A stretch of DNA of 32,490 nt from Bacteroidales bacterium Bact_19 (GTDB lineage Bacteria > Bacteroidota > Bacteroidia > Bacteroidales > ML635J-15): assembly GCA_001603595.1 (NCBI GenBank), contig LUZK01000027.1, positions 1 through 32,490 on the forward strand, written 5' to 3'. The stretch's first letter is position 1, and the number at the start of each line of letters is the position of its first letter. Position numbers and translations under genes: made by a program. This document shows, in pieces, positions 1 through 32,490 of this stretch. Below the pieces are notes generated by a model. The model was not told where the DNA came from. It did no database searches and was given only the letters and a program-made list of their open reading frames with translations.

Positions 1-231
1 GTATAAAGCAAATACAAGCCACTCTGAAGTTTCGTCAATTATCGTTGTTTGAATTCCTCCATGAATAATATTTTTCCAACCGTCGAATTTGTGGTCGGGA
101 TTCCAGATGCAAAATAATTTTTTATCATCTAAATGAAAATTTAACTTTAATCCGTGTTCATTAAAAGGAGAACACCCGAAACATCCAAAATTTTTGTCTT
201 TTTTTGCAAAGGCATTATTTATTTTTTTCAT
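1..231 (-). CDS. PaaI-like hotdog-fold thioesterase, C-terminus missing
   Basis: I read this gene directly on the minus strand. ATG is at 231 and the frame is open for 77 codons to the left edge, so only the N-terminal half is present. Two features recall the PaaI/HGG thioesterase family, which hydrolyses acyl-CoA thioesters: an early CFGCSPFNEHGLKL segment (residues 17-30), like the C-x2-C..N..GL leader of many members, and HGGIQTTIIDE (residues 57-67), the HGG loop plus the acidic residue of the hotdog active site. Full-length members have about 140-160 residues, so 60-80 are outside the window. The substrate cannot be inferred. It lies downstream of, and on the same strand as, the protease at 375-3389, with the inverted repeat between them. 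Confidence 0.75.
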   Translation of the reverse strand, partial: MKKINNAFAKKDKNFGCFGCSPFNEHGLKLNFHLDDKKLFCIWNPDHKFDGWKNIIHGGIQTTIIDETSEWLVFALY

Positions 232-244
232 AATAATTAGAATA

Positions 245-364
245 AAAAAGAGACCGTCTAAAAATCAGGGATTTGTCATTTAGAATCGAATAATTGACTG
301 TTGTGTCATCTTTGTATACTAATAAAACAAATCTCTGAAATACTTTTTAGACGATCTCTTTTAA
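245..364. repeat. 120 bp imperfect inverted repeat (possible MITE/IS remnant or hairpin terminator)
   Basis: The left arm (about 247-274) reads AGAGACCGTCTAAAAA then TCAGGGATTTGT. The right arm (about 327-361) is its reverse complement, with one mismatch in each half and four to five extra bases between the halves. About 50 bp of unique AT-rich sequence separates the arms. No open frame lies inside and I could not identify a clean target-site duplication. Arms this long, with GAGAC at the outer tips, look like the termini of a small non-autonomous element. A long hairpin ending transcription of the protease gene at 375-3389 is also possible. I saw no second copy in the window. Confidence 0.5.
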
Positions 365-374
365 ATTTTAAAAT

Positions 375-3300
375 TTAGTAATTATAAATTGTGATTTTTG
401 AACGATATTTTTTACCGTCAATTTTTATTTCAACTATATAAATACCCTGTTTTAGCGAATTTAAGTCAATTGTATTTTTAGTTGAATTTAAATTGGTTTT
501 CAAAACTTCATTTCCTATGATATTTATTATGCTGAGTTCAGCATTAGTAGTTGGAATATTGATATTTAAGATGCCATTTGTTGGATTCGGATAAATTTGT
601 ATCATCGAAAGTACAGCATCGTCAATGTTTGAACAGTTGTTAACTGTAATATAATTATTCTTTGTTTGAGTATTTGATCCACTTCCATTTGAAACAGTCA
701 AACTTACAGAATATGTTCCGGGAGTGTTGTAAACAACAGTTGGATTTTGTTGAGTACTACTGCTTGGCGTTCCACCCGGGAATGACCAGTTCCATGAAGT
801 CGGATTATTAGTAGATTGATCAGTAAAATTTACAATACCTCCGGCACATAATACTGTTGGATTTCCGGTGAAATTTGCAGTAGGAGCACAATTGTTTACA
901 GTAATGTAATTGTTTTTTGTCATGGTATTATTGCCACCTTGGTTCGAGACTGTGAGGCTTACATTATAAACGCCGGGAGTATTATAAGTAACAACCGGAT
1001 TTTGTTGAGTACTTGTACTCGGTGTACCTCCCGGGAAAGACCATGACCATGATGTTGGATTATTTGTCGAAAGATCAGTGAAAGTTACCGATCCACCATT
1101 ACATAAGCTGGTTGGAGTACCGCTGAAATTGGCTGTGGGAGGAGTTACTGCCGGTGAAGTATTTATTTTTATATCATCAATAAAGAATGCAAAAGCATCG
1201 TTAGAAACACACTGAATAGCTAAATATACATTCTGACCATTATAAGCATTCAGGTCATATGTGTATTGAGTCCAGGTAGTTGGAGCTTCAACATAAGAAC
1301 CCGGAGATATTTTTATGAAGCTGCCAATATTGTTGTTTGTGGTCGAGATATAAACGTTAAATCTTTCAAGACCCCATTGATTTGTTACAGATTTTGCCCA
1401 AAAACTGAATGAAGAATTAGATTGAAGACTAATTTGTGGAGTTATAAACCAATCATTATTTGGTGGTGTGGTGGCTGAAAAACAAGCCCCATATTTGCTT
1501 CCTTGATTAGATGCCCATTCTCCCGTTGCTGCTGGTGTAGTAGCTGAAGGATTAAATGCTATATATGAACCTGTGTAACCTTCGTTAGTGAAATCATAGC
1601 TTTGTGATCCATAACTTGCTGAGCCATCACCATCGTAAGTAGTACATGGAGAAAATTGATCAACTACAAAATTAGTACATGCTTCAAAATCATAAGTGAA
1701 TCCAGACCCAGGTGATACTACTGTAATATATCCGTTTTTGGTTTCAGTTGCATTCTGACTTCCTGTTGAAACCGTTAATGAAACATTGTAGACACCCGGA
1801 GTATTGTATGTAATTACAGGATTGGCCGATGTTGATGTAGAAGGTGTTCCTCCTTGGAATGTCCACGATCTTGAGGTAATTGTTCCTCCTGTTGATAAAT
1901 CAGTGAAACTAACTGTTCCTCCAGCATTTAAGTACGTTGGTGTGCCACTGAAATTACATACCAAACCAACATCATTAGGATCATATAATTGACATTGAGT
2001 CGCAGAACCTGACGGATCAAGCCAAGGCTTTAATTGTAGATCGTTAGTTGTACCGTTTGCTGTCCAATGTGATGACATTTTTCCGTACAAGTCTGGTTGA
2101 TTTGTTGCTGTACAATAAGAAGAACCTCCTGATAATGTTCCAATAATTAAACCATTATTATCAAAAATCGGAGAGCCTGAACTTCCACCTTCTGTTACAC
2201 CATGTCCGTTGGCAGTTTGTGCCCAATAAACTCTCCAGTGTGCATTAGTCATGCCTCCCGACCAAGTAGCTGTTGATAATGCAGTAGTATAAGTCGAAAT
2301 CTTTTTAATATCTCCACTTGGGTGGTGGATACTTACTCCAGAAGAACTTCCTACATTATTGTTTCGCCACCCATTGTACACAGCTCCTATGTTTTTTAAA
2401 TTCAAAGCTGTTGTATTTAATTGCAATAATAAGAAGTCAGATCCTCCATCGATTGGACCTCTTGCTTTTTTTACACATCCAGTTATATTGTTTCCTGAAG
2501 GCTCTGATGTTGCTGTACATCCGGGACTCTCGTAGTTAAATCTGAAAATCCATTGATTCATGTTTGAAGCGCTAGCAGTACCTCCACAATGATCTGCAGT
2601 TAAAAAATAGGGTGTCCCATCTTGAGTTGTATTATTAACCAATGATCCAGTACAGTATCCTGCAGAATAGCCTTCAACTACATAAATTCTAGCTACCCCT
2701 TTTTGCTGTTTTCTCCAATTGTTGCCTTCCGAACAATTAACATTTACGTGGCAATCATCCGAAGCTCCATATCCTGTTCCTTTTCCGCTTCTATTATCGA
2801 ATAAACTTTCACCACGATAAAAATATGAAAATGCACTAATTTTAATATGCGGTGGAATAGGATCTTTTACCATTCCATCTTCTGATTTTACTTTAGGTGC
2901 ACTATATTCAATTATAGCTTCATTACCAAATAAAACTCCAATTGCATATTCAGCTCTCAAAGGATTATCTTCAGAAGTGTATGGGCCTAAAATTACACTA
3001 TTATCCGGATTGTAAACAAAAAGTTTTGATCCAACCGGTAACTCGAAATAATCAAAATGTAAAACACATGATTTTGCTCCTTCAGATGAAATTCTCAATC
3101 TCCAAATATCTGTCCCGTCTGATAGCTTATCCCAGGTACCGGAGTTTTGTGGAGTTAAATCTACAGGTAACAAACGTGCTACCTTATACATCTGTCCATT
3201 TTTTTCATCAATTTCATCTTCTATTCTAATCAATTCCATTGATGGTGGTTCAACAAAAACATGATCTACATTATCAAGGTTTGATTTATCTTTAAAACTG

Positions 3301-3389
3301 TCGGGAAGTATCCCGGTGTTGATTTGAGCAAAAGTTGATATGCTCAACAATGAAAAAATAGATAGCAACAAATAGTAAATTCTCCTCAT
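375..3389 (-). CDS. Secreted trypsin-like (lysyl endopeptidase-type) serine protease, T9SS type A cargo
   Basis: This 1004-residue multidomain exoprotease starts with a signal peptide (1-21, ending STFAQ). A propeptide-like region (about 22-200) follows, then a chymotrypsin-fold domain (about 205-465). Likely catalytic residues are His267 (LTADHCGG), Asp318 (GGSDFLLL) and Ser404 (EGGSSGSPIF). The cysteine-rich DDCHVNVNC entry segment resembles Achromobacter lysyl endopeptidase. Next come PKD domain 1 (about 478-557), a gingipain-type cleaved-adhesin/MAM-like domain (about 565-745, ending FFIDDIKI), PKD 2 (751-834), PKD 3 (835-921) and a type A sorting domain (about 930-1004, IYPNPTNGILNI). 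It is probably exported by Sec, carried across the outer membrane by T9SS, and released or anchored after removal of the sorting domain. It is transcribed alone, divergently from mnmD, with a good -7 box upstream. Cleavage after lysine is a family inference only. Confidence 0.9.
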   Translation of the reverse strand: MRRIYYLLLSIFSLLSISTFAQINTGILPDSFKDKSNLDNVDHVFVEPPSMELIRIEDEIDEKNGQMYKVARLLPVDLTPQNSGTWDKLSDGTDIWRLRISSEGAKSCVLHFDYFELPVGSKLFVYNPDNSVILGPYTSEDNPLRAEYAIGVLFGNEAIIEYSAPKVKSEDGMVKDPIPPHIKISAFSYFYRGESLFDNRSGKGTGYGASDDCHVNVNCSEGNNWRKQQKGVARIYVVEGYSAGYCTGSLVNNTTQDGTPYFLTADHCGGTASASNMNQWIFRFNYESPGCTATSEPSGNNITGCVKKARGPIDGGSDFLLLQLNTTALNLKNIGAVYNGWRNNNVGSSSGVSIHHPSGDIKKISTYTTALSTATWSGGMTNAHWRVYWAQTANGHGVTEGGSSGSPIFDNNGLIIGTLSGGSSYCTATNQPDLYGKMSSHWTANGTTNDLQLKPWLDPSGSATQCQLYDPNDVGLVCNFSGTPTYLNAGGTVSFTDLSTGGTITSRSWTFQGGTPSTSTSANPVITYNTPGVYNVSLTVSTGSQNATETKNGYITVVSPGSGFTYDFEACTNFVVDQFSPCTTYDGDGSASYGSQSYDFTNEGYTGSYIAFNPSATTPAATGEWASNQGSKYGACFSATTPPNNDWFITPQISLQSNSSFSFWAKSVTNQWGLERFNVYISTTNNNIGSFIKISPGSYVEAPTTWTQYTYDLNAYNGQNVYLAIQCVSNDAFAFFIDDIKINTSPAVTPPTANFSGTPTSLCNGGSVTFTDLSTNNPTSWSWSFPGGTPSTSTQQNPVVTYNTPGVYNVSLTVSNQGGNNTMTKNNYITVNNCAPTANFTGNPTVLCAGGIVNFTDQSTNNPTSWNWSFPGGTPSSSTQQNPTVVYNTPGTYSVSLTVSNGSGSNTQTKNNYITVNNCSNIDDAVLSMIQIYPNPTNGILNINIPTTNAELSIINIIGNEVLKTNLNSTKNTIDLNSLKQGIYIVEIKIDGKKYRSKITIYNY
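627..1139 (-). repeat. Tandem PKD-domain repeat inside the trypsin-like protease
   Basis: Two adjacent units of about 84-87 codons (888-1139 and 627-887) encode nearly the same PKD domain. Both carry NNPTSW(S/N)WSFPGGTPS, the shared STQQNP segment and YNTPG(V/T)Y(N/S)VSLTVSN. Both are followed by a TKNNYITVNNC linker. The likeness also shows at DNA level, pointing to fairly recent duplication. A more diverged third unit sits at about 1719-1958. PKD domains are beta-sandwich spacers or binding modules common in secreted hydrolases. Confidence 0.85.
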
Positions 3390-3427
3390 AAAAAGTTTAT
3401 TTAAAAATTTAAAAACAATTCTTGAGA

Positions 3428-3435
3428 CAAATATA
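3428..3435 (-). promoter_or_regulatory. Bacteroidota -7 box for the trypsin-like protease
   Basis: On the minus strand the sequence is TATATTTG, a perfect match to the TAnnTTTG -7 element recognised by the Bacteroidota primary sigma factor. It lies 38 bases before the ATG at 3389. I see no convincing TTTG -33 element at the usual spacing. Confidence 0.55.
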
Positions 3436-3442
3436 AAAAAAT

Positions 3443-3474
3443 TTTGGTTGCATTAAATTAATAAAATATATTAT
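3443..3474 (+). promoter_or_regulatory. Possible mnmD promoter
   Basis: TTTG at 3443-3446 is followed after 20 bases by TATATTAT at 3467-3474, 28 bases before the mnmD ATG. The spacing fits a Bacteroidota -33/-7 pair, but the -7 box has two mismatches from TAnnTTTG. It shares the 113 bp divergent intergenic region with the opposite-strand protease promoter. Confidence 0.3.
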
Positions 3475-3502
3475 AATTGCAGAAAACATTTACATAAGAT
3501 TT

Positions 3503-4147
3503 ATGGATGATTTAATTCAAACTTCTGATGGATCATATACATTATTTTCAGAACGTTTTAATCAACATTTTCACAGCATTAATGGTGCAAAAACAGAATC
3601 ACTACATATTTATATTAACCTAGGATTAAAAAATTTTAAAAATTCTAAAATTTCTATCCTAGAGATTGGGTATGGTACAGGATTAAATGCAATATTAACT
3701 TATTTGCACAATACCGATCTGAATAATCTAATTTTTTATCATGGAATTGATAATAATATTATTCCAAAACATAGTTTTGATAAAATTTTTTCTTTTATCA
3801 CTAATAATGATGATGAAATTGAAAAGTTTTATTTATCAGGTACACAGGATGTTTATATCAGTGATGATTTTTTGCTGCATAAAGAATTAATTGACTTTAA
3901 TAAATTTATTCCTACAAAAAATTACGATATTATTTATTTTGATGCTTTTTCTCCTGAAGTACAACCTGATATGTGGAGCTATGCTAATCTGGGAAAAATT
4001 ATAAATTCACTAAATCAAGGTGGAATTTTTGTTACATATTGTGTTCAAGGCAAAATCAAACAAACATTAAGAGACTTTGGATTGAATGTAAAACGTTATC
4101 CTGGACCGCCTGGAAAAAGACATGTTTTACGTGCAACCAAAATTTGA
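3503..4147 (+). CDS. mnmD: tRNA 5-methylaminomethyl-2-thiouridine methyltransferase MnmD
   Basis: This 214-residue SAM-dependent methyltransferase corresponds to the MnmC2/DUF752 half of E. coli MnmC. It catalyses the last methylation to mnm5(s2)U at the wobble position of certain tRNAs. The SAM-binding loop is ILEIGYGTGLNA (52-63). The family motif FDAFSPE spans 146-152. The C-terminal RYPGPPGKRHVLRA signature covers 198-211. The early DGSYTLFSERFNQHFHS segment (9-24) is the substrate-side signature of the family. There is no FAD-dependent oxidoreductase domain, so this is the stand-alone form. It is apparently monocistronic, divergent from the protease on its left and followed by an 87 bp gap carrying the promoter of the next gene. 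Confidence 0.9.
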   Translation: MDDLIQTSDGSYTLFSERFNQHFHSINGAKTESLHIYINLGLKNFKNSKISILEIGYGTGLNAILTYLHNTDLNNLIFYHGIDNNIIPKHSFDKIFSFITNNDDEIEKFYLSGTQDVYISDDFLLHKELIDFNKFIPTKNYDIIYFDAFSPEVQPDMWSYANLGKIINSLNQGGIFVTYCVQGKIKQTLRDFGLNVKRYPGPPGKRHVLRATKI

Positions 4148-4187
4148 AAAATTTAATTTATTGTTCCGAATTATAATTAAAAATTTT

Positions 4188-4195
4188 TATTTTTG
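4188..4195 (+). promoter_or_regulatory. Bacteroidota -7 box for the subtilase
   Basis: TATTTTTG matches TAnnTTTG exactly and lies 39 bases before the ATG at 4235, within the 87 bp between mnmD and the protease gene. No strong -33 TTTG is visible at 19-21 bases upstream. Confidence 0.5.
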
Positions 4196-4234
4196 AGTGC
4201 TTAACTTTTTTTATTAACCTTAAAAATTTTATTT

Positions 4235-7200
4235 ATGAGAATTTTTAGTTTATATGTTTTTTTATTATTATTCTCAAGCTTGTTTTGCATAAATCAAGTT
4301 ATGAGTCAAACAGTTAACCGTTTTTGGGTTGACGGCAGAATTTATTTTAAAATTAAGGACAATGCTACTTTAAATGTAGCAAACGACAAAGGAATAATCA
4401 ATCCACGGGAAGTTTATTTCCTTCGCAATTTAGTTGACAAATATGGAATAACCGAAATGGTTATGCCGTTTATGTCTGCTAAAAGCGAAACAATTCAAAG
4501 AACATTTAGATTACATTTCGAAAATATTTTCGAAGTAGAAAATTTAATAAAGGAATTAAGCCGTCATCCGGACATTGAATATGCAGAGCCTGCCCCGTTA
4601 TTTTTTATTTCGTTGATCCCGAATGATACTTATTATAATACAAATTTGAGTGGGGGACTTTTATATGGTTCAGCTAATTCATCCTGGCACTTAAATTTAA
4701 TTAATGCTTCAGCCGCATGGGATGTAACAACAGGAGATCCCAATATAGTAGTTGCTGTTCTTGATAATGCTATCTGGATTGATCATCCAGATCTGCAAAA
4801 TAAAGTTGTTCATGCTGTTGACCTTGGAAATGGTGATGATAATCCAAATCCTCCACAGGCAACTTATATATGGTCTCACGGAACGCATTCTGCTGGTTTA
4901 ATTGCAGCCGAAACTAATAATGGTATTGGGATTGCTTCTATTGGATATAATGTTAGTTTAATGGCTATAAAGTTAGGAGATGATGCTAGTGACGGACAGG
5001 CAATGGCCGCTGGTTATGAAGGGATAATTTATGCTGCCGATCATGGTGCTGATGTTATAAATATGTCATGGGGTTCTCCTCAATTTTTTCAAACAATGCA
5101 AAATATCGTAAATTATGCATATAATAAAGGGTGTGTGATGGTAGGAGCAGCAGGTAATAATGGAAATGGGATGGAAACCCAAATGAATCCTGATATTCCG
5201 GTTAACTACGTTGGATATCCGGCGGCTCTTAATCATGTGATTGCAGTCGGATCATGTAATGTTGATGATAAAAAATCTGATTTTTCAAATTACGGAACCT
5301 GGATTGACGTTCTTTCTCCGGGAGGATATGCAACAAATGGAATTATGGGTATTGGAGCTTTTTCAGTATTAAGTACTACAGCTTCTCTTGCCGGAACTGT
5401 AACTCAGTCATTATCTGGGGAAGGTGGTGGTGCTGCTACTTTCGGTGTTTCCGGAAATTATGATATTATGCAAGGTACATCAATGGCTGCTCCAATTACT
5501 TCAGGTCTTTGTGCTTTAATGCTATCAGCTAATCCTAATCTTACTCCAGAAGAATTGACAAACATTTTAAAATCAACTTGTGTCAATGTTAATGCCCAAA
5601 ATCCTAATTTTATTGACAGTATAGGAGCCGGTAGGATTGATGCTGCTGCTGCAGTAACAGCCGCGGCTGCTTCAGTATCTCCACTGGTTGCTAATTTTAT
5701 GGCTGATAATGTTGTAATTAGTACGGAAGGTATTGTTAATTTTACAGACCTTTCTATAGGAAATCCAACTTCATGGTCATGGGTATTTGAAGGAGGAACA
5801 CCAAGTAACAGTAATGAACAAAATCCCCAAAATATACAATACAATGAGCCTGGTATATATTCAGTGACTCTCACAGTTGGTGATGGAACAAATCAGGATA
5901 CCGAAGTTAAAACCGCATTTATAATTGTTGGTCAAAGTGGTAGTATTGCTCAAAGTGGATGGATAGAGCAAAATACCAGATTTTCTTCACCATATAGAGG
6001 AGTTTTCCATACCAAAATTGTTGACCCAAATACAGTTTGGATTCTAACCTATGACGGAACAGGAGGTAGTATAACTCGTGATTTTGCTAGAACTACTGAT
6101 GGTGGTGTTAACTGGATTCCGGGTACAATTGACATTCCAACAAATTATGCACCAGGGGATCTTTCTGCAGTTGATGGATTAAAAGCATGGATTACTGTAT
6201 ATGACGTTAATGGTGGTGGAAGAATTTACAAAACCGAAGATGGCGGGCAAACTTGGATTCATCAGGAATCGGCTTTATTTAACAATTCTGCAAGTTTTCC
6301 AAATGTAATTCACATGTTTAATGAAAATGAAGGCTATTGTCAAGGTGATCCGATTAATGGTGAATTCGAAATATATGTTACTTCCAATGGTGGTGATACT
6401 TGGACTTTAGTTTCGGGCAGCAACATTCCAAACCCACAGTCTGGCGAAATGGGATGGACTGGAGTTGCTGATGCTGTTGGTAATACTGTTTGGTTCGGTA
6501 CAAATAAGGGCAGAATATATAAATCAACCGATAAAGGAAATACTTGGCAAGTATATAGTACTGGTCAGGCTAATGTAAGCCGTTTGTCATTTGCTGATGA
6601 AAATAATGGAGTAGCAATTTGTGCAGTTTATGACCAACAATCCGGACAACTTCAAAGCTGGAAAATGATTAAAACTAATAATGGTGGTGTAAATTGGTCA
6701 GAAATACCTGTTCAAAGTGCTTACTTATCTGATGTTTCTGCTGTCTCAGGTACCCCAGGAATGTATGTAGGTGTAAAAATTGCTCAAATCCCTGAACAAA
6801 ATTTCTCCGCATATAGTCTTGATTATGGAACCACATGGACAATGATTGATGATTCAATTCAATATACAAATGTCCAAATGTATAACGCCAATATTGGATG
6901 GGCAGGAGGTTTTAACTGGGATCAAAATACGGGAGGTATTTATAAATGGGTTGGATTACCATCTTCGGATGAACCTTATTTTGTTTCTTCTCCTATTCTC
7001 GATGTAATTTCTCTCGAAAATTATGTTTACAATATCAATGCAGTCGATCCTAATAACCTCGCTCTCACAATTACCGCTACAGAAAAACCATCTTGGTTAA
7101 ATATTGTTGATAATGGTAACGGTTCCGCTGTATTATCTGGAGTTGCTCCAACAATCCCGGGAATTACCGAAACCTATAATGTAACTCTTAGGGCTTCGAA

Positions 7201-8053
7201 TGGAATGTATCATGCAGAACAACAATTTACTATTACTGTTCATACAAATAACACCACTCCTTATTTTGAAAATGAAGAAACAATTTTAAATCATGTCCAA
7301 TATATCCCATTTGAGTATGAAATTATTGCACATGATGATGACAACGACCAAATCACATTAACTGCAATAACTTTGCCTTCATGGGCAAATTTTGTTAATA
7401 ACGGAGATGGAACAGGTTTGATTACCGGCACTCCAACTTCAACAAGTTCACTTGGCTATCAATTTGTTATTAAAGCTGCGGATCAACTCTTCGAAACAAC
7501 TTATACTTTCCGAGTAAAAGTAACTGCCAATGGAGCACCATATTTCGTATCTCAACCGGTTACATCTGCAACCCAGAATGTTAGTTATGTTTATAATATT
7601 GCTGCTGAAGATCCGGAAAATGAAATAATAACCATTACAGCAACTGTTATTCCTGAATGGCTTACTCTTGTTGATAATGGTGATGGTACAGCAATTCTAG
7701 CAGGTACTCCGTCCGAAGCTCCTGTGGCAGGTTATGCCGTAACTTTAAATGTTACAGATTCTCACAACTCTGCAGAACAATCTTTTGTGATAGATGTTAC
7801 ACCTAATTTAGTTGATGATTTTGGTTACGGAGTTGTAAAAATTTATCCTAATCCTGTTTCAGATGTCTTAATAGTTACAAATTCTCAAAACTGTAAATAC
7901 GAAATTTCTGATATTACAGGTAGAGTTTTAAAAGTAGGGTTTATTTACGAACCTGAATATAAAATAGACATTTCTGAATTATCTAATGCTCAATTGATTA
8001 TTAAACTATCAAATGAACAAAAAGTTCTTGTTGTGAAAGTTTTGAAGATGTAA
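4235..8053 (+). CDS. Secreted subtilisin-like (S8) protease with beta-propeller and Ig-like domains, T9SS type A cargo
   Basis: 1272 residues. The signal peptide (1-25) ends NQVMSQ, and an inhibitor-I9-like propeptide covers about 28-125. The S8 catalytic domain (about 150-475) has Asp177 (VVAVLDNAI), His215 (SHGTHSAGLIAA), oxyanion Asn308 (GAAGNNGN) and Ser416 (QGTSMAAP). A PKD domain (about 484-566) follows. Next is a YCF48/BNR-like propeller (about 575-910) with recurring TxDGGxxW motifs such as TTDGGVNW, TEDGGQTW, TSNGGDTW and STDKGNTW. Three putative-Ig (He_PIG-like) domains (about 912-1003, 1008-1097, 1101-1191) repeat the pattern PxWLxxVDNGDGTAxLxGTP. The C-terminal type A sorting domain (about 1200-1272) begins KIYPNP. 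It likely acts outside the cell; the propeller and Ig domains suggest binding of a polymer or surface. One oddity is that the first catalytic motif reads D-N-A instead of the usual D-(T/S)-G. Confidence 0.9.
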   Translation: MRIFSLYVFLLLFSSLFCINQVMSQTVNRFWVDGRIYFKIKDNATLNVANDKGIINPREVYFLRNLVDKYGITEMVMPFMSAKSETIQRTFRLHFENIFEVENLIKELSRHPDIEYAEPAPLFFISLIPNDTYYNTNLSGGLLYGSANSSWHLNLINASAAWDVTTGDPNIVVAVLDNAIWIDHPDLQNKVVHAVDLGNGDDNPNPPQATYIWSHGTHSAGLIAAETNNGIGIASIGYNVSLMAIKLGDDASDGQAMAAGYEGIIYAADHGADVINMSWGSPQFFQTMQNIVNYAYNKGCVMVGAAGNNGNGMETQMNPDIPVNYVGYPAALNHVIAVGSCNVDDKKSDFSNYGTWIDVLSPGGYATNGIMGIGAFSVLSTTASLAGTVTQSLSGEGGGAATFGVSGNYDIMQGTSMAAPITSGLCALMLSANPNLTPEELTNILKSTCVNVNAQNPNFIDSIGAGRIDAAAAVTAAAASVSPLVANFMADNVVISTEGIVNFTDLSIGNPTSWSWVFEGGTPSNSNEQNPQNIQYNEPGIYSVTLTVGDGTNQDTEVKTAFIIVGQSGSIAQSGWIEQNTRFSSPYRGVFHTKIVDPNTVWILTYDGTGGSITRDFARTTDGGVNWIPGTIDIPTNYAPGDLSAVDGLKAWITVYDVNGGGRIYKTEDGGQTWIHQESALFNNSASFPNVIHMFNENEGYCQGDPINGEFEIYVTSNGGDTWTLVSGSNIPNPQSGEMGWTGVADAVGNTVWFGTNKGRIYKSTDKGNTWQVYSTGQANVSRLSFADENNGVAICAVYDQQSGQLQSWKMIKTNNGGVNWSEIPVQSAYLSDVSAVSGTPGMYVGVKIAQIPEQNFSAYSLDYGTTWTMIDDSIQYTNVQMYNANIGWAGGFNWDQNTGGIYKWVGLPSSDEPYFVSSPILDVISLENYVYNINAVDPNNLALTITATEKPSWLNIVDNGNGSAVLSGVAPTIPGITETYNVTLRASNGMYHAEQQFTITVHTNNTTPYFENEETILNHVQYIPFEYEIIAHDDDNDQITLTAITLPSWANFVNNGDGTGLITGTPTSTSSLGYQFVIKAADQLFETTYTFRVKVTANGAPYFVSQPVTSATQNVSYVYNIAAEDPENEIITITATVIPEWLTLVDNGDGTAILAGTPSEAPVAGYAVTLNVTDSHNSAEQSFVIDVTPNLVDDFGYGVVKIYPNPVSDVLIVTNSQNCKYEISDITGRVLKVGFIYEPEYKIDISELSNAQLIIKLSNEQKVLVVKVLKM

Positions 8054-8072
8054 TCTGTTTGTTGATATAATT

Positions 8073-8156
8073 TTACACCTCAAAAGTATTATAGTTTTTG
8101 ATTTATTGTAAAAAAAATACAGCAATAGACACAAAATCTGTAATTTTGGGGTGTAA
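8073..8156. repeat. 13 bp inverted repeat spanning the promoter of the membrane-GNAT gene
   Basis: TTACACCTCAAAA (8073-8085) and TTTTGGGGTGTAA (8144-8156) are reverse complements with one mismatch, 58 bases apart. The right arm overlaps the -7 box at 8141-8148. It could be an operator pair for a repressor or a long hairpin ending the subtilase transcript. There is no U-tract directly after the left arm, though a run of T follows the right arm. Confidence 0.45.
8141..8148 (+). promoter_or_regulatory. Bacteroidota -7 box for the membrane-GNAT gene
   Basis: TAATTTTG is an exact TAnnTTTG match ending 17 bases before the ATG at 8166, which would give a very short leader. It overlaps the right arm of the 13 bp inverted repeat. 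Confidence 0.4.
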
Positions 8157-8165
8157 TTTTTTTGT

Positions 8166-8783
8166 ATGAACTATTATGATTTAATTGGATTTATTGGAAT
8201 AGCCTTTGGAATATTGGCTTTTTTCTCTGTGGGAAGAAAGCAAAGATTATTTTTATTTTTATTATCCTCTGTTTTTTTGTTGATTTATACACTATTAAAT
8301 CCGAAATGGCCTTTTGTTGCGGTATTCGTTTTTTTTACGGCATACATCGTTTATGAAATTTTCAAAATTAGGTCTAATTTATCAAATATTAAACTTATTC
8401 AAGTAAATATTGACGATTCTTATATTCAAGATTTTTTTTCAAACTATAAAAAAGATATTTATAATATATTTCCTTTTTTTAATCAGGAAAATGTTCAAAA
8501 TTGTTTTTTGATTTTCAGAAATCTTGATTTAATTGGAGTAATTGCAGGAAAGGTCTCTGAAAAGAATTTTGAAATTGAAGTTGATTATCTTAAACCCGGT
8601 TTTAGAGATTATGAAATAGGTGAATACATGTTTAAAATAAACCCTGGTTATTTTAAAAAATTGGGTGTAGACAGGTTAATTACAAAATCTTACCATAAGA
8701 ATCACACTAAATATCTTAAAAAAATGGGGTTTGAAGAAACCTTGATTGATGGTCAGATGTTTTTTGTTAAACATATTGATTGA
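8166..8783 (+). CDS. Membrane protein with YgjV-like helices and a GNAT-like C-terminal domain
   Basis: 205 residues, not confidently assigned. The N-terminal 68 residues form two to three hydrophobic helices (about 4-20, 27-43, 48-66) with a short basic loop GRKQR at 23-27, resembling small YgjV-type inner-membrane proteins. After KIRSNLS a soluble domain follows (about 72-205). Its end (YLKPGFRDYEIGEYMF, then LITKSYHKNHTKYLKKMGF at about 172-190) resembles the last strands and helices of GNAT acyltransferases. In that fold the pattern N-x-xx-x-YLxKxGF marks the final acetyl-CoA-proximal helix. The R/Q-x-x-G-x-G/A acetyl-CoA loop is not recognisable, so catalysis is uncertain. It has its own promoter and a weak terminator. 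Confidence 0.5.
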   Translation: MNYYDLIGFIGIAFGILAFFSVGRKQRLFLFLLSSVFLLIYTLLNPKWPFVAVFVFFTAYIVYEIFKIRSNLSNIKLIQVNIDDSYIQDFFSNYKKDIYNIFPFFNQENVQNCFLIFRNLDLIGVIAGKVSEKNFEIEVDYLKPGFRDYEIGEYMFKINPGYFKKLGVDRLITKSYHKNHTKYLKKMGFEETLIDGQMFFVKHID

Positions 8784-8789
8784 TAGATT

Positions 8790-8813
8790 AAGCAACTAAT
8801 TAAGTGCTTTTTT
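8790..8813 (+). terminator. Weak rho-independent-like terminator
   Basis: AAGCA (8790-8794) pairs with TGCTT (8805-8809) around a 10-base spacer and is followed by a run of T to 8813. It sits seven bases after the stop of the membrane-GNAT gene. The stem is only five base pairs, so this is tentative. Confidence 0.35.
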
Positions 8814-8845
8814 CGTTTATAAATTAAAAAAATGCCCTTTGAGTT

Positions 8846-10369
8846 ATGAAGAGACGGATTTTTAAAATAATGTTTACGATTATTTTTTCTATTATTGTAT
8901 TAAATAATTACAGTCAGGTTAATTTCCCTGATCCACCTAAATTTTTATCTGCATCTGTTTTACCGGAATCTAATCCTACTACTGTTAGAATTTCATGGAA
9001 TCCATCTGATTCAGCAAGTGTTGTCGGTTATATTATTTACAAAATTGTTGGAGGAGTAACTCAAACAATTGGCGAAGTTAACGGAAGATTGACAACGGTT
9101 TTTGATTATACTCAATCTCAAGCTGATAATGCTCCAGAAAGTTTTAGATTAGCCTCTTTTGATGCTAATTATTTTAAAAGCATGATTACCGATCCACATA
9201 AAACAATAAATTTAAAAGTAGAATTTGATAAATGTAAATTGTCAGCAAAATTAACATGGAACGCTTATGAAGGTTGGACGCAGCCTGTAACAAAATATAA
9301 AATTTACCGCCGAACTTCTGAAGGTACATATTCTGTTGTCGGTAGTACAGATTCGAATAATTTGTCATTCGAGAATATTGAATTATTACCTAATACACAG
9401 TATTTTTATTACGTTGAAGCTTTGAATAATTCAGGTCTTACTGCTACTTCAAATTCTGTGAGCATTACAACAGAATCATATTTGCCTCCCGATTATTTAT
9501 ATGCTCATTTTGCTACTGTGGAAAATTCAGAAATTAAAGTAAAGTTTTTGATTTCCGGAAATACTGCAGATGTATCAGAATTTATTATTCAACGAGCATC
9601 AGATCCTGATGGAAATTGGAGCGAAATTCGTTCTTTTGTAAACTCAGGACAACGCGAAATAATTTATACCGATGTTGATGCTGATCCGTCTAAACAAATT
9701 TATTACTATCGAATAGCATCTCTAACACCCTGCGGTAATGTTAGCCTTGTTTCTAATTATGCTTCAAATATTTTGTTACGTACCGAAAACAATGGTTTAG
9801 AACATAAAATTTCATGGACCCAATACAGAGATTGGCAAAATGGGGTTCAAAATTATAAAATTTATCGTGATTTCGATGGAATGCCGGTAGAGGTTGCCAC
9901 AAATAATCCGGGAGATTTGAATTTTAATTACGATATTAGTTGGTATGTAAATTATTGTCAGGATAAAAAGATTCATGTTTCCAATAAATATTGCTACTAT
10001 GTAGAAGCAATAGAAAATTTAGGTCATCCGATTACCACAAACACAGGGATAAGCCGTTCTAACGTAGAATGCGTATTTCATGAACCTGTTGTATGGATGC
10101 CAAATGCTTTTAACAGAAATTCATACGATTCAAAAAATTCCGTTTTTCGACCAATTATTTCTTTTGCACAGGTCGAACCTTATGAATTTATTATTTTTGA
10201 CAAATGGGGTAACGAAATTTTTAAAACAACTCAATCTTTTGATGGGTGGAACGGATTTTTAAATTATGATCCTGCTCCTTCTCAATATTACATTTACTAC
10301 CTTAGGTATTACGACTTCAAAAATAAGGAGCATATCTTAACAGGAAAATTTTTTCTATTTGCCGACTAA
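8846..10369 (+). CDS. Fibronectin-type-III protein with gliding-motility-type (T9SS type B) C-terminal domain
   Basis: 507 residues. The signal peptide (1-23) ends NNYSQ. At least four fibronectin-III-like beta-sandwiches follow, at about 27-110, 120-210, 215-310 and 312-405. They carry the recurrent pattern ISWN/LTWN, then YKIYR, then YYYVEA. The final 90 residues are a type B (CHU_C/gliding motility-associated) sorting domain. It contains VVWMPNAFNRNS (415-426), FIIFDKWGNEIF (448-459), FDGWNG (465-470) and a terminal LTGKFFLFAD. The protein is likely exported by Sec and T9SS and displayed on the surface. Unlike the two other type B cargo genes here, it has no PorP/SprF gene next to it. The short linker before the sorting domain and the lack of enzyme motifs suggest a structural or adhesive role. 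Confidence 0.85.
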   Translation: MKRRIFKIMFTIIFSIIVLNNYSQVNFPDPPKFLSASVLPESNPTTVRISWNPSDSASVVGYIIYKIVGGVTQTIGEVNGRLTTVFDYTQSQADNAPESFRLASFDANYFKSMITDPHKTINLKVEFDKCKLSAKLTWNAYEGWTQPVTKYKIYRRTSEGTYSVVGSTDSNNLSFENIELLPNTQYFYYVEALNNSGLTATSNSVSITTESYLPPDYLYAHFATVENSEIKVKFLISGNTADVSEFIIQRASDPDGNWSEIRSFVNSGQREIIYTDVDADPSKQIYYYRIASLTPCGNVSLVSNYASNILLRTENNGLEHKISWTQYRDWQNGVQNYKIYRDFDGMPVEVATNNPGDLNFNYDISWYVNYCQDKKIHVSNKYCYYVEAIENLGHPITTNTGISRSNVECVFHEPVVWMPNAFNRNSYDSKNSVFRPIISFAQVEPYEFIIFDKWGNEIFKTTQSFDGWNGFLNYDPAPSQYYIYYLRYYDFKNKEHILTGKFFLFAD

Positions 10370-10452
10370 TAAATTCTAAAAAAAATCAAAATTTATTTCT
10401 GATTATTTGTAATTTTATTGTAGTTTTATGATGATTATTTAAAACTATTGCA

Positions 10453-12657
10453 ATGGGTTTATCAGCTGAAGAAAAACAATATTTTGAAGAACAATTCGAT
10501 AAATTGATTAAAGCCACAAAGTATATTCAGAGCGAGGATGATATTTTAATGATACGTAAGGCTTATGATTTAGCAAACGAAGCCCACGCAAACATGAGAA
10601 GAAAATCAGGAGAGCCATATTTTACACATCCACTGGCAGTGGCTTTTATCGTTGCCGAAGAAATCGGGCTGGGACCCAAATCTGTTGTTGGAGCTCTTTT
10701 GCATGATGTTGTTGAAGATACCGACTACACTTTGAGTGACATAGAAAGAATGTTTGATAATACAATTGCCAATATTGTTGATGGATTAACAAAAATTTCA
10801 GATGTTCTGGATAAGGATTCTTCGACCCAAGTCGAGAATTTTCGTAAAATGTTGATAACAATGTCTCAGGATATTCGGGTTATTTTTATCAAGCTCGCAG
10901 ATAGATTGCACAATATGAGAACCCTTGATTCGATGCCCGAATATAAACAAGTGAAAATTGTTAGTGAAACTGTTTATTTATATGCTCCGCTAGCTCATCG
11001 TCTTGGTTTATATTCTATTAAAATAGAACTCGAAGATCTTGCTCTTAAATATCAACATCCTCTTATTTATCGTGAAATTTCTCGCAAATTCAAGGAAACA
11101 GAAGAAGAACGAAATAAATACATTGAAGAAATTATTACACCAATAAAGAATTTACTTGAAAGCGAAGGAATATCTTGTACTATTAAAGGTCGTACTAAAT
11201 CAATATATTCTATTTGGAACAAAATGCAAACCAAAAACGTTCCTTTCGAAGAAATATACGATTTGTTTGCAATCAGAATAGTATTTGACCATCCGGACGA
11301 TCTTCCAGACTCAAAAGCCAGAGCAACTTGCTATCAAATTATGGCTATGATTACAGATATATATCCACACCATGAACAAAGAGTACGCGACTGGATAAAA
11401 AAACCTAAATCAAATGGATACGAAGCTCTTCATGTTACCGTAATGGGGCCTAGAGGTAAATGGGTCGAAATTCAAATTCGTAGCCGTAAGATGGATGATA
11501 TTGCTGAACGTGGATTTGCTTCACATTGGAAATATAAAACTCGCGAAACTGGCGAAGATCATAGTTTGGATTTGATAATTGCTAACCTAAACGAGCTTTT
11601 GAATTCTAAGGATGGCAATTTAATGAGTTTCCTGGATGATCTTAAAATAAACTTGTTTAGCTCCGAAGTTTATGTGTTTACTCCAAAAGGAGAAATAAGG
11701 AGTATGCCAAAATCTGCAACAGCATTGGATTTGGCTTATGATATTCACACACAGGTGGGACACCATGCTATTGCAGCTAAAGTTAATCATAAATTACAAC
11801 CTTTGTCTTATGTCCTAAATTCGGGCGATCAAGTAGAAATTTTAACATCTGAAAAGCAATATCCTAAAAGAGAATGGCTTGATTTTGTTAGAACTCCAAA
11901 AGCTAAGTCTCGGATTAAAAGTGCTCTTAAAGAAGAAAGGAGACTTAACATTGAAAAGGGTATGGATATCTTTTTTAAAAAAATACGTGAATTAAACCTT
12001 AAACTTGATTTTAAACAATTTAACGAATTACGCAAAAAATATAATGTGCCTAATAAAGAAGAATTTTACTACAAAATAGGTGTAGGTCAGATTCTGATTG
12101 ATGATATCGCAAAACAACTTGAAGGAAGAAAAAGTTTCTTTGCAAGATATTGGAAAGTTACTTTAAGAAAACCCAAAACAAATAAAGAACAAACAAAAAA
12201 TTCCATGACAATTGAAACATTGGATAATAAGAAAATTACACTTGCTCAATGTTGTAACCCTATTCCCGGAGATGAAGTCGCCGGTGTTGTAAATCCAAAT
12301 AATTCAATTATTATACACAAAAAATCTTGTAATGTTCTTATAAATTTTGCTTCAAAATTTGGAGATAGAATTATTTCTGTTAAATGGTCGGTAACAAAAA
12401 AATTATCATTTTTGGTAAAATTAAAAATCGAAGGTGTTGACAGCATAGGTGTTGTTCATAAAATTACCAGTGTAATTTCTAAAGAGGCTAATGTAAACAT
12501 GAAAGCAATAAATATTGATACTAAAGATGAACTTTTTTTCGGAGAAATTCAACTTTATATTCATGATGTTGAAGATTTAGAAGCTTTAACAAAGCAACTA
12601 AAAAAAATAAAAGGAGTTAATAATGTAATAAGAGTTGATAATAATGAAAATGACTAA
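10453..12657 (+). CDS. rel: Bifunctional (p)ppGpp synthetase/hydrolase (Rel/SpoT family)
   Basis: This 734-residue long RSH enzyme makes and degrades (p)ppGpp, the stringent-response alarmone. The HD hydrolase domain (about 25-200) has its metal ligands intact: H59 (YFTHPLA), H84-D85 (LLHDVVED) and D150 (KLADRLHNMRTL). The synthetase domain (about 235-360) has GRTKSIYSIWNKM (246-258), KSNGYEALHVTV (320-331) with Tyr324, and VEIQIRS (338-344) with Glu339. The preceding RVRDWIKKPK is the basic (RxKD-like) version typical of bifunctional enzymes rather than the acidic ExDD of synthetase-only RelA. A TGS domain (about 403-463), a conserved-cysteine region (AQCCNPIPGD, 598-607) and an ACT domain (about 652-728) complete the normal order. 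Length is normal. It probably heads an operon with the two following genes, the first of which overlaps its end. Confidence 0.95.
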   Translation: MGLSAEEKQYFEEQFDKLIKATKYIQSEDDILMIRKAYDLANEAHANMRRKSGEPYFTHPLAVAFIVAEEIGLGPKSVVGALLHDVVEDTDYTLSDIERMFDNTIANIVDGLTKISDVLDKDSSTQVENFRKMLITMSQDIRVIFIKLADRLHNMRTLDSMPEYKQVKIVSETVYLYAPLAHRLGLYSIKIELEDLALKYQHPLIYREISRKFKETEEERNKYIEEIITPIKNLLESEGISCTIKGRTKSIYSIWNKMQTKNVPFEEIYDLFAIRIVFDHPDDLPDSKARATCYQIMAMITDIYPHHEQRVRDWIKKPKSNGYEALHVTVMGPRGKWVEIQIRSRKMDDIAERGFASHWKYKTRETGEDHSLDLIIANLNELLNSKDGNLMSFLDDLKINLFSSEVYVFTPKGEIRSMPKSATALDLAYDIHTQVGHHAIAAKVNHKLQPLSYVLNSGDQVEILTSEKQYPKREWLDFVRTPKAKSRIKSALKEERRLNIEKGMDIFFKKIRELNLKLDFKQFNELRKKYNVPNKEEFYYKIGVGQILIDDIAKQLEGRKSFFARYWKVTLRKPKTNKEQTKNSMTIETLDNKKITLAQCCNPIPGDEVAGVVNPNNSIIIHKKSCNVLINFASKFGDRIISVKWSVTKKLSFLVKLKIEGVDSIGVVHKITSVISKEANVNMKAINIDTKDELFFGEIQLYIHDVEDLEALTKQLKKIKGVNNVIRVDNNEND

Positions 12658-13543
12658 GAATGAAATAGTTTCGCTTCTGAAACTTTTAGAAGATCCTGAT
12701 AATAAGGTTTTTGAAGCTGTTAAAGAAAAAATAAAGCAGGATAGTGAGTTCTTTAAGATATATCTGGAAAACTATCATTCACTCTCCAATAATTTACTTG
12801 CAATACAACGATCAGAAGAAATCCTTGATGAAATCTTTCTTCAGAAATTTTTTGAAGATTTAAAAAATTTTTTAACCGATGAAAATTCTCATCTTAGTCA
12901 GGGAGCATTTTTGTTCGAGACCTATTTTAACAGGGATTTGGATAAAAATCAAATCGAAGCTTATTTTGATGAAGTTTTGCGAGCTGTTTGGATAGAAATA
13001 AATGATAATCTAACTGCTTTTGAAAAAATAAATATACTCAAAGAAGTTATTTTTAACAAGCAAAAATTTAAAAAAACTCCCTTGCTTTCAAATCAGTTAG
13101 AAATGTTTAATGTAGCAACTTGTTTGAGCCATAAAAAACTTACTCCTGTTACTGCTGCAATGTTGTATTCGATGCTTTGCGAACAACTCAAAATACCTTT
13201 TTATCCTCTGAACTTCCCGTCATTATCAATTATCGGTTTCTACAATAAAGAATTTGAAATGTTGCCCAATCCTGATATACATAAAGGAATTATGTTTTGT
13301 ATTTTTCCATATATGGACGCCCAGCCAATTGGAATTCCTAATGTGAAAAAAATGCTTAAAGATTTAGGTCCTGATTACGATGTCGATAGATTAAGTACGA
13401 TGCCTTATAAAGAATATTTGCTGGAATATTTTAAAATGCGAATAGATTTTTTGAGAAAGAATAAAATTGATAATTTTGCCACCAAAAATTCGAGTCGAGT
13501 CATAAAGTTTTATGAGCAGAATTATAATGTTGGAAATTATTAG
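12644..13543 (+). CDS. SirB1/transglutaminase-like family protein
   Basis: About 299 residues. I place the start at the ATG at 12644 (alternative ATG 12650). The frame also offers a TTG at 12635, but the ATG is preferred. Either way it overlaps the end of rel, suggesting translational coupling. The N-terminus (LLKLLEDPDNKVFEAVKEKI) and QGAFLFETYFNRDLD in the middle resemble the N-terminal part of SirB1-type transglutaminase-like proteins. So does the later stretch TPVTAAMLYSMLCEQLKIPF, where classic members have the NSxL...R..GIPI helix carrying the nucleophile position. The thiol is not clearly retained there: the nearest Cys is in SMLCEQL. Catalysis is therefore doubtful. The molecular role of SirB1 proteins is poorly defined. 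Predicted cytoplasmic, with no signal peptide or membrane segment. Confidence 0.6.
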   Translation: MKMTKNEIVSLLKLLEDPDNKVFEAVKEKIKQDSEFFKIYLENYHSLSNNLLAIQRSEEILDEIFLQKFFEDLKNFLTDENSHLSQGAFLFETYFNRDLDKNQIEAYFDEVLRAVWIEINDNLTAFEKINILKEVIFNKQKFKKTPLLSNQLEMFNVATCLSHKKLTPVTAAMLYSMLCEQLKIPFYPLNFPSLSIIGFYNKEFEMLPNPDIHKGIMFCIFPYMDAQPIGIPNVKKMLKDLGPDYDVDRLSTMPYKEYLLEYFKMRIDFLRKNKIDNFATKNSSRVIKFYEQNYNVGNY

Positions 13544-13549
13544 AATAAT

Positions 13550-14887
13550 ATGAAAATCGTAATTGCAGGAGCCGGAGATGTGGGAAAATATTTGGCTAAG
13601 ATGCTGAATAAGGAAGACCATGATTTAATAGTTATTGATAAAAATATAAAGGCTTTAACACAAATTTATCAATTAAATGATTTATTAACAATTCAAGGAG
13701 ATTGTTCTTCTTTTAATGTACTTAAAGAAGCTTCGATAGAACAATGTGATTTATTCATTTCTCTTACAAATAATCAGGATACAAATATTTTGTCTTGTAT
13801 TTATGCTCATAAAATGGGAGCAGGTAAAACAATTGCTAGAGTTGATAGTATGGAATATCTCCATCCAATACACAAAGTTAGTCTGATAAAGTTTGGTATA
13901 GATAAAATAATTTACCCTGAATATATTGCAGCAAGAGAAGTTGTTGGAGTGATTAAGCAAACTGGGACTAGCGAAGTGTCTGAATTTTCAGGAGGTAAGC
14001 TTGCTTTATATGTCTTGCGGCTCGACCAAAATTCTCCTATTTTAAACCGTAAACTAAAAGAAATAAAAGAGTTTTCTTCCAGTGAAAACTTTAGAATTGT
14101 AGCAATAACTCGAGAAGATAAAACTATTATTCCGCGAGGGGACGATTTACTTAAGGAAAATGATTTGGTTTACATCATTACCAATCAAAAAGGGATAAAA
14201 GAAATATTTAATATTAGCGGTAAGACCAAATTAGATAACAATAACATTATTTTTCTTGGAGCTAGCAGAATAGGGATAAAAGCAGCCAAAATGATAGAAG
14301 GTCAACTTAAAGTTACTTTAATTGAAAAAGATGAAGATAAGATAGAAAATGTTGTGAATGAGCTTTCTAAAACTACAATAATAAATGGAGATGGAAAAGA
14401 TGTCAATATACTACTCGAAGCCGGTATCGAAAAGGCAGATGTTTTTGTAGCAGTTACAGGTGATTCTGAAACAAATATTTTAACATGCATTCTTGCCAAA
14501 AAGTTAGGAGTGCCTCGTACTATTGCAGAGGTAGAAAATATGGATTATATCGAAATAGCAAATAAAATGGGCATTGATTCTATTGTCAATAAAAAACTTA
14601 GTGCTGCAAGCACAATTTACACAATGACAATGGGAGCTGAAATTTCTTCTATAAAATGTCTTACTGGGACTGATGCTGAAGTTCTGGAATTTGTTGTTTC
14701 TGAGGATGCATTAGTTACTAAAGCTAGAATAAAAGATTTAAATTTACCCGAAGGTGTTATTATTGGTGGTATAGTACGTGGAAATAAAACTATAATTGCA
14801 GTTGGAGATACTCAAATAAAACCAAAAGATAAAGTAGTTCTTTTTGCTTTGCCCTCAGCAATTTTTAAGATTGCTTATTATTTCTAA
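13550..14887 (+). CDS. trkA: Trk potassium uptake regulatory subunit TrkA
   Basis: This 445-residue cytoplasmic NAD-binding gating subunit belongs to TrkH/TrkG-type K+ transporters. It is a tandem duplication of RCK_N plus RCK_C. The first Rossmann fold starts MKIVIAGAGDVGKYLA (GxGxxG at 7-12, acidic ribose ligand in VIDKN at about 28-32), with its RCK_C at about 140-220. The second Rossmann fold begins IIFLGASRIG (233-242), with LIEKDED at about 257-263, and its RCK_C covers about 365-445. Length matches E. coli TrkA (458). It starts six bases after the SirB1-like gene and is probably cotranscribed with rel. No TrkH-type channel gene is in the window, so the partner is elsewhere. It converges on the next operon with only one base between the stop codons. 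Confidence 0.93.
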   Translation: MKIVIAGAGDVGKYLAKMLNKEDHDLIVIDKNIKALTQIYQLNDLLTIQGDCSSFNVLKEASIEQCDLFISLTNNQDTNILSCIYAHKMGAGKTIARVDSMEYLHPIHKVSLIKFGIDKIIYPEYIAAREVVGVIKQTGTSEVSEFSGGKLALYVLRLDQNSPILNRKLKEIKEFSSSENFRIVAITREDKTIIPRGDDLLKENDLVYIITNQKGIKEIFNISGKTKLDNNNIIFLGASRIGIKAAKMIEGQLKVTLIEKDEDKIENVVNELSKTTIINGDGKDVNILLEAGIEKADVFVAVTGDSETNILTCILAKKLGVPRTIAEVENMDYIEIANKMGIDSIVNKKLSAASTIYTMTMGAEISSIKCLTGTDAEVLEFVVSEDALVTKARIKDLNLPEGVIIGGIVRGNKTIIAVGDTQIKPKDKVVLFALPSAIFKIAYYF

Positions 14888-14888
14888 T

Positions 14889-15794
14889 TTAATTTCTGAA
14901 CATTGGCATATTTTGTTTTTTAGAGTTTTTCAATTTTACTGTTAACATTACTTCGTGAGACCCTGATGTGTGATGCCTTAATGATGATAATACAAGGTCA
15001 TAAGAATAAAAGAAGCCAAAAATGTCATAATAATATCCTAATCCTAAATTGAGACCATCATTATGTTTATAGTTCAATATCCCATGAATTTTTTCAGCAT
15101 AATTATAGCTCAGCGATAATTCTGCAGCAATAGGTGAACTGTGAGCATAAGAAATGAAAATACCCGGAATAATGCTGTGCAAATTGCTGTAAAATTTGTA
15201 CTGTCCACTGAAAATTATGTGACGACTCATTCTTATTTCTGCATTATCGCTTTCTGCAAAAGGTCTGAAACTGCTTTTTAATATCTGATCTATTGCAAAA
15301 CCAAATTTAAAGTCATCATTAAAAACATAAATACCGGCGTTTGATTCCGGTCGCCATTTTTTATCACTGACAAAGTTAAAAGCAGGATCATTTTCATTTC
15401 TATATGTTAATCCTTCATTATCCAAACGATATTGAACAATTAGTGCCGATAAACCGAATGAAAGATTCAAATTGTCCATCGGTATAATATAAGAATATCC
15501 CAAATTTATAGTAAACCGAGTTCCGGGGTAGGTTTTATCGTTAATTAAAAATCCTCCTATAGAATTACTAGAATTTAGAGGCATTGAATATGATATAAAT
15601 GAAGTTTTTGGAGCATTTTCAAATCCAACCCACTGTTGACGATGCAAGAGTTTTATATTTGGAGATTCATAACTTCCATTAACCGCAGGATTAAAGAAAT
15701 CCATGTTCAGATGTCGCAGCGATAATTGTGGAATCTGTTGAGCCTTTATCGAAATTGCAATAATTAACGGAATAAGTATTATTATCTTTTTCAT
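14889..15794 (-). CDS. PorP/SprF family outer-membrane protein (T9SS cargo partner)
   Basis: 301 residues. A signal peptide (1-18) ends SIKAQ. The family signatures follow: NPAVNGSYESP (about 35-45) and HRQQWVGFENAPKTSF (about 51-66). The rest is amphipathic beta-strands that end SSLRHHTSGSHEVML, the usual C-terminal strand motif. PorP/SprF proteins are beta-barrels that attach to the T9SS and help retain or export type B sorting-domain cargo. Last gene of the operon, four bases after the type B cargo gene on the same strand, so this is presumably its dedicated partner. It ends one base from the oppositely oriented trkA stop, with no room for a separate terminator. Confidence 0.9.
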   Translation of the reverse strand: MKKIIILIPLIIAISIKAQQIPQLSLRHLNMDFFNPAVNGSYESPNIKLLHRQQWVGFENAPKTSFISYSMPLNSSNSIGGFLINDKTYPGTRFTINLGYSYIIPMDNLNLSFGLSALIVQYRLDNEGLTYRNENDPAFNFVSDKKWRPESNAGIYVFNDDFKFGFAIDQILKSSFRPFAESDNAEIRMSRHIIFSGQYKFYSNLHSIIPGIFISYAHSSPIAAELSLSYNYAEKIHGILNYKHNDGLNLGLGYYYDIFGFFYSYDLVLSSLRHHTSGSHEVMLTVKLKNSKKQNMPMFRN

Positions 15795-15798
15795 GATA

Positions 15799-17025
15799 TT
15801 ATCTTATTATTGTTACACTGCCTTTGTAGGTCTTTGACCCGTCAGATGTTGTTATTATATAATAATAAGTAGCATCCGGAACATTTTTTTCTTTGTATTT
15901 ACCATCCCAACTTACAGAATTATCTTCTGATTCAAAAACCAAATTTCCATTGCGATTAAAGATCTTTACAGAACAACCCTCACAGCCGTCAATTATCCAG
16001 TAATCATTAAGATTGTCCCCATTTGGTGAGAAACTGTTATAAATATGTAATTGTTCTGTAATTTCTTCATTTATTTTTGCTGCTGTATAGTATCTTTTAT
16101 CAGAGTTTACAAAGTTTTGAATAAAAGCATTGTTTTCTGAATTAAATCCGGAGTTATCAACTTTAATCCATTTCGGAGAATGACTTGATTGCCATGCTGA
16201 AAGAGCATCAAAACTTCCGTCAGAATTTTCGTATTTGATCAATATCTCAGCATCGGATTCTCCTTGTATTCTACGAATTGAATGGAAAAAGTTTTCGTTT
16301 ATATATTCAATATCCTCATTTTTTAAGGAAGAATACATTCCGTAAAAGTCAGGGCTGTTATTTATGAAACCAACTTCGAAATTGTTTAATTCAGCAAAAC
16401 TTGTAGTAATATAAACAGGACGATAAATCGGATTCAGCAAATCGGCTCCCAACGGGAACTCATAAATTTGGGTAGAAAGCATTTTACGGTTCAGGCTGCC
16501 ATTTAGAGATGTTGATATAAAACCATTGTTTCTTTGAATTGCTGTTGTAGATTCATTATTGATGGTAATAGATTTTTCCATTGCTGCTAATTCGGAATCA
16601 AAAAGTTTTAATGTCCCGTTTATACTTAAATCATTATATAAAGTTTTAATACCTGTTCCAACCAGAAACAAATTATAAAAACTGCTTGAATTTGTACCCC
16701 CGATATTTTGATTTGTCCCATATAGAAAGATTGTTCCCTGTTGGGGAAAATAATTACCATTATTTATCCAATTACCTGCAAGGTAGATATAACCATTATT
16801 TTTAATTTCTCCGGAATTTGTAATGTTTTCTTTTATTGCCAAAATTGCAGTATCATTGCTTGACGAATTTAAGTTTATAATTCCTGTGTTGACAATACTT
16901 CCATTAATATCTAACTTAATTTGATTATTTAAGTTTAACTTTATATTGTTTACCTCCATTAACTGTGCATCTAATTTTAGATTGATGAATATTAACAAAG
17001 GCAATAACATAATTATTTTTTTCAT
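15799..17025 (-). CDS. T9SS type B cargo protein with gliding-motility C-terminal domain
   Basis: 408 residues. A signal peptide (1-20) ends KLDAQ. A largely beta, asparagine/isoleucine-rich region follows (about 21-320). Its first part has weak repeats around NxGIIN, NSGEIKNNG, WINNGNY and INGTL, as in beta-helix or filamentous adhesin-like proteins. The C-terminal 80 residues are a clear type B sorting domain: YNSFSPNGDNLNDYW, KIFNRNGNLVFES, VSWDGKYK, then a final GSVTIIR. No enzyme motif is visible. It is the middle gene of a three-gene operon, nine bases after the tail-fibre-like gene and four bases before the PorP/SprF gene. It is likely to be exported through or held by the T9SS. Confidence 0.85.
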   Translation of the reverse strand: MKKIIMLLPLLIFINLKLDAQLMEVNNIKLNLNNQIKLDINGSIVNTGIINLNSSSNDTAILAIKENITNSGEIKNNGYIYLAGNWINNGNYFPQQGTIFLYGTNQNIGGTNSSSFYNLFLVGTGIKTLYNDLSINGTLKLFDSELAAMEKSITINNESTTAIQRNNGFISTSLNGSLNRKMLSTQIYEFPLGADLLNPIYRPVYITTSFAELNNFEVGFINNSPDFYGMYSSLKNEDIEYINENFFHSIRRIQGESDAEILIKYENSDGSFDALSAWQSSHSPKWIKVDNSGFNSENNAFIQNFVNSDKRYYTAAKINEEITEQLHIYNSFSPNGDNLNDYWIIDGCEGCSVKIFNRNGNLVFESEDNSVSWDGKYKEKNVPDATYYYIITTSDGSKTYKGSVTIIR

Positions 17026-17034
17026 GGCTTGAAT

Positions 17035-19065
17035 TTATTTGAAGTTAAGAATGACTTGTTCATTGTTATCACTCTTTATTTTTAGATTTTCATTTGGTAC
17101 AAGCATAAACCCTTTATTAGCCGGTAGTCCATAAAGTGTTGGGTGAACATATTTACCTTTATATCTGCCTGTTTTGAAAGGTTCCGGATTTTTAAGTTCA
17201 GGATTATTTCTCATGTATAAGTCGTTACGTTCAGCATACACAGTCCATGAAACTTTGGTTCCGGCTTCACCTCCAGCAATAGTAAAACTGTTTCCAGAAA
17301 TTTCACTTTTAATGTATAAGTTAGGCATGGCTTTGCCTATTGGAGTTAGTTGATATGAATAATTTATATTAATATCACTGAAATAATCTGGAAGAGTAAT
17401 TTCAGCTTCACCATTTGAATCAAATGTAGCAGTGCCACGGTACATATTAAGAATCTCATTGGATTCTATACAGTAGTGGATAAGGAATTTATTCTCTGGA
17501 TCTTTAGGATGGTCGATTCTGAAGGACTTTGATCCTCCTGCATAAAAGTTTGCTCCGACATCTAAATTATTGAAAATTCCACCATCATCAAAACTGTATA
17601 CCCCGTAACTTAATGATAGATTGGTTGATTGTCCTGCTATGCCTGTAACAGCTTGTCCCATAACTCCAATTCCGGGGTCTGCAGTAGCAGAATTTGACCC
17701 CCAAACACCGTATCCATCTACTTTGTTACTTTCTCCAACAACACCGTTATACCCTCGTCCTAAAACACCATGCCCGCCGGTAGTTCTCAGATTTTGCCCG
17801 TAAACGGCTGCTTCGGCAGTAGCTGTTTGTGTTATTTCTCCTCTTATGGCAAAAGAGTTGGCGGTGGATTGTCCGAAAATTGCAGAACTGTTTTGGTTTG
17901 ATGCAGTAGTTGCCTGTATTGTTGCGTATGGAGTTGTAGAGGATGTATTGGCAGCAGATATTGCCACGCCACTAGTGGAGTGCACTATTTGTATTGCAGG
18001 GTTATTGTTAATTGAAGAGTTAATTCTGACAGGGGCATTGGCAACAGTATTAATAACTGAACTTGTTACTGGATCATTACAGTCATATGCTTCTTGTAGG
18101 GAAATACATGAAAGTCCTCCTCCTGCAGGAGTTTGCCATGTTGCATTACCATTTGCATCGGATGTTAATACTTTTCCTGCTCCGGGGGTGCCTGCTCCTG
18201 AAAAACGTACAGATCCAGCGACATGTAATTGTGCACTTGGAGAATTTGTTCCAATGCCTACATTACCAGTTGATGTTACACGCAATCTTTCAATACTGTT
18301 TGTTCTAACAATCAGAGGTTGATTTGTGTTTGTTCCAATAAAATTGTTTTCGTCTGTATCATTATTACCTGTGATAAGCCATGTTCCCGTACTACCTCCT
18401 CCTGAAATTGTTTGCCATGTTGCATATCCGTCAGCATCAGAAGTTAAAACTTTTCCTGCTCCGGGGGTGCCTGCTCCTGAAAAACGCAAACTTCCTGAAA
18501 CTTCTAGTTGTGCTGATGGATTATTTGTTCCAATCCCTACATTTCCATTAGTTGTTATTCTTAGTTTTTCACTGTTATTTGTACGAAATACCAATGGTTG
18601 ATTATCTGTTGTTCCAATAAAACTTCCTGAATTTGTGTTTGAATTTCCGGAAGTTAACCATACTGAATTGGTTGAAGTTATTGTTGAAGGCTGATTTGTT
18701 GTTATTACAAGATTTCCATCATTGTTAAAATTATTAGTCAAAATTGACCAGTCGCTACCTGATGAACTTTGGGTTATTCTGCATAATGAAATCCATTGAC
18801 TAACTGAAGATTTATAAAAGATGAAACAAGCCGAATCTGTATCATAAACCAGCAATCCATCTGCAGGACTTTGTATTGCAACCCTTTGTTGTGAAGTCAT
18901 ACGTGGAATTAACAAGCCTTTCGATGTTGAATAGATATCTAGAATACTTGAAGGATGTGGGGTTACATTGTCTGCAGGATCAGAAATTCCAACGTTGTTT
19001 TGTGAAAAAAGAAAATTTAACCCCAAAAAAATCAATAATACAAAAAGAATTGTCAACTTTTTCAT
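17035..19065 (-). CDS. Secreted tail-fibre-like repeat protein without a sorting domain
   Basis: 676 residues. Signal peptide (1-21, ending NFLFSQ). The N-terminal segment SSILDIYSTSKGLLIPRMT, then GLLVYDTDSACFIFYK (39-86), occurs in many Bacteroidota surface or tail-fibre-like proteins. Two long repeats follow (about 140-219 and 234-312), each with GNVGIGTN(N/S)PSAQL then FSGAGTPGAGKVLTSD(A)(D/N)G.ATWQT. A stretch of small-residue strands (about 340-500: AIFGQS, AAVYGQN, GVLGRG, GVVGES, GVWGSN, GVMGQA) resembles trimeric fibre shafts. The C-terminal domain (512-645: KSFRIDHPKDPENKF, TLPDYFSDININYSYQL) is widely shared in fibre-like proteins. No T9SS type A or B sorting domain ends it. It is first in the operon with a type B cargo and a PorP/SprF gene, so it may assemble with them at the surface. 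Confidence 0.7.
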   Translation of the reverse strand: MKKLTILFVLLIFLGLNFLFSQNNVGISDPADNVTPHPSSILDIYSTSKGLLIPRMTSQQRVAIQSPADGLLVYDTDSACFIFYKSSVSQWISLCRITQSSSGSDWSILTNNFNNDGNLVITTNQPSTITSTNSVWLTSGNSNTNSGSFIGTTDNQPLVFRTNNSEKLRITTNGNVGIGTNNPSAQLEVSGSLRFSGAGTPGAGKVLTSDADGYATWQTISGGGSTGTWLITGNNDTDENNFIGTNTNQPLIVRTNSIERLRVTSTGNVGIGTNSPSAQLHVAGSVRFSGAGTPGAGKVLTSDANGNATWQTPAGGGLSCISLQEAYDCNDPVTSSVINTVANAPVRINSSINNNPAIQIVHSTSGVAISAANTSSTTPYATIQATTASNQNSSAIFGQSTANSFAIRGEITQTATAEAAVYGQNLRTTGGHGVLGRGYNGVVGESNKVDGYGVWGSNSATADPGIGVMGQAVTGIAGQSTNLSLSYGVYSFDDGGIFNNLDVGANFYAGGSKSFRIDHPKDPENKFLIHYCIESNEILNMYRGTATFDSNGEAEITLPDYFSDININYSYQLTPIGKAMPNLYIKSEISGNSFTIAGGEAGTKVSWTVYAERNDLYMRNNPELKNPEPFKTGRYKGKYVHPTLYGLPANKGFMLVPNENLKIKSDNNEQVILNFK
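18130..18648 (-). repeat. Two-copy intragenic repeat in the tail-fibre-like gene
   Basis: Two copies of an about 80-codon unit lie at 18409-18648 and 18130-18366, offset by 279 bases (93 codons). They share an identical 38-base block at 18170-18207 and 18449-18486 that encodes the GAGTPGAGKVL segment. The block is much richer in G and C than the flanking DNA, so recombination or recent duplication is likely. Confidence 0.9.
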
Positions 19066-19117
19066 AGTTTTAAATTTTATATATAATACACATTTATTTT
19101 AATGCCTTGAATTGACA

Positions 19118-19125
19118 CAAATTTA
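19118..19125 (-). promoter_or_regulatory. Bacteroidota -7 box for the fibre/type B/PorP operon
   Basis: The minus strand reads TAAATTTG, an exact TAnnTTTG match, 52 bases before the ATG at 19065. It lies in the 161 bp between the stop of the SiaC-like gene and the operon start. No convincing -33 TTTG is seen. Confidence 0.5.
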
Positions 19126-19226
19126 AAAAATTTTTTCTATAATAAAAATATTTTTCAATTTTTTTAATTCTGCAGGATTGAATTCTAAAGAAGATTATTT
19201 ATGTTACTTAATATTCGTTTGTCATA

Positions 19227-19589
19227 TTATCGATTTATTTCAATAAATCTAAATTTTATGTTACAAAGTTTTTCCAATTCCTGCCCACTTTCGTAGATAT
19301 CTTCATCATCTTTTTCGAACTGCCAGATAAATTCAGTATTTTGAAAATCTTTAAGATTTTTTAACATCAGATATAAATACCGGGCAGATCCTGTATTGAA
19401 ATAATCTAACTGAAAATCAATTGTAATATGATTGTTTTGTTTGTAAATATTTTTTATTTCCTCTTCGAGCTTTGAAAAGAAATCAATCGGATTTTCTGGG
19501 GCAATTATTCCAGCGATCTTAACTGTTTTGTTCTCATCGTCGTAAACTACCGACGGTAGTTTGTCTTCTCTTTTAAATATTGTTATCAT
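19227..19589 (-). CDS. SiaC-like regulatory phosphoprotein (DUF1987)
   Basis: 120 residues. PSVVYDDENKTVKIAGIIAP (12-31), the FF-x-KLEEEI helix (38-45) and LDYFNTGSARYLYLML (61-76) match the DUF1987/SiaC family (consensus ..YFNTSSSK..L..L). In Pseudomonas aeruginosa, SiaC is phosphorylated on a Thr in that motif by SiaB and dephosphorylated by SiaA, and unphosphorylated SiaC activates the diguanylate cyclase SiaD. The equivalent Thr here is T66; the following serines are partly replaced (TGSAR). It overlaps the SiaB-like gene upstream by 17 bases, so the two are probably coupled. No SiaA-type phosphatase or GGDEF protein is in the window, so the downstream target is unknown. Confidence 0.75.
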   Translation of the reverse strand: MITIFKREDKLPSVVYDDENKTVKIAGIIAPENPIDFFSKLEEEIKNIYKQNNHITIDFQLDYFNTGSARYLYLMLKNLKDFQNTEFIWQFEKDDEDIYESGQELEKLCNIKFRFIEINR

Positions 19590-20046
19590 AGTTGAAATCT
19601 AAAATTAAACTTAATTTTATAAAATCAGAATCTTCGGTTAATTTTTCCAGAATTATAGGATTTTCAGATTTAATTCTGCATTGGATAAGCCCGTTTCCGG
19701 TGCTCTTTTTATTACTATGCGAAATAATATTCTTTATCTTAATATTTTTAAGTTTTTCAAACGAAAAGGAATTTATTCCTTGAATTTGATTTTTTAGTTT
19801 TAAATAATTTTCGCCACTAATTTTATGTATAAAAACAATTTTGATCGTTTTATTGATAAAAATCTGAACTATTAAATCTTCGTTATTATTATGAATATAA
19901 TTGTTTTGAACGATTTCAAGAATGCAAACAGAAATTTTCTTCCGGATAGACTTTGGAATATCTTCATTAGTTACTAATTCCGAAATTATTGAATTAAGTT
20001 GTGGATAGTTATTTTTATTGATGATTTTTTCGATAATCTTTTTCAT
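19573..20046 (-). CDS. SiaB-like kinase (DUF6272 family, GHKL-type ATPase fold)
   Basis: 157 residues. The helix CILEIVQNNYIHNN (41-54) matches an N-box, with E44 and N48 as candidate Mg-ATP residues. STGNGLIQ (115-122) looks like the glycine-rich ATP-lid of the HATPase_c/anti-sigma-factor kinase fold. Known SiaB proteins phosphorylate SiaC; the gene immediately downstream here is SiaC-like and overlaps by 17 bases. The start shares one base with the dGTPase stop (TAATG), suggesting translational coupling. The protein is shorter and more divergent than typical SiaB, and identity rests on the motifs and the neighbour. Confidence 0.7.
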   Translation of the reverse strand: MKKIIEKIINKNNYPQLNSIISELVTNEDIPKSIRKKISVCILEIVQNNYIHNNNEDLIVQIFINKTIKIVFIHKISGENYLKLKNQIQGINSFSFEKLKNIKIKNIISHSNKKSTGNGLIQCRIKSENPIILEKLTEDSDFIKLSLILDFNYDNNI

Positions 20047-21155
20047 TATAGAAAACTGATTGGTTTAGGAATAGTTATTTGTTTTATAGAATCAAGTGCG
20101 AAAGCATCTGTCATACCTGAAATATAATCTGTTACAATCTGTTTGTAGTTATGATTATCTTTATAAAAATGATATATGTCGTGAATATATCTTCCAAAAT
20201 TTTTATCAAGTTCGATGCAGCTTTCGGAATATTTTTCGAAGTTAAAATTATTTTTATCCAAAAGATTAAACAAGTAATCAAAAAGATTATTAATTATTTT
20301 GTCGCAAAAAATGTCATAACGTTTTAATTCTGGATGGGCATAAATATACTTGTAGTTAAAATGTTTAAGCTTTGTTACAATTTCGTAAGTCAAATCTGAG
20401 AATCCTATTTTTTCGGATTCTTTAGAATTTTCTATTATATCAAGGATTAATTTATTTATAATTTGTCCGTTACGGTCGCCAAGAATTTTTTTCACATCTT
20501 CCGGAATATCTTTATAAGAAATGAATCCTGCAACAATAGCATCTTCAATATCTCTTCCAAGATAAGCAATTTTGTCGGCAAATCTTGTTATAACACCTTC
20601 GTATGAAGACGCCACAACATTTCGATTTTTCACATCATCAAGGTTTTTTACTTTATTGTCAGGTAATAAATATTGTTCGTCTTTTTCGCCATTATGACAA
20701 ATAATGCCGTCTTTTACTCCATAACATAAATTCAGCCCATTTCCTTTGTTTGCGAGATATTCAACCTGACGGTAGGAATTAACTTCGTGAATAAAAGCAT
20801 TATTTCCTCCCAATAATTGATTAAGAGCTTTTTCGCCAGCATGACCAAAAGGTGTGTGCCCTAAATCATGTCCTAACCCGATAGCATAAGCCATGTCCGG
20901 TTCCAAATCTGCTCCGTATTTGTTCAATCCTTTACAAATTGTCGCCGCTATCGTGGCAACATGCAAAACATGTTCAATTCTTGTACAGATATGATCATTT
21001 TCTGGTGCAAAAAAAACTTGAGTTTTATTTTTCAACCTCCTGAAAGCCGTAGAATGAATAATTGCAGTTTGATCTCTAAAATAATCTCCTCTTATATCAG
21101 GATTTCTTGGAATTTTTCTTTTAGTATATTCTTCGGTTTTTAGTGGATTTTTCAT
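20046..21155 (-). CDS. dgt: Deoxyguanosinetriphosphate triphosphohydrolase (dGTPase)
   Basis: This 369-residue HD-domain enzyme hydrolyses dNTPs, typically dGTP, to deoxynucleoside and tripolyphosphate. RDQTAIIHSTAFRRLKNKTQV (27-47) is the conserved N-terminal signature. Metal ligands are H62 (RIEHVLHV), H96-D97 (GLGHDLGHTPFGHAGE) and D194 (TRFADKIAYLGRDIEDA). The length fits the shorter type common outside enterobacteria. It starts three bases after the LOG-family gene and its stop overlaps the SiaB-like start by one base, so it is in the same operon. It maintains nucleotide pools in the cytoplasm. Confidence 0.93.
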   Translation of the reverse strand: MKNPLKTEEYTKRKIPRNPDIRGDYFRDQTAIIHSTAFRRLKNKTQVFFAPENDHICTRIEHVLHVATIAATICKGLNKYGADLEPDMAYAIGLGHDLGHTPFGHAGEKALNQLLGGNNAFIHEVNSYRQVEYLANKGNGLNLCYGVKDGIICHNGEKDEQYLLPDNKVKNLDDVKNRNVVASSYEGVITRFADKIAYLGRDIEDAIVAGFISYKDIPEDVKKILGDRNGQIINKLILDIIENSKESEKIGFSDLTYEIVTKLKHFNYKYIYAHPELKRYDIFCDKIINNLFDYLFNLLDKNNFNFEKYSESCIELDKNFGRYIHDIYHFYKDNHNYKQIVTDYISGMTDAFALDSIKQITIPKPISFL

Positions 21156-21158
21156 TTC

Positions 21159-21737
21159 TTATTGTTTTAAATATTTATCATAAATATTCGTTGGGTTATA
21201 ATTTTTTAGATATCTAAAAACATCATCAATTTGATTTGTAACGTAATACAATTGTTTATAGTCAGGAATTGCAAAGTGTTCGTTGAAGAAAAATTCAAAA
21301 AAATCAATCAGTTTATCAAAAAAATTATTATAATTAAAAATAACAATCGGTTTATAGTGATATTTTAATTGTTTTAATGTAATAATTTCCGAAAGTTCTT
21401 CAAGAGTTCCAAAACCACCGGGTAAGGCTATAAATGCATCCGAATTTTGACGCATAAATTCTTTTCTTTCTTTCATGTCGGTAGTAATAATCAGTCTTTG
21501 GTATTTTTCATCAACAATATTTGGTTTATTTAGTTTTTCAGGAACAACGCCGGTTATTTGACCGCCATTTTCAAAAACAGCTTTCATAAGTCGGCCCATT
21601 ATTCCGATGCTGCCTCCTCCATGAATAAGATTGTAATTCTCAGATGCAAGTTTTTCTCCGAATTTTGTGGCCATTTCATAATAATCCGATCTCAAATCTT
21701 CACTAGAACTGCAAAATACACAAATAGTTTTTTTCAT
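21159..21737 (-). CDS. LOG-family (TIGR00730) nucleotide 5'-monophosphate phosphoribohydrolase
   Basis: 192 residues with the Rossmann-fold motifs of the family. CVFCSSS (6-12) opens the protein. GGGSIGIMGRLM is at 40-51, the MKERK segment at 88-92, and the hallmark PGGFGTLEE at 106-114 binds the nucleotide phosphate. Family members cleave the N-glycosidic bond of AMP-type nucleotides, in plants the cytokinin riboside monophosphates; the bacterial substrate is probably a purine nucleotide. It is the first gene of the LOG-dGTPase-SiaB-SiaC operon, upstream of the AT-rich dnaA leader. Its neighbour suggests a role in nucleotide turnover. Confidence 0.9.
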   Translation of the reverse strand: MKKTICVFCSSSEDLRSDYYEMATKFGEKLASENYNLIHGGGSIGIMGRLMKAVFENGGQITGVVPEKLNKPNIVDEKYQRLIITTDMKERKEFMRQNSDAFIALPGGFGTLEELSEIITLKQLKYHYKPIVIFNYNNFFDKLIDFFEFFFNEHFAIPDYKQLYYVTNQIDDVFRYLKNYNPTNIYDKYLKQ

Positions 21738-22267
21738 TTAATTCTTTTTGTAAATTTATGTAAACAATCCGATTCTACAAAATATAATATTAATAAATAA
21801 GTATCTGTAATAGATTAATCACATTATAAATTTTTTGAAATCAACCTGTTTTATAGTTTTTTAAATATTAAAATACAAATTCATACATAACATTTTGATA
21901 TTTATTTTGTTGTATGACTTATTGCAATAAAATTTATAAATAACTAATTTTATGAACTGATAGTTACATGATTGCAAACATAAAAAAATTTTTTCAAAAA
22001 AAATGTAAAAATATTTGTTGGAAGTTATTAAAATACTATTTTTATGCAATGAATTTGAATTACGGGGGATAAGGAAAATAAAATAAATTTTAATTGAATA
22101 TCAGGCAATTATAATAATTTATTGTTTTCTTTTATTGTGTTGGGGAATGATATTGTAATAAAAAAAAGATAAAAAACAAGAGAAAAAAATTTTTTTAAAA
22201 AGAAAAAAAAATAGAAGTTTGCTGTTCTGAAACTAAGACAAAAAGTACTTTAAAAATATATAGTGTA
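21738..22267. other. AT-rich intergenic region before dnaA (possible origin; no gene)
   Basis: This 530 bp non-coding block separates the divergent LOG-family gene and dnaA. It is very AT-rich with long A and T runs, for example around 21980-22010 and 22160-22210. That would suit an unwinding element. A dnaA-adjacent origin is the commonest arrangement in bacteria, but I found no perfect DnaA box (TTATNCACA) on either strand. The nearest is TTAATCACA at 21814-21822 with one mismatch. A short frame at 21861-22049 (-) and a seven-codon ATG frame at 22049 look spurious. The region should also hold the two divergent promoters, but no consensus -7/-33 pair stands out. Confidence 0.45.
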
Positions 22268-23689
22268 ATGGTGAATAGAAGTGTTGAAATATGGGAAAAG
22301 TGTCTCCAGATAATAAGGGACAATGTTTCTAAGCATAGTTTCCGTACCTGGTTTGAACCCATAGTACCATTGGATTTTAAGAATAACACTCTAACGATTC
22401 AGGTTCCAAGCACATTTTTTTATGAATTTCTTGAAGAACAATTTCTTGATTTATTGAAAAAAACTCTCCATAAAGTAATTGGACCTGATGCAAAATTAGA
22501 GTATCATGTATTGTTGGAAAGTTCATCGGATCGTCCTCAAACTATAAAACTTCCGGGCGGAGACAGGCCAAATCTGATAAATAAACCAATACAGATGCCA
22601 ATGAATTTGGATCCAGAGGCTATTGTAAATCCATTTATTATTCCCGGAATAAAAAAATTAAATGTAGATCCGCATCTAAACATTGATTATAATTTTGATA
22701 ATTTTGTTGAAGGTGAATGTAATAGATTAGCCAGATCAGCAGGATATGCAGTTGCTCAAAATCCTGGAGGTACAGCTTTCAATCCTCTTTTTATATATGG
22801 AGGCTCAGGCCTTGGTAAAACTCATCTCGCTCATGCAATTGGTATTGAAGTAAAAAAATTACATACCGAGAAAGTAGTTCTCTATGTTGATGCAAATAAA
22901 TTTTTGACACAATACATGGAGGCCACAAGAAATAACAATAGAAATGATTTCATTCATTTCTATCAAATGATTGATGTTTTGATTGTTGATGATGTTCAGT
23001 ATTTCTCAAAGAAAGAAGGAACTCAGGAAGTTTTCTTCCATATCTTTAATCATCTCCATCAACACGGAAAACAGCTTATACTTACTTCTGATAAGCCACC
23101 TGTTGAACTTAATGGGATGGAACAAAGACTACTTAGCAGGTTTAAATGGGGACTTTCGGCCGAACTGACCGAGCCGGATTTTGATACAAGAATCAGAATA
23201 CTCAAAAAGAAAACATATAAAGACGGTATTCAAATTAAAGAAGAAATACTTGAATATATCGCTTCTCATATTACCAATAACATAAGAGAACTTGAAGGAG
23301 CATTGGTTTCTCTGCTTGCACAGGCAACTTTAAACAAAAAAGAAATTACGATTGATCTTGCTAAGGATATGATTGACAAGCTCGTGAAAAGTACTCGCAG
23401 AGAAATATCCATTGAATATATTCAAAAAGTTGTTTGTAATTATTTCCAATTACCTGTTGAAGTATTATCATCCAAGACTCGTAAAAGAGAAATTGTTCAG
23501 GCTCGTCAGATTGCAATGTATTTTGCAAAAAATATGACAAAAGCCTCTTTAGCTTCAATAGGTGCTACCATTGGAGGAAAAGACCATGCCACTGTTCTAC
23601 ACGCCTGTAAAACTGTAAATAATCTTTTAGAAACCGACAAAAGGTTTAAAGAAGACTTAATGGAGATTGAAAAACGGTTGAAAATGTAA
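22268..23689 (+). CDS. dnaA: Chromosomal replication initiator DnaA
   Basis: 473 residues. The domain I oligomerisation region (about 5-80, with WEKCLQII and FRTWFEPI) is followed by a variable linker. The AAA+ domain III (about 135-360) has Walker A YGGSGLGKT (177-185), Walker B VLIVDDVQ (237-244), the sensor-1 region QLILTSDKPP (269-278) and the arginine-finger stretch EQRLLSRF (285-292). Domain IV (about 380-473) carries the DnaA-box recognition signature GGKDHATVLHAC (437-447 region). The protein binds DnaA boxes and unwinds oriC. ATG at 22268 fits the family N-terminus. It heads a compact plus-strand run of five genes. Confidence 0.97.
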   Translation: MVNRSVEIWEKCLQIIRDNVSKHSFRTWFEPIVPLDFKNNTLTIQVPSTFFYEFLEEQFLDLLKKTLHKVIGPDAKLEYHVLLESSSDRPQTIKLPGGDRPNLINKPIQMPMNLDPEAIVNPFIIPGIKKLNVDPHLNIDYNFDNFVEGECNRLARSAGYAVAQNPGGTAFNPLFIYGGSGLGKTHLAHAIGIEVKKLHTEKVVLYVDANKFLTQYMEATRNNNRNDFIHFYQMIDVLIVDDVQYFSKKEGTQEVFFHIFNHLHQHGKQLILTSDKPPVELNGMEQRLLSRFKWGLSAELTEPDFDTRIRILKKKTYKDGIQIKEEILEYIASHITNNIRELEGALVSLLAQATLNKKEITIDLAKDMIDKLVKSTRREISIEYIQKVVCNYFQLPVEVLSSKTRKREIVQARQIAMYFAKNMTKASLASIGATIGGKDHATVLHACKTVNNLLETDKRFKEDLMEIEKRLKM

Positions 23690-23714
23690 TTTACAAATCT
23701 CCAACGCTTTTTCT

Positions 23715-24590
23715 ATGATCTGGATAATTCTTAGCACATTATCATCTACGGGTATTTTTGTTATTTTTAAGATTATTGACAAAGTCAAGGCTAATCTTTT
23801 AAATGTTATAATCATAAATTATTTAGTTGCTTCTATAGTTGGATTTTGTCTTAAAAGAAACTTTCCGATAACAGAAATAGTCAATTCAGAATGGTTTTTC
23901 GCCGGTATTTTGATTGGAATTTTGTTTATAGTAATGTTTTTTATTATAGGATTGAGCTCAATTAAAGTTGGAATTAGCATCACTACTGTAGCCAGTAAAA
24001 TGTCAGTAATAATTCCAATTCTTTTTGCTATAATCGCCTATTCGGAACCCCTTGGAATTATAAAAATTTTTGCTATTCTACTTGCATTAATTGCTGTTTT
24101 TCTAACAGTTTTTAGAAAAACTGACGAAAATAATAAACTAAATTTTTCATACTTGTTTTTACCGATAATTCTTTTTGTCGGAATGGGAATGGTTGATTCT
24201 CTTGTAATTTTTTCCAAGGAAAAATATGTAAATGATGAGGCTGCTGCACTATTTACAGCTACCTTATTTGGTTTTTCATTTTTATCTGGTTTAGTTGCCG
24301 GAGTTTTTAACCCAAAAAGTTTTCAGAATTTTAAATATTCTAAAAATTGGATTTTGGGTATTGGTCTTGGTATAGTTAATTTTGGTTCTATTTATTTAAT
24401 TTTAAGAGCTTTAAATTCAGGAATATATAACAACTCCATTATTTATGGTATTGTTAATATAGGAATAGTAACACTTTCAGTCATTTTCGGAACATTATTC
24501 TTTAAAGAAAGGCTCACAAAATTGAATTACCTTGGGATTTCATTGTCTATAATTTCAATATTTTTATTAAGTATTGCTGAAACCGTATGA
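23715..24590 (+). CDS. EamA/DMT-superfamily transporter
   Basis: 291 residues, almost wholly hydrophobic, with about ten predicted transmembrane helices in two halves of five, as for EamA-type drug/metabolite transporters. The half-ends SKMSVIIPILFAIIAYSEPL (about 95-114) and IFGTLFFKERLTKLNYLG (about 258-275) show the characteristic conserved E in the turn between helices 4-5 and 9-10. Substrate and direction cannot be inferred. It begins 25 bases after dnaA, and its stop overlaps the start of the next gene by four bases (ATGA), so it is likely cotranscribed with yigZ. Confidence 0.85.
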   Translation: MIWIILSTLSSTGIFVIFKIIDKVKANLLNVIIINYLVASIVGFCLKRNFPITEIVNSEWFFAGILIGILFIVMFFIIGLSSIKVGISITTVASKMSVIIPILFAIIAYSEPLGIIKIFAILLALIAVFLTVFRKTDENNKLNFSYLFLPIILFVGMGMVDSLVIFSKEKYVNDEAAALFTATLFGFSFLSGLVAGVFNPKSFQNFKYSKNWILGIGLGIVNFGSIYLILRALNSGIYNNSIIYGIVNIGIVTLSVIFGTLFFKERLTKLNYLGISLSIISIFLLSIAETV

Positions 24591-25186
24591 TTGATTATTA
24601 CAAATCAATAAAACAACCGGCTCAAGGTATTTATACAGAAAAGGGGAGCAAATTTTTATCTTTTGCCTATCCTGTAAGTTCAGAAGATGAAGTAAAAAAT
24701 CACCTTGTGACACTCAAGAAAGAATATTTTGATGCAAAACATCATGTTTATGCGTTTATTATTGGTGCCGAAGGTCAGATTTACCGAGCCTCCGATGATG
24801 GAGAACCTCACAACAGCAGCGGATTACCGATATTAAACCAAATAAAATCTTTTGGAATTTCTGATGTCTTGATTGTTGTAGTACGATATTTCGGAGGTAC
24901 AAAACTTGGCATTCCGGGTTTGATAAATGCTTATAAATCAGCGGCTTATGATGCATTGTCGAAATGCGAAATTATTGAAAAATTTGTTTCTTGTAATTTG
25001 AAAGTTGTTTCAGATTATGACAACTTGAATTTTGTAATGAAGATCATAAAAGAATATAATTGTAAGATTATTAAACAGGAATTTATTGTGGATTTTCAGA
25101 TAGTATTTGAAATTAGATTATCTTTGGCAGATGAAATAATTTCAAAATTAAAAACGAATCATATAATTTCGGTTTTAAAAAAATAA
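24587..25186 (+). CDS. yigZ: YigZ/IMPACT family protein (UPF0029)
   Basis: 199 residues. GSKFLSFAYPV (20-30) and AKHHVYAFIIG (50-60) open the IMPACT/UPF0029 domain. SDDGEPHNSSGLPIL (69-83) and VVVRYFGGTKLGIPGL (96-111) are its hallmark motifs. A second, ferredoxin-like DUF1949 domain follows (about 135-198). The family is widespread; eukaryotic IMPACT modulates translation by binding GCN1, while the bacterial role is unclear. Overlaps the EamA gene by four bases and shares one base with the acyltransferase start, so translational coupling is likely. Confidence 0.9.
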   Translation: MIDYYKSIKQPAQGIYTEKGSKFLSFAYPVSSEDEVKNHLVTLKKEYFDAKHHVYAFIIGAEGQIYRASDDGEPHNSSGLPILNQIKSFGISDVLIVVVRYFGGTKLGIPGLINAYKSAAYDALSKCEIIEKFVSCNLKVVSDYDNLNFVMKIIKEYNCKIIKQEFIVDFQIVFEIRLSLADEIISKLKTNHIISVLKK

Positions 25187-25740
25187 TGTTAAAGTGGTCT
25201 ATTAAGAAATATTTTAATATTACAGGTTGGAGATACAATCAATTCCCCGATTTGAAAAAAGCCGTGATTTTAATGGCACCACATACAAGTATATGGGATT
25301 TTGTTTTAGGGAAGTTATATCTAAATCTTTATGAAAAGAAGGCTAAAGTTTTTATTAAGAAAGAAGCTTTTTGGTGGCCTTTGGGTTATTTTCTGAAAAA
25401 ATGGGGTGGAATTCCTGTGGATAGAGGCAAAAGAACAGGTTTGACTGAAAAGGCAATAGAAACATTTAACCAAAATAAAGAATTTTTATTGATTATTACT
25501 CCGGAAGGAACAAGAAAGAAAACAAAACATTGGAAAAAAGGTTTTATTAGAATAGCCAGAGGAGCTAATGTCCCTGTTGTTCTTGGATACCTAGATAAAA
25601 AAACAAAAACTCTGGGATTTCTAGATTTTGTTGCAATGGAAGGTTCAGATGAAGAAATTATGGAAAGAGTAAAGAGAAAATATACCGGATTAACCGGATT
25701 AAGAAAAAATAAATTTGAAACAGGTTATGAGCAAGCTTAA
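25186..25740 (+). CDS. PlsC-like 1-acylglycerol-3-phosphate acyltransferase family protein
   Basis: 184 residues. The HxxxxD catalytic motif is HTSIWD (H33, D38), preceded by APHTS as in many Bacteroidota members. The substrate-binding segments are GGIPVDR (74-80) and TPEGTR (105-110). Family members acylate lysophosphatidate-type acceptors using acyl-ACP or acyl-CoA, at the membrane face. This protein is shorter than canonical PlsC (about 240 residues) and has no clear transmembrane helix. The acceptor is therefore unproven and an alternative lipid acceptor is possible. Its ATG shares one base with the yigZ stop. Confidence 0.8.
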   Translation: MLKWSIKKYFNITGWRYNQFPDLKKAVILMAPHTSIWDFVLGKLYLNLYEKKAKVFIKKEAFWWPLGYFLKKWGGIPVDRGKRTGLTEKAIETFNQNKEFLLIITPEGTRKKTKHWKKGFIRIARGANVPVVLGYLDKKTKTLGFLDFVAMEGSDEEIMERVKRKYTGLTGLRKNKFETGYEQA

Positions 25741-26506
25741 AGTTAATTTATTTCAAATGAATACAGTTTGGGAAAATCCCGAATTAAATTTAAAAGAAAT
25801 CAACAGACAAATCCTTATTAATCATGGAGCTGATTTGTTTATTCTGCCCGAAATGTTTAACACGGGATTTACACAAAACGTTGAACAGTTTGCTGAAGAC
25901 GAAAATGGAAATACACTGACAGCAGTTAAGGAAATGGCAAGAATTTCTGAAACAGCAATATGTGGTTCGATGCTATATAAAGAAAATGATAAATATTATA
26001 ATGCTTTTGTATTTGTAAAGCCCGATGGTCAAATTATTAAGTACTACAAAAGACATATATTTAGGATTGGGATGGAGTCCGAAAAAATTACTCCCGGAAA
26101 AGAGCGTGTCGTAATTAATTATCTTGGAGTAAGGTTTTTGCTTCAAATTTGTTACGATTTGCGTTTTCCTGTATGGAACAGAAATTCCGAAGATTACGAT
26201 GCCATAATTAACGTTGCTAATTGGCCTGCAGTTCGACGCGATACTTTCGATACATTATTGAAAGCCAGAGCAATAGAGAATTTATGCTATGTTTTTTCCG
26301 TTAATCGAATTGGTGTTGATGCTAATGATGTAAGTTATAATGGAGGAACTCAGGTATTTGACTACAAGGGTGAATTAATAGCGAAAGTTGAGGATAATGT
26401 TTCAGATTGCATAAAGGTTGAAATTGAAACAAAAGATATTGAAGAGTATAAAAAAGTTTTTCCGGCTCATCTTGATAGAGATAATTTTCAGCTATTTGCA
26501 GATTGA
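25727..26506 (+). CDS. Nit2/YafV-type amidohydrolase (omega-amidase-like)
   Basis: 259 residues from the ATG at 25727, inside the end of the acyltransferase gene (14-base overlap). A TTG at 25715 in the same frame is less likely. The nitrilase-superfamily catalytic triad is E42 (LPEMFNTGF), K108 (KYYKRHIFRIG) and C142 (LLQICYDLRFPVW). The CYDLRFPVW form is typical of Nit2/YafV omega-amidases, which hydrolyse alpha-ketoglutaramate and alpha-ketosuccinamate, the by-products of glutamine and asparagine transaminases. Cytoplasmic. It is the last gene of the dnaA run and converges on the second PorP/SprF gene with 30 bases between. Confidence 0.88.
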   Translation: MSKLKVNLFQMNTVWENPELNLKEINRQILINHGADLFILPEMFNTGFTQNVEQFAEDENGNTLTAVKEMARISETAICGSMLYKENDKYYNAFVFVKPDGQIIKYYKRHIFRIGMESEKITPGKERVVINYLGVRFLLQICYDLRFPVWNRNSEDYDAIINVANWPAVRRDTFDTLLKARAIENLCYVFSVNRIGVDANDVSYNGGTQVFDYKGELIAKVEDNVSDCIKVEIETKDIEEYKKVFPAHLDRDNFQLFAD

Positions 26507-26536
26507 TATTTTGTTAATATTTATTAGATAGGTTTA

Positions 26537-27454
26537 TTACCATAATTTTGGAAAACTTTCAATTTTAATTTTTACCGGAATGTGATAAGTAAAATATGCT
26601 TCTATTGTTCCACTCTGGTATCTGAACAAGCGATTTGTAGCAAAATCAACAGAAAATCCAATACTCATATCTTTGTATCGCAATCCAATCATATTTACAA
26701 TGTCACCTGAAGTCCTTAAAGATAGCCCGTACCAATAATTTTTTTCATATATTAATCTAGCATTGATATCCAATTGCGAAGGAGCTTTAAAACTTGTTTT
26801 GAAGAGTAAGCTGGATTCTATATCGAGATCTGTGGCAATATCGTTGAATCTGTATGAACCAAAAAGTGTATAGTGAGGGATAAGTTTTTTCATTATGATA
26901 TCTTGATTTCTAACTTTTACATTTGCGGGGATTAATTGATTTACAGAGAATCCTACATTATAGATTTCGTTAAAAAGATATAGCCCGAAATCAGCTTGCG
27001 GGAAGAATCTTGATTGCCAACCCATATACAAGGAGGGGTCGTCATAGTCGAGAGCAATAATTTCGCGATAATCATAGCTTATCCACGAAGATTGGAATGA
27101 CAATCCCATTGATAGCAAAGTTTCGTCGTAAACAGGTAAGATATAAGAGTAACTTAATTTAAATCCAAATTGTCTTTCGTGTGCAAACTTGTCTAAAAAC
27201 ATGCTTAGTCCCAATCCCATACTATAATCATCAAAAAGTTGGTGTGCACTTATGAACTGACTGCTTGGAGCATTTGCGAATCCGATCCATTGTTCTCTCA
27301 CAGCCAGCTGAACAGGTAAATTTTCTTCTGTTCCTGTGCAGGCAGGATTAATTAAAAATTTATTAAACATAAACTGACTGTGCATAGGTATTTGTTGGGA
27401 ATAAGCAAGCAAAAAACCATGCAAGAAAATATATGTAAAAATTAGCTTTTTCAT
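26537..27454 (-). CDS. PorP/SprF family outer-membrane protein (second copy)
   Basis: 305 residues from the ATG at 27454; a TTG one codon earlier is not favoured. A signal peptide of about 20 residues ends AYSQQ. The signatures LINPACTGTEE and VREQWIGFANAPSSQF follow, then repeated aromatic beta-strands such as FKLSYSYILPVYDE and YRFNDIATDLD. It is only modestly similar to the first PorP/SprF protein (14889-15794), so the two are not a recent duplication. It follows the 1303-residue type B cargo gene by ten bases on the same strand and is probably its partner for export or retention at the T9SS. Confidence 0.9.
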   Translation of the reverse strand: MKKLIFTYIFLHGFLLAYSQQIPMHSQFMFNKFLINPACTGTEENLPVQLAVREQWIGFANAPSSQFISAHQLFDDYSMGLGLSMFLDKFAHERQFGFKLSYSYILPVYDETLLSMGLSFQSSWISYDYREIIALDYDDPSLYMGWQSRFFPQADFGLYLFNEIYNVGFSVNQLIPANVKVRNQDIIMKKLIPHYTLFGSYRFNDIATDLDIESSLLFKTSFKAPSQLDINARLIYEKNYWYGLSLRTSGDIVNMIGLRYKDMSIGFSVDFATNRLFRYQSGTIEAYFTYHIPVKIKIESFPKLW

Positions 27455-27464
27455 CAATATAAAA

Positions 27465-30400
27465 TTATCTGATTAAACTAATAGTTCCTTTAAACTGGGC
27501 TTGATTATCAATTTCCAAAATATACAAATAGCCACCGGTTGGCAGGTCTCTGCCTTTGTATTTTCCATTCCATGAATTTGATGGGTTTCTGTAGCCTTCA
27601 CCTGAGCCTGTGTAAGAAAACACTTCATCTCCCCAGCGTGTATAAATCTTTATTTTAACAATCTCATAATTTTCAAGAGCTTTTATGTCCCAAAAATCGT
27701 TATGATTATCCCCGTTTGGAGTTATTATCGTGGGTATAACTAAATCAGCATAAGGTCTGAAATGAACTTTTATTATCATGGTATCAGCCTCAGGGCAGAA
27801 ACCATCATCGTAAGAATAAATTATCATGAATTCTCCAAAACTCGAAATTGCGGGGTCGAAAATTCCATTTTCATTAATACCGATACCTTCCCAAACCCCG
27901 CCATCCTGAACTCTGTTTATTGTAACCGGGAGTCCGTCGTGATATATTGAATCTTCGTACCAGATATATGTGTCGAAAAACGGGTGGATGGTAAAACCTA
28001 AAGTATCAATATCTCCACAATCCTGAAAGAAAGCATAGATAATATCATAATCTCCCGGAGAAAGTTCGCTCATATCTATTTCTCCTGTAATAGGATTTAC
28101 ACCTTCACCAATCCACAATCCTCCGGGTGGTGTTCCTGTTAATTGGACTATAGTATCTCTGATACATAGGTTAGGAGCAGAGGTAATATTTGCGAATATT
28201 TTTTCGTAAACGAAAATTTGTTTTTGAACAGTATCGCCGCACTCTCCGGGAATTGTGTATTCCATTGTTAGTATTCCAGGTTGTGTTATTGATGGCAGAA
28301 ATGTACCATCAGGTTCAACATTTAATCCTGTCCAAAAACCTCCGGAGGGTTCTGCAGTAAGCTGAACAGTATCAATGTTGTTGCAATAAAAATCAGGTGT
28401 AGTTATTTCAGCTTCAATTTTTCCGATAACAACCAGATCAATACTATCAATGCCTCCACAGAAAGCAGTAGATTCATAATAAACTCTATGTATTCCAATT
28501 CCTGCAAGGGAAGGCTTAAAAATTCCCAGACTATCGTTTATAATTCCAAAACCTGACCAGTTGCCTCCCGGCGTAGCAGCTTGCAATTGTGTTGAATCAT
28601 TAAAAATACAAAGTATTCCGGGAAAAGAAATTGTAGGGTCAAAAGCCTGAACTACATCAAGAATGATTTCATCATAATCACCGCACTGACCTTCGATGGT
28701 GTAGGAAATAAGATGCTGACCTCCACCAGCTTGATTCAAGTCAAAAATTCCGGTTATCTGATCAATAAAATCTCCTCCCCAAATACCTCCGTTTTCTGCA
28801 GCAATAATTTGAACAGGTTCATCGGCAGAGCACAATAACCCGGGATTGATAATGCTCGCGTCTGCTCTTGGTATCACAGTTATTTCTATTTGTACACAAT
28901 TACTCTCTCCACACATATTTTCAGTTCTGGCAAAAAATACAGTTGTAGAATCGGGGACAGAGATAGAAATAATGTTCCCTGTATTTACAATATCGCCACC
29001 ACATGAATCTGCATACCAAAATACTTGGTCATCGGTTAAATTTTCAACAGTAAGAGTTATAAGTTCTTCATAATCAGAACATAATGTTGTTAAATCTGCA
29101 CTAATAGAAGTGGGTGTTACTGGATAAGGTACTACAGTTACTGTAACCGATTGGCAATCAGAAACTCCACAAGCATTTTCGTATCTGCCGTAATATGTAG
29201 TTGTATTTCCCGGAGCAGGAACAGATGTTGGATTACCAGTTGCAACTAACCCTGTCCCGCAATCTTCTGTGTACCAAAACACCTGGTCAACAGGTTCACC
29301 AAGAAGTCTGAGAATTATTGTTCCATTATCATCTGGACAAATGCTTGTTCTACTGGCAGTAGCTAAAAACGGGTCATCAGGAATTCCCGGGTCAACTTGC
29401 ATGTGTTGGGAATAGCAATTTGTAGTATTACAATCCCCAACGTACCTTGCAAAAATTTGTTGAGTGGCAGGAAAATTTACTTCCACAGTGAGTGGATTGC
29501 CGGTTCCAAGTAAAGTTCCATCACAGGAGCCGTAGAACCATTCAAGAACTGCACCGCTACCCTGTACTCCTCCTGTTGCAGTGAATGTCACCAATGTGTC
29601 GGTATTAGCACAAATTGCATGAGGTGAAAATGTAAATAATGTTGGAGTTTGTGATACTGTTTTAAGGTTTAAAGCAACGTTGTCGGAAGTTACACTGCTG
29701 CAATCGTTAGTAACTATACAAAAATAGGTTTCTGGACTATTTGCGGTAAAACTTGAGCTTTCTGCTCCTGATATTAGCCCCGAAGAATTGTACCACTGAT
29801 AATTTATCGGTTGAGTGCCGGTAACATCTATAGAATAAATAACTTCTTCTCCCGGACATATTTCAGAGTTTGCCGGCTGGGGTTGAGATATAATCTGGAT
29901 AGGCGTGCAATATTTTACTTTTGAAGTAATGGCACTAGTTCTATTTATAGTTAAATTGTGACTTCCCCATGTAATCTGATAAGTTGGAGGTGGATAAAAA
30001 GTTGTAGTTCCATAAGAATCTGAGGCAATAGCAACTTCTTCGTACGGTGTAGAAACAATGTATTTAGCATAGTCCATATTTGTTCCACCGGCACTTTCTA
30101 TGTTTATTAAGTTTCCCTCACCGTCCCATTCAGAAAAGAATATTCTTTGATTACTGTTATTATTTAATGTTTCTCCTTCAAACACACATTCGTTTGTGTA
30201 ATTTCCAATTAAATAGAATCCTGAGTTTTTGGCTGCGATAGATATTCCTGATGAACCTCCCTGATTGTCTGGTCTAATCCCTGTCTTTTTTGCCCACACA
30301 AAATTTAAATCATTGTCTAATTTTGTAATTAGAGTATTATTATTACCGAATTGAGAATTTATAGTTGTACTTCCAAAATTTATATAATCGTTTAAATATC

Positions 30401-31376
30401 CGGTAATGTAAATAGAATTATCTGATAAATCACATGCTAAATCTGTAAATCTTACATCATTAGAAGCGGAATATGAAATAGCATTAATTATATTACCTGA
30501 ATTATCTAATTTAACAATGAAAGGATTTGTAGATCCTGATCCACCTGAAGCAATTAGATTAAAAGTATCAAAATTTATATTTTCATTAAATACCCCAACA
30601 TTGAAAATATTTCCGTTTTGGTCAACTTCTAAACCATTGATTTCGCACCAGTTTGAACATTCGCCTTGTATTACCCAGTTTAGGTCTCCATCAAGGTTAT
30701 ATGATGCAATAAAGACATCATTTGAACCAGTTGCAATTAAAGTAGTTTGGAGCATTCCTTCACCAAAAACCGTTGTTCCTGAGAATTTCCCGGTAACAAT
30801 AATTGAATTATTCTTATCATGCAGGACTTTCTCAGCATAAATTGAATTAGTATTGCTGTTAATAGTTTTTACCCAAATGAAATTTCCATCATTGGTGTAC
30901 TTGGCGATGAAAATATCTCGTCCATAAAGAGATGTAATTTCAGTACCATATCCAGAGCAATCTCCTGTTTGTGGACATCCAAACTTACAAGTTTGAGTAA
31001 AATCTCCGATAATGAAAATATTTCCCGATTCATCTGACGTTATTCCAGTAATTTTTGAATCGCCGTTCGTACTACCAATTCTGTTTACCCAGGAAATTAC
31101 ACCATTGGAATTATATTTTGCAAAATATCCATGTGACAAAAATAATGGATTTTGAAAACCGCTTATTGTTACACCATCAAATCCTATAGTTGAACTCAAA
31201 GTGCAATAATAATAACCTGCATTTATAATATTATTGTTATTGTCGAAACAAACACTCAATGAATATACACCGTTATTGTCATCATTTCTTATTCCAGCCT
31301 TAGCCCATAATACTTCTTGTGATAATACTTCTAAGAAAGTTAACATTAAAAATAGAAAAGTTAAAAGAAATTTCAT
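27465..31376 (-). CDS. Large adhesin-like T9SS type B cargo with beta-propeller and repeat domains
   Basis: About 1303 residues from the ATG at 31376; a TTG two codons earlier is not favoured. The signal peptide is followed by an SBBP/NHL-like propeller region (about 22-490) with recurrent GNIFxxGxF and FxxKxxxxGNxxW motifs. An Ig-like domain follows (about 495-575). Next are three cysteine-containing modules (about 580-840) with xxFWY or EWFYxxxC, then TGNP/I and YGRYxNxCGxSxC. Then come five diverged repeats (about 840-1205), each with GGxWxGxGI and a final GxF(D/K)P. The type B sorting domain (about 1213-1303) contains VIPTIITPNGDNHNDFW, KIYTRWGDEVF, NSWNGKYKGRDLP and a terminal GTISLIR. 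No catalytic motif is seen. It is probably surface-exposed, and the adjacent PorP/SprF gene is downstream. Confidence 0.85.
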   Translation of the reverse strand: MKFLLTFLFLMLTFLEVLSQEVLWAKAGIRNDDNNGVYSLSVCFDNNNNIINAGYYYCTLSSTIGFDGVTISGFQNPLFLSHGYFAKYNSNGVISWVNRIGSTNGDSKITGITSDESGNIFIIGDFTQTCKFGCPQTGDCSGYGTEITSLYGRDIFIAKYTNDGNFIWVKTINSNTNSIYAEKVLHDKNNSIIVTGKFSGTTVFGEGMLQTTLIATGSNDVFIASYNLDGDLNWVIQGECSNWCEINGLEVDQNGNIFNVGVFNENINFDTFNLIASGGSGSTNPFIVKLDNSGNIINAISYSASNDVRFTDLACDLSDNSIYITGYLNDYINFGSTTINSQFGNNNTLITKLDNDLNFVWAKKTGIRPDNQGGSSGISIAAKNSGFYLIGNYTNECVFEGETLNNNSNQRIFFSEWDGEGNLINIESAGGTNMDYAKYIVSTPYEEVAIASDSYGTTTFYPPPTYQITWGSHNLTINRTSAITSKVKYCTPIQIISQPQPANSEICPGEEVIYSIDVTGTQPINYQWYNSSGLISGAESSSFTANSPETYFCIVTNDCSSVTSDNVALNLKTVSQTPTLFTFSPHAICANTDTLVTFTATGGVQGSGAVLEWFYGSCDGTLLGTGNPLTVEVNFPATQQIFARYVGDCNTTNCYSQHMQVDPGIPDDPFLATASRTSICPDDNGTIILRLLGEPVDQVFWYTEDCGTGLVATGNPTSVPAPGNTTTYYGRYENACGVSDCQSVTVTVVPYPVTPTSISADLTTLCSDYEELITLTVENLTDDQVFWYADSCGGDIVNTGNIISISVPDSTTVFFARTENMCGESNCVQIEITVIPRADASIINPGLLCSADEPVQIIAAENGGIWGGDFIDQITGIFDLNQAGGGQHLISYTIEGQCGDYDEIILDVVQAFDPTISFPGILCIFNDSTQLQAATPGGNWSGFGIINDSLGIFKPSLAGIGIHRVYYESTAFCGGIDSIDLVVIGKIEAEITTPDFYCNNIDTVQLTAEPSGGFWTGLNVEPDGTFLPSITQPGILTMEYTIPGECGDTVQKQIFVYEKIFANITSAPNLCIRDTIVQLTGTPPGGLWIGEGVNPITGEIDMSELSPGDYDIIYAFFQDCGDIDTLGFTIHPFFDTYIWYEDSIYHDGLPVTINRVQDGGVWEGIGINENGIFDPAISSFGEFMIIYSYDDGFCPEADTMIIKVHFRPYADLVIPTIITPNGDNHNDFWDIKALENYEIVKIKIYTRWGDEVFSYTGSGEGYRNPSNSWNGKYKGRDLPTGGYLYILEIDNQAQFKGTISLIR
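27768..28865 (-). repeat. Five diverged domain repeats in the large type B cargo
   Basis: Units of about 70 codons, each starting near a cysteine-containing LC/YC segment. They carry GG(I/N/F/L/V)W(G/S/T/I/E)G followed about ten residues later by GxF or GIF. The first four units include a central DxxxQL-like strand and a late C-G-(D/G) pair; the last unit is the most diverged. No unit is identical to another at DNA level, so the array is old. Confidence 0.75.
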
Positions 31377-31421
31377 GTTCAATCGTTTTTTTTACACTTA
31401 ACTTTCAGTATAATTATTTTG

Positions 31422-31429
31422 CAAATTTA
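31422..31429 (-). promoter_or_regulatory. Bacteroidota -7 box for the large cargo/PorP operon
   Basis: The minus strand reads TAAATTTG, an exact match to TAnnTTTG, 45 bases before the ATG at 31376. It lies in the 89 bp between the membrane-protein stop and this start. The -33 position has only a TTTA-like match. Confidence 0.5.
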
Positions 31430-31465
31430 TTAAAATTTTGTTAAAATAAACTGAATGTTTTACTT

Positions 31466-32490
31466 TTATTTATTAAAACTGTGATAATAAATTTTAAAGT
31501 ATTTGGTTTCTTGAATTAACATTAAATGATTTTCTGCAAATTCTTTAATTATGTTCGAATATTCTGATGGATTGTAACTATTGCTAATTGTTATAAGGTT
31601 GCAATTATCTATGATGATGTAGATCTTATCTCTATAAAGTAGTTTCTCTAAATCGGATTTAACTCTTTGTTCTTGTCCCACAAATTCATTAGTAATTAAC
31701 CAGTCCAGTGTAAAGGGATTTCTTGTGTTAAAGGCGGGATAAAAAGCAGCATTATGAGGATAAACAATTGTGTTATTTTTGGCTGAAGGAAGTGATTCAA
31801 TTATTGTTTTTAATTCGCTGTAATATTCAATTAAATTTTTATTTGTTTTAATTTTACCAAATTGAGCTGATACTGTATATAACCCATCATCAAGAATTTG
31901 TGCCGGATTATCCCGATAATTAAATTTACGTTGGCTGACAAAACCACTGAATAAAACAATTAAACTTAAAAATAATGTTAATACTGGGAAAAATTTTGGA
32001 ATATTACTTTTTGAAAGAATAATTATATTAACAGAATTTATTACAACTGTAATAAACAATGGTCCTGATGAAAATACAGGAGTGTTGTCGCCAAGAGAAA
32101 TTGCTGAAATCCATGAGATTAAAATTATCGTAAGACTGATATAAAACAGTTTTGTTTGTTCAGAAAAACATACTCGGTTGAAAATACTAATTGCAATAGC
32201 TGAAAAAAATAATTCAAAAGGTAGTGTATAAATGTTTTGTTCATTTGAAAGAAAATATTTTATCACTAGAAGAAAGGTGATTGCAAGATAAAGTTTTGGT
32301 AAATATTTAGTTAATACGTTTTTGTTAAAGATTCTTTTAAAAGAAAAATCTTTTTTTAAATAAATAAAAATGCTGACAGCTATTGTAAAAACATTTAAAG
32401 GTGTTGACCATGAAAGGAAAAATCTTTTTATAAATTGTAGAAATGCAGTTTCAAAAAATTCTGTTCTTCCCGATATTTGCAGGATGAAAT
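31466..32490 (-). CDS. Polytopic membrane protein, 5' part outside the window
   Basis: Only a GTG start at 32266 is available inside the window, but the same frame is open without a stop to the right edge (first full codon at 32488). At least 340 residues are therefore encoded and the N-terminus lies outside. The extra residues encode WSTPLNVFTIAVSIFIY and LYLAITFLLVIKYFLS, two hydrophobic helices. With those downstream (about FELFFSAIAISIF, LFYISLTIILISWISA, LFITVVINSVNIIIL, FFPVLTLFLSLIVLFSGF) this gives six or more helices, followed by a C-terminal soluble tail of about 140 residues. The tail contains TIVYPHNAAFYPAFNTRNPF. The layout resembles GT-C-fold glycosyltransferases or related polytopic envelope proteins, but no catalytic motif is visible and I do not assign a function. 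Confidence 0.6.
   Translation of the reverse strand, partial: FILQISGRTEFFETAFLQFIKRFFLSWSTPLNVFTIAVSIFIYLKKDFSFKRIFNKNVLTKYLPKLYLAITFLLVIKYFLSNEQNIYTLPFELFFSAIAISIFNRVCFSEQTKLFYISLTIILISWISAISLGDNTPVFSSGPLFITVVINSVNIIILSKSNIPKFFPVLTLFLSLIVLFSGFVSQRKFNYRDNPAQILDDGLYTVSAQFGKIKTNKNLIEYYSELKTIIESLPSAKNNTIVYPHNAAFYPAFNTRNPFTLDWLITNEFVGQEQRVKSDLEKLLYRDKIYIIIDNCNLITISNSYNPSEYSNIIKEFAENHLMLIQETKYFKIYYHSFNK

Follow-up and report, generated by a model that had tools for sequence, protein, structure and literature searches.

We find that, within a single family of uncultured bacteria from gut and sediment, the gene for an HD-domain dGTPase is followed directly by a kinase-phosphoprotein pair related to SiaB and SiaC: among the 31 family genomes examined, 25 carry a dGTPase of the type studied here, and in 24 of these 25 the genes stand in the order dGTPase-SiaB-SiaC. 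Judged from sequence, this most likely represents a diverged SiaB/SiaC switch that is co-expressed with the dGTPase and perhaps tunes it. A dGTPase destroys a DNA building block, and the linkage hints at a possible control of DNA precursors. A search of a library of open-access papers returned one paper that mentions DUF1987, and no report of a SiaC-dGTPase link, of DUF6272, or of a dGTPase with partner-switching. The locus comes from the window, by which we mean the whole stretch of DNA analysed (32,490 nucleotides); its contig belongs to a genome of 3.07 Mb in 186 contigs that is 98.75% complete.

The four-gene locus

The genes of the locus, all on the minus strand, are the following.

21159..21737, minus strand: LOG-type gene with the 'Lysine_decarbox' fold (PF03641 128.7 bits; TIGR00730 171.1 bits, cut-off 96.35)
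20046..21155, minus strand: dGTPase (HD-domain dGTP triphosphohydrolase; TIGR01353 189.4 bits, cut-off 152.35)
19573..20046, minus strand: SiaB-like GHKL kinase (DUF6272), 157 aa (PF19788 31.5 bits, cut-off 26.6)
19227..19589, minus strand: SiaC-like regulatory phosphoprotein (DUF1987), 120 aa (PF09345 77.9 bits, cut-off 24.5)

The spacings are 3 bases between LOG and dGTPase, -1 between dGTPase and SiaB, and -17 between SiaB and SiaC, and the arrangement LOG-dgt-siaB-siaC is that of a single predicted four-gene operon. The initial annotation had described most of this, and its description holds: the 17-base overlap of the SiaC-like and SiaB-like genes is there in the ORF coordinates, the dGTPase stop and the SiaB start have one base in common in the sequence TAATG, both members of the pair lie above their Pfam cut-offs in a profile search, and the nucleotide enzymes that it placed in the operon include a dGTPase above its family cut-off (TIGR01353). 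The product of the LOG-type gene is a possible nucleotide phosphoribohydrolase. Promoter signals are close to what is expected by chance and so carry no information, with 22 sigma-70-like sites (shuffled mean 24.8) and 138 matches to a Bacteroidota-type promoter motif (131 expected). There are two terminator-like sites (shuffled mean 0.8), both on the plus strand within SiaC, opposite to the operon. Upstream of the operon lies a divergent dnaA (22268-23689), an arrangement also seen in the g2 genome G026.

Identity and conservation of the proteins

The predicted model of SiaB (pLDDT 88.8) has as its best solved match chain 6kko_A of the P. aeruginosa SiaB-SiaC complex (Z 17.1, rmsd 2.4, 143 residues aligned). 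Foldseek gives the same match at E 1.9e-6, and the family SiaB profile finds 6kko_A by sequence as well (E 2.3e-5); behind it come SpoIIAB 1th8_A and 8ih8_C at Z 12.2. Both proteins of the pair nevertheless score below the NCBI models of the narrower groups, SiaB at 17.9 vs 85 bits for the subfamily model NF038262 (SiaB_fam_kinase) and SiaC at 38.1 vs 150 bits for the equivalog model NF038265 (P. aeruginosa SiaC). In four pairwise comparisons dN/dS is 0.17-0.26 for SiaB and 0.07-0.15 for SiaC, which indicates purifying selection on both genes.

SiaC carries the feature YxNT of its family (PF09345), with the Thr where helix 2 begins. The candidate phospho-Thr, T66, sits in YFNTGSAR. Of the 20 family rows in the alignment, 19 have a Thr at this position and L059 has Ser; all 24 dgt-linked rows have the Thr, so the initial annotation was right that the candidate site is kept. 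Its second observation at this place, that the NTSSSK motif is changed to NTGSAR, stands as regards the letters and falls as regards a special change, since such variation is ordinary within the linked clade: counted as six residues from the Phe, the 24 linked SiaC proteins read FNTSSA in 13 cases, FNTGAA in eight, FNTGSA in two and FNTGAT in one. The same variation led us to reject the idea that NTGSAR marks linkage to dgt.

For the kinase motifs of SiaB we aligned 48 SiaB rows together with the 6kko fragment, 49 in all. The catalytic Glu (E44) and the N-box Asn (N48) are present in 49 of 49 rows. The Asn of the TGN motif, presumably the residue of the GHKL G1 box that contacts the base, behaves quite differently: it is found in 0 of the 23 rows of the window's genus vs 26 of the 26 others (20 from other Bacteroidales, two from g2, one dgt-linked row from g3, two solitary family genes and Pseudomonas). 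In its place the genus rows have R (11), Q (nine), H (two; the window has H74) or E (one). This Asn is a feature noticed in the present alignment and does not come from a published family criterion. The loss marks the genus rather than the dgt link as such, given that the Asn is retained in the g3 row, which is linked. The Gly/Ala directly before GxG is also replaced in all 23 genus rows, a replacement that the rows of g2 and g3 share. As read from the alignment, the loss of the TGN Asn in SiaB of the window's genus would be a new observation, and it could reflect an altered nucleotide pocket or a lost kinase activity.

On the side of the enzyme, residues H62, H96-D97 and D194, presumably the HD-motif ligands of the dGTPase, are invariant in 17 aligned rows, and a profile match ties the protein to PDB 2dqb at E 3.2e-33. 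Its predicted model, with a pLDDT of 56, is too poor for surface mapping. In the dGTPase tree a single branch, with support 85/67 and present in 86% of 200 bootstrap trees, sets the linked enzymes apart from the rest, and next to this group lies the dGTPase of G028, on a very long branch of 0.95.

Linkage within the family

SiaC and SiaB are each matched in 28 of the 31 family genomes (for SiaC, G010 has a mere fragment at a contig end), and each is single in the 28 genomes where it occurs, with a second SiaC match of G024 lying below the cut-off. SiaB scores range from 122 to 179 bits in 26 family genomes and come to 46 in G029 and 37 in G028. Of the 24 linked genomes, 23 belong to the window's genus and the remaining one, G027, to a second. 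The LOG gene precedes dgt in 21 linked loci; in the other three, which belong to at least two lineages of the tree, LOG is absent and dgt-siaB-siaC is kept. The spacing between dGTPase and SiaB runs from -17 to +2 bases in 23 loci and is +102 in G012, where the SiaB match (L044:9232-9697, minus strand) is interrupted by an in-frame TAA and has a late start to its open frame, either through damage or through an assembly error. Downstream of the trio the surroundings vary: in 13 of 22 judgeable dgt loci the gene after SiaC is not one found around the window's operon, a count in which L044 is unscored (by eye, its gene after SiaC is common to the window's neighbourhood) and from which L058, which ends at a contig end, is left out. 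In G010 (L042) only the last part of SiaC is present, at the edge of the contig, and this fragment counts neither for nor against linkage.

The remaining family genomes show other arrangements. In G028, of a third genus, the dGTPase is followed by a 92-aa ORF and then by SiaC, as read across two contigs whose ends have 127 bases in common. This ORF (L059:61-339), which contains Cys and has a hydrophobic end, stands in the place of SiaB; the SiaC behind it reads YFNSSSAR, with Ser replacing Thr, and the SiaB-like gene of G028 is located elsewhere in the genome. The g2 genomes G026 and G030 have LOG-SiaB-SiaC with no dgt in between and no dgt of the window's type elsewhere; G026 has another type of dGTPase elsewhere, and G030 (83% complete) has no dGTPase match. 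From this we draw that the pair has work to do without the dGTPase and that an exclusive dedication to it is unlikely. G029 has a SiaB-like gene alone, with neither SiaC nor a dGTPase of the window's type, and G008 (73% complete) and G021 (80% complete) have no match to SiaC, SiaB or dGTPase.

Linkage outside the family

Scanning genome contigs with the dGTPase alignment, we considered the best 80 loci from a larger number of dgt loci. SiaB-SiaC lies behind the dGTPase in 16 of them (69-77% identity), all on contigs that, judged by length, are already within the 24 and so add no cases, and is missing from the other 64 (49-65%). One of these 64, L090, whose contig ends 77 bases past dgt, we take as G028 on its size, coordinates, SiaC E-value and the 127 common end bases, which leaves 63 non-family loci. 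SiaB-SiaC is found behind the dGTPase in 0 of these 63 listed loci, 61 of which are judgeable (at least 673 bases after dgt); L099 and L111, with fewer than 150 bases after dgt, leave no room to judge. Measured by the test that the initial annotation set, conservation of the adjacency to dgt beyond close relatives, the link is confined to one family: 23 genomes of the genus keep it, often among different flanking genes, as does a single genome of a second genus, and it is seen at none of the 63 loci outside the family. Linkage in one family may reflect one ancestral event.

SiaB of the window's type is equally confined. With at most nine candidates scored per genome, none was found outside the family among 393 genomes of the order (best score 75.9 bits), and in a search of 395 genomes of the phylum, again with at most nine candidates scored per genome, E 1e-19 was reached by the window's genome alone. 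At L091 there is a LOG-dGTPase pair without SiaB-SiaC, in a genome whose eight SiaC copies set it apart from every family genome, and the LOG-dgt pair is thus probably older than the link. SiaC was counted in 39 genomes, corresponding to 39 of the 64 unlinked loci (the loci left out are mostly labelled Elusimicrobia). One of the 39 is G028, and the other 38 are non-family genomes that carry this type of dGTPase. In 15 of these SiaC is not matched and the dGTPase lives without it; the other 23 have between 1 and 23 SiaC matches. In other Bacteroidales SiaC reaches up to 20 or 23 copies per genome.

Some of the pairs in other Bacteroidales are joined in one frame. Single ORFs of 504-519 aa hold two SiaB-like stretches, recognised by eye, and one SiaC domain, and would represent a natural kinase-kinase-substrate fusion; for G046:C210, likewise from other Bacteroidales, two SiaB hits per frame are listed. 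The fusion ORFs are the following.

L203:2322-3881: SiaB-SiaB-SiaC fusion ORF
L204:1068-2585: SiaB-SiaB-SiaC fusion ORF
L206:1913-3439: SiaB-SiaB-SiaC fusion ORF
L207:2206-3720: SiaB-SiaB-SiaC fusion ORF
L208:2281-3837: SiaB-SiaB-SiaC fusion ORF

Among the seven longer SiaC ORFs inspected for Rosetta-stone fusions, these five are joined by one SiaB-SiaC fusion (L063) and by one ORF with an unidentified tail (L205), and no enzyme partner appears. The L063 fusion (8924-9799, minus strand; 292 aa) adjoins a separate SiaC gene. Two other SiaB-SiaC pairs adjoin a TerB-ABC-ABC2 exporter of about 1030 aa (L064:5692-8769 and L071:8844-11951, both plus strand; Pfam was run on these two), and genes of similar length stand in several other Bacteroidales SiaB-SiaC loci. 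L064 also carries a THUMP methyltransferase.

Cyclase and phosphatase

In Pseudomonas, according to PMC7647112 and PMC8457831, SiaB phosphorylates SiaC on T68, SiaA removes the phosphate, and unphosphorylated SiaC binds the stalk of SiaD and activates it, the whole being a partner-switch system. A GGDEF search of the window's whole genome (98.75% complete) found none, and the same search was empty in all 31 family genomes and positive in 8 of 14 control genomes. The initial annotation had noted the lack of a diguanylate cyclase nearby; the absence thus extends well past the neighbourhood that it spoke of. With no GGDEF match in these 31 genomes, we reject the diguanylate cyclase, the Pseudomonas output, as a target for this family.

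SiaC and SiaB are each present once in the window's genome, together with two SpoIIE phosphatases, and the operon has no SiaA-type phosphatase. One of the two SpoIIE proteins carries TPR repeats and is our top candidate for the role of SiaA. SpoIIE matches are present in 29 of 31 family genomes, and one of these, G029, lacks a SiaC match, for which reason the TPR-SpoIIE protein is a tentative candidate. The second SpoIIE protein (L062:8087-9295, plus strand; 402 aa) lies directly behind a 616-aa ORF that starts with a ferredoxin-like Cys motif and that, by eye, looks linked to redox enzymes.

A possible switch on the dGTPase and its alternatives

The reading that we put forward is that the phosphorylation state of SiaC sets dGTPase activity through a partner switch encoded in the operon, and we hold it tentatively, giving it somewhat less than an even chance. 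SiaB, as a GHKL Ser/Thr kinase, and SiaC, as a STAS-like phosphoprotein, would form a diverged SiaABC-type partner switch. By analogy with the homologues, SiaB would phosphorylate SiaC on T66 and a PP2C-type phosphatase encoded elsewhere, for which the TPR-SpoIIE protein is the best candidate, would remove the phosphate. Unphosphorylated SiaC would then bind and tune a protein target, presumably a product of the operon, with the dGTPase first in line, on gene order alone, and LOG second, and whether SiaC is phosphorylated would thereby determine the breakdown of dGTP. We place the dGTPase first because it is adjacent and conserved and because no diguanylate cyclase was found. The authors of PMC8457831 suggest that DUF1987 proteins commonly modulate adjacent proteins. 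If SiaC does set dGTPase activity, a phospho-switch would be acting directly on the supply of DNA precursors.

We give roughly equal weight to a target outside the operon. Here the SiaB/SiaC switch would work on, for instance, a sigma/anti-sigma factor or a membrane protein, and would merely be co-expressed with a growth-linked LOG-dgt pair. This would account for the g2 genomes, in which LOG-SiaB-SiaC does without dgt, and for the many SiaC copies of other Bacteroidales, which lie beside other genes in the loci looked at; PMC7647112 and PMC8457831 also describe SiaABC as a partner switch, a kind of system whose targets vary. What speaks for the dGTPase instead is a linkage in 24 of 25 genomes that persists despite varied flanks and despite the absence of LOG from three loci. 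The same persistence bears on the view that no regulatory relation exists and that the order reflects ordinary inheritance of an operon by descent, held together by overlapping start and stop codons. We regard that view as unlikely: the linkage belongs to one family and one dgt group, and overlapping genes are hard to split, but LOG is missing from three loci, of at least two lineages, and the downstream genes differ in 13 of 22 while the trio stays, and the dN/dS values show that SiaB and SiaC are retained.

The change in SiaB allows further readings. Since the Asn is lost, kinase activity may be lost with it, and SiaB of the genus could be a pseudokinase that holds SiaC, making this a switch by binding rather than by phosphorylation. 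The Asn kept in 26 of 26 other SiaB rows gives way to R, Q, H or E in every one of the 23 genus rows, which fits this, as does the Gly/Ala before GxG, replaced in those rows and also in those of g2 and g3; the catalytic Glu and N-box Asn kept in 49 of 49 rows and the Thr kept in 24 of 24 linked SiaC proteins do not, and we consider it distinctly unlikely. That a changed base pocket instead reads a guanine or deoxy-nucleotide (e.g. dGTP) and not ATP, with SiaB phosphorylating SiaC to match and SiaC raising or lowering dGTPase activity in a feedback on the dGTP pool, strikes us as a long shot. Least probable, with very little in its favour, is an anti-phage device in which the dGTPase starves the phage of dGTP and SiaB/SiaC restrain it until infection. 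The dGTPase does match a PADLOC dGTPase model (204.6 bits), which is expected to match dGTPases broadly; SiaB and SiaC match no PADLOC model, and a dgt link kept in 24 of 25 family genomes is not patchy. Returning to the proposed switch on the dGTPase, a single-copy, cyclase-free pair tied to one enzyme makes a simple test case for the targets of SiaC, and to our knowledge none is known outside Pseudomonas.

Comparison with known systems

The closest known relative is SiaABCD of P. aeruginosa (6kko for SiaB-SiaC; 7e6g for SiaC-SiaD), with which the locus shares the SiaB fold with its catalytic Glu and N-box Asn, a SiaC of the same family with the Thr of the phospho-site, and the adjacency of siaB and siaC. 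In contrast to that system, no SiaD or GGDEF was found and no SiaA lies in the operon, the partners being LOG and the dGTPase; its pair lies below the NCBI equivalog and subfamily cut-offs, and the TGN Asn is lost. SpoIIAB/SpoIIAA and RsbW/RsbV share the fold class of SiaB (SpoIIAB 1th8_A at Z 12.2, rmsd 3.0, 124 aligned; RsbW 6m36 at Z 11.1), but the match to SiaB of 6kko, at Z 17.1, is clearly the better one. The multi-copy SiaB/SiaC pairs of other Bacteroidales belong to the same two families, and siaB precedes siaC in the 11 of their loci that were retrieved, whereas the 20 SiaB rows compared keep the Asn and GxGxG. Compared with HD-domain dGTPases at large (TIGR01353; 2dqb), the enzyme of the window passes the cut-off and its HD residues are invariant in the clade, and what sets it apart is that, among the loci examined, SiaB/SiaC follow it only in the window's family. 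Taken by its sequence, the pair in the window is a family-specific SiaB/SiaC variant and not a member of a full SiaABCD system.
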